DNA from: Prochlorococcus sp. AG-670-O17
Lineage (GTDB): Bacteria; Cyanobacteriota; Cyanobacteriia; PCC-6307; Cyanobiaceae
NCBI GenBank assembly: GCA_003211315.1
Contig: QCTC01000002.1
Span: 1-64,000, forward strand
Reading direction: 5' to 3'
Length of the DNA: 64,000 bases
The notes beneath the pieces were generated by a model. The model was not told the DNA's origin. It did not search any database and saw only the letters and a list, made by a program, of their open reading frames with translations. Shown in pieces: positions 1 through 64,000 of the stretch (positions are counted from its first letter, which is position 1; every line of letters begins with the position of its first letter). A program made the translations under genes and the position numbers.

Positions 1-2
1 TT

Positions 3-224
3 GAGCCTGAGGTAAAACTAAAGATAACTAGTTTTGATAATTCCAATTATCAATTCAAAGAAAAATCAAAGAATTCAAAATTTGGTACAGAGTCTAAATT
101 CTATCAAAAATTATTTGTAATACTTTTTGCATTGTGCGCATTTTTAATATTTCCCGAATCCCCACAAGATTCAGAAGCTTTATGTAAAAAATATCATTCT
201 ACAGAGGCATGTTTTGTCTGGTAA
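3..224 (+). CDS. C-terminal fragment of a small membrane protein
   Basis: The reading frame is open from base 3 and stops at TAA 222-224, so only the last 73 residues are visible; the start lies outside the window. The visible part is a Lys/Ser-rich hydrophilic stretch, then one hydrophobic segment (LFVILFALCAFLIF), then a short tail with two cysteines about eight residues apart. This suggests a single-pass membrane protein with a small extracytoplasmic end. I do not recognise the family. It converges on the HNH gene with no gap between the stop codons. Confidence 0.6.
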   Translation, partial: EPEVKLKITSFDNSNYQFKEKSKNSKFGTESKFYQKLFVILFALCAFLIFPESPQDSEALCKKYHSTEACFVW

Positions 225-641
225 TTAAGCGGCATTATATTCATCATCAAGAACTTCGTTAAGAACTTCGTTATTTTTATTTTTTTTATTTACAAAGCTA
301 GGGTTTGCCCATTGCAATAATCTTAAAGCTAATCTTAAATCTCCCTCTAACCATGCTCTAATAGCCATAGCTCTTCTAGGATCATAAAATTTTTGTTTTC
401 GATACCAATACAAAGCATTATCATCTGATTTGTCGCCGTTACATGATAAGCAAGCTGGGACGCAATTTTCGGTTTTACTCAATCCTCCTTGACTTCTAGG
501 AAGTATGTGGTCAATAGATTCTGAAGGTTTTCCGCAGTATATGCAACTTTTTCCTGTAAATGTATGAATTGATTTTCGCCATTGCCTCAATCTGAATTTA
601 GGGCATAAATCTTCTAAAAAGACAGCATCATTAATGTGCAT
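225..641 (-). CDS. HNH endonuclease family protein
   Basis: A protein of 138 residues with a complete small HNH module: zinc-type CxxC pairs at C33/C36 and C64/C67, the DH of the first motif at D44-H45, and N59 between them. Such proteins nick or cut DNA using one metal ion. Free-standing HNH genes of this size with a C-terminal helical part (WYRKQKFYDPRRAMAIRAW) are common in cyanobacteria and are not necessarily selfish. There is no intron, intein or phage gene next to it. The target is unknown. Confidence 0.85.
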   Translation of the reverse strand: MHINDAVFLEDLCPKFRLRQWRKSIHTFTGKSCIYCGKPSESIDHILPRSQGGLSKTENCVPACLSCNGDKSDDNALYWYRKQKFYDPRRAMAIRAWLEGDLRLALRLLQWANPSFVNKKNKNNEVLNEVLDDEYNAA

Positions 642-810
642 TCAGATTATTTAATTTCCTACAATTTTGACCGATTCAATATAAAAGTCAATAGGTTTTT
701 ATTATTTTTAAGACTATATTTCTTAGCTTGAATATATTTTATGTATTCAATTATACCTAATAAGTAATATTTAATTTATAAGCTAAATGTAATTAAATAT
801 ACTTTTAACG

Positions 811-1230
811 TTAATAGCTATATCTATCAAAGGTTTCTTTGGAGTAGTCTTCACTTTCTTTTTCTTGCAAAAGTTCTTCTTTCTTTCGCCTCTTTTCTTT
901 TCTATTATTTTCTAATTGCAGCTTTCTATCAGGATGAAGTTGATCTAAAAATTTAACACAATAAGAAAACTTATCTCTTTCTCTTACAACTGTTTCAATA
1001 ATTTGCCCGGCGGCCTGGTTCGGAGAGGTCTTAAAAATACCCCCTTTTTGTTTTTTAATATAACTATAAGCCGATTGCCAACTGCTTTCATGGTCATTCC
1101 CACCATCTCTCATCGTACAAAATATTTCTGCTCCAAAGGAACCTGCAATTGCTTTAGGGGCAAATAATAGTAATGGAACAAAGGTTGTAACTACAGGCAA
1201 ACTGAATCTTATCTTGTTATTACCCTTCAT
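811..1230 (-). CDS. secreted hypothetical protein with charged C-terminus
   Basis: A protein of 139 residues. An N-terminal signal peptide (charged start, hydrophobic LPVVTTFVPLLLFAP, likely cleavage after AIAG) is followed by a compact domain containing CTMRDGGNDHESSW, then a strongly charged Lys/Glu/Arg tail with coiled-coil character. The Cys/Asp/Gly/His-rich core resembles a small picocyanobacterial secreted family (possibly DUF6554; assigned from memory, not checked). It probably acts in the periplasm or thylakoid lumen. The function is unknown. Confidence 0.7.
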   Translation of the reverse strand: MKGNNKIRFSLPVVTTFVPLLLFAPKAIAGSFGAEIFCTMRDGGNDHESSWQSAYSYIKKQKGGIFKTSPNQAAGQIIETVVRERDKFSYCVKFLDQLHPDRKLQLENNRKEKRRKKEELLQEKESEDYSKETFDRYSY

Positions 1231-1288
1231 TAGTTTTTTATCTGTCTATATAAAAAGTATCTTTAATTTGGATTATGTCTAGACAAAT

Positions 1289-1825
1289 TTAAGATTTTAT
1301 TACTCCAAATAGATTGAGCATTTTTACAACCAATGGCAGAATTAAAAGAACAGTAACTAATCTAACTGCGTGAAGAGTTGCAACTGCTGCCCCTACTCCA
1401 TATTCAGTACCAACCAAACTCATACCACTAATCCCTCCTGGGGCAGCGCCAAGAATTGTGGTAATTATATCTACATTAAGTAATCTGCTAGTCCATAAAC
1501 CAATCGCTAAACCAGTCATTATTAGTGTAAATGTGATTAAAATTGCAGGTTTCCATAAAGTTTGTAATTCAACTAATGAGTCTTTTGTTAGGCTTGTACC
1601 AATAACAGTACCAATGCCTATTTCTAATATAGTTCTTGTGCCATGTGGCCACATGGCTGCCTCAACTTTCCCGCTGATGCTTAAAATACTTGCACCAATT
1701 AAAGCGCCAGCAAGTGGAGCTGCAGGAATGCCTGTTTTTAAAGCTAGTGCTCCAAAAGCCGTACCAGCAATTAAATAATAAATTAGATTTATATTTGACA
1801 TTAAAAAAATAAACTGTTTGGACAT
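1289..1825 (-). CDS. AbrB-type membrane protein (half-length)
   Basis: A hydrophobic protein of 178 residues with about five membrane segments. The Gly-rich stretch AAPGGISGMSLVGTEYG followed by VATLHAVRLVTVLLILP is typical of the AbrB membrane-duplication family (COG3180; often misnamed ammonia monooxygenase or transcriptional regulator). Family members usually carry two copies of this unit in about 350 residues; this one has a single copy, so it would have to work as a dimer. A shorter start at 1801 (MSNINLIYYL) is equally plausible. Substrate unknown. Confidence 0.75.
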   Translation of the reverse strand: MSKQFIFLMSNINLIYYLIAGTAFGALALKTGIPAAPLAGALIGASILSISGKVEAAMWPHGTRTILEIGIGTVIGTSLTKDSLVELQTLWKPAILITFTLIMTGLAIGLWTSRLLNVDIITTILGAAPGGISGMSLVGTEYGVGAAVATLHAVRLVTVLLILPLVVKMLNLFGVIKS

Positions 1826-1948
1826 AATATTAGAAACAAATTCAAAGGCTCGGGTATATATTAAAAATTTAATATTTAAAAATTAGTTAGATTTTCACTG
1901 CATAAAGGGCCTTCGAGTTGGCATAATATTAATAAAGCATTATTTGTC

Positions 1949-2146
1949 ATGACTCCACAAATTTCTTACAGAGGTAATAAAAACCCAATCAAAAAGAAAT
2001 TATCTTTTTTTGAAGGTGGTCATCAACTCGAAAAGTTAGAATTTGCTCTTGCAGTGGCTCAAACCAAGGGTGATGAAGAAAAATCTTTAGTACTAAAAGA
2101 AAAAATAGTTGAATTAGGTGGAAATGTTGAAGAGCCTGGTACCTAG
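1949..2146 (+). CDS. small conserved-type hypothetical protein, 65 aa
   Basis: A short, soluble, charged protein (Lys/Glu-rich) with an ATG start and a helical middle (KLEFALAVAQTKGDEEK). It looks like a two-helix protein, and helices with Leu spacing fit a small protein-binding role, but I do not recognise a family. It lies in a divergent region of about 120 bp shared with the AbrB-type gene, which holds an AT-rich promoter-like stretch (GGCATAATATTAATAAAG, just upstream of the start). Confidence 0.6.
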   Translation: MTPQISYRGNKNPIKKKLSFFEGGHQLEKLEFALAVAQTKGDEEKSLVLKEKIVELGGNVEEPGT

Positions 2147-2156
2147 ATTACCTTGC

Positions 2157-3311
2157 TTATAGATGGCCAGATGCTATTTTCAAAGCTTCCCCCGCTTTTT
2201 CAGTAGAAATTATATTTTCTTCGACTAATGTATTCCCTACAGCCGCTATTACTGCAATTATGTCTCTATCATTTATGTAACCTAAATGACCAACTCTAAA
2301 TATTTTGCCTTTTAAATGATCTTGCCCTCCAGCTAATAAAATATCGTATTTATTTTTTATCGTTTTTCTAAAGTTTTCTGCATCTATCTCATCAATTTGA
2401 ATTGCAGTAACAGCAGGACTTAAATGGTTTTCATCAGCAAATAATTTAAGGTTAAGCATTTTTGTAGCTTTACTGACTGCGAGTTTATGTCTTTCATGTC
2501 TTTTAAAGATTTGATCTAGTCCTTCATCTTTCATCATTTTTAATGATTCATCTAAAGCAAAAACTAAATTAACTGCTGGAGTATAAGGATTGCTATTACT
2601 TAAAAGACTCTTTTTATATGATTTTAAATTTAAATAGAATTTAGGTAAATTTGAATTTTCTGAGGCTTTCCAAGCTTTTTTGCTCATTGATACAAAGCTT
2701 AGACCTGGAGGTATCATATATCCTTTTTGAGATCCTGAAGCAACAACATCTAGTTCCCAATCATCTACCGGCACATTACAAGCTCCAATACTTGTTACGC
2801 AGTCAATAATTGATAACGCTTTTTTATGATTACGTATATGAGAACTTATTGTTTTTAAATCATTTATAACTCCAGTTGAGGTTTCTGAATGTGTAAGGAT
2901 AACTGCTTTTATTTCTTTTTTATCATCTTTTTCTAAAATTGTTTTAAAATTTTCAGGATCAAGTGGTTTCCCCCATTCTGCCTCAATTTTAATCACTTCG
3001 AGTCCGAATTCTCTTGCAACTTTTACCCATCTTTGACCAAACTTTCCATTCTCACCACAAATAACTTTGTCTCCTTTGCTTAAGGTACTAATCATTCCAG
3101 CTTCCATGGCAGCTGTTCCACTACCTGTAATCGTTAAAACATCATTTTTTGTTTGATGTAGCCATTGTAGATTTTTAGTAGTGATTTCCATAAGGTCTTG
3201 AAAATCTTTACTTCTATGCCCTATGGGATGCCTTCCAAGTGCTTGTAAAACTTTTTCTGGAACTGGCGTGGGACCAGGTATCATCAATGATAATTTTTGT
3301 TGTATGGCCAC
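2157..3311 (-). CDS. class V aminotransferase (alanine/serine-glyoxylate type)
   Basis: A protein of 384 residues, PLP-dependent, fold type I. It begins with the family signature MIPGPTPVPEKVLQALGRHPIGHRS. The cofactor lysine lies in GSQKGYMIPPGLSF, with the Asp contact in SIIDCVTSIGA. Cyanobacterial proteins of this group transfer amino groups to glyoxylate during photorespiratory glyoxylate handling; older annotations call them the soluble hydrogenase 42 kDa subunit. Length is normal. It is transcribed divergently from cbiD with a spacer of about 60 bp. Confidence 0.88.
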   Translation of the reverse strand: MAIQQKLSLMIPGPTPVPEKVLQALGRHPIGHRSKDFQDLMEITTKNLQWLHQTKNDVLTITGSGTAAMEAGMISTLSKGDKVICGENGKFGQRWVKVAREFGLEVIKIEAEWGKPLDPENFKTILEKDDKKEIKAVILTHSETSTGVINDLKTISSHIRNHKKALSIIDCVTSIGACNVPVDDWELDVVASGSQKGYMIPPGLSFVSMSKKAWKASENSNLPKFYLNLKSYKKSLLSNSNPYTPAVNLVFALDESLKMMKDEGLDQIFKRHERHKLAVSKATKMLNLKLFADENHLSPAVTAIQIDEIDAENFRKTIKNKYDILLAGGQDHLKGKIFRVGHLGYINDRDIIAVIAAVGNTLVEENIISTEKAGEALKIASGHL

Positions 3312-3371
3312 TTTTTAATTAATAGGTCATTCTAAGATTAGTAGTCATAAAATATTTTTCAATTACTTGAT

Positions 3372-4490
3372 TTGAAAAAAGGATTTTCTTTACCTTTATG
3401 GGTAACTGGAGCTGCTAAGTCAGCAATAAAAAAATTAATAGGATTACCATTTGAAGATTATGAATTAATTAAAATTCCAAAAGATAAAAATTTAATAAAA
3501 ATCAAGGTTCATTCTTCTGGGCTAATTAATGAAGAGTCTCATGCCCTTGGAATTTCTTTTGTAGATTCTGGATTAGATCTTGATTTAACACAAAACCTAG
3601 AAATATGGACAATCGCTTCTTTAGAAAAAACTTGTAAGACAAGTAATAAACGATTAGATCGAGTCAATATTATTCCTGGTTACGGAGTTGGTATCGATCA
3701 AAAGACCTCGAAGATCTGCATTTCTAATTTTGCTAAAGAAGTATTAGTTGAAAATCTATTAGATATTATTCCAGAAGGATACAAACTTAATTTAGAGATT
3801 ATATTTCCAAATGGAAAATTTTTGGCCGAAAGAACTAGTAATAAATCATTTGGAATTGTAGAAGGCCTTTCAATTATAGGTACTAGCGCTGAAACTTTTG
3901 TAAGTGCTTCACCAGATCAATTAAAAAATGCAAAAGCTCAACTAAAACAAATTGTTGCTAATGAAGTTTCTGACAAAATAATTTTTGTTATTGGTGAAAA
4001 TGGCTTAAATTTGGCAAAAAGTTCGAACATAAAATTTCCTATTATTAAAGTAGGTAATTGGATAGGACCATTATTAGTTGATGCTGCGATACAACAGATT
4101 AAAACAGTAATTCTTTTTGGCTATCATGGCAAATTAATTAAATTAGCTGGAGGCATTTTTCATACTCATAATCATTTAGCAGATGCAAGAATTGAAATTC
4201 TTGTTTATTTAGCTGTAAAAGAAGAAGTTCCATTAGAAATAATTCAAAAATTATCGCAATCAAATACGGTTGAAGATGCTTTGCTAGTTCTTGAAAGTTT
4301 TAGTCTTTCTATGGCTGATAGACTATGGAATAAATTATCAGATACTATTGAGAAGCGCTCTATAGAATATGTTAATAGATATACAAAAACAGATATGAAA
4401 GTTGGAGCAATTATATTTGATAGAAATAGAACAATTCGTTGGTCAGGTAACAATAGTAAAGACTATATGTCTGCTTTCAAAGGTTTCTAA
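3372..4490 (+). CDS. cbiD: cobalt-precorrin-5B C1-methyltransferase
   Basis: A protein of 372 residues, normal for CbiD. It starts with TTG (KKGFSLPLWVTGAAKSA follows, the conserved entry of the family). Other family landmarks are NIIPGYGVGIDQKTSK, the paired GFSIIGTS-like GLSIIGTSAETF motif, and FGYHGKLIKLAGGIFHTHNHLADAR, written here in parts. It transfers a methyl group from S-adenosylmethionine to C1 in the anaerobic corrin pathway; picocyanobacteria use this pathway for pseudocobalamin. It lies 48 bp upstream of guaA, in the same direction. Confidence 0.93.
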   Translation: MKKGFSLPLWVTGAAKSAIKKLIGLPFEDYELIKIPKDKNLIKIKVHSSGLINEESHALGISFVDSGLDLDLTQNLEIWTIASLEKTCKTSNKRLDRVNIIPGYGVGIDQKTSKICISNFAKEVLVENLLDIIPEGYKLNLEIIFPNGKFLAERTSNKSFGIVEGLSIIGTSAETFVSASPDQLKNAKAQLKQIVANEVSDKIIFVIGENGLNLAKSSNIKFPIIKVGNWIGPLLVDAAIQQIKTVILFGYHGKLIKLAGGIFHTHNHLADARIEILVYLAVKEEVPLEIIQKLSQSNTVEDALLVLESFSLSMADRLWNKLSDTIEKRSIEYVNRYTKTDMKVGAIIFDRNRTIRWSGNNSKDYMSAFKGF

Positions 4491-4538
4491 TTTTAAGTGG
4501 GTTATGTTTTTGTAAATAAATTGAGGTAACTTTTATAC

Positions 4539-6125
4539 ATGAGTAAAAAATTACTAAAAAAAGAGAGAGATCCTTCAATATTAATACTAGATTTTGGATC
4601 TCAATATTCTGAATTAATTGCAAGGAGAATAAGAGAAGCAGATGTATTTTCTCTTGTAGTTAGTAACTTTACCTCTATAAAGGAGATTCAAGATATAAAT
4701 CCAAAAGGGATTATTTTAAGTGGTGGCCCAAGTTCTGTTTATGAAGACAATGCACCTAATTGTGATGCAAAGATTTTTGACTTAGGGATTCCAGTTTTGG
4801 GTATATGTTACGGAATGCAATTAATGGTTAAAGAATTAGGAGGTGAAGTAACTCCAGCAATTCATAAAGCTGAATATGGAAGAGCTCCAATAAATATCGA
4901 TTGTGAAAGTGAATTGCTAACTAATGTCCAAGATAAATCCATTATGTGGATGAGTCATGGAGATTCTATAAATAATTTGCCTGAAGGATTTATTAAAATT
5001 TCTCATACAGAAAATACCCTGCATGCTGCAATATCAAATAAACAAAAGAAATTATTTGGTGTTCAATTTCATCCTGAAGTTATTCATTCAGAATTCGGAA
5101 TGACAGTTATTAAAAACTTTGTTTATTCTATTTCTAAATGTAAAGCCGATTGGACAACTGCAACTTTTTTAGAAGAAACAATTCCACGAATTAAGCAACA
5201 AGTAGATGATAAGAAAGTTTTACTTGCTCTTTCTGGTGGCGTAGATTCATCAACTCTCGCTTTTCTTCTCAATAAAGCTATTGGTAAACAGCTTACGTGT
5301 ATGTTTATTGATCAAGGCTTTATGAGAAAAGGGGAACCTGAATTTTTAATGGAATTTTTTGATAAAAAATTTCATATAAAAGTTGAATATATTAACGCTA
5401 GGGAAAGATTTATTAATAAACTAAGTGGAATAACTGATCCAGAAGAAAAACGCAAGATTATTGGTAGAGAATTTATTAGAGTTTTTGAAGAAGAGAGTAA
5501 TAGACTAGGTCCTTTCCAATATTTAGCTCAAGGGACTCTTTACCCAGATGTTATTGAGAGTGCTGGAACGAATTTAGATCCTAAGACCGGTGAGCGAATC
5601 GCAGTAAAAATAAAAAGCCATCATAACGTAGGCGGTCTGCCAAAAGATTTACAATTCAAATTAGTTGAACCATTAAGAAAACTTTTTAAAGATGAAGTAA
5701 GAAAGGTTGGGGGTGCTTTAGGATTGCCAGATGAAATTATAAAAAGACATCCATTTCCTGGTCCTGGCTTAGCAATAAGAATTTTGGGTGAAGTTTCTCA
5801 TGAAAAACTAAACTGTTTGAGAGATGCAGACTGGATAGTAAGAGATGAAATAAAAAAAGCAGGTCTTTATAATCATATTTGGCAAGCATTTGCCGTACTT
5901 TTACCTGTTAAGACTGTCGGGGTAATGGGAGATAAAAGGACTTATGCTTGGCCAATAGTTTTACGATGCGTATCAAGCGAAGATGGTATGACGGCTGATT
6001 GGTCGAGAATTCCTTATGAAACCTTAGAGAGAATTTCTAATAGAATTGTTAATGAAGTAGAGCAGGTTAATAGAGTTGTTTTCGATATTACTAGTAAGCC
6101 TCCAGGAACAATTGAGTGGGAATAA
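4539..6125 (+). CDS. guaA: GMP synthase (glutamine-hydrolysing)
   Basis: A protein of 528 residues that converts XMP to GMP with glutamine and ATP. The N-terminal class I glutamine amidotransferase has the nucleophile Cys in GICYGMQLM and His/Glu in QFHPEV. The ATP-pyrophosphatase domain has the P-loop [11 protein letters not shown]. The C-terminal dimerisation domain ends in KPPGTIEWE. The last codons (GGA ACA ATT GAG TGG GAA TAA, 6105-6125) occur again about 6.9 kb downstream at 13051-13071, so the 3' end of this gene appears to be the attachment site of the adjacent element. The gene itself is intact. Confidence 0.97.
6105..6125 (+). repeat. left attachment-site repeat (end of guaA)
   Basis: GGAACAATTGAGTGGGAATA plus the final A of the guaA stop codon. 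It matches 13051-13071 at 19 of 21 positions. The two mismatches are third codon positions (GGA/GGG and ACA/ACT), so both copies encode Gly-Thr-Ile-Glu-Trp-Glu-stop. Confidence 0.8.
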
Positions 6126-6130
6126 CAGAT

Positions 6131-6152
6131 AGGTTATAAACCTAGTTATAGG
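6131..6152. repeat. two small inverted repeats directly after guaA
   Basis: AGGTT-ATA-AACCT (6131-6143) and CCTA-GTTA-TAGG (6141-6152) overlap, starting five bases after the guaA stop. They could be a weak guaA terminator or recombinase core-binding arms next to the left attachment site; there is no long T-run, so termination is doubtful. Confidence 0.4.
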
Positions 6153-6165
6153 CGCAAAAAGTTGG

Positions 6166-6236
6166 TTTCACGTAGAATATTTACTACCTATTTGCAATGG
6201 TTTTCGATGGCGGTCTTTCACGTAAGTTTCACGTGA
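6166..6236. repeat. left cluster of TTTCACGT repeats
   Basis: Three copies within 71 bp: TTTCACGTAG (6166-6175), TTTCACGTAA (6216-6225) and TTTCACGTGA (6227-6236). A matching cluster lies just inside the right end of the element. Position and repetition fit arm-type binding sites of a recombinase or its directionality factor; this role is inferred. Confidence 0.65.
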
Positions 6237-6384
6237 TGCAAAAAAGTCCGTCTCTATAGAGAAATCATAAAATTTTATTAAAAATAAAAAAAGATACACA
6301 AAGTGTTTACCTTCAAGAAATTTAAGTTTTATAAAGGTTGTCATTTAGCACATAAATGAGAATAAAATAATTTACTTCAAATAA

Positions 6385-6416
6385 GTGTGTATAAGGGTGT
6401 ATATGTGTGTTACTAT
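6385..6416 (+). promoter_or_regulatory. GTGTGT double box upstream of mreB
   Basis: Two GTGTGT boxes at 6385-6390 and 6405-6410 (20 bp apart, about two helical turns), then ACTAT at 6412-6416, which could be part of a -10 element. The mreB start lies 40 bp further on. The same arrangement, 27 of 36 bases identical without gaps, occurs on the minus strand at 10312-10343 upstream of the murA-like operon. The rest of the 330 bp between guaA and mreB is AT-rich and shows no gene. Confidence 0.6.
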
Positions 6417-6455
6417 AAAAAGAAGTATTTAAATTTAGTAATTTTTAGTAGGTAT

Positions 6456-7508
6456 ATGTTTTGGAATAGATTTCAATTTTCTAGAGACATAGGTATTGAC
6501 TTGGGTACTGCCAATACTCTTATTCATGTATCTGGGAAAGGCGTAATTCTGGAAGAACCTTCTGTAGTAGCTATGGATTTAGAAGAGGGAACTCCTTTGG
6601 CAGTAGGTGAAGAAGCAAAATTAATGCTTGGAAGAACCCCAGGAAATATAAGAGCAGTAAGACCTCTAAGGGATGGGGTTATTGCAGACTTTGACGCAGC
6701 GGAACAAATGATAAAAACTTTTATTCAAAAATGTAATGAAGGAAAGGGTCTTTTAGCTCCAAGAATAGTTATTGGTATTCCAAGTGGCGTTACCAGTGTT
6801 GAACGAAGAGCAGTTCGAGAAGCAGGATTAGCAGGGGCACGGGAAGTCTATTTAATCGATGAACCTGTAGCTGCCGCAATAGGAGCTTCTTTGCCAGTAA
6901 CGGAACCAATTGGAACTATGATCGTTGATATTGGCGGTGGAACAACTGAAGTAGCAGTATTGAGTCTTGGAGGAACAGTTGTAAGTGAATCTCTTCGAAT
7001 AGCAGGAGATGAAATAAATGAATCAATAGCTACCTATCTTAAAAAAAAGCATAATATGGTTGTTGGTGAAAGAACATCAGAAAAGATAAAAATTAAAATA
7101 GGTTCTGCTTTCCCTGATGACAGTTTTGACAATACATCTTTTGAAGTTAAGGGATTACACTTATCTTCCGGTTTACCAAGATCTATTGCTTTAACTGCAG
7201 GAGAAATTAGAGAGGCTATGACTGATCCTCTTAGTAAAATAATTGAAGCTATAAAAAGAACTCTCGAGCGAACTCCTCCTGAATTAGCGGCAGATATTGT
7301 TGAGAGAGGAATCATGCTCGCGGGAGGTGGAGCTCTAATAAAGGGAATTAATGATTTAGTAACTCAAGAAACTGGAATTTTTACTCACATAGCAGAAGAT
7401 CCATTGTTATGCGTAGTTAATGGCTGCGGAAATGTACTTGATGATTTCAGAAGACTTAGGAGGTGTGTAGACACGGTTGATTTAGGAACTAATTCAATAA
7501 GGACTTAA
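6456..7508 (+). CDS. mreB: MreB-type actin homologue, stand-alone, inside the element
   Basis: A protein of 350 residues if started at ATG 6456; the frame is open for 23 more codons upstream, but that stretch (YKGVYVCYYKKKY) is intergenic in character and covers the GTGTGT boxes. Nucleotide-binding actin motifs are present: GIDLGTANTL near residue 13, IPSGVTSVERRAV, IVDIGGGTTEVAVLSLGG and GIMLAGGGALIKG. MreB polymers guide lateral wall synthesis with MreC, MreD, RodA and PBP2. No mreC or mreD follows, unlike the usual cyanobacterial arrangement, and the gene sits between the guaA repeats, so it is probably a second, acquired copy (inference). Residues 215-245 look less conserved than the rest. 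Confidence 0.9.
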   Translation: MFWNRFQFSRDIGIDLGTANTLIHVSGKGVILEEPSVVAMDLEEGTPLAVGEEAKLMLGRTPGNIRAVRPLRDGVIADFDAAEQMIKTFIQKCNEGKGLLAPRIVIGIPSGVTSVERRAVREAGLAGAREVYLIDEPVAAAIGASLPVTEPIGTMIVDIGGGTTEVAVLSLGGTVVSESLRIAGDEINESIATYLKKKHNMVVGERTSEKIKIKIGSAFPDDSFDNTSFEVKGLHLSSGLPRSIALTAGEIREAMTDPLSKIIEAIKRTLERTPPELAADIVERGIMLAGGGALIKGINDLVTQETGIFTHIAEDPLLCVVNGCGNVLDDFRRLRRCVDTVDLGTNSIRT

Positions 7509-7525
7509 TTACTTTTCTGATGAAT

Positions 7526-7541
7526 TTTTTACTAGTAAAAA
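7526..7541. terminator. palindrome after mreB, possible terminator
   Basis: TTTTTACTAGTAAAAA, a perfect 16-base palindrome 18 bp after the mreB stop. The stem is AT-rich and weak, so termination is only possible, not shown. Confidence 0.3.
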
Positions 7542-7609
7542 CTAGATAAAAAATCATACTTTAATAAAAAAATTCTTTCTTTTAATATCCACTGAGAAAC
7601 AATTTAAAA

Positions 7610-7768
7610 ATGAATCAAGAGCAAAGAAAGAAATTACCTAATAAAAAAATAATTCGCTCAGCAAAATTTGAAGCAAAAGAACAATTTACCAAATCTGCAT
7701 TAGAAAATTTAAAAAATGAAAATGAAAGAATTGTTAATTCATTAAAAGAATCTGGTGAAATCGATTAA
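7610..7768 (+). CDS. small basic protein, 52 aa
   Basis: ATG 7610 to TAA 7768, 52 residues beginning MNQEQRKKLPNKKIIRS. Very hydrophilic and Lys/Glu/Asn-rich, predicted all helical in its second half (ENLKNENERIVNSLKESGE). It lies about 100 bp after mreB on the same strand. I do not recognise it; composition matches its neighbours. It could be a small accessory to the upstream gene or a spurious frame. Confidence 0.45.
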   Translation: MNQEQRKKLPNKKIIRSAKFEAKEQFTKSALENLKNENERIVNSLKESGEID

Positions 7769-7829
7769 TTAAATAAAGAACTTTCTACATGATTTATTAA
7801 AGCCTAAACGAAGAAAAATTTAAGATTTA

Positions 7830-8186
7830 TTATTTTTCTAATAAATAAAATTTCTCTTCACCAACTTTGTCTGGTTTCACTATTTTACAACCTTTATCTT
7901 TTTCTAAATCGCAATCTTTCGAGGCAGCAACTGTTTTCCATGAACAAACTTTTTCTTCTGAGTATTCTTGTTTAATCGTCCACCCATCGTTGATATACTT
8001 TTCGAGATTACTATTTTCTCCACATGAAACTGTAATTTCAATACTATTTTCTTTTTTAATACTTTCTTCTGATGATTGTATTCCAAAACTGTTTTTAATT
8101 TCAGTCGCTTTTTTCTCCAATATTTTGCAACCGCCAACTAGAAATAGGATCATAAATATATAAAGTAATTTTTTATATTCTTTCAT
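7830..8186 (-). CDS. small lipoprotein, last gene of the murA-like operon
   Basis: A protein of 118 residues with a type II signal peptide: hydrophobic YIFMILFLVGGC with the lipobox LVGGC and acylated Cys at residue 20. The mature part contains four further cysteines (VSCGENS, VCSW, DCDL, GCKI), which may form two disulphides outside the membrane. Its ATG overlaps the stop of the MurA-like gene (ATGA), so the two are translationally coupled. Function unknown; the operon context suggests the cell envelope. Confidence 0.75.
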   Translation of the reverse strand: MKEYKKLLYIFMILFLVGGCKILEKKATEIKNSFGIQSSEESIKKENSIEITVSCGENSNLEKYINDGWTIKQEYSEEKVCSWKTVAASKDCDLEKDKGCKIVKPDKVGEEKFYLLEK

Positions 8187-9808
8187 TTATCTATCATGCA
8201 AGTATTAAATTTTCTATTCGCTGTTTCTGTAAAGCCAAGATCCAAAAACTTTATGTAGTCACTATTTTTGTCCTTACATATTTTTTCTTTGTTTTCAATT
8301 TGTATTTTTCTCTGTTCTTGAATTAATATTTGATTTCTGAAGTTCTCGATAAATTTATAAATATATGGAATAGTTGCTATGAAGAATCCAATAAAAAATG
8401 AAAAAGCAAATGCCGAAGTATATTTTTTAGAGTTATTTTTAAGACTAATTTTTGCAAAATAATTATTTAGTTTAAACATAATTTTAATTTTTTTTTTAAT
8501 TACTATCGCTGCTCCAATTTCTTGTAATTTTGTAGAGAAATTTTCGTATCCTCTTTCTAAATGCTCTACCCCTCCAATCAAAGTTTTCCCACCTGCTGAA
8601 AGTCCTGCAAGAGCCAATGCAGCCGAAGCCCTTAAATCAGATCCTAGAATTACACTTCCTTTTAAGTTTTCAACCCCGACTACTGTTGCAATATTATCTT
8701 TTAAAGTAATGTTTGCCCCCATACGATTTAGCTCTTTAACATGATGCATTCTATTTTCAAATACTGTTTCTTTAATTTTTGAAATACCATTTGCTGTTGC
8801 CATTAAAGCCATAAAAGGTGCCTGTAGATCAGTTGGGAAACCAGGAAATGGACTTGTCGTCATATCAACTGAATTTAAAATTTGATTGGGAATGATTTTT
8901 AAACAAAAATCTGAATATTCGAACTTGCAGCCACAAAGTTCTAGTTTGTTAATTACTGCTTTTAAGTGATTTGGTTCGCATGGGAAAAGACTAATTGTTG
9001 ATCTTGTTATTGCCGCAGCAAGTAAAAAAGTACCTGCTTCAATTCTGTCAGGTATTACTGTGTAATCGCATCCTTTTAGGGATTCAACTCCTTCAATTGT
9101 TATACATTCAGATCCCGCACCTTTTATTCGTGCACCCATTAGATTCAACATGTTTGCTAAATCTACAATTTCTGGCTCCTCTGCTGCGTTGTTTAATATA
9201 GTTTTCCCTTTAGCTAAAGATGCTGCCATTAATAAAGTCTCAGTGGCACCTACACTTTTGCATTTAAAATTGATTGATGATCCCAACAATCTTTTTTTGG
9301 GATTAATTACTTTAGCTATTAAATAATTATTTCGGTATTGAAATACAACTCCTAATTTTTTCAGTGAATTTATATGTTCATCGATTGGTCTGGATCCTAT
9401 CGAACATCCTCCCGGTAAGGGTATCTTAGCTGTTCCAAATCTTGCAAGGATTGGACCAATACAAAAGAAACTCACTCTAAGGGCATGATATAAATCAAAA
9501 AATAAATCTTGAGGTGGAATGATAATTTCTTTAGTATTTATTGTTAATTGATTTGTATTCGATTTTATATTTATACCCATTGCAATTAATAATTTAGACA
9601 TAATTGCAACATCTGAAATTTGAGGAACATTAAAAAGATTTATTTCGCCTTTAGAAAGAATTGACGCTGCCATTAGGACTAGAGCAGAATTTTTAGCACC
9701 ACTAATTTTTAAATGCCCTTCAAGGGGGTTGCCTCCTTTTACTTCGATATAATTTTTGAAAAAGTAATCGACTCTAGGGGGTTGAAGAGTTTTATTTTGT
9801 ATTTTCAT
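8183..9808 (-). CDS. murA: MurA-like enolpyruvyl transferase fused to a membrane-anchored tail
   Basis: A protein of 541 residues. Residues 21-440 are a full UDP-N-acetylglucosamine 1-carboxyvinyltransferase, the first committed step of peptidoglycan synthesis: SGAKNSAL near residue 37 carries the substrate Lys, PLPGGCSIGSRPIDEH carries the catalytic Cys135, and GFPTDLQAPFMAL and LRASAALALAGL are present. Residues 444-541 are extra: a segment starting with Met (MFKLNNYFAKIS), a membrane helix (about 466-486) and a charged tail with two Cys. The join is at ten consecutive A bases; eleven would end the enzyme with TAA. It is second in a three-gene operon. Because it lies in the guaA element, it is probably a paralogue of the chromosomal murA (inference). 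Confidence 0.85.
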   Translation of the reverse strand: MKIQNKTLQPPRVDYFFKNYIEVKGGNPLEGHLKISGAKNSALVLMAASILSKGEINLFNVPQISDVAIMSKLLIAMGINIKSNTNQLTINTKEIIIPPQDLFFDLYHALRVSFFCIGPILARFGTAKIPLPGGCSIGSRPIDEHINSLKKLGVVFQYRNNYLIAKVINPKKRLLGSSINFKCKSVGATETLLMAASLAKGKTILNNAAEEPEIVDLANMLNLMGARIKGAGSECITIEGVESLKGCDYTVIPDRIEAGTFLLAAAITRSTISLFPCEPNHLKAVINKLELCGCKFEYSDFCLKIIPNQILNSVDMTTSPFPGFPTDLQAPFMALMATANGISKIKETVFENRMHHVKELNRMGANITLKDNIATVVGVENLKGSVILGSDLRASAALALAGLSAGGKTLIGGVEHLERGYENFSTKLQEIGAAIVIKKKIKIMFKLNNYFAKISLKNNSKKYTSAFAFSFFIGFFIATIPYIYKFIENFRNQILIQEQRKIQIENKEKICKDKNSDYIKFLDLGFTETANRKFNTCMIDK

Positions 9809-9811
9809 AAA

Positions 9812-10075
9812 TTAAAAGTCTTCAAGGTTTGTCATTGATGAAGAACAATATCGTTTTTGAGAAGCTAAATCCCCGATTTCCCAGCAACTTTTTATTTCAA
9901 CATTATTTTCAGGAGATGAAAACTTTATTATTAATGGTGATTGATTTGTATTAGTTAAATCGAAGGCATTAACACTTTTGTTCCTACCGAGAGATGAAGC
10001 TTCCTGTTTTGTTTGTTCTAAAAAAGCTAAAGGAAGAAAAAATAGAAGCGTTGTTAATACAGTTTTCTTATTCAT
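9812..10075 (-). CDS. small secreted protein, first gene of the murA-like operon
   Basis: A protein of 87 residues with a signal peptide (MNKKTVLTTLLFFLPLAFLE, cleavage perhaps after QEASS). The mature part has two Cys (KSCWEIG and RYCSSS) that could pair. Its stop is four bases before the MurA-like start, so the genes are co-transcribed. It has no recognised family. The three products of the operon would be a secreted, a cytoplasmic/membrane and a lipid-anchored protein. Confidence 0.65.
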   Translation of the reverse strand: MNKKTVLTTLLFFLPLAFLEQTKQEASSLGRNKSVNAFDLTNTNQSPLIIKFSSPENNVEIKSCWEIGDLASQKRYCSSSMTNLEDF

Positions 10076-10311
10076 TTTTAATTACTTTGAATAATTCATT
10101 TTCAAAATGATTCATTATTTCTGATGTCTCAAAAATAAAGATTTTAAGATTTGATCAGTCCAAGTATTAATAGATTGCTTTTTAAGAAAGCATTACTTTC
10201 TAAGGTTTTTAACTGAGCAAATAATTGTTTCACTGAAGAATTAAATAAATGCTAAAAAAACCTTTGACTGTTGTGATCCCCATCACCACTGCCTCGCAGA
10301 TGTGTCTCTTA
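10076..10311 (-). other. long leader between GTGTGT promoter and murA-like operon
   Basis: About 235 bp without a convincing gene. Read on the minus strand it begins with a less AT-rich stretch that includes the perfect hairpin GTGAT-GGGG-ATCAC (10271-10284 region), followed by a run of seven T; later come a TGCTTT/AAAGCA hairpin and a CATTTT-G-AAAATG hairpin close to the start codon. It may be a structured 5' leader or a small RNA. I can match it to no known riboswitch. Confidence 0.35.
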
Positions 10312-10343
10312 ATAGTTACACACTTATACATACTATAACACAC
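10312..10343 (-). promoter_or_regulatory. GTGTGT double box upstream of the murA-like operon
   Basis: On the minus strand, GTGTGT at 10343-10338 and 10323-10318 (20 bp apart), then ACTAT at 10316-10312. Spacing and most bases equal the site upstream of mreB. The second box lies within TATAAGTGTGTA (10328-10317), repeated exactly in opposite orientation at 10451-10462. Confidence 0.6.
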
Positions 10344-10450
10344 TTTGAATATTTGTTTGTTATTTGGATATCATGATATAACCTATAAATAACAATAAAC
10401 ATTTAAAGTTAATTTGCCGGATTAGTATTAATAAATACTATTTGTTATAC

Positions 10451-10462
10451 TATAAGTGTGTA
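10451..10462 (+). promoter_or_regulatory. single TATAAGTGTGTA box upstream of the RHH gene
   Basis: An exact 12-base inverted copy of 10317-10328, 30 bp before the ATG of the ribbon-helix-helix protein and overlapping a -10-like TATACT (10446-10451). This position suits autoregulation. The spacer between the two boxes holds a further short palindrome (AGTATT-AATA-AATACT, about 10424-10439). Confidence 0.55.
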
Positions 10463-10492
10463 TCGTTTTCTGTAATTTACATTAATCAACTA

Positions 10493-10972
10493 ATGCCTAC
10501 TAAGCTTGATAGGGTACAGGTTCTTTTTCAGAAAGATTTATTTAAAAAGCTTAAGGTAATTGCAAAAATTGAGCGCAGATCGTTATCTAGTATGGTTGGA
10601 AGCATTGTAGAAGATGCAATGAATTCTAAAAAATATCAATCTCTTTTATCGAAGGCAAAGTCAGATGATTTAAAATCAAAAATTGATCAAAGTAAACTAT
10701 TAATTAATGAAATTTTAAAATCTAAGAGTTCAAATCAATCAGATATTGATGAAAATTCTAAATTAAAACAAATTGAAGATATACTTTCATTAATATCAGA
10801 ATCCAATAAAGAATCATTAGAGGAACCAGTGGGAAAAGATTTATTATTAGTAGAAGAAGCTTTGAAACCAGACGGTTTAATTGAAGAATTAGAATTGGAA
10901 ACAGATTATAAGATTAATAAAATGAATGTAATGCTCAGTAAAATTAATAAAAATAAGGATTTAAATGTTTAA
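10493..10972 (+). CDS. ribbon-helix-helix (Arc/CopG-like) DNA-binding protein
   Basis: A protein of 159 residues from ATG 10493 (MPTKLDRVQVLFQKDLFKK...); the frame is open 17 codons further upstream, but that part covers the TATAAGTGTGTA box. Residues 1-48 have the RHH pattern: a beta strand with alternating polar residues (DRVQVLF), helix A (KDLFKKLKVIAKIE), a turn with RRSLSS, and helix B (MVGSIVEDAMNSKK). The remaining 110 residues are acidic and coiled-coil-like. RHH dimers bind short repeated boxes; the GTGTGT boxes in front of this gene, mreB and the murA-like operon are obvious candidate operators (inference). Confidence 0.7.
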   Translation: MPTKLDRVQVLFQKDLFKKLKVIAKIERRSLSSMVGSIVEDAMNSKKYQSLLSKAKSDDLKSKIDQSKLLINEILKSKSSNQSDIDENSKLKQIEDILSLISESNKESLEEPVGKDLLLVEEALKPDGLIEELELETDYKINKMNVMLSKINKNKDLNV

Positions 10973-10990
10973 ATCAAGAGATTCAGAGTT

Positions 10991-11191
10991 ATGTGGATAG
11001 GAAGAATTTGCTTGTTTGGATGGTTAAGTTCATATATTTCAGGTTTTTTCATGGAACCTATTTCTCACCGAAAGTATGTTGCATTTTTAGAAAAAAAATT
11101 ACTTCAAGCATCAAGATTTCTGCCGTTTGGAAATTATAGTTTAAGAAAACTCATGAAAAAAGTATTAAATTCGACATTAAGAGATAAATAA
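10991..11191 (+). CDS. small hypothetical protein, 66 aa
   Basis: Starts with ATG 18 bp after the RHH gene and ends one base into the start of the next gene, so it belongs to the same transcript. The N-terminus is hydrophobic (WIGRICLFGWLSSYISGFF) and could insert in a membrane; the rest is basic (KKLLQASRFLPF, LRKLMKKVLN). No family recognised. Confidence 0.5.
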   Translation: MWIGRICLFGWLSSYISGFFMEPISHRKYVAFLEKKLLQASRFLPFGNYSLRKLMKKVLNSTLRDK

Positions 11192-11505
11192 TGAATCAAT
11201 TTGAAAAAATGGAAGAGAAAATGAATGAGTGGCAGAGCGGAATAAGAATTCTCTACAAAGATATCCAAACAATCCGTAACTGGACAGATGAGCAGGTTTG
11301 GAAAGAACTTGAAAATGAGATAAAAAGAATTACTCCTGAGAGTCAATATGGTGAGGATGACTTGGCTTGGACCAGAGAAATTATTACATCAAAAAGAGAT
11401 GTTACTTTATGGGAAGCGGTAAGACTTACTATTAGATTTAAACATTCAACGCCTCTGTTAGATGCTCTTGGTAATCTTAGAGCTCGAGATAAATCTGGAA
11501 CTTAA
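11191..11505 (+). CDS. small helical protein, tandem paralogue 1
   Basis: A protein of 104 residues; its ATG shares one base with the preceding stop. Predicted helical. The core NWTDEQVWKELENEIKR ... EDDLAWTREII ... TLWEAVRL matches, position by position in spacing, the next gene (NNYDKKQAWDKLKIELL ... QNDLEWVEDLL ... TTEEACRF). The pair therefore looks like a tandem duplication. No known domain recognised. Together with the RHH and 66-residue genes it forms a same-strand cluster. Confidence 0.6.
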   Translation: MNQFEKMEEKMNEWQSGIRILYKDIQTIRNWTDEQVWKELENEIKRITPESQYGEDDLAWTREIITSKRDVTLWEAVRLTIRFKHSTPLLDALGNLRARDKSGT

Positions 11506-11569
11506 ATATCTATTATGTTCTTTTATAAGCAAATAGAAAATAAGTTTTTTTCAAGAATTTATTTATAGT

Positions 11570-11842
11570 TTGACTAAATTTATAGATACATCTGGTTTTG
11601 ATAATGTCGAACAAGTCAGAAAATGGTATCTAGGTATTCAATCAACTTTTAAGCAAATGCAGCAACAAAATAATTATGATAAAAAACAAGCTTGGGATAA
11701 ATTAAAAATAGAATTACTTAAATCAGTTGCAAAAGAAGATTTTGTACAGAATGATCTTGAATGGGTTGAAGATCTCCTTCTTCATGAAATAATTCCAACT
11801 ACTGAAGAAGCCTGTAGATTTGAAAAAAAATATCCTAATTAA
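11570..11842 (+). CDS. small helical protein, tandem paralogue 2
   Basis: A protein of 90 residues starting at TTG. It shares with the upstream gene the spacing W-x-x-L, D-L-x-W and E-A-x-R, but lacks the C-terminal LDALGNLRARDKSGT. The low similarity suggests an old duplication or independent acquisition of two family members. Function unknown. Confidence 0.6.
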   Translation: MTKFIDTSGFDNVEQVRKWYLGIQSTFKQMQQQNNYDKKQAWDKLKIELLKSVAKEDFVQNDLEWVEDLLLHEIIPTTEEACRFEKKYPN

Positions 11843-11890
11843 ACTCCTTTAATTGATGCGCTTGCCAAAATCTTCTAATTTATTTTTGAT

Positions 11891-12829
11891 TTAAATAACA
11901 CTTACCCCTGTAAACGTTTTGATATTATCTATAGTTTCTTTTGGAGTTTTTATAAGATCTTCATATGTAACTTCTATTAAATTGTCCTTAGGAATAAGAT
12001 TTTTCATTATTTGCCATTTATCTAATATGAAGGATCTAGTAAACTTTGCATCTTTCTCTGCGTTCCCAAGATATGGAATAAAACCAAATTCTTTATTAAA
12101 TGATTTGATAGATTTTTCTATACTTTTCACATGATCGTATTTACGTTCAATGTAAATAAATTTTGAGTTGGGAAATAACTCAAGTAATAAGTCAACTCTC
12201 GTTGTAAATGCTGGAGCTTTATTGATAAAAACTTTTCCAGGTAAACCATCATGAATCCATGCCCATTCAAGAAGTAATTTTAATTTTTTTTTGAAATCTA
12301 ATGTAGCTTTCCATTTGTACCATCTTTCTAAATCCTTAGATAATGACTTTCCAAGACCAATTGATGTTGGAGGATGTTCGCAACTCAATCTCATTAATGC
12401 AATATCTAACTCTTGAGGTCCCTCTGCTAATAATGGGACCCAATCAAAAAATCTATTTTTATAAGATGGTATAAATTTGCGAAAAAGTTCTTTAAATATT
12501 AAGGCTGCCTGAGGGCAACATGAAAACGTATTTTTTATTGTAGCTGCTTTAGTAGCTTTAACTATTTCTGTGTGGAGGTATGTTGTTCCACTTCTCCATG
12601 CACCTATAATAAAAATTGGATCAGGCATATTCTTTGGCTTCTTGTAAAGAATTTTTTGCAACCAATAAAGAGGTTCAGCCAACCAACCGAGTGCAATATT
12701 CTGGAATAAATAAAAAGAAATAATAGGAAATCTATTAGCTTTTTTTAACAACTCAAACTGAACAGAAGGTCTTAAGCATCCAATAATAATTAAGCGTGGA
12801 TTGAAAAACAATAATCTATTTATATCCAA
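11891..12829 (-). CDS. sulfotransferase family protein
   Basis: A protein of 312 residues. The 5'-phosphosulfate-binding loop is clear (PIFIIGAWRSGTTYLH, residues 71-86), and a 3'-phosphate-type segment lies near residue 225 (KFIYIERKYDHVKSI), followed by the dimer-like RSFILDKW and VTYEDLIKTP. Enzymes of this family move sulfate from PAPS to a hydroxyl or amino group, often on cell-surface sugars. Islands of marine picocyanobacteria frequently carry them with envelope genes. Here it is the last gene before the right end of the element. Acceptor unknown. Confidence 0.85.
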   Translation of the reverse strand: MDINRLLFFNPRLIIIGCLRPSVQFELLKKANRFPIISFYLFQNIALGWLAEPLYWLQKILYKKPKNMPDPIFIIGAWRSGTTYLHTEIVKATKAATIKNTFSCCPQAALIFKELFRKFIPSYKNRFFDWVPLLAEGPQELDIALMRLSCEHPPTSIGLGKSLSKDLERWYKWKATLDFKKKLKLLLEWAWIHDGLPGKVFINKAPAFTTRVDLLLELFPNSKFIYIERKYDHVKSIEKSIKSFNKEFGFIPYLGNAEKDAKFTRSFILDKWQIMKNLIPKDNLIEVTYEDLIKTPKETIDNIKTFTGVSVI

Positions 12830-12963
12830 AATAAAGATTATCTATGGAACTTTCGATAAGTCAATCAGTACTTATTGCTTTTGTAAGATACTCAAAATAA
12901 TCTTTACATCTCTATGAAAGTAAAGTAATAAATATTTTTTCTTATGGTTCGCTGCCTACTAGG

Positions 12964-12997
12964 TTTCACGTGGGTTTTACGTGGCGGAATACGTGTT
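12964..12997. repeat. right cluster of TTTCACGT-type repeats
   Basis: TTTCACGTGG (12964-12973), TTTTACGTGG (12975-12984) and AATACGTGTT (12988-12997). They mirror the left cluster at 6166-6236 and lie 54 bp inside the right attachment repeat. A TATAAT hexamer (12997-13002) follows immediately. Confidence 0.6.
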
Positions 12998-13050
12998 ATA
13001 ATATGTTCAGACCCATTGATATAACTGTCTTTTTTATTAACCTTTTTGGA

Positions 13051-13071
13051 GGGACTATTGAGTGGGAATAA
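13051..13071 (+). pseudogene. right attachment-site repeat, remnant of the guaA 3' end
   Basis: GGG ACT ATT GAG TGG GAA TAA encodes the last six residues of GuaA plus the stop, with no guaA sequence before it. It differs from the intact gene only at two synonymous positions. It is the expected footprint of the original guaA end displaced by an integrating element. Confidence 0.8.
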
Positions 13072-13116
13072 AAAATACTTTAATTTTTTTGTCTTTAACT
13101 TTTTTACAAAATTCTT

Positions 13117-13830
13117 ATGGATGAAACTATTAAATTAAGTAGGTCTACTGTTGAAAAATATCTTAATTGTCCTAGATGTTGCGTTCTTGATAAAAAGCAT
13201 AAAATAAAACCTCCATCATTACCATTTACTTTAAATATTGCTGTAGATAATTTATGTAAAAATGAGTTTGATTATTATCGTGATAGACAGGAATCTCATC
13301 CTTTATTTATTGAGCATAATATCGATGCTATACCTTTTAAACATAAAGATATAGATACTTGGAGAAGCAATTTTAAAGGAATTAGATATAAATCTACTGA
13401 ACATAATTATGATTTTGGTGGTGCGGTGGATGATGTCTGGCAAAAAAAGAATGGAGAGTTGATTATCGTTGATGTAAAAGCAACATCAAGAAATAATTTT
13501 GATTGGTTTGAAACTTTTAATAAATATGATTATGCAAAAGCATATAAAAGACAATTAGAAATGTATCAGTGGTTATTTAGAAAAAATGGTTTCAAAGTTG
13601 CAGATGAGGCCTATCTTCTTTATTTTAATGGGAAAAAGAATGAGAAATTTTTTAATAATCAGTTAAAGTTCGATGTGCATTTTATTAAGTTAGATTGTTC
13701 TTCAGCATGGGTAGAAGGCAAAGTTATTGAAACAGTAAAACTTCTCAGATCTAATTTGTTCCCTTCACCATCTTTTAAATGTGAATATTGTAATTATTTA
13801 AAAAAGCGTTGGCAGTTGTCAAAAAATTAA
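13117..13830 (+). CDS. Cas4/RecB-like PD-(D/E)XK nuclease
   Basis: A protein of 237 residues. The nuclease core is visible: D105 in FGGAVDDVW, then D119-V-K121 in ELIIVDVKATS, then QLEMYQWLF (the RecB-type Gln-x-x-x-Tyr motif IV). Cysteines at 18, 21 and 22 (CPRCC) and at 222 and 225 (CEYC) are placed like the iron-sulfur ligands of Cas4/AddB-type nucleases. There are no CRISPR repeats or other cas genes nearby, so it is an orphan with a likely role in DNA repair or end processing. It is the first gene outside the element. Confidence 0.8.
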   Translation: MDETIKLSRSTVEKYLNCPRCCVLDKKHKIKPPSLPFTLNIAVDNLCKNEFDYYRDRQESHPLFIEHNIDAIPFKHKDIDTWRSNFKGIRYKSTEHNYDFGGAVDDVWQKKNGELIIVDVKATSRNNFDWFETFNKYDYAKAYKRQLEMYQWLFRKNGFKVADEAYLLYFNGKKNEKFFNNQLKFDVHFIKLDCSSAWVEGKVIETVKLLRSNLFPSPSFKCEYCNYLKKRWQLSKN

Positions 13831-13920
13831 TTAATGACTTTGAAAAATAATATTATTGGATAATTCTGGAAAAATTCATAAATAAAGATAATCTTTAAGT
13901 AGACAATAAATTTTTAGATT

Positions 13921-14529
13921 TTGGTTAACCCGAAAAGCCCTGATAATAAAATTAGCAGTCATTTACAACAAGATGTTGTCAAAATTGCAGGCAAAACAAT
14001 CTTTATTAATCCATTTTTGTATTGGAGAAGGTTTGATGAAAATACCAATAGATGGTTAAGAGAACCAGGACAAATGTCAGAAGAGCAAATTCAGCCAAAC
14101 AGAAATCGTTTTTATCCTGAAATTGACTGGGCTGATTTAAGTCAAGATCAAAAGCTCGTAAAAGATGCAAGTGTAGAAATGTTTCTGAAGACTTTGGAAC
14201 TTATAAGCACGTTTCACCCTCAGCTTAACTCTGGACAACTATTAGAAGTTGAGAGGAAAATGGCAATTACAAAAAAGCTACCTTTTGAAAAGTGGGTAAA
14301 AAAGTCTTTTGCTAAAAAAGCTAGAGCTGAAGAAAATGAGAAAAGAAAATTTCAAAGAGATAGATTTATCAGAAGTTGGAAGGAATGGCTAAGTCTTGAA
14401 AATACTCAACAAGCTCTATTACCTATAATTGTCGTTGTCTTTGTCTCAGCATTTATTGGTTGGTCTTTAGGTGTTTCAAAAAACAGTTGCAATCCTTATT
14501 TTGAACAAAATTCAGATCAGTCAATATAA
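13921..14529 (+). CDS. conserved-type protein with C-terminal membrane anchor
   Basis: A protein of 202 residues with a TTG start. A soluble, basic N-terminal part (aromatic-rich PFLYWRRFDENTNRW, then FYPEIDWADLSQDQ) is followed by a Lys/Glu-rich helix and one membrane segment (LLPIIVVVFVSAFIGWSLG) near residue 165-185, leaving a short outer tail. Tail-anchored topology is likely. I do not recognise a named family. Confidence 0.65.
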   Translation: MVNPKSPDNKISSHLQQDVVKIAGKTIFINPFLYWRRFDENTNRWLREPGQMSEEQIQPNRNRFYPEIDWADLSQDQKLVKDASVEMFLKTLELISTFHPQLNSGQLLEVERKMAITKKLPFEKWVKKSFAKKARAEENEKRKFQRDRFIRSWKEWLSLENTQQALLPIIVVVFVSAFIGWSLGVSKNSCNPYFEQNSDQSI

Positions 14530-14634
14530 ACCGTTTTATTAATTAGAATTTAATATCATTTAGATGATTTGTAATTTATTATTTGGGGTAATATTAAAGA
14601 AGTTCAGTTTTTAAGTTAACTTATTATTAGATTT

Positions 14635-14787
14635 ATGGATAACAAAGAGCAAGAAAAAAATATATCAAGTTTAGAATTTGATAAAGGAAAGACTCTAAAT
14701 GATTATAAATTTTTAGTTCAAAAACTAAAAAATATAAAGGAGATTATTACTTTGTTAGAAAATAAGTTTTTACAGAAAGAGATGTAA
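14635..14787 (+). CDS. small protein of 50 aa upstream of PBP2
   Basis: ATG 14635 to TAA 14787: MDNKEQEKNISSLEFDK at the start, then a Leu-rich helix (YKFLVQKLKNIKEIITLLENKF). It ends four bases before the PBP2 start, so it would be translated in the same operon. Heptad-like spacing suggests a short coiled coil. Family unknown. Confidence 0.5.
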   Translation: MDNKEQEKNISSLEFDKGKTLNDYKFLVQKLKNIKEIITLLENKFLQKEM

Positions 14788-14791
14788 ATTT

Positions 14792-16582
14792 TTGAAAAAT
14801 AGTAATTTCAATAATAAGTTCCCTTCTTTTAATAGACAGCCTTTGGTTTTCTATTTAATTACTACTTTTACTTTTTTATTAATATTACTTAGATTAGTTT
14901 TTCTTCAATTATTAAATCATGAGACTTACAAAAAAATGTCTGATGAAAATAGAATTAGGCTAATTTCTACTCAACCAATTAGAGGAAGGATACTAGATAA
15001 AAATGGATTAATATTGGCAGATAGCCGTTTTAAGTACTCATTAATAGTTAAACCTCAATACGTCAGCAAAAAAGCATGGCAGAAAAATAAATCAAAGATT
15101 TCGAAATTATTCAATATTTCATCTGATTCACTTCAAAAGAAATATTCTGATGGTTTAAAAAATAAAAATTTTTCAATAACTCTTTTAGATGATTTAAAAG
15201 TTGATCAAGTTATCAAATTTAAAGAAAATGAAAATATCTTAAATGGCTTAGAGATCTCAACAAAAATGATTAGAAATTATCCTTATAAAACTGTTGCTTC
15301 TCATGTGATTGGTTATACCCAACCCATTACAGATTCTGAATTTAATATTTTGTCAAAAAAAGGTTATAAATTAAATGATTTAATAGGAAGAACTGGAATT
15401 GAGTTTGTTTATGAAGATCATATAAGAGGAGAATGGGGAGGAGAAATGATTGAAGTGAACTCTTCTGGCACTTTTACAAAATCTTTAGGTATTAAACCAT
15501 CAAAACAAGGGAAAGACCTTCAATTGACTATTGACTTGAATTTACAATTAATCGCTGAAGAAGTGCTTAAAGATAAAAATGGAGGAGCAATAATAGTTAT
15601 GGATCCAAGAGATGGTGCCATAAGAGCAATGGCTAGTAAACCAACTTTTGACTTGAATTTTTTTTCAAAAGAATTTAAACCAGAAAAAGAATATAATGCT
15701 CTGTTCAAATCTCCTGCAAAACCATTATTTAATAGAGCTTTAAATGCATATGATCCAGGAAGTGTTTGGAAAATTGTAACTGCTATAGCTGGTTTAGAAA
15801 GCGGAAAGTTTCCTCCTGAAACTTCTTTAGAAACTAAACCTTGTATTACATATGGAAGTCAATGTTTTAGAGAACATAATGACTTAGGGTTTGGAACAAT
15901 AGGTTATGAAGATGCTTTGCGGGTTTCAAGTAATACTTTTTTTTATCAAATTGGTTATGGCGTAGGTGTAGATGAAATTTATAACGTTTCTAAGAAGCTT
16001 GGCTTTGCCGCACTATCTGGAATCGAAATATCCGAACAAGAAAATGTAGGTTTAGTGGCAAGTAGTCAATGGGCTAAAAAAGGGAGAGGCTGGGGGGAAC
16101 CAGGAAGAACTCCTTGGGTTCCAGAGGATATCGCGAGTATGTCTATCGGTCAATTTGTTGTCCAAGTTACCCCTATTCAAATAGCTCGTGCATATGCCGT
16201 AATCGCGAATGGTGGTTATTTAGTCACTCCTCATTTATCTAAAAAAGAAGATCAACTATTAATAAATCAAAAACGTATAAAAATTGATATTGATCCAAAT
16301 AATCTTCAGTTAGTGAAAAATGGATTAAGAAAAGTAGTTGAATCTGGAACAGGAGTCTCTATCAATTATGGGGTATCTAATCTTCCTCCAGTTTCAGGCA
16401 AAACTGGTACTGCTGAAGATGGAGAAGGAGGTTCAGATCATGCATGGTTTGTTTGCTTTACTCCTTCTGATAAAAGTGAATTGTTAATAGTTGCTTTTGC
16501 ACAAAATACGCCTGGTGGAGGCTCTGTACATGCACTACCTATGGCTAGAGAAATTTTAAAAGTTTGGAATGAAACTAAATAA
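14792..16582 (+). CDS. mrdA: class B penicillin-binding protein 2 (elongation transpeptidase)
   Basis: A protein of 596 residues with a TTG start. It has one N-terminal membrane helix (FYLITTFTFLLILLRLVF), the PBP2 dimerisation part (NRIRLISTQPIRGRILDKNG, IGRTGIEFVYE) and the transpeptidase domain with SxxK (Ser324 in YDPGSVWK), SxN (SSN) and KTGT (Lys537). It cross-links peptidoglycan during side-wall growth. The pattern resembles MrdA more than FtsI. It works in the same complex as MreB, though the nearby mreB belongs to the inserted element. Confidence 0.88.
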   Translation: MKNSNFNNKFPSFNRQPLVFYLITTFTFLLILLRLVFLQLLNHETYKKMSDENRIRLISTQPIRGRILDKNGLILADSRFKYSLIVKPQYVSKKAWQKNKSKISKLFNISSDSLQKKYSDGLKNKNFSITLLDDLKVDQVIKFKENENILNGLEISTKMIRNYPYKTVASHVIGYTQPITDSEFNILSKKGYKLNDLIGRTGIEFVYEDHIRGEWGGEMIEVNSSGTFTKSLGIKPSKQGKDLQLTIDLNLQLIAEEVLKDKNGGAIIVMDPRDGAIRAMASKPTFDLNFFSKEFKPEKEYNALFKSPAKPLFNRALNAYDPGSVWKIVTAIAGLESGKFPPETSLETKPCITYGSQCFREHNDLGFGTIGYEDALRVSSNTFFYQIGYGVGVDEIYNVSKKLGFAALSGIEISEQENVGLVASSQWAKKGRGWGEPGRTPWVPEDIASMSIGQFVVQVTPIQIARAYAVIANGGYLVTPHLSKKEDQLLINQKRIKIDIDPNNLQLVKNGLRKVVESGTGVSINYGVSNLPPVSGKTGTAEDGEGGSDHAWFVCFTPSDKSELLIVAFAQNTPGGGSVHALPMAREILKVWNETK

Positions 16583-16613
16583 ATATAATTCGCCTAGATT
16601 TTTATAAAATATT

Positions 16614-17138
16614 TTAAACTTTCAATTTTTTCATTTGTGAAAGTCGTTGAATTATATCTTCTATTGTTTTTATATCCACTGGTTTACTAAATGAAGATAA
16701 CAGTTGTCTACCTAAAACTTGACTTCCTAAATGTACTAATTGAATTCGTAATGAGGTTAACAGCTCTAATCCAACTCCACCAGAAAAAGTTGCAATTGCA
16801 ATTGGCTGACCATTAAATAAATTTCTAAAATCATCCCCTGATACGGATAGCCATGCTATGAGATTAGAAAGAATTGGAGGTATCGAACCGTTATATTCAG
16901 GAGCACATATAATCCATTTTTCTGTAGCAAAAAGCTTTTTTTTTATTTCAATTATTTCGACAGGAATATTTTCTTTTGTATGAATTCGTGGATTAAATAA
17001 AGGTATATCAAAACTAGTAAGATCCAAAATCTCAGAATTGAATTTTAGTTCATTACTTTTTTCTTGAAATTTTTTTGAAAGTTCTAGATTTTTTCCACAA
17101 CTTGCTGAAATGATTATTAGATCTTTTGCATCAGGCAT
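16614..17138 (-). CDS. NAD(P)H-dependent FMN reductase
   Basis: A protein of 174 residues with a flavodoxin-like fold. The FMN phosphate loop is at the start (IISASCGKNLELSKKF) and the flavin ring-binding motif is APEYNGSIPPILSNLIAWLS. Members reduce free FMN, quinones, chromate or azo dyes. It follows the two flavodiiron genes on the same strand with an 18 bp gap, so it may share their transcript and supply reduced flavin or electrons. Confidence 0.82.
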   Translation of the reverse strand: MPDAKDLIIISASCGKNLELSKKFQEKSNELKFNSEILDLTSFDIPLFNPRIHTKENIPVEIIEIKKKLFATEKWIICAPEYNGSIPPILSNLIAWLSVSGDDFRNLFNGQPIAIATFSGGVGLELLTSLRIQLVHLGSQVLGRQLLSSFSKPVDIKTIEDIIQRLSQMKKLKV

Positions 17139-17156
17139 AAATAAAAATAATTTGGT

Positions 17157-18959
17157 TTAGTAGTTAGCTCCACTCTTACGGTGATGAACGGCAGTTAGAC
17201 TATCGGATTTTAATATATTGCCGTGTAAAACCTCAGCATATATTACCCAATGATCTCCGCATTCCATTCTTTCTTTAACAGAAGCATCTAACCATGCTAA
17301 TGACTCAGGAATTATTACTTGATCATTAGGTGTTAATTCAATATCTAAGCCATCAAATCGATCTTCACCTGGTGAGAAAGGTTTTGTAAATCTTTTTAAA
17401 GGTTCCCTGAAATCTTTTTCGCTAAGAATATTTAAGGCGAAAGAGTCACCTTTTTGAAGAAGCGATTCTACTGATCTATCTTTTGCTACCGCAATACTTA
17501 ATCCAGGAGGAGAAAAACTTGCTTGGCTTACCCAAGATGCAAGCATAGCTCCTTTTACATTATTTTCATCTTTCCCTTTTGATGCAGTTAGAACACATAG
17601 TGAACCAAGTACTCTTCCTAAAGCTTGCAATGTTGGATCAGTTTTACTTGATATCATTCCGGTATCTGATTTTCTGATTTTTTGTTTTGCTTTTTTTAAA
17701 ATTTTTCTACCAAAATGAGTACCAATTTCTTCTAGTTCTTTAATTTTTGGTTTATTAGGACTAAATTTTATTCTTATTGGATCAAAACTAAATTTAAATC
17801 CACCATCTTTTAATTTTGTCTCAAGCAAATCTATTGCTTCTCCGCTCCATCCAAAACTACCGAAGATGCCTACTGGTTTATCTCTATTACCCTCTGATAA
17901 CAAAGTTCCTAAAGCACTTACTATTGGAGTTGGGGCGTGTCCCCCCAAAGTAGGCGATCCGATTAGATATCCATCAGCATGTTGAATAGATTTTATAAGT
18001 TCATCATTAGATGTAAATTCACAATTAATACTTTCAACTTCTACTGAAGTTCTATTTACACCTTTCGCTAATGCATCACCTATTGAGGCTGTATTGCCAT
18101 AAGCACTAGCGTATATCAAGACAATTTTAGAATTGTTTGTTGAAAGATTCTCTCCCCATCTAATATAGTCATTTAAAAAGCTTTTTAAGCTGTACTCAAT
18201 TGCTGGACCGTGAAGTGGAGCAATAGTTTTAATGTCTAGTTCAGAAATTTTTTCAGCTATTGATACGATTTGATTAGACATTGGTGCCATAAGACAATCA
18301 TAAAAATGTTTTCTATCAATTTCTGTACTTATTCTGTTGGTTTCTGACCATTCTTCAGATGCTAAATGTGCAGAAAATATTTTTTCACTTAAAAGTATTT
18401 CTTGATTCTCTTCATATATGATTAATCCACCAGGCCACCTGGCAGTTGGTACAGGAATTAGTTTTAATGAAATATTTTCTAGTTCTAGATAAAGTTCTTT
18501 TTTTACGATGTTAATTTCAGGTAATTCTTGCTCAATAAAAGTTTTTAAATTTGGATTTTTTTGATTCCAAAGTTCACTAATAAGCTTAAAACCAGGATTC
18601 GAACATGTGAGAGTTAAGTTGCTGAATTGGACACTGATTGATTTTATAGTTTCAATAATTTTAGGATTTACATGACCAGTAATTATGTTAATTTTGTTGA
18701 ATTTAAACTCATTATGAAAATTTGAAATTACTTCATTAATTAATTTTGAATATTCTTTTTCAGGTGGATGAATAATGAAAAAATCATTATTAGTTATGAT
18801 TAAAAAAGTATTAAATGAAGTTCCTTTCTCAAGATTAAATTCGAGCTCAAACCTTTCTTTGTTTTGATCAAGAAATCTGATGCAAATAAATTTTTCAGTT
18901 ATTTCAAATATTGATAAGTTTTTATTTTCTAAAAGTGAACTTGTATTAATTACTGACAT
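17157..18959 (-). CDS. flv1: flavodiiron protein with altered metal site (Flv1-like)
   Basis: A protein of 600 residues with the cyanobacterial three-part layout: beta-lactamase-like domain (1-250), flavodoxin domain (about 280-420, IVLIYASAYGNTASIGDALAKG in parts) and a flavin reductase domain (450-600). The canonical H-x-E-x-D-H iron ligands are missing (the matching place reads ITGHVNPK), as in Flv1/Flv2-type subunits. Its partner upstream has the full set. The pair reduces oxygen to water downstream of photosystem I and protects against light fluctuation. Naming rests on the ligand pattern. Confidence 0.82.
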   Translation of the reverse strand: MSVINTSSLLENKNLSIFEITEKFICIRFLDQNKERFELEFNLEKGTSFNTFLIITNNDFFIIHPPEKEYSKLINEVISNFHNEFKFNKINIITGHVNPKIIETIKSISVQFSNLTLTCSNPGFKLISELWNQKNPNLKTFIEQELPEINIVKKELYLELENISLKLIPVPTARWPGGLIIYEENQEILLSEKIFSAHLASEEWSETNRISTEIDRKHFYDCLMAPMSNQIVSIAEKISELDIKTIAPLHGPAIEYSLKSFLNDYIRWGENLSTNNSKIVLIYASAYGNTASIGDALAKGVNRTSVEVESINCEFTSNDELIKSIQHADGYLIGSPTLGGHAPTPIVSALGTLLSEGNRDKPVGIFGSFGWSGEAIDLLETKLKDGGFKFSFDPIRIKFSPNKPKIKELEEIGTHFGRKILKKAKQKIRKSDTGMISSKTDPTLQALGRVLGSLCVLTASKGKDENNVKGAMLASWVSQASFSPPGLSIAVAKDRSVESLLQKGDSFALNILSEKDFREPLKRFTKPFSPGEDRFDGLDIELTPNDQVIIPESLAWLDASVKERMECGDHWVIYAEVLHGNILKSDSLTAVHHRKSGANY

Positions 18960-18976
18960 CTTTAAAGATTTATTTT

Positions 18977-20791
18977 TTAGTAGTGATTAGCAACTTTCCT
19001 ATGATGAACGGCTGTTTTACAGGATAAATCAGAAACGCTTCCATTTTTAACTATACCGTAAATAATCCAATGATCTGGAGTCTCTAATCGTGAACTTACT
19101 TTACAATCTAAAAATGCGAGAGAATCAGAAAGTACTGGTCCACCATTCGCGATATTGCTCACTACATCTACATCAGCAAATCTATCTGCTCCAGGTGCAA
19201 ATCTTTTTAAAAAATGTCTAAACATTTTTTGATAGTTATCTTCTCGTAAGATATTCACTACAAAACCTTCTCCAACTTGCATATAAGATTCAATAGCTCT
19301 ATCTTTTGCTACTGCAACTGTAATACCTGGCGGACTGAAACTTGCCTGACTAACCCAGCTTGCTACCATCGCGCTTTGTCTAAAAGTCGAACCTTCTCCT
19401 TGGCTAGCTGTAACTACATATAAACCTCCACTTAATCTCCCTAAAGCTTTATCCAGATTTGAATCAAGGCTTTTCATTGAAGCAATATTTTTCTTCTTAT
19501 TAATTAATTGTCCCAAGTCGGTTCCAGCTTCTTCAAATTGTTGATAGATAATAGGATCTGGAATATTTTTAACTCTTAGAGGTGAAAAGGCTTCTTTTTG
19601 TCCTAATTCTCTCAACTTATTTGCTAATGAGTCTATAGGTTCATCATTTCCTCCAAAAGCATCATAAACTGCCGTAAATTGTTTAGGCTTTAATGCGGCA
19701 AAAAGAGTGCCAAGAGACTCTTTTAATTCATTATCAGACTTAACTGGCCAGGTAGGGATTACTACGGCTTTAGATTCTGAAATTAAACCTGTTAATTCCT
19801 GAGAATCTGAAGATCTTAAATCAATTAATTGAACCTGTGCATCTGCTTTACTTATGCCGTGAGATATAGCTTGACTTAATCGATCACAATATCCATAATC
19901 ACTGATGTAGCAGACAGATACAAATTCATTACCTTTACTCTTGTTACTACTCCACTCTGAATACTTTTCTTTCCAAAAATTGACTTGATTATGAAGTAAT
20001 GGCCCATGACCCACAGCTATAGTTTTAAGTCTAGGTAACTTATCTATTCGTTTGATAGCTTGTAGAACACTTCTTGCGTTCGGGCCCATAAGACAATCGT
20101 AATAAAAACGAAAATCCTCATAAATTTCTTTTTGATCATTATCAAAAAATTCATCAGAGCAATAATGCAATCCAAAAGCATCGCATGTATATAAAACATT
20201 CGTACCGTGATCGTAGGAGAAAATAGTATCTGGCCAATGTAAATTTGGTGCACTTATAAATTCAATATTATGATTTACTCCACTTGTGGGGTTAGCTCCA
20301 AGATCTAAATATTGTCCACTTTTTACTTCTAATCTTTTAAATGGAATATGTATTTGATCCTCAATAAATTTAAGCGCTAATTTCGAACCAACTACTATTA
20401 TTTGTGGATTAAGAGTTAAGAGGTTTCCAATTAAACCTGAGTGGTCTGGCTCTGTATGACTTGTAATTAAATAATCAATTTCTTCTGGATTTACTTCTTT
20501 AAGTAATTGCTCAAACCATAGTTTTTCAAATTTAGCGTGGCTTGTATCAATTATTGCTAGTTTTTGGCCCTTAATGATAAAACTATTATAAGTAGTTCCA
20601 TTTCTTAATCCAAATTCAATATCAAACCTACTTCGATCCCAGTCAAGAGATCTAATTGCACTTGTGTCATCTGCAAAAACTTTCTGTTGCACAGATAATT
20701 TTTGCTCAACTTTATTCATCTCTGAAATATTTGTTTTTGCAGAAGTTATCATACTATTATTCTTTTGTATTATGACTTTAGTTAAATACAA
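18977..20791 (-). CDS. flv3: flavodiiron protein with intact diiron site (Flv3-like)
   Basis: A protein of 604 residues. The diiron ligands are present: H112, E114, D116 and H117 in SHTEPDHSG, an Asp in LYTCDAFGLHYCSDEFF and His in AVGHGPLLH. The flavodoxin domain (about 295-430) and C-terminal flavin reductase domain (about 455-604) follow. It is expected to form the oxygen-reducing complex with the downstream subunit, 17 bp away. The start is uncertain; Met14 (MITSAKTN) is an alternative. Confidence 0.85.
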   Translation of the reverse strand: MYLTKVIIQKNNSMITSAKTNISEMNKVEQKLSVQQKVFADDTSAIRSLDWDRSRFDIEFGLRNGTTYNSFIIKGQKLAIIDTSHAKFEKLWFEQLLKEVNPEEIDYLITSHTEPDHSGLIGNLLTLNPQIIVVGSKLALKFIEDQIHIPFKRLEVKSGQYLDLGANPTSGVNHNIEFISAPNLHWPDTIFSYDHGTNVLYTCDAFGLHYCSDEFFDNDQKEIYEDFRFYYDCLMGPNARSVLQAIKRIDKLPRLKTIAVGHGPLLHNQVNFWKEKYSEWSSNKSKGNEFVSVCYISDYGYCDRLSQAISHGISKADAQVQLIDLRSSDSQELTGLISESKAVVIPTWPVKSDNELKESLGTLFAALKPKQFTAVYDAFGGNDEPIDSLANKLRELGQKEAFSPLRVKNIPDPIIYQQFEEAGTDLGQLINKKKNIASMKSLDSNLDKALGRLSGGLYVVTASQGEGSTFRQSAMVASWVSQASFSPPGITVAVAKDRAIESYMQVGEGFVVNILREDNYQKMFRHFLKRFAPGADRFADVDVVSNIANGGPVLSDSLAFLDCKVSSRLETPDHWIIYGIVKNGSVSDLSCKTAVHHRKVANHY

Positions 20792-20866
20792 TATAAATCC
20801 GCGTGAATCTAAGTGTGGAATTACCGAATTTGTTTTTTAATCACTTCATTATTGATTCTGTTATAA

Positions 20867-23527
20867 ATGAAATCTCAAACTAAAAACACTCCAATTACAG
20901 GTGATGAAATAAGAAAAGAATTTTTAAATTTTTACCATGAAAAATTTCATAAAATCATTCCAAGTGCATCTTTAATTCCTGATGATCCTACAGTTATGCT
21001 CACGATCGCTGGAATGCTGCCTTTTAAGCCAGTTTTTTTAGGATTGCAAGAAAGGCCATCAAAAAGAGCCACATCTAGTCAAAAGTGTATAAGAACAAAT
21101 GATATTGAAAATGTTGGAGTTACAGCTCGACACCATACCTTCTTCGAGATGCTTGGTAATTTTTCTTTTGGAGATTATTTTAAGAAAGAGGCTATTGAGT
21201 GGGCTTGGGAATTAGTGACTGATATTTACGGACTTTCTGCTGAAAATATAATAGTGAGCGTGTTTCATGAAGATCATGATTCGGTAAAGATTTGGAAAGA
21301 AGATATTGGGATTGATCCACAAAGGATAATTAAGCTTGGAGAAAAAGATAATTTCTGGTCTTCAGGGAAAACAGGTCCTTGCGGACCTTGTTCAGAATTA
21401 TATTATGACTTTAAACCTGAAAAAGGTCTTCAGAATATTGATTTAGAAAATGGTGATCGTTTTATAGAATTTTATAATCTTGTATTTATGCAATATAACC
21501 GTGACCCTGATGGTCAATTGACAGATTTGAAATACAAAAATATTGATACTGGAATGGGGCTTGAAAGAATGGCTCAAATATTGCAAAAGAAGAATAATAA
21601 TTATGAAACAGATTTGATTTTTCCAATTATTCAAAAAACTTCTGAGATCTCCAAAATTGATTATTATTCTTCAGATGAAAGAACCAAAATCTCTTTAAAA
21701 ATTATTGGAGATCATATAAGAGCAGTTATACATTTAATTTCTGATGGGGTAGTAGCAAGTAATCTTGGAAGGGGATACATATTAAGAAGACTGATTCGAA
21801 GAATGGTTAGACATGGAAGGTTGTTAGGCTTAAAAAATGAATTTTTATCGAAACTTGCAAGTGTAGGTATTAAATTAATGCAAGAGAATTATCCAGATTT
21901 AAAAAATAATTGTGATCATATATTGAGTGAGATAAAAATTGAAGAAATAAGATTTAGAGAAACTCTTGATAGAGGTGAGAAATTATTAGATGAATTGATT
22001 TCATCGGGCCAGAAAATGATTACTGGGTTTAAAGCATTTGAACTTTATGATACTTATGGATTTCCATTAGAACTAACAGAAGAAATTGCTCAAGAAAACA
22101 ATATTGGTGTTGATGTTAAGGGGTTTGATAAAGAAATGTCTGCACAAAAAGAAAGAGCTAAAGCTGCTTCTCAGATTATTGATTTGACATTAGAGGGTTC
22201 ATTAGAACGAGAAATAGACTTATTTGATAAAACTCTTTTTAATGGTTATGATTCACTCGATTCAGATGCAGAAATTAAGGGTATATTTTTGGAATCAACC
22301 TTGGTTAAGCAAGCAAGTGAAGGGCAGAAAGTTTTAATTGTCCTTGATCAGACTTCTTTCTATGGAGAATCTGGAGGTCAAGTTGGTGATATTGGAACGA
22401 TATTCTCGAATGATCTAGAGGTTTTAGTTGATAACGTCATACGAAAGAAAAACGTTTTTCTGCATTATGGAATAGTTAAAAAAGGAATATTAAGTCTGGG
22501 ACAAAAAGTTAAAACTAAAGTAAATGATTTGGCTAGAGCTAAGGCTGCTGCAAATCATACTGCTACCCATTTATTGCAATCTGCTCTCAAAGTAGTTGTT
22601 AATGAAAGTGTTGGACAAAAAGGCTCATTAGTCGCATTTAATAAATTACGATTTGATTTCAATTCTTCTCAACCTATTACAAAAGATCAAATTTTTAAAG
22701 TTGAGACTTTAGTTAATTCTTGGATTTTGGAAAATCATTCTCTAAAAATTAAAAACATGGCCAAGAGTGAGGCTCTCGAGAGAGGGGCAGTGGCTATGTT
22801 TGGAGAGAAATATGATGATGAAGTAAGAGTTGTTGATGTGCCAAGTGTTTCGATGGAACTATGTGGTGGAACTCATGTAAAAACCACATCTGAATTAGGT
22901 TGTTTTAAAATAATTAGTGAAGAAGGTATTTCAGCGGGCGTAAGAAGAATCGAAGCATTGTCAGGGCAATCAGCTTTTGAATACTTTAGTGATAAAAATT
23001 CTCTTGTAAGTCAACTTAGTGATTTGTTAAAAGCAAATCCTAATCAACTCCTAAACAGGGTTAATTCTTTGCAATCAGAGTTGATTAATAAAAATAAAGA
23101 AATACAAAAAATGAAGGATGAAATTGCTTATTTTAAATACTCTTCGCTAAGTTCTTCTGCAAATAAAGTTGGTTTATTTTCGCTGATTATTAGTCAACTT
23201 GATGGACTAGACGGAAATTCTCTACAATCTGCAGCATTAGATTTAACTTCTAAATTGGGAGATAAGTCGGTTGTGATTCTTGGAGGAATACCAGATAAGG
23301 AAAATAGAAAATTGTTATTTGTTGTCTCTTTTGGGGAAGACTTAGTTAAAAAAGGTATGCATGCAGGTAAATTAATTAATGATATTTCACGTATTTGCTC
23401 GGGGGGAGGTGGAGGTAAACCTAACTTTGCACAGGCAGGTGCTAAAGATATTGATAAATTAAATGATGCTTTGGAATATGCAAGAAAAGATTTGAGGTCA
23501 AAGCTCCTTAGTTACTCTGATAAGTAA
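20867..23527 (+). CDS. alaS: alanyl-tRNA synthetase
   Basis: A protein of 886 residues, the expected length. The class II catalytic core has motif 1 near the N-terminus and the Ala-specific [17 protein letters not shown]. The editing domain has the zinc ligands HTATHLL and CGGTHVK. The C-terminal oligomerisation/C-Ala domain ends with a Gly-rich [16 protein letters not shown]. It charges tRNA-Ala and removes mischarged Ser/Gly. Its 3' end overlaps the convergent speA end by 16 bp. Confidence 0.97.
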
Positions 23528-25458
23528 CTACTTTTTCTTAAACTGGTTTCTATTTGGTCGATTAACTTTCGTGCTTCTTGAATAGTTAAAGTTTTATTAT
23601 TGATGGCAGATTCAGTATTGATTCTTATTGATTCAACTAAATTATCTGAACTATAATCTAGTAACTCTAAAATTTCTGATTTGCTGTTTTCTTTAATAAT
23701 GTTTTCAATTTTATAAGAATTATCTTCATTTATATCAATATGAATAACATTTGTATTTCCAAATAAATTATGGAAATTCCCTAATGCCTCTTGATATGCC
23801 CCTGCCATAAAGATTCCTATTAGATAATCATTATTTTTTTCTGGAGGATGTAAATTCAATAGTGATTTAATCTTTCCATTGTCAACAAAACTATTCAGCT
23901 TGCCATCAGAATCACAAGTTAAATCTGCAAAGTTTCCCTTACAAAAGGGCTCTTCTAAATGTCTATGAATTGGAATAATTGGAAAAACTTGATTAATTGC
24001 CCAGGTATCAGGAATAGATTTAAAAACTGACAAATTTGCGTAATATGTTGATGCAAGCGTGTCGGTTATTTCAGATAAATCTGGATGGATAATCTCATCA
24101 TTCTCCAATTGATTTGCAATTTCTTTTGCACAAGCCCATGTAAGTTCTTCCGCATACGCACGTTCTTCCAGACAGATAAATCCCAGTCTAAAAGCAACTA
24201 AGCAATCCTCTTTAAATTTTTTAGCGTCATTCCATAATTCTATTATTTCCGATAAATCTTCTTTTTTATCTCTAAGATTCCTTATCTGATTAAGGGTTTC
24301 TATCAGATTTGTGATTATTAATGATTGTTTTTTTTGATCGGATACTTTAACTTGGGAGCTGACATGACTTGTTCCTAAAATATTAAAAATTAAAACTGAA
24401 CAATGACTGATTATCGCTCTACCACTTTCTGAGATTATGATTGGATGTTGAATATTATTTACTTCACATGAATCTTTTACTGTTGCAATGACGTCATTTG
24501 CGTAGTTTTGAAGAGAATAATTTGTAGAAGTATTGGAAGACGTTTTAGTTCCATCGAAGTCTATTCCTAATCCGCCTCCAACATCTATATATTTCATTGG
24601 TGCGCCTAACTTAGATAATTCAACAAATATTTGACTAGCTTCTTGCAATGCGTCTTTTATTACTGATATATCACTGATTTGGCTTCCAACATGGAAATGC
24701 AGCAACATCATTTCTTTTATTAGATTTGCTTCTTTTAGATCTTTTATTGTTAGCATTATCTCTGGAATTGATAATCCAAATTTGGAATTATCTCCCAATG
24801 ATTTACCCCACCTTCCACTACTCTTACTTGATAATTTTGATCTAATTCCAAGTATGGGTGTTGCTTTGAGATCTTTTACAGCCTCTATAATTCTTTGAAC
24901 TTCATCTCTTTGTTCAATAACTATAATTGGCTGTTTACCAAGTTTTCTGGCTAATATTGCAGTCTCAATATACTTTTTATCTTTATATCCATTACAAATT
25001 AAAAGTGATTTTTGATTTTCTAGGATTGATAATCCAATTAATAATTCTGATTTACTTCCTACTTCTAAACCAAAATTCCAACAATCCCCATATTCAATGA
25101 TTTTTTCCAATACATTCTTTTGCTGATTACATTTAATAGGAAAAACTCCTTGATAAATATTTTTATAGTCATAAGTTTCTATAGCTTGGGAGAAGGCATT
25201 ATTTAATTCCGTAATTCGGTCTTTTAAAATGTCGTTGAATCTTATTATTAAGGGAGTATTGATTTCTCTACTTTTAAATTCCTTAACAAGGTTAAAAAGA
25301 TCGACTTTTTTTTTGGATTTTTTATCTGGGCTTATCGATATATTGCCCTCTGAATTAATTGAAAAATATTTTTCTCCCCATTTATCAATACCATATGTAG
25401 AAATACTATCTTCTATAGTCCAATTCTTATTTAATTTTTTTGGATCAAAATCGGTCAA
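23512..25458 (-). CDS. speA: biosynthetic arginine decarboxylase
   Basis: A protein of 648 residues, PLP-dependent, fold type III. PLP Lys lies in [13 protein letters not shown]; the phosphate-binding Gly loop is [12 protein letters not shown]; and [10 protein letters not shown] is conserved. It makes agmatine from arginine, the first step of polyamine synthesis. The tail tapers to a charged helix that overlaps the alaS stop region. Divergent from ndk with about 120 bp between starts. Confidence 0.95.
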
Positions 25459-25579
25459 TTTTATTTTTGTAATTTATATAAGTTTTTGAAAATTACTCAA
25501 AACAATATCTTTTATTTTAATGATTACTTGCCAAGTTACCACCTAAAAGAAGAATATACATAGAGAGATTACTAATTAA

Positions 25580-26038
25580 ATGATCAAAGAGAGAACGTTT
25601 CTTGCAATTAAACCAGATGGAGTTCAGAGAGGATATGTTTCAGAGATTATTGGAAGGTTTGAAAAAAAAGGCTTTAAATTGGTAGGTTTAAAACAATTAA
25701 TTCCATCAAAGCAACTTGCTCAAGATCATTATGGGGTACATAGAGAGAGACCTTTTTTTAAGGATTTAGTCGACTTTATATCAAGTGGTCCTGTGGTTGC
25801 GATGATTTGGGAGGGAGAAGGAGTAATCTTAAGCGCAAGAAAATTAATTGGGGCTACAAAACCACTTGAGGCTGAACCTGGCACTATAAGAGGAGATTTA
25901 GCTATTGATATAGGTAGAAATATAATTCATGGTTCAGATGGAGAAGAAACTGCAAAATTTGAGATAAATTTATGGTTTGATCAAGATGAAATATGTGATT
26001 GGGAGACTTCTGATTCTGAATGGCGAGCAGAAAATTAA
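25580..26038 (+). CDS. ndk: nucleoside diphosphate kinase
   Basis: A protein of 152 residues with normal length and all hallmarks: [14 protein letters not shown] at the N-terminus, the Kpn-loop region, and the phosphorylated His in [12 protein letters not shown]. It balances nucleoside triphosphate pools. It converges with the thiO-like gene, 12 bp apart. Confidence 0.97.
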
Positions 26039-26050
26039 AGAAATTTATAT

Positions 26051-27154
26051 TTAAAATCTATTAAAACTAAATCTTTTAAGGAAAGTAGTTTCAATATCGT
26101 TGAGAGTTTTTTCTTGAATTAATTTGAACATAATATCGCTTGTAATTGCTGAAAAGAGCACTCCATTCCTGTAATGTCCAGTAGCTACATAAAGATTTAC
26201 GATTTGAGTTTTTCCAATTATAGGCTTGAAGTCAGGTGTACAAGGCCTGAACCCCCACCAATGTTCCATTTGTGGCCAGTTTAATGCTTCTGGTAATAAA
26301 GATTTAATACCCTCCTGAAGTTGATTTATGCCCTTTGGTGTATTTCCTTGATTAAATTCGGCCTTATCTTCAACGGTTGCTCCAACAACTATTAGACCAT
26401 CGTCTCTAGGAACTAAGTAAGTATTAGGACCAAAAAGAACTCTTTTGATAGAATTTTCTGGACCTTGTATTGAAAGCATTTGTCCCTTTACGGGAAAGAT
26501 AGGTAAGTTATTTAAAACTTTTTTACTCCAAGCACCGCAGCATAAAACTACTTTTTCCCCAAAAATATTTTTTATTTCTCCAGTAGCGTTTAAAACTTTT
26601 GCACCAAGAATTTTATTCTTTTCTAAGATTAATTCTTTTACATCTGCTCCTTCTTGGAACTTGACCCCATGCAAAGAACATGCACGCTCAAGAGCACGCA
26701 TAAGCCTCCTTCTATTATCTATTTGGCCGTCTTGTTCAAAAAGTAATCCATGCTCCCAATTTGTATTTATTCCACTGATTTCTTTCTTTAGGTTTTTCTG
26801 ATTTAAATATTTTCCATATTTATAAGTTTTGAATTTCTTCAATTTTTTTAAATTTTCAAACGGTACTACTATCCCACATTTTTTTAAACCACAATCTATG
26901 CCACTATCTTGTTCGATATTTTTAATCCATTCTGGAATTAAATTTTGACTTTCTTGTCCAAATATGAATAATTCATCTTCAAGTCCCTCAGCATGGGTGG
27001 CTAGCATTCCTGCCGCAACGAATCCAGCAGATTCGCTTCTGTTTTTGCTTAAAACTTCAACTTTAAATTTATTACGTGCAAATTCATAAGCAATAGATAA
27101 ACCTATTAATCCTCCACCAATAATTAGAATTGTATTTTTAGTTTCTGATTCCAT
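26051..27154 (-). CDS. thiO: FAD-dependent glycine oxidase-type enzyme (ThiO-like)
   Basis: A protein of 367 residues with a DAO-family fold. The dinucleotide loop is IIGGGLIGLSIAYEFA; the substrate-side motifs are VVLCCGAWSKKVL and PVKGQMLSIQGP; and the FAD-binding end is YVATGHYRNGVLFSAITSD (in parts). ThiO oxidises glycine to iminoacetate for thiazole synthesis in thiamine; a more general amino-acid dehydrogenase cannot be excluded. No other thi genes lie nearby. Confidence 0.8.
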   Translation of the reverse strand: MESETKNTILIIGGGLIGLSIAYEFARNKFKVEVLSKNRSESAGFVAAGMLATHAEGLEDELFIFGQESQNLIPEWIKNIEQDSGIDCGLKKCGIVVPFENLKKLKKFKTYKYGKYLNQKNLKKEISGINTNWEHGLLFEQDGQIDNRRRLMRALERACSLHGVKFQEGADVKELILEKNKILGAKVLNATGEIKNIFGEKVVLCCGAWSKKVLNNLPIFPVKGQMLSIQGPENSIKRVLFGPNTYLVPRDDGLIVVGATVEDKAEFNQGNTPKGINQLQEGIKSLLPEALNWPQMEHWWGFRPCTPDFKPIIGKTQIVNLYVATGHYRNGVLFSAITSDIMFKLIQEKTLNDIETTFLKRFSFNRF

Positions 27155-27234
27155 TTAATTATTTTTATAATTTAGATATGTTTTGATCCTCTTTTACCTT
27201 ATATCCAATAAGATTAAGAAAGGAATATTTAATA

Positions 27235-28707
27235 ATGAAAAATTTAGAACCTTGGGAAGCTGTGATCGGTTTAGAAACCCATGTCCAGCTTAATACTAAA
27301 AGCAAAATATTTACATCTGCATCAACAGCTTTTGGTGATGAACCTAATACTCATATTGACCCTGTTGTTTGTGGTTTACCAGGAACTCTCCCTGTTTTAA
27401 ATAAGACTGTTTTAGAGTATGCAGTAAAAACTTCTCTAGCTTTAAATTTAAATGTGGCAGAACATTGTAAATTTGATAGAAAACAATACTTTTACCCTGA
27501 TTTGCCTAAAAACTATCAAATCTCTCAATTCGATGAACCTTTAGCAGAAAATGGCTGGCTAGAAGTTGAAATAGCAGAAAAAGATAAGGAAACGTACTTA
27601 AAGAAAATCGGTATAGAAAGACTTCATATGGAAGAAGATGCTGGTAAGTTAGTTCATGTAGGAAGCGATCGATTGGCTGGCTCTAAATATTCATTGGTTG
27701 ATTACAATCGCGCAGGTATAGCACTCGTTGAGATCGTAACTAAACCAGACATTAGGACAGGTAGAGAGGCATCAGAATATGCTTCAGAAATAAGAAGAAC
27801 TGTTAGATACCTTGGTGTTTCAGACGGAAATATGCAAGAGGGCTCACTAAGGTGCGATGTAAATATTTCAGTTAGGAGAGGCCCTAATGCCCCTTTCGGG
27901 ACTAAAGTTGAAATAAAGAATATGAATTCTTTCTCTGCTATTCAAAAGGCTTGTGAGTATGAAATAGAAAGACAAATTGATGTCTATGAGAATGGAGGAG
28001 AAATTTATCAAGAAACTAGGCTGTGGGATGAAGCTAAGCAATTAACAAAAAGTATGAGATTAAAGGAGGGTAGTAGTGATTATAGATATTTTCCAGACCC
28101 TGATCTTGGCCCAATTGAAATATCAAAAGAACAAAAAGATCAATGGCTTAATGAATTGCCTGAATTACCTTCTAAGAAAAGACAAAAATATGTCAAAGAA
28201 TTAGGCTTGTCACCATATGATTCAAGAGTTATTTCCGATGAAGTTTTTATGGCAAACTTTTTTGAAGAGACCGTAGCAAATGGTGCCGATCCAAAACTTG
28301 CATCAAATTGGATAACAAGTGATATTGTTGGGTATTTGAAATCAAATAAACAAAGTTTTGCTGAATTAAAGCTTAGCCCTATTAATCTTGCAGAGATGAT
28401 TAATATGATTTCTAAGAAAGTTATTAGTGGAAAAATAGCAAAAGAAATCTTACCAGAATTAATTCAGGATAATATTTCTCCACAAAAGGTAGTTGAAGAA
28501 AAAGGCTTGGCGATGATATCTGATTCTGAAAGTATTTTGCCTATTATTGAAGAACTTATCATTGAATATCCTAAAGAGGTTAAATCTTTTAAAGAGGGAA
28601 AAACTAAACTTCTTGGTTTTTTTGTAGGACAGCTTATGAAAAAAACTAAAGGTAAAGCAGATCCCAAACTTGCTAATAAACTCATCTCAGAAAAACTAAA
28701 TAGTTAA
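27235..28707 (+). CDS. gatB: aspartyl/glutamyl-tRNA amidotransferase subunit B
   Basis: A protein of 490 residues starting WEAVIGLETHVQLNT. The kinase-like domain carries GLPGTLPVLN, KNYQISQFDEPL and DVNISVRR, followed by the YqeY-like C-terminal tRNA-binding domain. With GatA and GatC it turns Glu-tRNA-Gln into Gln-tRNA-Gln, needed because cyanobacteria lack GlnRS. A complete gene. Confidence 0.96.
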   Translation: MKNLEPWEAVIGLETHVQLNTKSKIFTSASTAFGDEPNTHIDPVVCGLPGTLPVLNKTVLEYAVKTSLALNLNVAEHCKFDRKQYFYPDLPKNYQISQFDEPLAENGWLEVEIAEKDKETYLKKIGIERLHMEEDAGKLVHVGSDRLAGSKYSLVDYNRAGIALVEIVTKPDIRTGREASEYASEIRRTVRYLGVSDGNMQEGSLRCDVNISVRRGPNAPFGTKVEIKNMNSFSAIQKACEYEIERQIDVYENGGEIYQETRLWDEAKQLTKSMRLKEGSSDYRYFPDPDLGPIEISKEQKDQWLNELPELPSKKRQKYVKELGLSPYDSRVISDEVFMANFFEETVANGADPKLASNWITSDIVGYLKSNKQSFAELKLSPINLAEMINMISKKVISGKIAKEILPELIQDNISPQKVVEEKGLAMISDSESILPIIEELIIEYPKEVKSFKEGKTKLLGFFVGQLMKKTKGKADPKLANKLISEKLNS

Positions 28708-28710
28708 TTT

Positions 28711-29325
28711 CTAGATAAGTTTTTGTATTGTATTCTTCCATAACTGTTTATTATCTGAATTATCTAAAATTACATCTGAAAATTTAGATTTATCTTCAAA
28801 ATTTAATTGAAGATTTATAATTTTCTCAGCCTGATTTTCACTGATTATATTTCTTTTCATAAGTCTTTTCTTTTGGACTTCTTTTGGGCATTTTACTAAC
28901 CATATTTCTGTACAAATATCAGTAAATTTTGCTTCGAACAGCAAAGGAATAACTAAAACTAGATTTTTATTTTTATCAAATTGATTACATTTTTCTATCA
29001 TTTTTTCTTTTATTAATGGATGAAGAAGATTTTGTATCCATTTTCTATGTTTAGAATTTTCGAAAATAATTTTTTTTAATAATGCCCTGTTTATTTCATT
29101 TTCTGAAGAATGATGATCAACTATTTGAGGTCCAAAATAAGCGATAACTTTCTTATAGCAATTACTTTTCGGCTTGATTAGATCTTTTGAATATTGATCT
29201 GCATCCAATATTGGAATGTCTATATATTCTTTAATGTATTTAGCTATAGTAGACTTTCCACTTGCAATACCTCCAGTAAGACCTATTCTTCTTTGTTTAT
29301 TGTTTAATTTTGGGTGGATGCTCAT
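28711..29325 (-). CDS. coaE: dephospho-CoA kinase
   Basis: A protein of 204 residues. The P-loop is RIGLTGGIASGKST, followed by ILDADQYSKDLI; the lid region has KCPKEVQKKRLMKRN. It catalyses the last step of CoA synthesis. Convergent with gatB, stops 4 bp apart. The type III pantothenate kinase at 61790-62470 supplies the first step of the same pathway. Confidence 0.93.
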   Translation of the reverse strand: MSIHPKLNNKQRRIGLTGGIASGKSTIAKYIKEYIDIPILDADQYSKDLIKPKSNCYKKVIAYFGPQIVDHHSSENEINRALLKKIIFENSKHRKWIQNLLHPLIKEKMIEKCNQFDKNKNLVLVIPLLFEAKFTDICTEIWLVKCPKEVQKKRLMKRNIISENQAEKIINLQLNFEDKSKFSDVILDNSDNKQLWKNTIQKLI

Positions 29326-29399
29326 AAATTTAATAAGAATCTATATTGCAGTGTTTTAATAGAAAGAATAGTTATTATGAATTTAATTTATAAAAAAGA

Positions 29400-30638
29400 T
29401 TGATTCAGCTTGAGACTAATTGGTCATTTGTGAGTGATAGTGAAGCAAAGCCTGATGGTTTTTCTTTCGCAGGGATCGCTGCAGGATTAAAGAATTCTAA
29501 CAAGAAAGACTTGGCTTTAATATTAGCCCCAGAAAATAGCATTTGTAGTGGCTTGTTTACACAATCAATAGTTCGAGCATCCTGTGTAGATATTTGTGAA
29601 CAAAGGATTAAAAAGTCTTCAGGTCTTATAAGAGCAATATTAATAAACTCCGGACAAGCAAATGCTTGTACAGGTGATTATGGTATTCAACATACTTTGT
29701 TTGCTACGAAGGAGGTCTCACAATTATTAGGAATAAATGAAGAAGAAGTTTTAATGTGCTCAACTGGTGTAATTGGTATACCGATTCAAATAAAAAATTT
29801 AATTGATAATTTGCCTAATTTGGTCAAGGAGTTAAAAACAAATAGTTTACAGAATGCTGCAGAAGCTATTTTAACTACTGATTTAGTTGACAAAAAAATA
29901 ACTATAGAAACATTTATTGAAGGTAGAAAGGTAAAGATATCTGGCTTCGCAAAAGGATCAGGAATGATTTATCCGAATATGGCTACTATGTTGGCCTTTC
30001 TTACATGTGATGTTGGTGTTGATAAAGAAGAATGGGACAAGATGATTTCTATTGCTGTTAAAAAGTCTTTTAATGCTATTTCCGTGGATGGAGAGACAAG
30101 TACTAATGATGCCTTTATAGGAATAAATTCAGGAAAAAAAATTGATAAGAGATTTTTATCAAAGATTCAATCAGGAATTGATATTGTATGCCAGAGTTTG
30201 GCAAAAAATATCGCTAGAGATGGAGAAGGAGCAAATTGTTTGCTAGAGGTTTTGGTTGAGGGAGCCAAGAATAATTCAGATGCAATTAAAATAGCGAAAT
30301 CTATATGTAATTCTTCACTGGTAAAAACTGCAATTAATGGGTGTGATCCAAATTGGGGCAGAATTATTTCAGCTGCTGGTAATTCTGGAATTGATTTTAA
30401 ATTAGATGTTCTTGATTTATATATTGGAGACTTTCAGATTTTGAAAAAGGGTAAGTTAAATAAATATGATTCCAAAAAAGTTGCCAATTACATGCAAACA
30501 AGAATGAATGGTAAATATTTAGTTGAGGATATAGTATCTATAGCTCTTAATCTTAATTCTGGTTCAGAAAAAGGAACTGCTTGGGGCTGTGATTTGTCTA
30601 AAAAGTACGTTGAAATAAATAGCGAATACACTACTTAA
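29400..30638 (+). CDS. argJ: bifunctional ornithine acetyltransferase/N-acetylglutamate synthase
   Basis: A protein of 412 residues with a TTG start. The autoprocessing site (MATMLAFLTCD, Thr as the nucleophile after cleavage) and the C-terminal NGCDPNWGRIISAAGNSG are intact. It recycles the acetyl group in arginine synthesis. It converges on and overlaps the 3' end of the small membrane gene by 8 bp. Confidence 0.95.
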   Translation: MIQLETNWSFVSDSEAKPDGFSFAGIAAGLKNSNKKDLALILAPENSICSGLFTQSIVRASCVDICEQRIKKSSGLIRAILINSGQANACTGDYGIQHTLFATKEVSQLLGINEEEVLMCSTGVIGIPIQIKNLIDNLPNLVKELKTNSLQNAAEAILTTDLVDKKITIETFIEGRKVKISGFAKGSGMIYPNMATMLAFLTCDVGVDKEEWDKMISIAVKKSFNAISVDGETSTNDAFIGINSGKKIDKRFLSKIQSGIDIVCQSLAKNIARDGEGANCLLEVLVEGAKNNSDAIKIAKSICNSSLVKTAINGCDPNWGRIISAAGNSGIDFKLDVLDLYIGDFQILKKGKLNKYDSKKVANYMQTRMNGKYLVEDIVSIALNLNSGSEKGTAWGCDLSKKYVEINSEYTT

Positions 30639-30873
30639 TTTTTAACAGCTCAATTGGTAAATATTCGTTTATGTAAAGAAAGAGGATTGAAATAGTTCCT
30701 ATTACAGAACCAATAAAACTTCCAATAAAATAATTAAATATCTTGGGTTGTATGATTTGTGAGTTTTCTCCATTTTCTATTTCAAAATCAGGAGAATCAA
30801 CTACTTTTAGGCGCTGATTAGTTGTTGGTTGTTTAAGTTGTTGGTGTCGGATGAGTGCTTCGAAATCAGGCAT
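30631..30873 (-). CDS. small membrane protein overlapping parA-like gene
   Basis: A protein of 80 residues: a soluble part (MPDFEALIRHQQLKQPTTN...) followed by one or two hydrophobic stretches (YFIGSFIGSVIGTISILFLYI). Its first 67 bases overlap the end of the ParA-like gene in another frame, so the two are tightly coupled. The gene looks real because the membrane segment lies outside the overlap. Family not recognised. Confidence 0.55.
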   Translation of the reverse strand: MPDFEALIRHQQLKQPTTNQRLKVVDSPDFEIENGENSQIIQPKIFNYFIGSFIGSVIGTISILFLYINEYLPIELLKIK

Positions 30874-31478
30874 GGAATTTGAGATGCAATGGAACAGTAG
30901 GCAGACCAGCCCGTCATTCGACGAGGATCTGATCTTCCTAAATCGTCTACAGCTTCAAATACTGCATTTCCAGATGCTTCTGCTTTATCAAATGCTGAAA
31001 GTAAAGGAATAAATGTATCAAAAACGTGTAAACCGAAATTTTCTAACGCTGCCTTAGCTTGTTGAGCTGCTTTTTGTTGTCTAAAATCTACTTTTACAAT
31101 TACGACTGAATGGTTAACTTTTAAAGTATTTAATAAGCTGGCTAATTCAACAGTTAATTCAACAGACCTTGCTTTAGCGGTTGTGGGTAAAATAACTAAA
31201 TCTGATCCGTATGCAAGATGTTTAAGTTCTTCTTTATCACTGCTTGCCTGGCCATCAGTAATAACAATTTCCGAGGATCTGGAGGCTTTTGCGGCTGAAC
31301 TAACTGGAAAAACGGGAAATGGAAGATTTCCTCTGGATGAGTAGGCTAATGCTGATCTGTTTTTATCAGCATCAACTATACATACCTTTTTGCCTTCAGA
31401 ATGCCATACACTTGCAAGGTGAATACTTGTGCAAGTTTTAGCAACGCCTCCTTTTTGACCGCAAACAGTAATAAACAA
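30807..31478 (-). CDS. orphan ParA/MinD-family ATPase
   Basis: A protein of 223 residues. The deviant Walker A is GQKGGVAKTCTSIHLA, with the A' motif VDADKNRSALAYS and a Walker-B-like segment DLVILPTTA. Such ATPases position DNA, carboxysomes or protein clusters by ATP-driven gradients. No parB or centromere-like repeats are near, so the cargo is unknown; the downstream membrane protein might be a partner. Short compared with chromosomal ParA (about 260 residues). Confidence 0.82.
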   Translation of the reverse strand: MFITVCGQKGGVAKTCTSIHLASVWHSEGKKVCIVDADKNRSALAYSSRGNLPFPVFPVSSAAKASRSSEIVITDGQASSDKEELKHLAYGSDLVILPTTAKARSVELTVELASLLNTLKVNHSVVIVKVDFRQQKAAQQAKAALENFGLHVFDTFIPLLSAFDKAEASGNAVFEAVDDLGRSDPRRMTGWSAYCSIASQIPCLISKHSSDTNNLNNQQLISA

Positions 31479-31630
31479 TTTTTTACTAATATTTTCCTTA
31501 CTTTGGAGAATAATTTCTTAATGTCAATAGGTAATTATTTGAAAAGTTTTAAAACTTATATTTCCTAATTACTCTTTTGTGGAATATATAGTTTCGAGTA
31601 ATCTTAAAAGTATGTTTTAAAAAATAGTAA

Positions 31631-32593
31631 GTGAAAAAAAGAATTGGACTAGGAACATGGTCTTGGGGAAATCAAGTTTTTTGGGACTATCAAATTAGTA
31701 ATGATGATGATTTACGTGAGACTTATAAAGAAGCGTTAAAAAGAGGTTTTAACTTAATTGACAGTGCAGATTCTTATGGAACTGGAAAACTTAATGGAAG
31801 AAGTGAAGAACTTTTAGGTAATTTTTTACTAGATACTCCTGCTTTTCAAAAAAAACGAGTTCAAATAGCAACAAAGCTCGCTCCTTATCCATGGAGATTG
31901 GGGAATAAAGGTTTCACCAAACCCTATCTCAAAAGTTTAGAAAGATTAAATAATAAATTAGATATAGTTCAAATACATTGGTCAACCGCAAAATATAACC
32001 CTTGGCAAGAACTACAATTATTAAATAATCTTTGTGATTTAATTGATCAAGGTTTTAATTTTCAAATTGGATTATCAAATATTGGACCCCAAAGATTAAA
32101 GAAAATAATTCAATACTTATCAAAAAGAGATAAGAAAGTTAAAAGTGTTCAAATTCAGTTTTCTTTATTATCTCCAGATTTCTTAAAACATAAAAATGTA
32201 AAAAGAATTTGTGAAAATAATGATATTGATTTTTTAGCCTATAGTCCTTTATCTTTTGGAATACTATGTATAGATCCTGAAAAAGATGAAGATAAGCAAA
32301 ACTCTTTTCTACGTAGTCTGATTTTTAAAAACTATAAAAAATCAAGTATTGAATTAAGGAGATGTCTTAAACAGATTGCTGTTTCAAGATCAGTTTCACA
32401 AGCTCAAGTAGCAATCAATTGGTGTTGTTATCAGGGAGCCATACCTCTTGTAGGAATGAGAAAAAGGTCTCAAGTTATTGATATATCGAATGTTTTTAAA
32501 TGGAACTTAAATAAAAAAGAATTTGGAATGCTTCAAGAAGCTTCTCAAAAGTGTTTGAAAAAGATGCCAAGTAATCCTTTCTCAAGCTTGTAA
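31631..32593 (+). CDS. aldo/keto reductase
   Basis: A protein of 320 residues with a GTG start, forming a TIM barrel. Catalytic Asp and Tyr lie in LIDSADSYGTG, Lys in IATKLAPYPW, and His in IVQIHWSTAKY. The C-terminal NADPH site (AINWCCYQGAIPLVGMRKRSQV in parts) is typical. It reduces aldehydes or ketones with NADPH; the substrate cannot be read from sequence. Confidence 0.88.
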   Translation: MKKRIGLGTWSWGNQVFWDYQISNDDDLRETYKEALKRGFNLIDSADSYGTGKLNGRSEELLGNFLLDTPAFQKKRVQIATKLAPYPWRLGNKGFTKPYLKSLERLNNKLDIVQIHWSTAKYNPWQELQLLNNLCDLIDQGFNFQIGLSNIGPQRLKKIIQYLSKRDKKVKSVQIQFSLLSPDFLKHKNVKRICENNDIDFLAYSPLSFGILCIDPEKDEDKQNSFLRSLIFKNYKKSSIELRRCLKQIAVSRSVSQAQVAINWCCYQGAIPLVGMRKRSQVIDISNVFKWNLNKKEFGMLQEASQKCLKKMPSNPFSSL

Positions 32594-32611
32594 AAGAGAA
32601 TTAAATAAATT

Positions 32612-32746
32612 TTATGCAGATAGTTTTTTAAGATTTTTTATTGAATTATTGCTCCAAAGTTCTGTCGGAAAGTTTGAACCTGTAAATCTTAAAACTTTAG
32701 GTTTATATTTTATTAATAAGTCATTAATGTTATTTTTTGTGCTCAT
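32612..32746 (-). CDS. small protein, 44 aa
   Basis: ATG at 32746, TAA ending at 32612: MSTKNNINDLLIKYKPKV at the start, then a middle that reads FTGSNFPTELW. Length and charge fit a small soluble protein. It lies between the aldo/keto reductase and tmRNA genes, with the reverse orientation to the former. Codon use is ordinary for the window, but evidence is limited to an open frame. Confidence 0.4.
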   Translation of the reverse strand: MSTKNNINDLLIKYKPKVLRFTGSNFPTELWSNNSIKNLKKLSA

Positions 32747-32899
32747 TTTTATTGAGAATTTTTAGTATGCTAAAATATTTTTTTTCTAATCTTCTCAGTA
32801 TTTATACTTATAAAATTCAAAAATTATTTCTAATACATTATTTTGAACTAAATTTTACAAATTACTAAATTATCTAATACCATATTCTGTCAATTTAAA

Positions 32900-33175
32900 A
32901 TGGTGGAGCCCTTCCAGGCTCCTTGGATCATTTGGTTGATAAGGCTGATATCACCCCATCTCCTTTGAGATCAAGCAGCAACTGGTGCTGTTTGACGGGA
33001 GAAACTAACGATTTTGTTAGCGTTTGTGTTTTTGCCCTAACCGAGCAGGCTTCAGTCATCTTCCTTACGCCCCGTCGAAACCATTACAACCCCAAAAGGA
33101 AATGGAGTTGAGCGGAATCGAACCGCTGTCCGAAACATCGGTTGAGATCACCTAGTCCAATTGGACATTTATATT
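32900..33175 (-). ncRNA. ssrA: two-piece (circularly permuted) tmRNA
   Basis: Read on the minus strand, the order is swapped. First comes the acceptor piece: a T arm (GACAGCGGTTCGATTCCGCT) ending in acceptor strand CAACTCC plus discriminator A. A short spacer follows, then the 5' acceptor strand GGGGTTG with TTTCGACGGGG. Further on is the tag reading frame 33021-32971: ANKIVSFSRQTAPVAA then TGA, the known Prochlorococcus-type proteolysis tag. CCA is not encoded. It rescues stalled ribosomes with SmpB. The outer limits are estimates; the 3' side includes the GGAGCC/GGCTCC hairpin at 32905-32922. Confidence 0.93.
32905..32922 (-). terminator. hairpin at the 3' end of tmRNA
   Basis: GGAGCC-6 nt-GGCTCC, six base pairs, then ACCATTTTAAATT on the minus strand. 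It may be the last stem of the coding piece or the transcription terminator. Confidence 0.45.
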
Positions 33176-33226
33176 CTGGCAGGCAAAATGAGTATTGAAT
33201 AGTTATTTCATTAATTTTTTAAATAT

Positions 33227-34351
33227 ATGAACGTAATTGCATCATCTCCTGAAGGTTTAGAGAAATATTTAGCAAGCGAAATTATTGAATTGGGTGGATT
33301 TAATATTAATACCTATAAAAGATCAGTTTCTTTTGAATGTGATTATGCCACTTTTTATAGAATTCATTTTTTTTCAAGAGTTGCGTTTCGTTTTTATAGA
33401 CAAGTTGCACGTTTTGTCTGCTACGACAGGCTTTCTTTATATGAGGGAGTTAGAGATTCATTTGATTGGTTGAAATGGTTACCTTCTGAAAAAACATTTA
33501 ATGTTCAAGTAACCGGCAGAACTTCATCGTTAAGTCATTCTCATTTCACTGCTCTTGAGGTTAAAAATTCAATTACAGATCTCCAACAATCTGTTTGGAA
33601 TAAAAGATCTAATATTTCTTTAGATAATCCTGATTTGATAATTCATTTACATTTAAATAATGATCGTGGGGTTCTTAGCCTGCAGAGCACTTTTGAAAGT
33701 CTTCATAAAAGAGGCTATAGACCTGCTATTGGAAATGCTCCACTTAAAGAAAATTTAGCTTCTGGACTATTAAAGATGACTGAATGGAACGGAACTAAAC
33801 CTTTGGTTGATCTTATGTGTGGTTCAGGAACTTTTTTAATAGAGGCTATTAATCAAATTCTTAAAGTTCCACTTAAATTTCAGCAATTTTATCTTTTTGA
33901 AAATTGGCTCGATTTTAATAAAAATATCTATCTAGAAGAGAAAAACAAGGCTCAGAAGAGAGTTGTTACCTTCGAGAAACTATCAAAAATTATTGGTTGT
34001 GAGATTAATAAAGATGTTTTTGATCAAGCAACAGTCAACATAAAAAAAGCAGGACTTAATAATTATATTGAATTACAAAATGATGATTTTAAAAATATTC
34101 AATTTAAATCTTCAGAAGGATTAGTTTTATGTAATCCACCTTATGGAAAAAAACTAGGTGATGAAAACGAATTAATTACTTTATATGAGGATATGGGTGA
34201 ATTTTTGAAGAGCAATTTTTCTGGTTGGGAATTCTGGTTACTAAGTGGGAATCCAAAACTTACAAGATATTTAAAAATGAAATCTTCTTTAAAAATACCG
34301 GTAAGCAATGGAGGTATTGATTGTAGATGGATTAAATATTTAATAAGATAA
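33227..34351 (+). CDS. THUMP-domain RNA methyltransferase (RlmL-like)
   Basis: A protein of 374 residues. The N-terminal ferredoxin-like/THUMP part starts MNVIASSPEGLEKYLASEI. The Rossmann methyltransferase has the SAM loop VDLMCGSGTFLIEAI near residue 195, IIGCEIN and the target-base motif VLCNPPYGKKLG, which marks N2-guanine or N6-adenine methylation. RlmL methylates G2445 of 23S rRNA; this is the first half only of the E. coli RlmKL fusion. Often misnamed DNA methylase. Confidence 0.87.
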   Translation: MNVIASSPEGLEKYLASEIIELGGFNINTYKRSVSFECDYATFYRIHFFSRVAFRFYRQVARFVCYDRLSLYEGVRDSFDWLKWLPSEKTFNVQVTGRTSSLSHSHFTALEVKNSITDLQQSVWNKRSNISLDNPDLIIHLHLNNDRGVLSLQSTFESLHKRGYRPAIGNAPLKENLASGLLKMTEWNGTKPLVDLMCGSGTFLIEAINQILKVPLKFQQFYLFENWLDFNKNIYLEEKNKAQKRVVTFEKLSKIIGCEINKDVFDQATVNIKKAGLNNYIELQNDDFKNIQFKSSEGLVLCNPPYGKKLGDENELITLYEDMGEFLKSNFSGWEFWLLSGNPKLTRYLKMKSSLKIPVSNGGIDCRWIKYLIR

Positions 34352-34352
34352 T

Positions 34353-34739
34353 TTATTTTTTTCCTAATACTGCTTTTGTTGTTTTACCTAAACCCTCTAG
34401 TGTTTGGGGGAGATAAGGGCCTTTAGCAAGTTTTCCTCCAAGCTTTAAGCTTAAACCTGCAAGAAATAAATCAACAAATATTATTAAAAGTAAATTATAT
34501 TCAGTGGCCCAATTATTAAACTTACTAAGAGTGAGATAAAAAATAACATGAATACAAATTAAAACTAATAGTAATAAAATTCCACCCATAGCAATAAATA
34601 CTCCCCCACTTATTAATCTTCTCTTTTCTCTATCAACTTCTTGAAGTGCGATTCGGACATGCAAATCCATTACCGAACTTGCAATTGCAGAGATTCTTGA
34701 AGCTGTATTAGCAAAGTTTTTGTTTTTAGGTTTATCCAT
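34353..34739 (-). CDS. DUF1469/Holin-X-like membrane protein (YqjE-like)
   Basis: A protein of 128 residues with two adjacent hydrophobic segments (VFIAMGGILLLLVLICIHVIFYL and LLLIIFVDLFLAGLSLKLGG) after a short amphipathic N-terminus. This matches the Actinobacterial Holin-X / YqjE type of inner-membrane protein. Its start directly follows the stop of the next gene upstream, so the two form an operon. Despite the name no phage gene is nearby. Confidence 0.65.
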   Translation of the reverse strand: MDKPKNKNFANTASRISAIASSVMDLHVRIALQEVDREKRRLISGGVFIAMGGILLLLVLICIHVIFYLTLSKFNNWATEYNLLLIIFVDLFLAGLSLKLGGKLAKGPYLPQTLEGLGKTTKAVLGKK

Positions 34740-35201
34740 TTATTTGTTTCTACTATTAATTAAACTACCTATAAATAATCCTATACCAGCAGCAATAGCA
34801 ATAGATAAAATTGGTTTTTTTCTAATTGGGGTTTCTAGTTTTGGCCTTAATGTACTGTTCAGTTCATCTAGTAAATCTTCTAATTGACTTTCGATTGGTT
34901 CTATTTTATCTGCAATTTCCCAATTATTTTCTTGAATTGAATCAATAATTTGAAATAATTGATTTTTAATACCACTAGCAGATGATCCAGTATGACTTGC
35001 TATTACTCCAACTAAATCATCAATACTTCCTTTTGCAGTCTCAAGAGTTTGTTGTGCAATATTAGGCCATTTTTCTTGTATTAACGGAATCAAACTATCG
35101 ATTCTTTCACGCAACCATTTTTCTGATATGCCTTCTTCCTTTGGCAGATCAGAATCATCAATAGTTTCTTCAATTTCTTTGGGAGGATGAAAAGCTTCCA
35201 T
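34740..35201 (-). CDS. YqjD/DUF883-like protein with C-terminal membrane anchor
   Basis: A protein of 153 residues: acidic N-terminus, long amphipathic helices (IDDLVGVIASHTGSSASG, LEDLLDELNSTLRP), then a short Gly-zipper-like anchor (ILSIAIAAGIGLFIGSLI) and a basic end. In E. coli, YqjD anchors ribosomes at the membrane in stationary phase and lies next to YqjE; the same pair order is seen here. Assignment is by architecture, not by close similarity. Confidence 0.55.
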   Translation of the reverse strand: MEAFHPPKEIEETIDDSDLPKEEGISEKWLRERIDSLIPLIQEKWPNIAQQTLETAKGSIDDLVGVIASHTGSSASGIKNQLFQIIDSIQENNWEIADKIEPIESQLEDLLDELNSTLRPKLETPIRKKPILSIAIAAGIGLFIGSLINSRNK

Positions 35202-35391
35202 TAATCCACCTACATTTCTTTTACAGTAGTCCGTATTTTCTTAATTTGGAACCCTTCTATTTAGATTTGTTTTTAATAAAAAAATTATAGACATATAAAA
35301 TTTTATTTACATTTCATTTATCTCCTCTTTTCTGTCTTAAGGTTTTGATAAGCTATTACTGACTTTATTCAATTAAGTTTTTTATTTCATC

Positions 35392-35529
35392 ATGGATATC
35401 TCACTTGCAGCAATTATTTTTGCATCCCGTACAATTCCAACCGATTTTGGATTGGTAGCAGCAGCTATTGCAGGAGCTGGCAGTTTGCTATTTATTGCTT
35501 TGAGATTTGTTCCTGATGCGGGTAACTAG
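35392..35529 (+). CDS. small single-pass membrane protein, 45 aa
   Basis: ATG 35392 to TAG 35529: MDISLAAIIFASRTIPTDFG at the start, then one hydrophobic helix (LVAAAIAGAGSLLFIAL) and RFVPDAGN. It has its own promoter-like upstream region (TTGATA about 35346). Size and topology are like small photosystem or cytochrome b6f subunits, but it matches none that I know (PsbM, PsbX, PsbY, PetG, PetL, PetN, PsaM considered). Confidence 0.65.
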   Translation: MDISLAAIIFASRTIPTDFGLVAAAIAGAGSLLFIALRFVPDAGN

Positions 35530-35586
35530 GTTTTTCCTTTTAATGATTGATTATTGAAATAAAATAACGTATTGATGCACTAGATA

Positions 35587-35949
35587 ATGAATCGATGGGT
35601 TTTACTCGAACATAAGATTCTTGGTAGTAAATTAATTGATATTCACTATGATTTTCTTGTTGAAGATCAATTAGATTGTTTAACTTGGAAATTTCGCGAA
35701 ATTCCATTACTAAATAAGGGTGTTGTTAAAATAGTAAAACAACCAAATCATAGATTGGTGTGGCTTTCTAGGGTTGAATATCAACTTTCTAATAATAGAG
35801 GTTTAGTAAAAAGAATTGATCATGGAATTTTCTCTAATATTTCTCATAATAGAGACTCTCAAGAATTAAAAATTATATTGAATGGTAAATTGTTAAAGGG
35901 TTTGTTCATAATTGAAGGAAATTTTTGTCAATTAACGAAAAATAATTAA
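35587..35949 (+). CDS. hypothetical protein upstream of smc
   Basis: A protein of 120 residues beginning MNRWVLLEHKILGSKLIDIHYDF... in a beta-rich style with alternating hydrophobic residues (LIWKFREIPLL-type strands, then VWLSRVEYQLS). It looks like a small beta-barrel domain. It precedes smc on the same strand with an 82 bp gap. The N-terminal half resembles the DNA-ligase-D phosphoesterase fold in spacing, but catalytic histidines are not clear, so no function is claimed. Confidence 0.6.
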   Translation: MNRWVLLEHKILGSKLIDIHYDFLVEDQLDCLTWKFREIPLLNKGVVKIVKQPNHRLVWLSRVEYQLSNNRGLVKRIDHGIFSNISHNRDSQELKIILNGKLLKGLFIIEGNFCQLTKNN

Positions 35950-36031
35950 TTTGTTTTTAGAAATAATCTTAATAATTCTCTTGAGATTTTTTGAAAAGTA
36001 GCTATTCTTACTTAGCTATTGTGACTTGCGA

Positions 36032-39000
36032 TTGGTATACATCAATCAGGTCGAGTTTGAAAATTTTAAATCTTTTGGAGGAAGTGTAAAAATTCCTCTT
36101 GAAGAAGGATTTACAGTGGTTACTGGTCCAAATGGATCTGGGAAAAGTAATATTTTGGACGGAATTTTATTCTGTTTAGGTTTGGCAAATAGTAGAGGTA
36201 TGAGAGCAGAGAGATTACCAGATTTAATAAATAATTCTAAAGTAAAAGAAGGTAAAGCTTCCGAAACATTTGTTTCCGTTAAATTTAATATTGAAGATTG
36301 GTCGCCAAGGGAAGATGTTCCACCTTTGGATTTAGAAGAAGATGATATCGCGCTTAATAGAGGTCAAAAAGAATGGATAGTTTCCAGGAAATTGCGGTTA
36401 ATGCCTGGTGGATCTTATGCATCTACTTATACCTCTGACGGACGCCAGTGCACTTTACAACAGATACAGAGAGTTCTTAGAGATATAAGTGTTGACCCAG
36501 AAGGAAGTAATGTTGTGATGCAGGGAGATGTTACAAGAATAGTATCAATGAATAATAAAGAGAGGAGAACCCTTATTGATGAATTGGCAGGGGTAGCTCT
36601 TTTTGATAGCAGAATTGAACAAACACATTCAAAACTTAATGATGTTTTTGAAAGACAAGAAAGATGCGAGATTCTAGAAAACGAACTGCAATCTAGTAAA
36701 GTAAAGCTTCAAAAAGAATGTGAAAAAGCAAAAAAATATAAAGAGTTGAAGGCAAAACTTTTTCATATTAAGGAGATTGAAAAAGTACTTTTATTCGATA
36801 AACAAGTTCAAAATATTGAATTAATTAAGAAAAAAGCTATTAACTTGGATAAGAGTAAGATTTTATTTAATCAACAAAAAGAATCTCTTAGTAAAGAAAT
36901 ACAAGTATTGCAAGAGGCAATGCAAATCATGATTGCAGAATTAAAAGAGAAAGGAGAAGATAACCTAATCAAAGTAAATTCTGATATTGGGAGTATAAAT
37001 TCTAATTTAAGGGAATTAGAAAGAATAGCAGTTGTCAATAAAGAGGAGGGCATTAAACTGCAAGATCAACGCGATAAAATTGCAATATCTAAAAAAAATA
37101 CGGAGCTAGAAAAGAATCAACAAGAGGATTTTAATGATAATTATCTAGAAAAATTGAACATCGAGATTCAAGATTTAACGTTAAAACATAAGCTATCTAG
37201 AAAAAAACTTTCTGATGCTGCAGGTGAATCAGGTGAATTTTCAAAGCAAAGTATAAAGCTTAATAATGAGTTAGAAAATATAAAATTTTTAGTACAACCT
37301 CTTGAATCTAGTAAAAGGAATATTGAAGAGGAAATTATACAAATTAATATTCAAAGTGAAGAAATAGAATCTCAAAATGATGTTTTAAAGTTAGAAAAAC
37401 AAAAATTATCAGAATTTAATCAAAACAACGAAAAATCAACGGATATAAAAAATCGTAATTTGAGCAGTATTAGATCTGAGATTGATACTTTAAAAATTGA
37501 AATAGATTTGTTAAATAAAACTAAACTAAGGCTAAACAACGAACAATTAAGGCTTGAAAAGGATTTATCAAGATGTGAAAGTAGAAAAGAAGCTCTAAAT
37601 GAAACCAGGGGATCATATGCATTAAGAATACTTTTAGAGGCAGGTTTAGAAGGTATACATGGATATGTTGCTCAATTAGGTGCCGTTAATGAAAAGCACA
37701 GGTATGCATTGGAAATTGCAGCTGGTAATAGACTTGGACAAATAGTTGTTGATAATGACACTATTGCTTCAAAAGCTATTGAAATTCTGAAAAAAAAGAA
37801 AGCAGGCAGATTAACCTTTCTTCCACTTAATAGAATTAAAACCTATAAAAAAAATTTCGCGCTTAAAAGAGTTGAGAATTTTAAAGAGAATGGATTTTTA
37901 GATAAGGCTATTAATTTAATTGATTGTGATGATGTTTATGATGATGTTTTTAAATACGTTTTTGGAGATACAGTAGTCTTTTCAGACTTAGAGTCAGCGA
38001 AATCATCTAAACAAAAAATTAGAATGGTTACTTTGAGTGGAGAACTTTTAGAAGTGAGTGGTGCAATTACAGGTGGTAGTAAAGTTAATAAAGATCTTGC
38101 TTATAGGTTCGGAACCAATAATGATATTGACGAGGCTCACCCCATAAAACAAAGACTATCTACAATTGTAGAAGCTTTAAAGAAATCAGATAATGATATT
38201 TTAAATAAAACTAATAAATTGAATAAACTAAATTTTAATCAAAGGGAAATATTAGAGGATTGCGTATCCTCTAATAAAGAAATTGAAGTAAATAATAATT
38301 CTTTAAAAGTTTCTATGAAAAGAATTGAAGATAACAATTTGAGGCTTAATAAGCTTACGTCTCAAAATAATTTATTAAATGATAAGTTGGATAACATTCA
38401 AAATGAAATAAAACCATTTAAAAAAAAGTTGGATGAATTGGAAATGGTCCTTAAAAAGAATTATGAAGATAATCAAACATCCTCTTTAATGACTCATAAT
38501 AATGATTTCGAAAAGTTAGATAAAAAACTTGAATTAATGATTCAAGAGAAAGATAAATTATTAAATAAAAAGAATCAATTTGTTTTAAATCAAGAACGTA
38601 TAAATAATCAATTAAATCTAATATCTCTACAAGAAAAGAATCTACAAGAATCAGTTAAAGAGCTTTCTAATGCTCATAATGAATGGATAAAGAAAAGAGA
38701 TGATTATAAAAGTGAGCTTGCGAGTCTTGATGGTCAAAAATCATTGCTTGAAAAGGATCTCGGAATATTAAGAAGAAAAAGGGATGAGTTGAATTCATCT
38801 ATTTCCAATAAAAGACAAGAAATAAATCAGTTGACCCTTAAGTTGGAATATCTTGAAAGAGATATAAGTTCTCTAAATGAGGAAATGCGTAGCGAAACTA
38901 TCAAGTTAGAAAATTATAAAAAACAGCTACCTGATCCTTTGCCCAGCTTTGGAGAATATGAGACTATAACTATTGATTTATTACAATCAGAGATCGTTGT

Positions 39001-39616
39001 GATTAATACGAAATTGGAAAGTTTAGAACCGGTAAATATGTTGGCTTTAGATGAACTAGAGGAATTGACAGAAAGATTAAATGATTTGATAGAAAGACTG
39101 GAAGTTTTATCTAATGAAAGATCGGAGTTGTTATTAAGAATAGAAACTGTTTCAACTATGCGACAAGAAGCATTTATGCAGGCATTCATAGAGGTTGATA
39201 AGCATTTTAGAGAGATCTTTGCCAATTTATCAGATGGAGATGGGTTCCTTCAGCTCGAAAATCCAGAAGCTCCTTTGGAGGGAGGTTTAACTTTAGTGGC
39301 TCATCCTAAAGGAAAAAATGTTAGAAGATTAGCTTCAATGTCGGGGGGTGAGAAATCGTTAACGGCCCTAAGTTTTTTGTTTGCTTTGCAAAAATATAAG
39401 CCTTCTCCCTTTTATGCATTAGATGAAGTAGATAGTTTTTTAGATGGTATTAACGTTGAAAGGTTATCAAAATTAATAACAACTCAGTCATCAAATGCTC
39501 AATTTATAGTCGTAAGCCATAGAAGACCTATGATAAGTGCATCTGAACGAACAATTGGTGTTGCTCAAGCAAGAGGTGCTAATACTCAAGTTGTTGGATT
39601 ACCAAATGCTGCATAA
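36032..39616 (+). CDS. smc: chromosome segregation SMC ATPase
   Basis: A protein of about 1194 residues using TTG 36032, giving MVYINQVEFENFKSFGG, the usual start of cyanobacterial Smc; a TTG two codons earlier is the alternative. Walker A is TGPNGSGKSN near residue 34. Long coiled coils flank a hinge around residues 520-660 (AGLEGIHGYVAQLG to VTLSGELLEVSGAITGGS, in parts). The C-terminal head has the signature MSGGEKSLTALSF and Walker B YALDEVDSFLD. Forms the SMC-ScpAB complex; scpA and scpB are not in the window. Confidence 0.95.
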   Translation: MVYINQVEFENFKSFGGSVKIPLEEGFTVVTGPNGSGKSNILDGILFCLGLANSRGMRAERLPDLINNSKVKEGKASETFVSVKFNIEDWSPREDVPPLDLEEDDIALNRGQKEWIVSRKLRLMPGGSYASTYTSDGRQCTLQQIQRVLRDISVDPEGSNVVMQGDVTRIVSMNNKERRTLIDELAGVALFDSRIEQTHSKLNDVFERQERCEILENELQSSKVKLQKECEKAKKYKELKAKLFHIKEIEKVLLFDKQVQNIELIKKKAINLDKSKILFNQQKESLSKEIQVLQEAMQIMIAELKEKGEDNLIKVNSDIGSINSNLRELERIAVVNKEEGIKLQDQRDKIAISKKNTELEKNQQEDFNDNYLEKLNIEIQDLTLKHKLSRKKLSDAAGESGEFSKQSIKLNNELENIKFLVQPLESSKRNIEEEIIQINIQSEEIESQNDVLKLEKQKLSEFNQNNEKSTDIKNRNLSSIRSEIDTLKIEIDLLNKTKLRLNNEQLRLEKDLSRCESRKEALNETRGSYALRILLEAGLEGIHGYVAQLGAVNEKHRYALEIAAGNRLGQIVVDNDTIASKAIEILKKKKAGRLTFLPLNRIKTYKKNFALKRVENFKENGFLDKAINLIDCDDVYDDVFKYVFGDTVVFSDLESAKSSKQKIRMVTLSGELLEVSGAITGGSKVNKDLAYRFGTNNDIDEAHPIKQRLSTIVEALKKSDNDILNKTNKLNKLNFNQREILEDCVSSNKEIEVNNNSLKVSMKRIEDNNLRLNKLTSQNNLLNDKLDNIQNEIKPFKKKLDELEMVLKKNYEDNQTSSLMTHNNDFEKLDKKLELMIQEKDKLLNKKNQFVLNQERINNQLNLISLQEKNLQESVKELSNAHNEWIKKRDDYKSELASLDGQKSLLEKDLGILRRKRDELNSSISNKRQEINQLTLKLEYLERDISSLNEEMRSETIKLENYKKQLPDPLPSFGEYETITIDLLQSEIVVINTKLESLEPVNMLALDELEELTERLNDLIERLEVLSNERSELLLRIETVSTMRQEAFMQAFIEVDKHFREIFANLSDGDGFLQLENPEAPLEGGLTLVAHPKGKNVRRLASMSGGEKSLTALSFLFALQKYKPSPFYALDEVDSFLDGINVERLSKLITTQSSNAQFIVVSHRRPMISASERTIGVAQARGANTQVVGLPNAA

Positions 39617-39661
39617 TCACACTTTTTTAAATTTTTACGTCAGAATGTCAGAAAGATATTA

Positions 39662-40684
39662 ATGAGTTTGTCGAACACATCCACAAATAATAATGGCCGC
39701 AATTCTGTACCTAGCGAACGTCTATGGTTAAGATCGGAACTTATGGGGACCCAAGTCATTACTACTGATACTGGTAGGAGATTAGGTGTTGTAGGTGAAG
39801 TGGTTGTTGATATTGATAGAAGAGAGGTAGTTGCTTTAGGTCTGAGAGATAATCCTCTCACAAGATTTTTGCCAGGTTTACCTAAATGGATGCCTCTTGA
39901 GAGCATAAAGCAGGTTGGCGATGTAATTTTAGTGGATTCTTTAGATTCTTTGAGCGACGGTTTTTCTCCTGAAAGATATGGCAAAGTTATAAATTGCCAG
40001 GTAATTACGGAATCTGGTCAGCTTCTTGGAAGAGTTCTTGGATTTTCTTTCGATATTGAGACGGGGGATTTAATTTCTCTTGTGATGGGTGCAGTAGGAG
40101 TTCCTCTTTTAGGTGAAGGCGTTTTAAGTACTTGGGAAATTCCTGTAGATGAGATAGTCAGTAGTGGTACTGACAGAATAATTGTTTATGAAGGCGCTGA
40201 GGAAAAACTAAATCAGTTAAGTAGTGGATTACTCGAGAAACTTGGTGTCGGTGGTTCTTCTTGGGAAGAAAGGGAAGCTAATAGGTATACAGCAAATCTT
40301 GTTCCAGTGGAGAATCAGCTATTGTCAGGTTCTGAATCAGAAGAACAAAATAATTTTATGGAAGAAATTAAAGAAGAAGAATTTATAGAAGAAGAAGAGT
40401 ATGAAGAAGAACTGGAATATGTAGAAATCGAAACCACAAAAGAAAAAATAAATAATAAAAAACAACTTTATTTGGATAATGACTCCTCTGAACAATTAGA
40501 TAATCAAACTGATGAAGAAAATACGACAGAATTTGCTTTTCAAAGGCCATCTATATCTAATCGGGCTTCAAAGAGACCTATTCAAAGGTCACAAGAACCT
40601 TTAGATATTGAACCTGTTGAAGAGAAAAAAACAGTTATAGAAAATCCTCAATCAGAATCTGTAGAAATTGATGATCCTTGGTAA
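39662..40684 (+). CDS. PRC-barrel domain protein with acidic tail
   Basis: A protein of 340 residues with two PRC-barrel repeats: residues about 20-95 (ELMGTQVITTDTGRRLGVVG, DIDRREVVALGLRD) and about 115-190 (GKVINCQVITESGQLLGRVLG, DIETGDLISLVMG). The C-terminal 130 residues are disordered, acidic (EEFIEEEEYEEELEYVE) and then basic. PRC barrels occur in RimM, photosynthetic reaction centre H subunits and cell-division proteins. It follows smc by 45 bp and probably shares its transcript. Confidence 0.75.
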   Translation: MSLSNTSTNNNGRNSVPSERLWLRSELMGTQVITTDTGRRLGVVGEVVVDIDRREVVALGLRDNPLTRFLPGLPKWMPLESIKQVGDVILVDSLDSLSDGFSPERYGKVINCQVITESGQLLGRVLGFSFDIETGDLISLVMGAVGVPLLGEGVLSTWEIPVDEIVSSGTDRIIVYEGAEEKLNQLSSGLLEKLGVGGSSWEEREANRYTANLVPVENQLLSGSESEEQNNFMEEIKEEEFIEEEEYEEELEYVEIETTKEKINNKKQLYLDNDSSEQLDNQTDEENTTEFAFQRPSISNRASKRPIQRSQEPLDIEPVEEKKTVIENPQSESVEIDDPW

Positions 40685-40695
40685 TTATTTAGTAA

Positions 40696-41964
40696 TTAAC
40701 TGAATTTTTTGATCGAATTAAAAATTATGTAAGCTAATTTTTTAACTGCACCAGTTTTCCCTCGTTGTTTTGATAAATTATCTTTTTGCTCACTTAAATA
40801 TTTTTTATTTTTTATCAGAAATATAGCTTCATTAGCGATTTGTTTTGGTGAAATGTTTCCTATTCTTTCTGGAATAATTAACTTGTTAGCTTTTATATTT
40901 GGCCATGAAAAAAATTTTTTCTGCTTTAAGTACCAATTTTTAATTATAAAAGTGAAGAATTTATTGATAAAAGAAATTTTCCCAATTATTCCGAAGATAC
41001 CGTCCCAAGCGTTCATTACATTCAAATGTTGGGTGGGTAGAACAACTATCATGGGTAAAGTAAGTGAAGCTAATTCAGCAGTATTTGCTCCAACTGTGGT
41101 AATTGCAAGATCACATTTTTTTAGCACGTCATAGCAAGGGTGTTTATTAATTAAATAAATTTTTGTATTATTTGAGGTTTCAATAACATAATCAAAAACG
41201 GAACTTTTAATTTGTTTAATTTGTTTAATTTTGGATGAATAATATTTTGATATAGGATTCTTATTACTTTGAAAGAATAAATATTCGCTTGTACTTGTAG
41301 TTGGTGCTATGGGAATAATAAAGTTAATATTTTTATTATTTTTATTAATATGATCAGCCATTTCAAGAAAGAAAGGAATACCTACCATGAGCTTTGCTTT
41401 TTTAGAACCTGGTAGTAAAGCAATCCACTTTTTTTCTTCAAGATTTAAAGCAATTTCTTTTTTATTCGTAATGTCTGCCATTAAATCGCCAATAATTTTA
41501 CATTTATATCTATATTTTGAAGGAATGCTTTCCTTAACGTTTTTATTCATTGCTGCAATTACATTGTTCCAACGTGGCCATCTTGAAATCCATTCAGCAT
41601 ATGTGATGTTGATATAACCTAATCTTTTTGCTAACAAAACACTCCAAAATTGATCACCTCCAAGAAAAATAACAATGCCCTTTTTAGGCCATTTTGCATA
41701 TTGAGCAGGCCTGATTAACAATTTCCAAAAAGTCTTTGCTTCTGTAACTAATTCAAATTTGTGCCAAGATTTAGCAACTTCATATTCTTTACCAGTGGCA
41801 TTTGGACACGGTACTAAGACTAATCTTATTGAGAAATTCAGTTTATCAATATTTTTCGAAGTATCATTTATCTTATTTAGATAATCCACTACAGGTCTTA
41901 CCCACGTTGATAATTCTCCAGGCCCATTAGAGATAATTACAACTGCAATTGATTTTTCTTTCAT
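40696..41964 (-). CDS. LpxB-related glycosyltransferase-like protein
   Basis: A protein of 422 residues from ATG 41964 (MKEKSIAVVIISNGPGELST...). Longer open frames upstream run into tRNA-Leu and are not used. The N-terminal SNGPGELSTWVRPVV resembles the first loop of lipid-A-disaccharide synthase; WIALLPGSKKAKL and ITTVGANTAELASLTLPMIVVLPTQH match the second Rossmann domain of GT-B enzymes. It resembles the cyanobacterial 'lipid-A-disaccharide synthase-related' family. Substrate unknown; probably envelope. Confidence 0.65.
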   Translation of the reverse strand: MKEKSIAVVIISNGPGELSTWVRPVVDYLNKINDTSKNIDKLNFSIRLVLVPCPNATGKEYEVAKSWHKFELVTEAKTFWKLLIRPAQYAKWPKKGIVIFLGGDQFWSVLLAKRLGYINITYAEWISRWPRWNNVIAAMNKNVKESIPSKYRYKCKIIGDLMADITNKKEIALNLEEKKWIALLPGSKKAKLMVGIPFFLEMADHINKNNKNINFIIPIAPTTSTSEYLFFQSNKNPISKYYSSKIKQIKQIKSSVFDYVIETSNNTKIYLINKHPCYDVLKKCDLAITTVGANTAELASLTLPMIVVLPTQHLNVMNAWDGIFGIIGKISFINKFFTFIIKNWYLKQKKFFSWPNIKANKLIIPERIGNISPKQIANEAIFLIKNKKYLSEQKDNLSKQRGKTGAVKKLAYIIFNSIKKFS

Positions 41965-41989
41965 TGCAGTCAATCCAAGATACATTAAA

Positions 41990-42071
41990 TGCGGACGGCG
42001 AGACTTGAACTCGCAAGGCCTAAGCCACACGCTCCTTAGACGTGCGCGTCTACCAATTCCGCCACGTCCGC
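41990..42071 (-). tRNA. tRNA-Leu, anticodon read as AAG
   Basis: An 82-nt class II tRNA. The acceptor stem is GCGGACG/CGTCCGC with discriminator A; the D arm contains GGCGGAATTGGTAGACGC. The anticodon stem CACGT/GCGTG encloses loop CTAAGGA, so T33 precedes AAG. The variable arm is TGGCTTAGGCCTT and the T arm GCGAG-TTCAAGT-CTCGC. CCA is not encoded. An A at position 34 would need conversion to inosine. Leu identity is supported by the long variable arm and discriminator. Confidence 0.9.
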
Positions 42072-42375
42072 AAAGGGTTTTCGAGCACAAGGGTGTTCTT
42101 AAACCACTAAGTTATCATACATTAATCGCATTAATTTGCGATAATGTTTTATTAATCTGCTCGGTTTAAATTCTTAAAAGATTTATTTTATCTAACTTTT
42201 TTTAAATACTTAAAATGACTGATTTTTTCTATTGCATAAATAAATAATTATCCACATATAACGTTTTAGGTTGTATTGTTAATCAATGCATTCTTGAAAT
42301 TCAAAAATTTTATTGAATACTTTTTAAAGTAATTTCAATTTAAATTAATTTTTATTTCTTCAATTTAATTTTGTA
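42072..42375. other. AT-rich intergenic region between tRNA-Leu and accC
   Basis: About 300 bp, very AT-rich. It contains short repeats of TTTAAAT-type sequence and the promoters of both divergent genes, but I see no open frame, strong hairpin or RNA motif. Confidence 0.5.
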
Positions 42376-43725
42376 ATGGTTGAAAAAGTTTTAATTGCTA
42401 ATCGTGGAGAAATAGCTTTACGAATTATCAGAAGTTGTAGAGAGCTTGATATCGCAACTGTAGCTGTTTATAGCACCGTAGATAAAAAGGCATTGCATGT
42501 GCAATTAGCTGATGAAGCAGTTTGCGTTGGAGACTCACTAAGTAACAAGAGTTATTTAAATATTCCTAATATCTTAGCTGCTGCTACATCAAGAGGAGTT
42601 GATGCTATTCATCCAGGTTATGGTTTTCTTGCGGAGAACGATAAATTTGCAGAAATGTGTAACGATCATGGCATAACTTTCATTGGTCCATCTCCCAATG
42701 CTATTAGATCAATGGGAGACAAATCTACTGCTAAAGAGACAATGGAGAGAGTCGGCGTACCAACTGTTCCGGGAAGCAAAGGTTTATTATCGAGTGTCGA
42801 GGAGGCCTACGAAATGGCACAAGAGATTGGATATCCCGTCATAATAAAAGCCACAGCTGGAGGAGGAGGTAGAGGAATGAGATTGGTTGAAAATAAGGCT
42901 AATTTAGAAAAAATGTTTAAAGCAGCCCAAGGAGAAGCAGAAGCGGCATTTGGAAATGATGGTTTATATATGGAGAAATTTATAAAAAAGCCAAGACATG
43001 TAGAAATTCAAATCCTTGCTGACAGGTCAGGTAATGTGGTTCATCTAGGAGAGAGAGATTGTTCTGTACAAAGGAGGCACCAAAAATTATTAGAAGAGTC
43101 TCCCAGTCCAGCTATAAACCATTCTCTTAGAAAAAAAATGGGTAATGCAGCCATTGCTGCTGCAAAAAGTATTAGTTATGAAGGGGCGGGAACTGTTGAA
43201 TTTTTAGTAGATGATGATAATAATTTTTACTTTATGGAGATGAATACCAGGATTCAAGTGGAACACCCCGTAACTGAAATGGTTACTGGTGTTGATCTAA
43301 TCGCTGAACAAATCAAAATAGCTGGAGGTGATAATTTAGGATTTACTCAAGACGATATTCAATTAAACGGTCATGCTATTGAATGCAGAATTAATGCTGA
43401 AGATCCCTCACATAATTTTCGCCCATCGCCTGGCAAAATAACTGGATGGCTTCCTCCAGGAGGCCCGGGAGTAAGGGTTGATAGTCATGTTTATACTGGT
43501 TATGAAATTCCCCCATTTTATGATTCACTTATAGGTAAATTAATAGTCTGGGGTAAAGATCGTAATGCTGCTATTAAAAGAATGAATAGAGCTTTAAATG
43601 AATGCGCTGTAACAGGAATTCCAACAACAATTAACTTTCATTTAACCCTTCTCAATAAAACGAAATTTATGGATGGTAAAATTCATACGAAATATGTTGA
43701 AGAAGAATTATTACCTAAATATTAA
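42376..43725 (+). CDS. accC: biotin carboxylase subunit of acetyl-CoA carboxylase
   Basis: A protein of 449 residues, ATP-grasp. It starts [22 protein letters not shown]. The ATP loop is [11 protein letters not shown], and [35 protein letters not shown] and NAEDP are all present. It carboxylates biotin on AccB in the first step of fatty-acid synthesis. A complete, single gene; other acc subunits are not in the window. Confidence 0.97.
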
Positions 43726-43743
43726 ATGCAATATCATAATTTC

Positions 43744-44049
43744 TTAATTAATACTCTTTTGAATGGCTAGTTTGATTAAACCTTGCTGACCAACCAATAT
43801 TTCTCTTATAAAACTTATTATTCCTATCCAAATGACTGGCCCCACATCGACTCCCCCGATGGGAGGAATCAATTTTCTTGTAAAGTTTAAAATAGAACTT
43901 GTTGGGACTGCAATAAATAACCAAAGACCCTTATTTAAATCAACTTTTGGATACCAAGTTAATATTAATCTTATTAAAAAGACTAGCGTTAGAAAGGATA
44001 AAAGAATTCCTAGCGTAAGATCTAAAACGTTTAAATAGTTTTGAGACAA
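43744..44049 (-). CDS. YggT family membrane protein
   Basis: A protein of 101 residues with two membrane segments (LGILLSFLTLVFLIRLILTWYP and VGPVIWIGIISFIREILVG). The middle has the YggT signature RKLIPPIGGVDVGPV. Cyanobacterial and chloroplast homologues (YlmG/Ycf19) affect nucleoid or thylakoid organisation. It converges with accC at 18 bp and diverges from psbX by about 90 bp. Confidence 0.85.
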   Translation of the reverse strand: MSQNYLNVLDLTLGILLSFLTLVFLIRLILTWYPKVDLNKGLWLFIAVPTSSILNFTRKLIPPIGGVDVGPVIWIGIISFIREILVGQQGLIKLAIQKSIN

Positions 44050-44139
44050 TGAAATGACAATTATTTAATCCATCTTAATAAATATCCCATAAGTTGGGAT
44101 TTAATTCGTATTATAAATTCAGAATTTAATTTTAAAAAA

Positions 44140-44328
44140 GTGATTCAAATTTCTAATCTTATATTAGCGGCTGATGTTTCCCCAGAAGTGGCTGGTAGTT
44201 CTGGATTTAATATGATAGCGAGTTTTTTCGCAGCAGCGTTACTTATAGTTATTCCAGCAGCAGCTTTTTTGATCTTTGTTAGCCAAAAAGATTCACTTGA
44301 ACGTACTTCAGCTACACGTAGACGCTAG
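44140..44328 (+). CDS. psbX: photosystem II reaction-centre protein X
   Basis: A protein of 62 residues with a GTG start. A short outer segment ([20 protein letters not shown]) is followed by one transmembrane helix ([23 protein letters not shown]) and [15 protein letters not shown]. The Prochlorococcus PsbX form is longer than the 40-residue type but has the same helix. Located with ycf66 and hli genes. Confidence 0.88.
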
Positions 44329-44361
44329 TTTTTATAAAAGTTTTAAGTAAACTATATATAA

Positions 44362-44379
44362 AGGTGCTTTATTGCACCT
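44362..44379. terminator. AGGTGC/GCACCT hairpin between psbX and ycf66
   Basis: A perfect 6-bp stem with a 6-nt loop, 34 bp after psbX. No T-run follows on the plus strand, so it may be a processing or attenuation hairpin rather than a full terminator. Confidence 0.4.
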
Positions 44380-44405
44380 GAAAAAATAAGTTTTGGAGAA
44401 AAAAA

Positions 44406-45338
44406 GTGGTCAATGCTAGTCTAAATTGGGCGAGTATTGTAGGCATCGTACTAGCTGTATGTGGAGGTGGCCTATATTTTTTGAGGTCATTTAAACCTGC
44501 TCTGGCAAGAGATTATGATGTTTTCTTTGCGGCAATAGGTCTTTTATGTGGAGGGATATTATTTTTTCAAGGATGGAGATTAGATCCTATTTTGCAATTT
44601 GGGCAGTTTTTATTAGCAGGCACGACAGTATTTTTTGCCTATGAAAGTGTTCGATTAAGAGGTGTTGCCACTGACCAAGCAAGAAGATCTTCTTATTTTG
44701 AAGATGATCAGATTCCAGATATGCCTAGAAATTCTTCCAGAAATAGATTTAATGATGATTATGATCAATTTGACGATTCTGATAGACCTTCTAGAAGATT
44801 CAAACCTCAAGATGATGACTTCGAAGATGATTACATAGAAGGTAGATCGCAAAGGAGAAACACATCAAGAGCTATCCCTGAGTCTGCGGTAAGCAGGAGG
44901 CGTCCTTCTTTAAGAGAATCTATTCAATATGAGAATGATGCACCAAAGAGAAGAAGAAATCGGACTGAAGATAATAGGATGAGTAATGAGGATAGAAGAG
45001 GAAGTTTTGGAGAAAGACGAACATCAAGAAGTGAAATTAAAAGAGGCTCTCGGCCATTATCTAATCAAGAAGTTTCTAGAAAAACAAATAATTCCTCTCT
45101 TAAGGATTCTTCTCCTTCCTCTAATAAACCATCAAGGTCATCTATAAGATCTCAGACTTCAAGAGAAAAAGTAGAAGATGCATCATTTTCTACAAACATT
45201 AATGAAGTAAAAAAGCCCCGTCAAACAAGAAGTACGGCAGCTAGTGCAAGATCAACTTCTAAAAATAAAACTGGAAGATATACTGTAGGCACAAAAAAAA
45301 ATAAACCTAGAGATAATAGCTCTAGATTTGATGATTAA
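44406..45338 (+). CDS. ycf66: Ycf66 family membrane protein with long charged tail
   Basis: A protein of 310 residues with a GTG start preceded by GGAG 10 bp upstream. The Ycf66 domain, residues 1-90, has three membrane helices (IVGIVLAVCGGGLYFLRSF; FFAAIGLLCGGILFFQGW; FGQFLLAGTTVFFAYESV). The remaining 220 residues are low-complexity Arg/Ser/Asp-rich and surely disordered. Its role in photosynthetic organisms is unknown. The tail is long compared with plastid Ycf66. Confidence 0.85.
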   Translation: MVNASLNWASIVGIVLAVCGGGLYFLRSFKPALARDYDVFFAAIGLLCGGILFFQGWRLDPILQFGQFLLAGTTVFFAYESVRLRGVATDQARRSSYFEDDQIPDMPRNSSRNRFNDDYDQFDDSDRPSRRFKPQDDDFEDDYIEGRSQRRNTSRAIPESAVSRRRPSLRESIQYENDAPKRRRNRTEDNRMSNEDRRGSFGERRTSRSEIKRGSRPLSNQEVSRKTNNSSLKDSSPSSNKPSRSSIRSQTSREKVEDASFSTNINEVKKPRQTRSTAASARSTSKNKTGRYTVGTKKNKPRDNSSRFDD

Positions 45339-45572
45339 TTAAAGTATTCCAGCCCAATCAAGAAATGATTTGTGACTTATTAATTCAATTAAAATAATTG
45401 CTAAAAATCCGAGCATTGCAAATCTTCCATTTGTTATTTCTGAATAATTGCTCCATCCAAACTTATATTTGTCTTTAATTTCATTTGTTTGCTCATCAAT
45501 TTTAATTTCTTCAGAATTTATTTTTTCTAAATCCATAGAATTTTCATTATTTTTTTCTTGATTTGAATTCAT
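45339..45572 (-). CDS. hli: high-light-inducible (Hli/Scp) chlorophyll-binding protein
   Basis: A protein of 77 residues. An acidic soluble N-terminus is followed by the single chlorophyll-a/b-binding-like helix YSEITNGRFAMLGFLAIILIE, with Glu, Asn and Arg of the ExxNxR motif. Hli proteins bind chlorophyll and carotenoid near photosystem II and dissipate energy. It converges with ycf66, stops adjacent. Confidence 0.9.
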   Translation of the reverse strand: MNSNQEKNNENSMDLEKINSEEIKIDEQTNEIKDKYKFGWSNYSEITNGRFAMLGFLAIILIELISHKSFLDWAGIL

Positions 45573-45581
45573 TACTGTAGC

Positions 45582-47564
45582 CTAATTTTTAAAATTATAC
45601 TTATCTGTAGTAAATAATTTCCAGTCTCCTCTTCCATTTAATTCTAAAATGTTTTCATGAAAATCCTTTAAACTAGGCCTATGTCCTACGCTTATCAATG
45701 ATAATTCTCTATCTCTTAATAAATTATATAGTTTTTTTTCAGTTTTAATATCGAGTGCACTAGTTGCTTCATCTAATACAGCAAATCTAGGAGAATTGAG
45801 TAGTAATCTTGCGAAGGCTAATCTTTGTTGCTCTCCTAATGAAAGGATTCTTGGCCAATCTTGTTTGACGTCAAGATTGGGATATCTATCAACTATAGAA
45901 TTTAGATTTACTTCATTAAGAACAGAAATTAAGTGGTCATCACTAAATTTGTCAACTTCTGTTGGATAACATAATTGTTCCCTTAAAGAACCCAATAGCA
46001 TATAGGGTTTTTGAGGTATAAATAGCAAATCACCTGTCTTTGGTTTTTTAATCGATCCTTGATTGGGTTCCCATAATCCACTGATCATCCTTAACAAAGA
46101 TGTTTTGCCACAACCAGATGGTCCGACTACTAGTAATGATTGATTTATTTCAATACTAAGGTTTAAGTTTTTGATGATAGCTTTATCAGACCCCGGCGGG
46201 AAAAGATCAGCATCGTTGATAAGGATAGAAGAATAATCAGAAATTATATTTTGATTGTCTATTGGCTTTGTTTGACTGATACTTTCAACTTTTGACTGAA
46301 AACCTTCTAATCTTCCAATTCCTGCTGTGAACTTTGCTAGTTCCTCTATTTGATTAACTATAAAAAATAAAGAACCTTCTACCATTCCAAATGCAAAGCT
46401 TGCTTGAATAAATCGACCATAATCAATATCTCCTCTAAAGTAAGGAATTGCCATTATTAGATATGGAAAGAAGTTGCCAGCATAATTAATAGAACGTCTC
46501 ATTACATCAATAATTACTCTCCAAATTATTAGTAAGTTAAAGTTTTTTACCACTTCTCCTAATCTTCTCTCTGTTTCACTTTTCTCTGGTTTTTCACCTG
46601 AATAAAAAGCTATTGATTCAGCATTATCTCTAATATGCACTAATCCATATCTGAAATCCGCTTCATATCTAAGTTGATCGAAATCAATTTTTACAAGATT
46701 TTTGCCTGCAATCAAAAGGATAGCGGTAGCAAATGCAGCGTATCCAAATAATGAAAAAGTTAATGTCGTACTAATACTCCATAATATGAGAATGTTCAAA
46801 GAAAAAGTAAGAAGTGCATCAAAAACTCCTAAAGTAAAGGATAAGCTTTGACCAGTAAAAGCTCTGGTATCATCTGTTATTCGTTGGTCAGGATTATCAA
46901 CATCAGTTTGTTCTTCATCATTAGGATTTAGTTGGTAGTATGCTTTATTAGTCATATAGTCTTTAACTAAGCTTTTCGAAAGCCAATCTCTCCAAATTAT
47001 TCCTAATTTATAGGTAAAGAATATTTGAGAAACCCGAATAGGGAGAGCTACAGCGAAGCAACAAGCATAAATTCCTAGAATCCTATAAAACCCATCTTGT
47101 TGTTTTTCAACTAAAGCATTTGTTAAATCTCTTGCAATAAATCCTATTCCTGCATTAATTCCATTTACTGCTAAAAGCATTAATACTATGACTGCTAGGA
47201 ATAACCAATGTAGCCATCTGCGATTCTTAAGTTGACGCCTTAAACTAAAAAAACTTCCCGAACCAATAAGAAATAATGCTGAAAATAATAATCCCCACAA
47301 GCCAGACCATATTGTATTAACAGTATTAACTACTCCTCCAAAGTATTTATCAAGAAAAATAGGTTGAATGCTTTCAAAAAAACTAATTATGCCTGTAAGG
47401 CCTACAAGAACGATACCTCCTACACAAAATAAAAGAGATATTAAAAGCCATATAAATTGAAAGCCATTACATTGATCAATTGGTAAAAAAAACGGTTGGG
47501 CTAATCTTCTTAACTTTTGTAATTGATAAAATATTTTGGATTTATTTTGTATTACATTATTCAT
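45582..47564 (-). CDS. SbmA/BacA-type ABC transporter (fused permease-ATPase)
   Basis: A protein of 660 residues with about six membrane helices, then an ATPase with Walker A VVGPSGCGKTSLLRM, signature LSLGEQQRLAFARLL and Walker B FAVLDEATSAL. The long N-terminal membrane part with NAQRITDD-like DNPDQRITDDTRAF is typical of the ABCD/SbmA/YddA group, which moves peptides, cobalamin or very-long-chain substrates. It may form an operon with the 91-residue gene upstream. Confidence 0.85.
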   Translation of the reverse strand: MNNVIQNKSKIFYQLQKLRRLAQPFFLPIDQCNGFQFIWLLISLLFCVGGIVLVGLTGIISFFESIQPIFLDKYFGGVVNTVNTIWSGLWGLLFSALFLIGSGSFFSLRRQLKNRRWLHWLFLAVIVLMLLAVNGINAGIGFIARDLTNALVEKQQDGFYRILGIYACCFAVALPIRVSQIFFTYKLGIIWRDWLSKSLVKDYMTNKAYYQLNPNDEEQTDVDNPDQRITDDTRAFTGQSLSFTLGVFDALLTFSLNILILWSISTTLTFSLFGYAAFATAILLIAGKNLVKIDFDQLRYEADFRYGLVHIRDNAESIAFYSGEKPEKSETERRLGEVVKNFNLLIIWRVIIDVMRRSINYAGNFFPYLIMAIPYFRGDIDYGRFIQASFAFGMVEGSLFFIVNQIEELAKFTAGIGRLEGFQSKVESISQTKPIDNQNIISDYSSILINDADLFPPGSDKAIIKNLNLSIEINQSLLVVGPSGCGKTSLLRMISGLWEPNQGSIKKPKTGDLLFIPQKPYMLLGSLREQLCYPTEVDKFSDDHLISVLNEVNLNSIVDRYPNLDVKQDWPRILSLGEQQRLAFARLLLNSPRFAVLDEATSALDIKTEKKLYNLLRDRELSLISVGHRPSLKDFHENILELNGRGDWKLFTTDKYNFKN

Positions 47565-47612
47565 ATTTTTTCAATGCCTTTAATTAAATAGATTATATCT
47601 TTATGAAGATGA

Positions 47613-47888
47613 TTACCCAAATCCGATTAGCGAAAGTGCCCAATCAGGAAGGTTGAGGTAAGTTAATAGTTTTAAATCAAATTCATGAACTTTTACAATA
47701 GACACATCCATAATCCACCACATTAGAAAAGGTATATTAAATAAAATCTGTAGTTGCCATTTGTAAGTTAATACTTTCCAAATTTTAGTTAAAACTAACT
47801 TCTGAGATTCATCTAGACTATCCCAATTTGTGGTAATTAGATTTAATAGATTTTTAGGTTTATTTTTAAGGGACTCAGGAGAATTCAT
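47613..47888 (-). CDS. small protein with membrane segment, 91 aa
   Basis: A hydrophilic, Lys/Asn-rich first half (SLKNKPKNLLNLITTNWDSL) is followed by an aromatic-rich hydrophobic segment (LQILFNIPFLMWWIMDVSIV) and LPDWALSLIGFG. It looks like a picocyanobacterial membrane protein of unknown function. It lies 48 bp upstream of the ABC transporter on the same strand and could be its accessory. Confidence 0.6.
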   Translation of the reverse strand: MNSPESLKNKPKNLLNLITTNWDSLDESQKLVLTKIWKVLTYKWQLQILFNIPFLMWWIMDVSIVKVHEFDLKLLTYLNLPDWALSLIGFG

Positions 47889-47936
47889 GTTTTATTTTCT
47901 CTTATTTATAGCTAAAAAGAAATTCTTTTGAGAGTT

Positions 47937-48278
47937 TTAGCCTGGAGGCCAACTCATTTTTCTACCAGCTAAAAAATGTATATGTAAATGAAATACTGTT
48001 TGTCCAGATTCTTCACCGGTGTTAATAACTGTTCTCCAATTTCTTAATTTCTTAGATTTGGCAATGTTTTTTCCTATTAAAAGAAGATGTCCTAATAACT
48101 CTTTATCTTTCTCCAAACACTCATACAAACTAACTAATGGTTTTTTAGGAATTACTAAGAAATGAACTGGAGCTTGAGAGGCAATATCATTAAATGCTAT
48201 ACAAAGCTCGTCTTCATGAAGCTTTTCACAAGGAATTTCACCATTTATTATTTTGCTAAAGATGGTAGTTTCAGCCAT
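47937..48278 (-). CDS. HIT family nucleotide hydrolase (Hint-like)
   Basis: A protein of 113 residues. FSKIINGEIPCEKLHED is the family entry, and the catalytic triad is in VFHLHIHFLAGR (H-x-H-x-H). It hydrolyses AMP-linked conjugates such as adenosine phosphoramidates. In the same direction as def, 20 bp apart. Confidence 0.92.
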   Translation of the reverse strand: MAETTIFSKIINGEIPCEKLHEDELCIAFNDIASQAPVHFLVIPKKPLVSLYECLEKDKELLGHLLLIGKNIAKSKKLRNWRTVINTGEESGQTVFHLHIHFLAGRKMSWPPG

Positions 48279-48298
48279 TCTTTTATTGAATAATTAAA

Positions 48299-48904
48299 TC
48301 AGTTGATTGGTATGACATCTTTTTGATGGAATCCTTCTTTAATGAGTTCTTTACTCAAATCTTCTTTTGAAGTAACTCTATCAACAAATAAAACTCCATT
48401 GAGATGATCCATTTCATGTTGAATGCATCTTGCTAATAGTCCATCAGCTTTCATTTTTCTAGGTCTGCCCATTTCATCTCTAAATCTTAATTTTATTGTT
48501 GATGGTCTTATAACATTTAAATAAACTCCTGGGATACTTAAACAACCTTCTTCATATGAATTTAAAGTTGTTCCATAATCGGTGATTTCTGGATTTATTA
48601 AAATTAATGGATCAGCAGCTGCATCTTCAAAATTTACATCAATTACAAGAAGCTCCTTCTTGATTCCTATTTGCGGAGCAGCTAGTCCGATCCCTTTTGC
48701 TGCATACATACTTTGGAGCATTTCTTTAGCTAAATTTCTTATGGAATTATCAACTTTACTTATTCTTTTAGCATTTTCTCTCAATATATCATCACCCAAT
48801 TTATATATTTCTAATGATGGAGTTCCTGCTTGTTCTTTAGATACTTTTTCTGCAGGACTATTTGCTTTTGACTTTCTTGCGAGTTGTGAAAAATTGTTTG
48901 CCAC
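48299..48904 (-). CDS. def: peptide deformylase
   Basis: A protein of 201 residues. All three metal-site motifs are intact: GIGLAAPQIG, EGCLSIPG and QHEMDHLNG. The N-terminal 35 residues are an extension typical of cyanobacterial type 1B enzymes. Removes formyl groups from new proteins, including D1. Confidence 0.95.
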   Translation of the reverse strand: MANNFSQLARKSKANSPAEKVSKEQAGTPSLEIYKLGDDILRENAKRISKVDNSIRNLAKEMLQSMYAAKGIGLAAPQIGIKKELLVIDVNFEDAAADPLILINPEITDYGTTLNSYEEGCLSIPGVYLNVIRPSTIKLRFRDEMGRPRKMKADGLLARCIQHEMDHLNGVLFVDRVTSKEDLSKELIKEGFHQKDVIPIN

Positions 48905-48983
48905 GGTAAAAAAAATTATTTACTCAACAGTTAAGCTATAAAAATATTAGCACTTTAAATTCACCTTTAAATAAATTTCCTTA

Positions 48984-50906
48984 ATGAGCAATGCTAAGAA
49001 TTTAAAAATTAAGCAAATCGATACAAAAAAAATATTTTTCAATGAGTTATCGATTATGAAGAATATGATCTTCTGGGTAGGTGTTATTCCTAATGAGGAA
49101 ACACCTAAGAATGCTATTTTTGCTAGACCTTTTAATGATAAAAATGCAATTCCACAAAAATTAACGGATGATAATTTTCATGTAAAAAGTAATTTTCATG
49201 GTTATGGGGGGAAATCATACCAATGTATCGAGGTACATGATAAAGTTTATTTAGTTTGGATTGATCAGCTTTCAAAAGCACTATGGTTAAAAATTTTTAG
49301 AGTCCAAGAGGTAGTTGAAAATGATAATGAATACCTCCTTTGTGATGATGAACCAAGACAACTTACTGAATCAATAGAAATTAATTTTGATACTTCATTT
49401 GTTTCTAAAAATAATCTTTTATACGGTTTATGTGAAATAGAACAAAGAGATTATTTATTCTCATTAAATTTAAAAAAAACTAAACAAGAAATTCGTAAAA
49501 TAAAAAAATTTGATAATTTTGTTGGAAATTTATCTTCTAATATCTCAGCTAATTTATTGTCTTGGATAGAGTGGAATACTGCCTCAATGCCTTGGGAAAG
49601 AAATGAGCTCTTTTTTGCGACTATTGATAATGATGGAGAGATAGAAACAATAAAAAAATTTTCTAATAAATTGATAAATGAGGATAAAAATGTTTCTTTC
49701 TTTCAACCTTACTGGCTAAGTGAAAATATTTTGGTCTGTTCTGAAGATAGTACAGGCTGGTGGAATTTATTATTTCTGGATATAACTGATATTAAAAATA
49801 TTATTCTCAAAAAGAAAATAATTAAACCTTTGACTGAGTATGGTTCGCCTCAGTGGGTTTCTGGAATTTCATTTTTTTCTGGAAATATTAAAAATTTATT
49901 TTGTGTTGCGAAAAAAGAAAATGGTTGGGTACTAGAACATTATCAGAACTGTGAATGTATTCAAGAACTTAAATTACCATTTTGTTCAATAAGTGATTTA
50001 GATGCTTTTGGTCGAAAATTAGTTATTAGAGGCTGTAGTTTTGGCTGTTCCGACGAATTATTCGAGTGTGATTTTGAAGAGCAAAGCCATAATAAGTTAT
50101 TAAATGAGATAAATTTTGAAGCTGTAAATGAATATGCAAGACCAGCATCTTTTTGGTTTAAAGGTTTTAATAATCAATCCACACATTCTTTTATTTATAA
50201 GCCTCTTTTTGAAATGTTTACTAAGTCACCATTAATTGTTAGGGCACATAGTGGCCCTACTGCTTGTTTTGACGGTTCTTTAAACTCGGAAGTGCAACAT
50301 TGGACTTCGAGAGGATTTACTGTTGCGGAAGTGAATTATGGTGGTTCTTCAGGTTTTGGGAGAGAGTACAGGGAAAGATTAAATTATAAATGGGGCATTC
50401 TTGATTCATATGACTGTAAAGCATTGGTACTTGAATTGATTAGGTTAAATTTAGTTGATAGCTCCAAAGTGGCAATTTTAGGTAATAGTGCTGGTGGTTT
50501 AACTGCAATTAATGCTTTATGTGATGGTGATTTTTTTAAAGTGGCGATTTGTAAATACCCTGTTCTCGATTTAAACGATATGTATGAAAATACTCATAGA
50601 TTTGAGAAAGGCTATTTAAATTCTCTTATAGGTGAATATTCAAAATTCCGCAATCAGTATAAACGTCGATCACCAATTTATAAAATTAATAAATTGAAAA
50701 AACCAGTTTTGTTATTTCATGGCAAAAAAGATTTAGTTATTTCATACAAAAACACCCTACAAATCAAAGAAAAACTTCTTAAAAGTAATAAAAATTCAGA
50801 AGTCATAATTTTTGACAATGAAGGACATGGTTTTAAAAATACTAATAATAAGAAACAAGTTCTTATTAAAACTCAGGAATTTATAGAGAAAACTTTAGAT
50901 ATTTAA
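48984..50906 (+). CDS. S9 family prolyl-oligopeptidase-type peptidase
   Basis: A protein of 640 residues. The N-terminal beta-propeller (about 1-380) has repeated Trp-rich blades (GWWNLLFLD). The C-terminal alpha/beta hydrolase has Ser in ILGNSAGGLTA, Asp in FHGKKDLVI and His in DNEGHGF. Cleaves or deblocks short peptides; acylaminoacyl-peptidase activity is possible. Its stop overlaps the convergent sufS stop by 4 bp. Confidence 0.85.
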   Translation: MSNAKNLKIKQIDTKKIFFNELSIMKNMIFWVGVIPNEETPKNAIFARPFNDKNAIPQKLTDDNFHVKSNFHGYGGKSYQCIEVHDKVYLVWIDQLSKALWLKIFRVQEVVENDNEYLLCDDEPRQLTESIEINFDTSFVSKNNLLYGLCEIEQRDYLFSLNLKKTKQEIRKIKKFDNFVGNLSSNISANLLSWIEWNTASMPWERNELFFATIDNDGEIETIKKFSNKLINEDKNVSFFQPYWLSENILVCSEDSTGWWNLLFLDITDIKNIILKKKIIKPLTEYGSPQWVSGISFFSGNIKNLFCVAKKENGWVLEHYQNCECIQELKLPFCSISDLDAFGRKLVIRGCSFGCSDELFECDFEEQSHNKLLNEINFEAVNEYARPASFWFKGFNNQSTHSFIYKPLFEMFTKSPLIVRAHSGPTACFDGSLNSEVQHWTSRGFTVAEVNYGGSSGFGREYRERLNYKWGILDSYDCKALVLELIRLNLVDSSKVAILGNSAGGLTAINALCDGDFFKVAICKYPVLDLNDMYENTHRFEKGYLNSLIGEYSKFRNQYKRRSPIYKINKLKKPVLLFHGKKDLVISYKNTLQIKEKLLKSNKNSEVIIFDNEGHGFKNTNNKKQVLIKTQEFIEKTLDI

Positions 50907-52180
50907 GAATTTAATTTTAAAAAACTTATAGTTTCTTTGAGTTTTTCGATAAAAGTATTGATATCTTCTTTGGTAGTTGTGAAGTTCATACTAACCCTAG
51001 CTGTTGAATTGATTCCGATATGTCTATGTAGAGGTTGACAACAGTGATGTCCGCTTCTTATGCAAATACCTTTCGTATCAAGAATTTCAGCGATATCGTT
51101 TGAATGTATTTCTTTTACATAAAATGTAGCCAATGAAGCTCTATTAGGATCTATTTTCGGAGAAGGACCTATTATTTCAAGGTCTTCTATTTGATTTAAT
51201 TTTTCAAATAAATATTTTGTAATATCCTTCTCATACTCACTAATACGATCTAACCCAATATTGTTAATGTAATTAATCGCTTCAGCTAATCCTATTGCCT
51301 CTGCAATAGCTGGAGTGCCAGCTTCAAATTTATGGGGGAGTTCAGCCCAAGTACTTTTTTCTTCAAAAACATCTTGAATCATCTCACCGCCGCCAAAAAA
51401 AGGAGGAATTTTTTCTAAAATTTCTTTTTTGGACCATAAGAAACCTATGCCTGTTGGGCCACATAATTTGTGTCCTGAACCAGCTAAAAAATCTATATCT
51501 AGTTCATGAACATCCAGCTTTTGATGGGCTAAACTTTGACAAGCATCAAGCAGAACTAAAGAATCCTTATCCCTAGCTAATTTAGATATTTCTTTTATGG
51601 GATTACAGCACCCTAAAGTGTTGCTTACGTGTAATAAGCTTATTAGTTTTGTTTTCTTTGTTAATTTGGATTTGAAATCATTTAAATCTAATCTTCCGTC
51701 TTGATCTATACCCACAAATTTCAATTTACATTTGTTTTTTGCAGCTACCATTTGCCAAGGAACAATATTACTATGATGCTCCATTATTGATAGAAGAATT
51801 TCATCATTCTCTTTTAAGGTGAATTCTCCCCATGATCTGGCAACCAAGTTTATAGCTTCGGTTGCATTCCTTGTGAAAATTATTTCTTTTGTTGAATTAG
51901 CATTAACATATTTAGCAATTAAAGATCTTGAATTCTCAAACTCTTCTGTTGCTTTTGCACTTAGCTGATGAGCACCTCTATGGACATTTGCATTGAAATT
52001 TTTATAATATTCGTCAATTTTTTTAAGAACTTGGATTGGTTTTTGGGTTGTAGCTGCGTGGTCTAAATAAATAACTGAATTTTTGCTTTTAAAATTATTT
52101 TCTAATAAAGGAAAGTCTTTTTTATCTATTAGAGGAAAGTTTTTTTTATCTATTTTTGGGAAATTTTTAATTGTTTCCAT
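50903..52180 (-). CDS. sufS: cysteine desulfurase SufS
   Basis: A protein of 425 residues, PLP-dependent. PLP Lys lies in AGSGHKLCGPTGIGFLW; the active-site Cys is in CIRSGHHCCQP. The N-terminal 30 residues are Lys/Asp-rich (two near-repeats of PLIDKKDFPL) and vary among species. It takes sulfur from cysteine for Fe-S assembly. Last gene of sufBCDS, sharing one base with the sufD stop. Confidence 0.95.
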   Translation of the reverse strand: METIKNFPKIDKKNFPLIDKKDFPLLENNFKSKNSVIYLDHAATTQKPIQVLKKIDEYYKNFNANVHRGAHQLSAKATEEFENSRSLIAKYVNANSTKEIIFTRNATEAINLVARSWGEFTLKENDEILLSIMEHHSNIVPWQMVAAKNKCKLKFVGIDQDGRLDLNDFKSKLTKKTKLISLLHVSNTLGCCNPIKEISKLARDKDSLVLLDACQSLAHQKLDVHELDIDFLAGSGHKLCGPTGIGFLWSKKEILEKIPPFFGGGEMIQDVFEEKSTWAELPHKFEAGTPAIAEAIGLAEAINYINNIGLDRISEYEKDITKYLFEKLNQIEDLEIIGPSPKIDPNRASLATFYVKEIHSNDIAEILDTKGICIRSGHHCCQPLHRHIGINSTARVSMNFTTTKEDINTFIEKLKETISFLKLNS

Positions 52181-53397
52181 TAATTTTCTTTTAAAATACT
52201 ATCAAGCAAATTCCATCTGTCTTGTGAAATAGGAATAGTTGAGATAATCTCTTGTATGTAAGAACTTAATTGTAGTTTACTGGCTTCTGCTAACGTGAGT
52301 CCTCTTGATCTCATATAGAATAGTTCTTCTTCATTTAATTGTGAAATGGTTGCTCCATGTTTGCATTTTACGTCGTCAGCAATTATTTCTAATTGAGGTT
52401 TAGTATCTATTTTTGCGTGTCTCGATAAAAGTAAATTCCTACTCAATTGAGACGCATCGGTCTTTTGCGCAATTTTTGGAACAATGATGGAACCTTCAAA
52501 AACAGCATGTGATTTATCATCTGCTAAGGATTTATTAATTTGATCTAAAAATCCATTAGGACCATTAAATTGCATTTTTGTATAAGTAGCTATTTGGTCG
52601 TTATTTTTTGTTATTTGTATTCCTTTTATATTTGTTTTGGCATGCCCATCTAATTGATTAATGCGGATTTCAAATCTTGCATAGTTAAATTTGAAATGTA
52701 GTGATCCTAAGCTGTATTCACTTTTAGCCTTTTGAATTACATTTAAAGAATTTAATAAATTAGATTTGCTTTCTCCACATGAAACTACACTATGATTTAC
52801 TGAAGTATTTTCTTCTAAACAGAAATAAGTCGATTGAGATAGTGAAGAATTTTTGTTTCCGAGATTAATTTGTAATAAATCCACTTTAGAATTTTTTTCA
52901 AAGAATAAAATAAGTGTTTTGGCATTAAAAGAGTCAGGTGAGGAAGCACTAAATATCTCAAGAGGAGGAATCTTATTACCAGAAATATTTAAACCTAAGA
53001 TGTTTTCTTTAGAACTTAAACAATGATTTAGTAGGTCACTCCAATGATCATTTTGATTAAAATTAGATATATTTTTTTTTATATATTCTACTAGTTCTAT
53101 TTCTTTTAATTTTCTTATTGAATAGTTTTCTTCTTCAAAATTGATTGGGTTTTTCTCACCAATGATAAGTCTAATTATATTTTGAGAGGCTTTTCTATAT
53201 GGGAAGTTAACTTTAGATTCTTTATTCTTATTTGAATGATCTAAAAAGCTTGAAAATTTAGATTTATTTGACAGTCTCCAGTATTCACTTTTGATATTTG
53301 GTAACGGATTTAATTTTAATTTATCAAGACAAATTTTTTGTATCTCAGATGGATTACTAATTAATTCATTCTTTTTGATTTCTTCAATAATTTGCAT
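52180..53397 (-). CDS. sufD: Fe-S cluster scaffold subunit SufD
   Basis: A protein of 405 residues from ATG 53397 (MQIIEEIKKNEL). The frame stays open 18 codons further, but that part lies inside sufC. The SufB/SufD beta-helix core is clear in the C-terminal half (HAVFEGSIIVPKIAQKTDA, CKHGATISQLNEEELFY in parts), with the conserved Cys-Lys-His-Gly. Acts with SufB and SufC. Confidence 0.93.
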   Translation of the reverse strand: MQIIEEIKKNELISNPSEIQKICLDKLKLNPLPNIKSEYWRLSNKSKFSSFLDHSNKNKESKVNFPYRKASQNIIRLIIGEKNPINFEEENYSIRKLKEIELVEYIKKNISNFNQNDHWSDLLNHCLSSKENILGLNISGNKIPPLEIFSASSPDSFNAKTLILFFEKNSKVDLLQINLGNKNSSLSQSTYFCLEENTSVNHSVVSCGESKSNLLNSLNVIQKAKSEYSLGSLHFKFNYARFEIRINQLDGHAKTNIKGIQITKNNDQIATYTKMQFNGPNGFLDQINKSLADDKSHAVFEGSIIVPKIAQKTDASQLSRNLLLSRHAKIDTKPQLEIIADDVKCKHGATISQLNEEELFYMRSRGLTLAEASKLQLSSYIQEIISTIPISQDRWNLLDSILKEN

Positions 53398-53401
53398 TGA
53401 T

Positions 53402-54190
53402 TTATTGCTCTTTAATAAAATTATCAGTCCATTCATATCCATGTTTCTCAAGTTCTAGGGCAAGATCACTTTCTCCAGTTTTTATTATTTGACCATCTGA
53501 CATTACATGAACATAATCTGGTTGTATTTCGTCTAATAACCTTTGATAGTGAGTGATTAATATAATGCCGGTTTGTTCATTAGATATCTTTTTAATACCT
53601 GATGCAACAACTCTAAGTGCGTCAATATCTAAACCTGAGTCAGTTTCATCCAAAATTGCAATTTTTGGTTCTAATAATGCCATTTGTAATATTTCATTCC
53701 TTTTCTTTTCTCCACCTGAAAAGCCTTGATTAACACTCCTAGATAAAAATGCAGAATCCATTTTGACTAAGTCAAGTTTTTCTTTTACTAAGTCTTCAAA
53801 ATCAAAAGTATCTAGTTCTTCTTTATTAAGGAATTTTCTTCTTGCATTTGTTGCAACCCTAAGAAACTCTAGATTACTTACTCCTGGAATTTCAATTGGA
53901 TATTGAAAACCAAGAAAAATTCCAGATTGAGCTCTCTCTTCTGGTTCTAAAGAGTGAATATCATTTCCGGTAAATTTTATTTCGCCTTTAGTTATTTTGT
54001 ATGATGGATGACCTGCAATAATCTTAGAAAGAGTACTTTTGCCACATCCATTCCTTCCCATTATTGCGTGAATTTCGCCAGGATTAACTGAAATGGTTAC
54101 GCCTTTTAAAATGGGAAGATTTTCTATAGATGCAAAAAGATTATTTACTTCTAATATTGGATCTAATTCTTTCGTTTTGCTTTGCATCAC
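53402..54190 (-). CDS. sufC: Fe-S assembly ATPase SufC
   Basis: A protein of 262 residues of ABC type: Walker [19 protein letters not shown], signature [17 protein letters not shown], Walker [17 protein letters not shown] and His in [10 protein letters not shown]. It has no membrane domain because it drives the SufBCD scaffold. A 5 bp gap to sufD and 18 bp to sufB. Confidence 0.97.
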
Positions 54191-54208
54191 ACTTTAGAAA
54201 TTGATTGA

Positions 54209-55651
54209 TTATCCAACAGAACCTTCTAATTTGAGGGCAAGCAGCTTATCGGCTTCAGCCGCAAATTCCATTGGTAGTTGGTTGAATACATCTCTACAAA
54301 ACCCACTCACCATCATTGATACAGCCTCTTCAAAATCAATACCTCTGCTTTGTAAATAAAAAAGTTGATCTTCAGAAATTTTACATGTACTTGCTTCATG
54401 CTCAACCTCTGAATTTGGTTGTTGGGATTGAATATAAGGGAATGTATTAGCAGCAGCTTGATCACCAATTAACATTGAATCACATTGACTGTAGTTTTTT
54501 GATCCAAAAGCTTTAGAACCCATTTTTACGAGACCTCTGTAACTATTAATTGAGTTGCCAGCACTAATTCCTTTACTAACTATTGTTGATTTAGTTCTTG
54601 GACCGATGTGAATCATTTTTGTACCTGTATCGGCTTGTTGAAGGTTATTAGTAAGTGCTACAGAGTAAAATTCTCCAACCGATTCTTCTCCTAAAAGAAT
54701 ACAGCTAGGATATTTCCATGTTATGGCAGAGCCTGTTTCAACTTGGGACCAACTTATTTTACTTCTTTTACCTATACATTTCCCCCTTTTGGTGACAAAA
54801 TTAAAAATTCCCCCAACTCCTTCTTCGTTTCCAGCATACCAATTTTGTACTGTTGAATATTTAATTGAGGCATCGTCTAAGGCGATGAGTTCAACTACAG
54901 CTGCGTGCAAAGTATTGGTATCAAACATTGGAGCTGTACATCCTTCAAGGTAGCTAACGGAGCTAGATTCTTCTGCGATAATTAGAGTTCTTTCAAACTG
55001 ACCTGAATCCCCACTATTTATCCTAAAATAAGATGAAAGATCCATAGGACATTTAACTCCTTTTGGGATGTAAACGAATGAACCATCACTAAAAACAGCA
55101 GAATTTAATGCAGCAAAATAATTATCATTAGCCGGTACTACAGAACCTAAATATTTTTCTATTAAATCTGAGTGATCTTTAACTGCTTCACTAATGGAAC
55201 AAAATATCACTCCATGCTCAGCAAGTTCTTTTCTGAAAGTTGTCGCAATAGATACACTGTCAAATACTGCATCAACAGCAACATTTGTAAGTTTTTTTTG
55301 TTCAGTTAGAGGAATTCCTAATTTATCAAAAGTTTCTAAGAGCTTAGGATCAACTTCATCTAGGCTAGAAATCTTTTCTTTTTGTTTGGGTGCTGAATAA
55401 TAAATTATATCTTGATAATCAATCTTTTTGTAACCTAGGTCTGCCCAGTTAGGCTCATTCATTTTTTGCCATTTCCTAAAGGCATTAAGTCTAAAATTAA
55501 GAAGATATTGGGGCTCTTCCTTTTTTTCTGAAATTAATCGAATTGTATCTTCATTTAGCCCTTTAGAAATCTTTTCAGTCTCGATATCAGTAACGAAACC
55601 ATATTTATATGGTTCTGATACGACATCTTTAACTAAGTTTTCACTTACCAT
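54209..55651 (-). CDS. sufB: Fe-S cluster scaffold subunit SufB
   Basis: A protein of 480 residues, the first gene of the suf operon. Characteristic stretches: [48 protein letters not shown] and [15 protein letters not shown] (each cited in part). The conserved Cys and Glu for cluster assembly are present. The usual cyanobacterial divergent regulator SufR is not found upstream. Confidence 0.96.
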
Positions 55652-55748
55652 AATTACTATAAATTAATCTATTACAATTAGATTCCTATACTTTAGCTAA
55701 ATATATGCCCAATATTGAGTTTTTATATTTAATTAAATCAAAAAATTA

Positions 55749-56111
55749 ATGTCTAATCAAACAAATTCTTTTCCAAGTCCGCTAAGCGATGAAATCGTGA
55801 AAAATATAGATCAACTTGATTTGCCCATAATCAAAAAGCAACATGTTAGATTGCTCGCCCATTGTCTTGAAATCTTCAAGGAAATCGGAACAGATCAAAA
55901 CTCTTTGTTTCAAGAAGATGAACTTCTTAAAAAATGGTGTGAAAAACAATCTCAAAAGTTTAATGATAAAAATTTCAATCAACTATTTTATGAACAAATG
56001 TCTTCTGCTGCAAAAAAGTTAATCTTTTTTTCCAAGAGTATTGACAAAAATTTAAAGGAATTGGATCTTGAGGATTTAATTATTTTAGTTCAACAAAGTC
56101 AAGAGAATTAA
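55749..56111 (+). CDS. small helical protein divergent from sufB
   Basis: A protein of 120 residues, all helical, acidic/basic mix (LPIIKKQHVRLLAHCLEIFKE). No HTH motif and no Fe-S Cys set, so it is not SufR despite sharing the suf promoter region (about 97 bp). It resembles small cyanobacterial helical-bundle proteins. Function unknown. Confidence 0.6.
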   Translation: MSNQTNSFPSPLSDEIVKNIDQLDLPIIKKQHVRLLAHCLEIFKEIGTDQNSLFQEDELLKKWCEKQSQKFNDKNFNQLFYEQMSSAAKKLIFFSKSIDKNLKELDLEDLIILVQQSQEN

Positions 56112-56375
56112 TATGAAGTGATCCCGAAGAAAAAATATATTTTTGTTGAGTTCTTAACAATTCAAGGTAATAAAATTTAAGAAAATAGAAAATTAATTTA
56201 TTATTTATAGATTTCTAGAATTCTTCAAAATAACGTTATACCAACTATTTACAAGAAAGTTGTAAAATTTAAAAAATTTAAAGTAGTCAGAAGATGCTGA
56301 CGACTAGCTCGAATGTCTCCCAAACTGCAAAAAAAAAGAACATACTAATTCCATGCAAATAATGGAGTTTTAAAA

Positions 56376-57482
56376 GTGGTTGATGGGATCAAGAATAAAG
56401 AATATCTACTTAGTCTAACTCTCAGACAACTGCGTAAAGAAGCTAGTAAATTATCTGTACCTCTTTACAGCAGAAAAACAAAAGCTGTATTAATTGATCT
56501 CATTTATAAATACCAAAAAACCGCTAATAAAACATTCAACAAAACCTCAATTAAAAATACTGCGCCAAAGACCCCTAATCTTAATACTCAATCTTTAAAA
56601 GAAGAAGTTAATACAAAAATAGTATTTTTGCCTAGAGATCCAGAATGGGCATATGTATTTTGGCAAATCTCAGAAAGCGACAGAGATAAAGCTCAGTCTT
56701 TAGGTGCTAATAAATTATGTCTACGTTTATACGATGCCGCTGGTATTGGCGAAGAAAACTTAAATCAGGGAACTTTAAGAGAAATTGCTGTAGATAGTTA
56801 TAGTACTGAATGGTATTTGCCAATTCCTCTTTCAGACAGGGACTACAAGGTTGAATTGGGTTATAAATATGGATTTAAATGGATGTCATTAGCTTTCTCA
56901 TCTGTAAGTCATGTGCCAGGTACTCATCCTTCAGAGCAGATATTAGATAAATTTGTTCCTTTTAACTTAGAGACTCCTTCATCATCTGAGCCTCCTTCGA
57001 TAATGCAAAGCACACAAGAACAAGAAGCTAATGGGTTGCATGAACGATTATACCAGGCAGCTACAAGTTTCCCTACTAGAAGAAAGGTAGGTTCAGAAGA
57101 GTTTATGGAAAATATGAATTCAACAAATTTAAAATCAAATTTCACCGATTCTGGTGCAGGTCAATGGTCTTCAGGCTTAAATGAGTCTGGTAGTGGAATA
57201 ATACAAAAAAAATCTTTTTGGTTAGTTGCTGATGCGGAATTAATTGTCTATGGAGCAACAGATCCATCTGCCAAGTTAACTATTGGTGAAGAAGAAGTCC
57301 CTTTGGCTGCAGACGGCACTTTTAGACTTCAAGTTCCTTTTAGGGATGGATCACAAAAATATGAAATTAAAGCTGTTGATGCTTCTGGTGACCAAGAAAA
57401 AAATATTATAATGAAATTTGATAGAATGACACCTCTTGACAACACAAATGAGAAAGATAATGCTGAGACAGAATGGTTTTAA
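56376..57482 (+). CDS. DUF4912 protein with Rho-N/SAP-like N-terminus
   Basis: A protein of 368 residues with a GTG start preceded by GGAG. Residues 8-45 look like a Rho-N/SAP helix-extended-loop-helix (LRQLRKEASKLSVPLYSRKTK). DUF4912 follows (FLPRDPEWAYVFWQISESDR, LRLYDAAG, VELGYKYG). A long linker and a final beta domain (WLVADAELIVYGATDPSAKL) end the protein. Possibly nucleic-acid associated. The 264 bp before it hold no gene; a GTCAG-CTGAC hairpin lies near 56287-56302. Confidence 0.75.
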   Translation: MVDGIKNKEYLLSLTLRQLRKEASKLSVPLYSRKTKAVLIDLIYKYQKTANKTFNKTSIKNTAPKTPNLNTQSLKEEVNTKIVFLPRDPEWAYVFWQISESDRDKAQSLGANKLCLRLYDAAGIGEENLNQGTLREIAVDSYSTEWYLPIPLSDRDYKVELGYKYGFKWMSLAFSSVSHVPGTHPSEQILDKFVPFNLETPSSSEPPSIMQSTQEQEANGLHERLYQAATSFPTRRKVGSEEFMENMNSTNLKSNFTDSGAGQWSSGLNESGSGIIQKKSFWLVADAELIVYGATDPSAKLTIGEEEVPLAADGTFRLQVPFRDGSQKYEIKAVDASGDQEKNIIMKFDRMTPLDNTNEKDNAETEWF

Positions 57483-57498
57483 ATAAATAAAAATATTA

Positions 57499-57669
57499 AT
57501 GCTAAAAAAAATTGTTGCTTTTACACCTTTATTTGGAGCTTTAAGTTTCCCTTTAATAGTTCCTATTACTATTTCTAAGTTTGGAATCAATTATGGAATT
57601 CTAATCGCACTAGTTGTTTCCTCATTATGGTTTATCGCTATGTTAAGAACATCCGAAATGCCACATTAA
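57499..57669 (+). CDS. small membrane protein, 56 aa
   Basis: ATG 57499 to TAA 57669. Two short hydrophobic helices: IVAFTPLFGALSFPLIVPITI and YGILIALVVSSLWFIAML, with a hairpin topology. It lies 16 bp after the DUF4912 gene and 33 bp before pgm, on the same strand. I do not recognise the family; composition and spacing support a real gene. Confidence 0.6.
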   Translation: MLKKIVAFTPLFGALSFPLIVPITISKFGINYGILIALVVSSLWFIAMLRTSEMPH

Positions 57670-57702
57670 TTTAGTTAGATTTTTTTAAGTTATACAGAAA
57701 TC

Positions 57703-59340
57703 ATGACGGAAGTTAATGTTATTAATATAAAAAATCCTTTTTTAGATCAGAAACCGGGCACTTCGGGGTTAAGAAAAAGTACTTTAAGGTTTAAAGAAGA
57801 GCATTACTTGGAAATATTTATAGAGGCAATTTTTAAATCACTTAACAATTTGCGAGGGTCAACTTTGGTTGTTGGTGGGGATGGTAGATATGGGAATATC
57901 GAAGCAATAGAGAAGATTATCCAAATATGCGTAGCTCATAAAGTTGGAAAAGTTATTATTCCAAAAAATGGTTTATTATCTACGCCTGCGACATCACATT
58001 TGATTAGAAAAGAGCGGGCTATTGGAGGAATTATCCTTTCAGCAAGTCATAATCCTGGTGGTATTGATGGGGATTTTGGAGTGAAATTAAACACTGCGAA
58101 TGGTGGACCTGCTCCTGAGTCAATTACAAATCAAATATTCCAATGTTCTCAATCACTTAAGAGTTATAAAATTAGTAATATTAAAATTCCAGACTTAGAT
58201 AAATTTGGTGTATTCTCGTTTGGTGAAACTTCATTAGAAATAATTGATGGATTAAAGGATTATTCAGATTTAATGGAGAATATTTTTGATTTAGATCAAA
58301 TAAGTGATTTTCTTAAAAATGATTTCTCTTTAATTTTTGATGCAATGAATGCAGTTACTGGTCCATATGCAAAAAGTATTTTTGTTGAAAAAATGGGTCT
58401 TATAGATGCTTGTGTAATGAATGGTACACCCTTAGAGGATTTTGGAGGTTTGCATCCTGATCCAAATCTTACTTATGCGTCTAAGTTGGCGGATTTTTTA
58501 TTAGTTCAAAAAGCCTATAGTTTTGGAGCTGCATGTGATGGTGATGGTGATAGAAATATGATCTTAGGTAAGGGATGTTTTGTAAATCCAAGTGATAGTC
58601 TGGCAGTTATTACTGCTAATACAAATTGTGTACCTGGATATAAAGATGGTATTACTGGTGTTGCAAGATCTATGCCTACGAGTTCAGCAGTAGACTTTGT
58701 TGCACGTGCATTAAATATTCCTTGTTTTGAAACACCAACTGGATGGAAATTTTTTGGAAATCTTTTAGATTCTAATTTAATTACAATTTGTGGAGAGGAA
58801 AGCTTTGGAACTGGTAGTAATCATGTCAGAGAAAAAGATGGCTTATGGGCAGTTTTATATTGGTTACAAATTTTAGCTGTGAAAAATTGTTCAGTTAGTG
58901 AATTAATTCAAAACCACTGGCAACAATACGGAAGAAATTATTATTCAAGGCATGATTATGAGGCTATTCCTTCTAGTATTGCAAATCAAATATACAATAA
59001 TTTATCTTCTTTGCTTCCAAGTTTAAAAGACAATAAGTTTGCTGGAAATCTGGTAAAAAAAGCGGATAACTTTTCATATTTAGATCCAGTAGATAATTCA
59101 ATTACTAAAAATCAAGGATTAAGAATTATACTTGAGGATAATTCCAGAGTAATTTTACGTTTATCAGGTACTGGTACAAAAGGTTCAACTTTAAGATTAT
59201 ATTTTGAAAAATTTGCAAGTTCTCAACAAAATTTAGATTTAAATCCTCAAATAGCTCTAAAAGATTTAATTAACGATTTAGATCATTTATTAAATATTTC
59301 AAAACTTACCAAAATGGAAAAACCTACCGTTATTACATAA
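57703..59340 (+). CDS. pgm: phosphoglucomutase (alpha-D-glucose specific)
   Basis: A protein of 545 residues. KPGTSGLRKS opens the enzyme; the phosphoserine is in ILSASHNPGG; the magnesium loop is CDGDGDRNM; sugar specificity is in CGEESFGTGSNHVREKDG and the phosphate site is RLSGTGTKGSTLRLY. Interconverts glucose-1-P and glucose-6-P for glycogen and sugar-nucleotide metabolism. Confidence 0.95.
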   Translation: MTEVNVINIKNPFLDQKPGTSGLRKSTLRFKEEHYLEIFIEAIFKSLNNLRGSTLVVGGDGRYGNIEAIEKIIQICVAHKVGKVIIPKNGLLSTPATSHLIRKERAIGGIILSASHNPGGIDGDFGVKLNTANGGPAPESITNQIFQCSQSLKSYKISNIKIPDLDKFGVFSFGETSLEIIDGLKDYSDLMENIFDLDQISDFLKNDFSLIFDAMNAVTGPYAKSIFVEKMGLIDACVMNGTPLEDFGGLHPDPNLTYASKLADFLLVQKAYSFGAACDGDGDRNMILGKGCFVNPSDSLAVITANTNCVPGYKDGITGVARSMPTSSAVDFVARALNIPCFETPTGWKFFGNLLDSNLITICGEESFGTGSNHVREKDGLWAVLYWLQILAVKNCSVSELIQNHWQQYGRNYYSRHDYEAIPSSIANQIYNNLSSLLPSLKDNKFAGNLVKKADNFSYLDPVDNSITKNQGLRIILEDNSRVILRLSGTGTKGSTLRLYFEKFASSQQNLDLNPQIALKDLINDLDHLLNISKLTKMEKPTVIT

Positions 59341-59374
59341 TTTTTTAAAATGATTTATTCGTTAGATTAAAAAA

Positions 59375-60664
59375 ATGGAGTCAGATGATTTATTTAGCAA
59401 TACTTATCGAATAGAAAGTAACGCGCCATTAGCAGATAAATTAAGACCAAAAAATTTAGATGACTTTTTTGGTCAAGAATCCATTCTAGGAAATAATTCT
59501 TTATTGAGAAATGCAATCTTGAATGATAAGGTAGGAAATATTATTTTTTCTGGACCACCCGGTGTAGGGAAAACAACTTTAATTGAGATTATATCCTCTT
59601 ATACTCGTTCCTCATTAATAAAGTTGAACGCTGTTTTGTCTAGTATTAAGGAGTTAAGAAGTGAGATTGCTAAAGCCAAGGAAAGGTTACGTAGTTCTAA
59701 TAGGAAAACAATTTTATTTATTGATGAGGTACATAGATTCACCTCAGTTCAACAAGATGCTTTGTTGCCTTCAATTGAAAATGGCACCATTACTTTTATT
59801 GGTGCTACAACAGAAAACCCTTTCTTTGCTGTAAATAAAGCTCTAATAAGTAGAGCTCGTATTTTCTCATTACTTCCTTTAAATAAAAATGATTTGAAGA
59901 AAATAATTGATAAAGTAATAAAGTATTATTCTTGCCTCCAGGATTCCAAAGTTATTGAAATAAAAGAAGAGGCAATTAATCATTTAATAAAATTTTCTGG
60001 AGGCGATGCGAGGAATCTCATAAACGCTTTAGAGTTAGGTATTAGTATTACAAAGGAAAATAAAGAAAACTTAGTTGTTATTGATCTCCCAATTGCTGAA
60101 GATTCAATCCAAAAGAAAAATATTGTATATGACAAAAATGGACAAAATCATTTTGATGTTATTAGTGCATTTATAAAATCTATTAGGGGCTCAGACCCAG
60201 ATGCGACTTTATATTGGCTTGCCAATATGGTAGAGGCTGGTGAAGATCCAAATTTTATTTTTAGAAGACTTTTGATTTCTGCTTGTGAGGATATAGGTCT
60301 TGCAGATCCCAATGCAATAGTTGTTGTGCAATCATGCTGTGATGCTTTTGATCGAGTTGGTTTCCCTGAAGGATTATTTTTTCTTTCACAAGCTTCTTTA
60401 TACTTAGCAATTTCTCCAAAGAGTAATAGCACCAAATCAATTTTTAAAGCGGTAGAAGCAATTAAGGCTACTAATGTATCGTTAGTTCCCAATCATCTGA
60501 AAAATAATGCTAGTAATTACTTAAATCCGCATAATTATCAAGGGAACTGGTTGCAACAACAATATCTGCCAACAGATTTAAAAGGAATGAAGTTTTGGAA
60601 ACCAAAAGATTCTGGATGGGAAAAAAATAAATATGAAGATTTACGTAAAAAACAAAAAAGTTAG
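59375..60664 (+). CDS. rarA: replication-associated recombination ATPase RarA
   Basis: A protein of 429 residues. AAA+ core: Walker A FSGPPGVGKTTLIEI, Walker B ILFIDEVHRF and sensor GATTENP. The clamp-loader-like C-terminal bundle contains RGSDPDATLYWLANMVEAGEDP (cited in part). Helps stalled replication forks. Its stop overlaps the convergent phosphopantetheinyl transferase stop by 4 bp. In the marine type the RarA is unfused. Confidence 0.93.
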   Translation: MESDDLFSNTYRIESNAPLADKLRPKNLDDFFGQESILGNNSLLRNAILNDKVGNIIFSGPPGVGKTTLIEIISSYTRSSLIKLNAVLSSIKELRSEIAKAKERLRSSNRKTILFIDEVHRFTSVQQDALLPSIENGTITFIGATTENPFFAVNKALISRARIFSLLPLNKNDLKKIIDKVIKYYSCLQDSKVIEIKEEAINHLIKFSGGDARNLINALELGISITKENKENLVVIDLPIAEDSIQKKNIVYDKNGQNHFDVISAFIKSIRGSDPDATLYWLANMVEAGEDPNFIFRRLLISACEDIGLADPNAIVVVQSCCDAFDRVGFPEGLFFLSQASLYLAISPKSNSTKSIFKAVEAIKATNVSLVPNHLKNNASNYLNPHNYQGNWLQQQYLPTDLKGMKFWKPKDSGWEKNKYEDLRKKQKS

Positions 60665-61317
60665 ACCATTTTTGAACTGCAAATAATATTAGGTATAAAG
60701 TGAAAGGTATTTTTATAAGCTAAAGAGATAGTCCATTTATATAAGTTAATTTGGTTAAATTTTAACTTCAGTTTCTTCTTTTTATGAAATAGTATTTTGT
60801 CCTTTTCAGAATATTGCCATTCCTTTATGTCTTCAGCTAACTTGCCATGATCCCATTTTATAGCGGCCTCAACTGCACACCATTGATTTAAGATGGAGTT
60901 TTTATATGATTCGCTCGTAGTATTTGAACTATTTGATTTGAGGAAATATTTTTCCCCTAATTTTTCATAATTGAAATCTCTATCAATTCTCTCAATATCA
61001 ATCCCAATTTTTCTTTCATGCCAAACTAATATAATCGCATCAATACAATGACTAAAACTACAATGCCCCATCCCTTTTGGTAATTCAGGAGGTTCTCCTG
61101 GATTTGCAATTATGGGTACCTCTAATGGATTCAAATTGAAAAGATTTCCTAAACATTGTCTTATATAAGCTCTGCTTTCTAAAAAAATATTTGCTCGATG
61201 TTTAGAAAGCTTATTTGCGATTTCAAGTTCTTTCAGTGTTGCGACATCTTGTACACCTTTTATCTCATGAAACCAGATTTTTGGTATTTTATGTTCATAG
61301 TTATTTAATAATGTCAA
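60661..61317 (-). CDS. 4'-phosphopantetheinyl transferase (Sfp/HetI type)
   Basis: A protein of 218 residues with a TTG start. Motifs: FSHCIDAIILVW (the HCxD of the family's motif 1, FSH), IGIDIERIDR (magnesium Asp/Glu) and WCAVEAAIKWDHGKL (WxxKEA-like; here AVEAAIK, so the usual Lys is Ala-shifted). It activates acyl carrier protein by adding the CoA arm. The start codon overlaps the divergent bcp start. Confidence 0.82.
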   Translation of the reverse strand: MTLLNNYEHKIPKIWFHEIKGVQDVATLKELEIANKLSKHRANIFLESRAYIRQCLGNLFNLNPLEVPIIANPGEPPELPKGMGHCSFSHCIDAIILVWHERKIGIDIERIDRDFNYEKLGEKYFLKSNSSNTTSESYKNSILNQWCAVEAAIKWDHGKLAEDIKEWQYSEKDKILFHKKKKLKLKFNQINLYKWTISLAYKNTFHFIPNIICSSKMV

Positions 61318-61784
61318 TGGCTCTTAAGGTTGGTGATAAAGCACCAGAATTTAATTTAAAAGACTCTTTTGAAAAAGATGTATCTTTAGAAGATTTTAAA
61401 GGTAAAAGAATAATACTATATTTTTATCCAAAAGATAATACTCCAGGATGTACTAAAGAGGCTTGTAATTTTAAAGAAAATTGGGATTTACTTAAGGAAA
61501 ATAACTTTGTAGTTCTTGGAATTAGTAAAGATAGCGCTGTTTCACATCAGAAATTCATTAAAAAATTTGACTTACCTTTTGTTCTCTTGACTGACCCTGA
61601 ACCTTATAAAACCTCTTCTGATTATGATAGTTATGGCCTTAAAAAATTTATGGGCAAGGAATATATGGGAATTATAAGAAATACTTTTTTAATTGATGTT
61701 GATGGTAGAGTTGAAAAAATTTACTTTAAGGTTAAAGCAGCAATTATGGCAGACCATATTATTTCAGATTTAGGATTAAGGTAA
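61311..61784 (+). CDS. bcp: peroxiredoxin Q (Bcp)
   Basis: A protein of 157 residues from ATG 61311 (ATG 61317 is also possible); the longer open frame upstream lies in the divergent gene. The peroxidatic Cys and resolving Cys are five residues apart in TPGCTKEACNFKENW, the PrxQ arrangement. KDNTPG and FLIDVDGRVEKIY are typical. Reduces peroxides with thioredoxin. Confidence 0.93.
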   Translation: MSMALKVGDKAPEFNLKDSFEKDVSLEDFKGKRIILYFYPKDNTPGCTKEACNFKENWDLLKENNFVVLGISKDSAVSHQKFIKKFDLPFVLLTDPEPYKTSSDYDSYGLKKFMGKEYMGIIRNTFLIDVDGRVEKIYFKVKAAIMADHIISDLGLR

Positions 61785-61789
61785 ATATT

Positions 61790-62470
61790 CTAATGATTAA
61801 AGTGGGTGATCATACCTTGCATAACTAAATTAGGGGCGATAATAATTTCTTCTTTCCTTTCATTTAATAGACTACCAATTAATTCAGAGTCACCTCCGCA
61901 CATAATCAAAATATCTTGAGCAGGGTTAAATGATAATTTAATCACACCCATTAGAGAGTTAGATACTCCTTTTAACATTGCATCTTCTGTATTTATTAAA
62001 AAATCTTGAACAGGGATATCGTACTTTTTAGGAGCTTTGAGATTATTGGTGCATTTCTCCATAGATCTTAGCTGTGTAAGAAAACCAGGTGTTATTTGCC
62101 CGCCGATAATTGAGCCTTGTGCAGATAACTTCGTCAGAGACAAAGTTGTTCCAAAATCTGCTATTAATAGTTTTTTTCTGAATGGGTTCTCTATTATTTT
62201 TAAAGCTTCCAAACAACCAAGAGCTCTATCAACCCCAAAATGATTCGGAAGGTTTTTTAATTTAATATCTTGAGTTGAGATTCTATTTTCTTGCTTAAGA
62301 GGCAAATCTGGTAATCCCCCTACTGATGCCCAAATTAAATTATTTAAATTGATATTTTGAGGCACATTATTATTCTTTTTGGTGTGAAAAAAATTATACT
62401 TAGTTTGCAAATTTTCTGCCCAGTGAAGCCTGCTATTGCCAACTAAAAGGAAATTAATATTATCGATCAT
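61790..62470 (-). CDS. coaX: type III pantothenate kinase
   Basis: A protein of 226 residues with the ASKHA-like fold. NFLLVGNSRLHWA at the N-terminus replaces the usual DxGN with VGNSR; GVDRALGCLEAL, ADFGTTLSLTKLS and IIGGQITPGF match the family. The first step of CoA synthesis. Convergent with bcp (5 bp); follows cysH by 17 bp on the same strand. Confidence 0.85.
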   Translation of the reverse strand: MIDNINFLLVGNSRLHWAENLQTKYNFFHTKKNNNVPQNINLNNLIWASVGGLPDLPLKQENRISTQDIKLKNLPNHFGVDRALGCLEALKIIENPFRKKLLIADFGTTLSLTKLSAQGSIIGGQITPGFLTQLRSMEKCTNNLKAPKKYDIPVQDFLINTEDAMLKGVSNSLMGVIKLSFNPAQDILIMCGGDSELIGSLLNERKEEIIIAPNLVMQGMITHFNH

Positions 62471-62487
62471 AGTCCTGAATGAAAAAT

Positions 62488-63216
62488 TTAATTTTCAGTA
62501 TGAATTCCACATTCTTGCTTCATGCCGCCAAATCTTGTTGTCCTGCCTTCTTTATCGACACCTTCAGGAGAACTGGAATGCCAATCTCCAACAGTTGAAT
62601 AACCTTGTGAGAAAAGTGGGTGTGACGGTAATCGATTTTCTTTCATGTAATAAAAAATATCTTTGTTTTTCCATTTGAGTAAAGGCCTTAAAGAAAGTCG
62701 TTTGCGTATGATCTCAACAAAATCCATTTTATTCCTATTATTCGTTTGCTCCGATCTCACACCGCTAGCCCAGCAGAATATATCGTGTTTATCTAAAGCA
62801 TTTTCTAAAGGTTTGATTTTTCTTATGTCATGATATTTATCTAAATCACTAGATTTATTAGTTTCCCAAAGTTTTCCATAAAGGGATTCCATTCTTGCTG
62901 GAGATAGTTCACTTTGTAAAACCTCAATCTCTAAAGATAAATCATTAATTAGTCTCTCTGCGTACTTATAAGTCTCTGAGGGTAAGTAACCTGTATCTAT
63001 CCAGAAAATCTTAATTTTTTTTTGTAGTGATTGTTGATGCACCATATGTAAAATAACTGATGATTGTATCCCAAAGCTTGTTGTAATAGCAAAGTGATTA
63101 TCAAAGTTTTTATAGCCCCATAATATTATTTCTTTCGGAGTCATATCTTTTAATTTTTTATTATGCCCTTCTAAATTCAGTTGAATACTTTCTAGCGTTT
63201 TCTCAATCATTATCAA
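62488..63216 (-). CDS. cysH: phosphoadenylyl-sulfate (PAPS) reductase
   Basis: A protein of 242 residues. FAITTSFGIQSSVILHM is the PP-loop-like nucleotide site; IDTGYLPSETY, GVRSEQT and PLLKWKNKDI follow. The catalytic Cys is in the C-terminal KQECGIHTEN. The CC...CxxC iron-sulfur set of APS reductases is absent, so PAPS is the likely substrate. Assimilates sulfate to sulfite. It also ties to PAPS use by the sulfotransferase at 11891. Confidence 0.92.
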   Translation of the reverse strand: MIMIEKTLESIQLNLEGHNKKLKDMTPKEIILWGYKNFDNHFAITTSFGIQSSVILHMVHQQSLQKKIKIFWIDTGYLPSETYKYAERLINDLSLEIEVLQSELSPARMESLYGKLWETNKSSDLDKYHDIRKIKPLENALDKHDIFCWASGVRSEQTNNRNKMDFVEIIRKRLSLRPLLKWKNKDIFYYMKENRLPSHPLFSQGYSTVGDWHSSSPEGVDKEGRTTRFGGMKQECGIHTEN

Positions 63217-63305
63217 AGGTAGTTAGGGATTAGAGGTTATTTCGCTCAGTTTGAAGATTATTCGTTTAATTTAATAATACATTTAGGTTTAACAATATAC
63301 CCTTT

Positions 63306-64000
63306 ATGAAATCAATAAAAAAACCAATAGTAATAGTTGGCGCAGGCTTTGGAGGTATGACTGTTGCCTCAAACTTAAAAAGACTTTATCCTTCTTTGCC
63401 AATCCTAGTTGTTGATTCTGAAGCAAAGTTTATATTTAAACCTCTAATGTATGAAGTTTTAAGCGAAGAATTATCAATGTGGGAGACTGCTCCTGAATTT
63501 TCAAATATATTTTCAAATTTAGGTATTACTTTTCTAAGAAATCGTTTAACTAAAATTAGATTTGATGAAAAGATTCTCGAATTAAGTGATGATTTAAATA
63601 TAGGTTATGAATGTTTGATTCTTTGTACAGGATCCTTACCTAGTAGTTTTTCAGTGAAAGGTGTTGATGAAAATTGTTATTTTTTTAATAATTTAAATGA
63701 CCTTAAAAAATTAAAGTCGTTTTTACAAAAATTTCAGAATGACAAAACAAAGAAAAACTTATTTGTAATTGGAGCTGGTCCTTCTGGAGTAGAGATCGCA
63801 TGCAAGATTAATGATATATATAAAAATAAATTTGATATCAGTATTGTTGAAAGGTCTAATGAAATTTTAGGTCGAAATAAGATTTTTAATCGAGAAGAAG
63901 CGGAGAAAGCTTTAGAAAGAAGAAATATAAATGTTCTTTTAAATTCAACTGTTCAAGAAATTTCTGATCAAAAAATTAGTATTTTGGATGGTTCTGAGAT
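63306..64000 (+). CDS. type II NAD(P)H dehydrogenase (partial, N-terminal)
   Basis: ATG 63306; the frame runs off the window end after 231 codons. The FAD loop IVIVGAGFGGMTVASNL lies near residue 8 and the NAD(P)H-binding Rossmann loop FVIGAGPSGVEIACKI near residue 155, with CTGSLP between them. This is the two-dinucleotide layout of NDH-2 (NdbA/B/C). A single-subunit membrane-associated enzyme that passes electrons to quinone. Divergent from cysH with about 90 bp. Confidence 0.85.
   Translation, partial: MKSIKKPIVIVGAGFGGMTVASNLKRLYPSLPILVVDSEAKFIFKPLMYEVLSEELSMWETAPEFSNIFSNLGITFLRNRLTKIRFDEKILELSDDLNIGYECLILCTGSLPSSFSVKGVDENCYFFNNLNDLKKLKSFLQKFQNDKTKKNLFVIGAGPSGVEIACKINDIYKNKFDISIVERSNEILGRNKIFNREEAEKALERRNINVLLNSTVQEISDQKISILDGSE

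Follow-up and report, generated by a model that had tools for sequence, protein, structure and literature searches.

Arm-type sites, guaA islands, and islands that lack an integrase but have intact ends are all known already, each on its own. According to PMC5704250, cis-mobilizable elements (CIMEs) retain attL and attR and have lost their integration genes, and PMC3146451 describes islands at ssrA in Dehalococcoides that are integrase-less and for which a serine recombinase is used. ATE-1, GIsul2, and the Brucella IncP island are IMEs or islands that sit at the guaA 3' end and carry their own integrase (PMC5704250, PMC9376610). Tycheposons, cited in PMC10872708 and PMC11389934, are reported to be Prochlorococcus elements located at tRNA genes and equipped with a tyrosine recombinase. 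Many islands of these genomes have no recombinase.

In the window (the whole stretch of 64,000 nucleotides of Prochlorococcus sp. AG-670-O17 that was analyzed), a 6.9 kb element separates guaA from a PD-(D/E)XK gene, with a copy of ATTGAGTGGGAATAA at either boundary. Like a CIME, the element retains attL and attR, and its integration and transfer genes are absent. It shares neither the integration at a tRNA gene nor the tyrosine recombinase of tycheposons, and no tRNA was found near the guaA site of the window. The tmRNA of the window is of the permuted cyanobacterial type. Positions of arm-type octamers relative to the cores are counted from the G of GAGTGGG. The features are as follows.

4539..6125, + strand: guaA (GMP synthase), the target gene, its reading frame still intact after insertion
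6111..6125, + strand: attL core ATTGAGTGGGAATAA, the last codons and stop of guaA, placed by empty-site comparison
6166..6173, + strand: left putative arm-type octamer TTTCACGT, exact, at +52
6216..6223, + strand: left putative arm-type octamer TTTCACGT, exact, at +102 (+113 in sister elements, one 11-bp unit having been lost)
6227..6234, + strand: left putative arm-type octamer TTTCACGT, exact, at +113 (+124 in sister elements)
6250..6266, + strand: conserved GTCTCTATAGAGAAATC block immediately internal to the left arms, also in integrase-bearing elements of other octamer classes
6456..7508, + strand: cargo, extra MreB
7830..8186, - strand: cargo, small lipoprotein-like ORF without family match
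8183..9808, - strand: cargo, extra MurA with a C-terminal extension
9812..10075, - strand: cargo, 87-aa ORF without family match, retained in sister elements
10490..10972, + strand: cargo, ribbon-helix-helix (CopG-like) protein
11191..11842, + strand: cargo, two small ORFs (104 and 90 aa) without confident family
11891..12829, - strand: cargo, sulfotransferase (PF13469)
12964..12971, + strand: right putative arm-type octamer TTTCACGT, exact, at -96
12975..12982, + strand: right putative arm-type octamer TTTTACGT, one mismatch to TTTCACGT, at -85
12987..13006, + strand: conserved right-end segment (AATAYGTGTTATAATATG-like, including GAATACGT at 12987-12994), found in other octamer classes and not containing an arm octamer
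13057..13071, + strand: attR core ATTGAGTGGGAATAA
13117..13830, + strand: backbone flank, gene of the PD-(D/E)XK nuclease family, directly 3' of guaA in empty-site genomes

The initial annotation had placed three repeats at each end of the element. The left cluster is borne out, with three exact copies of TTTCACGT on the + strand that begin 40 bp inside the attachment repeat, as had been measured. At the right end, one exact copy and one with a single mismatch are present. The proposed third, GAATACGT, is not a copy of the octamer because it lies 12 bp rather than 11 bp from its neighbor and belongs to a segment kept in elements with quite different octamers; the last true copy ends 74 bp inside the right attachment repeat, not 54 bp. 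Relative to sister copies, the left end of the window element is missing one 11-bp unit (three octamers in place of four), and the right end has two octamers where sister copies have two or three.

The repeats at the ends of the element are real and not a product of chance. Exact TTTCACGT occurs five times in the window versus 1.1 expected, with the fifth copy isolated at 23385. It is the sole octamer composed of all four bases that is present three times without overlap within 75 bp, and no such octamer was clustered in this way in 60 simulated windows. A genome-wide count had been proposed as a check, and its outcome depends on the form of the motif. As a single octamer, TTTCACGT is ordinary (19 copies in the 1.39 Mb genome; 38 for the reversed control), whereas exact matches to the paired form, TTTYACGTNNGTTTYACGT, with its 11-bp period, occur nowhere else in the genome than at the ends of the window element.

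Across 266 genomes of the genus, the paired octamer has 82 occurrences in 46 genomes versus five for the reversed control; the motif is thus not equally frequent in the backbone, the outcome that would have spoken against a role at element ends. A GARTGGGAR repeat, the end of guaA, was located no more than about 150 bp from the paired form in 28 of 29 further sampled loci, confirming the expectation that other guaA elements have the same clusters. Across the family, it is present in 26 of 270 good genomes and in 4 of 34 genera. Across Prochlorococcus and marine Synechococcus, the paired octamer keeps to fixed spacings relative to copies of the 3'-end sequence of guaA, and the same end architecture is found with about a dozen octamers, in elements that are single or in tandem arrays 3' of guaA. 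In a control of 60 guaA loci, drawn from genomes not already fetched via the TTTYACGT pair and hence depleted in that class, an octamer pair was present in 21 of the 41 other loci and in none of the corresponding intervals of 19 empty sites. Cargo of other guaA elements includes TPR proteins, type I, IIG, and III restriction genes, methylases, and SNF2/PLD helicases. The motif also has 17 matches in viral contigs, which we took to be chance because none has a guaA core and their GC content varied.

The two ends of an element tend to carry the same octamer. When the paired octamers of the left and right ends were matched in 105 delimited elements, the best match was perfect (16 of 16 positions) in 47, and the score is at least 15 of 16 in 59% of elements versus 15% for ends taken from different elements; with shuffled ends, it never exceeded 13. 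When octamers are grouped in families, left and right ends belong to one family in 50 of 51 clear cases (6.7 on average and 17 at most in 10,000 permutations), though families were defined from the same data as were tested, related elements are not independent, and shared descent inflates both tests. The best-match score, which does not depend on families read from the same data, is therefore the freer test. Once single copies are counted, the ends disagree in 10 of 84 cases. One octamer can be associated with many cargos and one type of cargo, TPR proteins, with many octamers. Because cargo and octamer combine in various ways, the identity of left and right ends is not explained by whole elements having a common origin.

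A few related elements encode a tyrosine integrase of ∼460-490 aa that starts ∼200-300 bp inside the left end. Elements with TTTCACGT arms in two genomes of two related genera (G358 and G429) have a ∼468-aa tyrosine recombinase. With this protein as query, relatives that are 36-57% identical were found just downstream of guaA in five genomes of the genus (Prochlorococcus AH-716-K03, AG-347-G20, AG-402-M15, AG-355-P18, and AG-321-E21). Another relative is in Synechococcus AG-679-A04, and other genera have more, some of them broken. Most integrase-bearing left ends have the same layout of octamer pairs at +52/+63 and +113/+124; that of AG-321-E21 and its near-identical relative G380 is less regular. 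Apart from TTTCACGT, the octamers of integrase-bearing elements are TTTCCCGT, TCTCACC, TTTGTTGC, ATCACACA, ACTACCCC, and TTTCACC. Integrase-bearing elements also encode an HUH-type replication protein, a DUF5906 helicase, and often a serine resolvase, and no recognized conjugation set was seen in these relatives.

Integrases are nonetheless rare relative to the ends they would act on. Six of the 105 delimited elements have one, counting an element (in G182) that was cut short by a chance core match, as do none of 21 complete elements in the 60-locus control, which is depleted as stated in the TTTYACGT class. Among 46 genus genomes, no element bounded by the motif has a PF00589 integrase; no integrase with TTTCACGT arms was found in this genus, the two that are known being from other genera of the family. 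No integrase was found for octamers TTTTACGT, TTTGTCAC, TTTCCCTC, TTACACGT, and some others, and the integrase family had no members in the phage, plasmid, and viral-contig collections searched. Two other recombinases were considered and set aside. A core tyrosine recombinase of 389 aa encoded between hemH and cobO (L140:3539-4708) is present in most genomes searched and is barely related to the guaA integrase, so we rejected it as an integrase acting in trans. Tyrosine recombinases of ∼500 aa downstream in G009 and G137 belong to a second site beside a second flavodiiron gene, outside of the guaA array.

Variation in the octamer follows variation in one domain of the integrase. In a comparison of 11 nonredundant integrases, the more identical the N-terminal 108 residues, the more similar the octamers (rho of 0.59; none of 5000 permutations as high), with a partial correlation of 0.57, versus a rho of 0.16 (p of 0.21) for the rest of the protein. 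The N-terminus is predicted to form a domain of four strands plus a helix (pLDDT mostly 78-90), and the model of the whole integrase matches the Cre, lambda, and Tn1549 integrases, with its catalytic half being of low confidence. It is mainly because of this covariation that we read the octamers as arm-type sites.

Taken with the fixed spacing from guaA repeats, the identity of octamers at the two ends of an element, and the bare empty sites, the covariation makes it very probable that the octamers are arm-type sites of a family of tyrosine integrases specific to guaA, as the initial annotation had expected for functional ends. That the integrase binds them, and can excise and integrate elements in trans, is inferred from sequence and predicted structure. 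The catalytic domain would cut and join at the core ATTGAGTGGGAATAA, and the N-terminal arm-binding domain would hold both ends of the element in the fashion of lambda integrase. The left end offers two octamer pairs of 11-bp period, at +52/+63 and +113/+124; on the right, a pair or a triple lies roughly 65-107 bp ahead of the core. Octamers vary by element lineage, match across the ends of an element, and follow the arm domain. The window element should then be movable only if another element supplies an integrase of TTTCACGT specificity: the N-terminus of such a helper's integrase would occupy the arm pairs and its core-binding and catalytic domains the guaA core, leading to excision or insertion of the integrase-less element. 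With the replication protein and helicase that they encode, helpers may replicate once excised.

Other roles for the octamers are less compatible with these patterns. They could be bound by an excisionase (recombination directionality factor), or by some other DNA-bending accessory protein, while the integrase binds elsewhere. Excisionase sites are likewise short phased repeats in the arms, and no excisionase gene was identified, hence no sites could be assigned to one. However, the octamer tracks the integrase's own N-terminal domain, which a separate protein could do only if co-inherited, and excisionase sites are usually on one arm whereas octamers are on both. We consider this reading improbable and, given the tie to the N-terminus, the integrase to be the better candidate binder. 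Still less probable is a role as operators, bound by a repressor of the integrase gene, or as iterons, bound by the replication protein of the element. The left octamer block is immediately upstream of the integrase gene and integrase-bearing elements do encode HUH-type replication proteins, but the same octamer is at the right end, far from int and at a near-constant distance to the core, and elements of 0.7-2 kb with neither an integrase nor a replication gene keep both blocks. As for chance clustering of a common octamer, the single octamer is indeed not rare genome-wide, yet the genus-wide distribution of pairs, the match of left and right ends, the 60 simulations, and the bare empty sites already refute it, leaving it with practically no probability.

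A different concern is whether arm-type sites in integrase-less elements still function. The ends could be dead remnants of old insertions, and the elements may no longer move by site-specific recombination. Neither the window genome, which is 82% complete, nor its genus yielded an integrase of the right class, and the window copy is losing arm units. Conversely, elements are more identical than guaA and the flanks in five pairwise comparisons, closely related genomes differ in presence/absence of the element, and ends are still matched in elements with unrelated cargo. We regard loss of such mobility as unlikely.

The history of the window element is consistent with loss of an integrase. It has no integrase, no homologue was found in its genome, and no integrase relic is detectable within the window copy. 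Sister copies are in G066, G067, G072, and G142, and the copy in G055 is a mosaic whose left end differs. In G142, G066, G067, and G055, the left arms are followed directly by a decayed start of an integrase gene (55 bp, scoring above 1000 shuffles). Likewise, a TTTCCCGT element (L138) has a 45-aa integrase relic that is closest to the integrase of the TTTCCCGT class. In the favored explanation, the window element is an internal-deletion derivative that lost its integrase gene and kept both ends. Over aligned cargo, it is 96.7-99.7% identical to the five copies, versus 88.3-95.7% for guaA and 87-94% for upstream genes; for the element as such, identity is 96.7-98.3% in genomes whose guaA is 88-96% identical. 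In G033, a close relative, the site is empty and the window flanks are rejoined exactly. Sequence identity thus indicates that the element moves between genomes. Homologous recombination through the flanks could be an alternative route of spread.

With an integrase in only six of 105 elements, most would have to depend on a helper with a matching code. The octamer codes suggest how integrase-less cargo islands could be moved by a helper and are predicted to specify which integrase can act on which island. Because the ends carry a readable code, candidate pairs of helper and island can be named from sequence. We give even chances to a wider proposal, a guaA "address-code" mobilome of marine picocyanobacteria in which many integrase-less islands of 0.7-8 kb, with restriction systems, TPR proteins, and extra cell-wall genes, are moved in trans by rare helpers, each island solely by those with an integrase arm domain that reads its octamer, and in which islands switch helpers by exchange of ends or by octamer mutation on a conserved backbone. 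Since cargo includes restriction-modification and other defense-like genes, the system may shuffle phage defense in the most abundant photosynthetic bacteria. The integrases are also a natural series with one core target, differing arm specificity, and matched sites, useful for studies of recognition by arm domains.

Compared with described systems, similarities are distributed among several. ATE-1, GIsul2, and the Brucella IncP island share the target gene end and a tyrosine integrase and, as compared by description, differ from the window element in having an integrase of their own. According to the available descriptions, tycheposons are alike in genus, in being tyrosine-recombinase elements, and in having cargo in hypervariable islands; the guaA elements are set apart by their location at the guaA 3' end rather than a tRNA gene and by mostly lacking a recombinase. 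No tRNA was found near distantly related recombinases (L189, L190, L285, and L286), so no link to tycheposons is established. Among open-licence papers, we found nothing that ties guaA to Prochlorococcus islands and no description of helper and derivative islands with matched arm codes. CIMEs and the Dehalococcoides ssrA islands are similar in keeping attL and attR, in loss of integration genes, and in forming tandem arrays at one gene 3' end, whereas the available text on either describes no matching arm codes of helper and derivative (PMC5704250, PMC3146451), and in guaA elements one type of cargo is seen with several octamers and one octamer with many cargos. Systems with lambda-type (heterobivalent) integrases, such as lambda, L5, and Tn916/Tn1549, are similar in having short direct repeats that flank the core and are distinct from it, and in the predicted N-terminal arm domain, core-binding domain, and tyrosine catalytic domain, by sequence and predicted fold. 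Unlike these, guaA elements share one core among at least six arm codes linked to an integrase (roughly a dozen octamers overall), their left arm has two pairs 61 bp apart, and most elements are arms without an integrase. New here are an element without an integrase whose sister copies have a decayed integrase start, and the many octamer codes on one architecture.

Fourteen units of 138-148 bp are bounded on either side by the guaA core, the attachment repeat at the guaA 3' end. One arm pair, two octamers at an 11-bp period, is present in 13 of them, and a single octamer copy in the L222 unit. The lone pair would double as left and right arm. A single backbone sequence carries either TTTTACGT or TTTGTCAC, depending on the genome.

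L034, 4386-4525: core-to-core unit
L067, L138, L167, L202, L215, L217, L222, L232, L236, L237, L252, L255, L257: further core-to-core units

The element of genome G055 is a mosaic of the end-exchange type. Its cargo is that of the window element, its left end belongs to a different octamer class (TTTCCCGT/TTCCCCGT), and its right end has TTTCACGT.

L041, 5272-12212: mosaic guaA element

Large cargo of guaA elements often comprises restriction-modification and other defence-like genes. The window element carries cell-shape and cell-wall genes, MreB and MurA (6456-7508 and 8183-9808), as mobile cargo; this MurA has a C-terminal extension.

L042, 4208-9927; L037, 3776-11134; L201; L252; L254: elements with restriction-modification or defence-like cargo

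Tyrosine recombinases also occur away from guaA. Those of ~500 aa occupy a second integration site, adjoining the second flavodiiron gene near alaS; in genome G137, a nearby protein has an HUH-like HSH motif. Another, of 389-393 aa with an arm-domain-like N-terminus, lies in the core gene neighbourhood hemH-cobO-pyrH, with one similar copy in most Prochlorococcus genomes searched.

L120, 5038-6561; L123, 15121-16599: ~500-aa recombinases
L140, 3539-4708: 389-393-aa recombinase

Directly interior to the left arms, a CTCTATAGAGAA palindrome is conserved in the window (6250-6266) and at the left ends of integrase-bearing elements, close to GTAGAGA repeats and irrespective of octamer class. It is possibly an excisionase or promoter site. 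Integrase-bearing guaA elements share an HUH replication protein (PF23343), a ~315-aa uncharacterised protein and a DUF5906 helicase, and they look like integrative rolling-circle replicons.

L185, 3442-7414; L173, 7743-9494; L186, 12376-14367: integrase-bearing guaA elements
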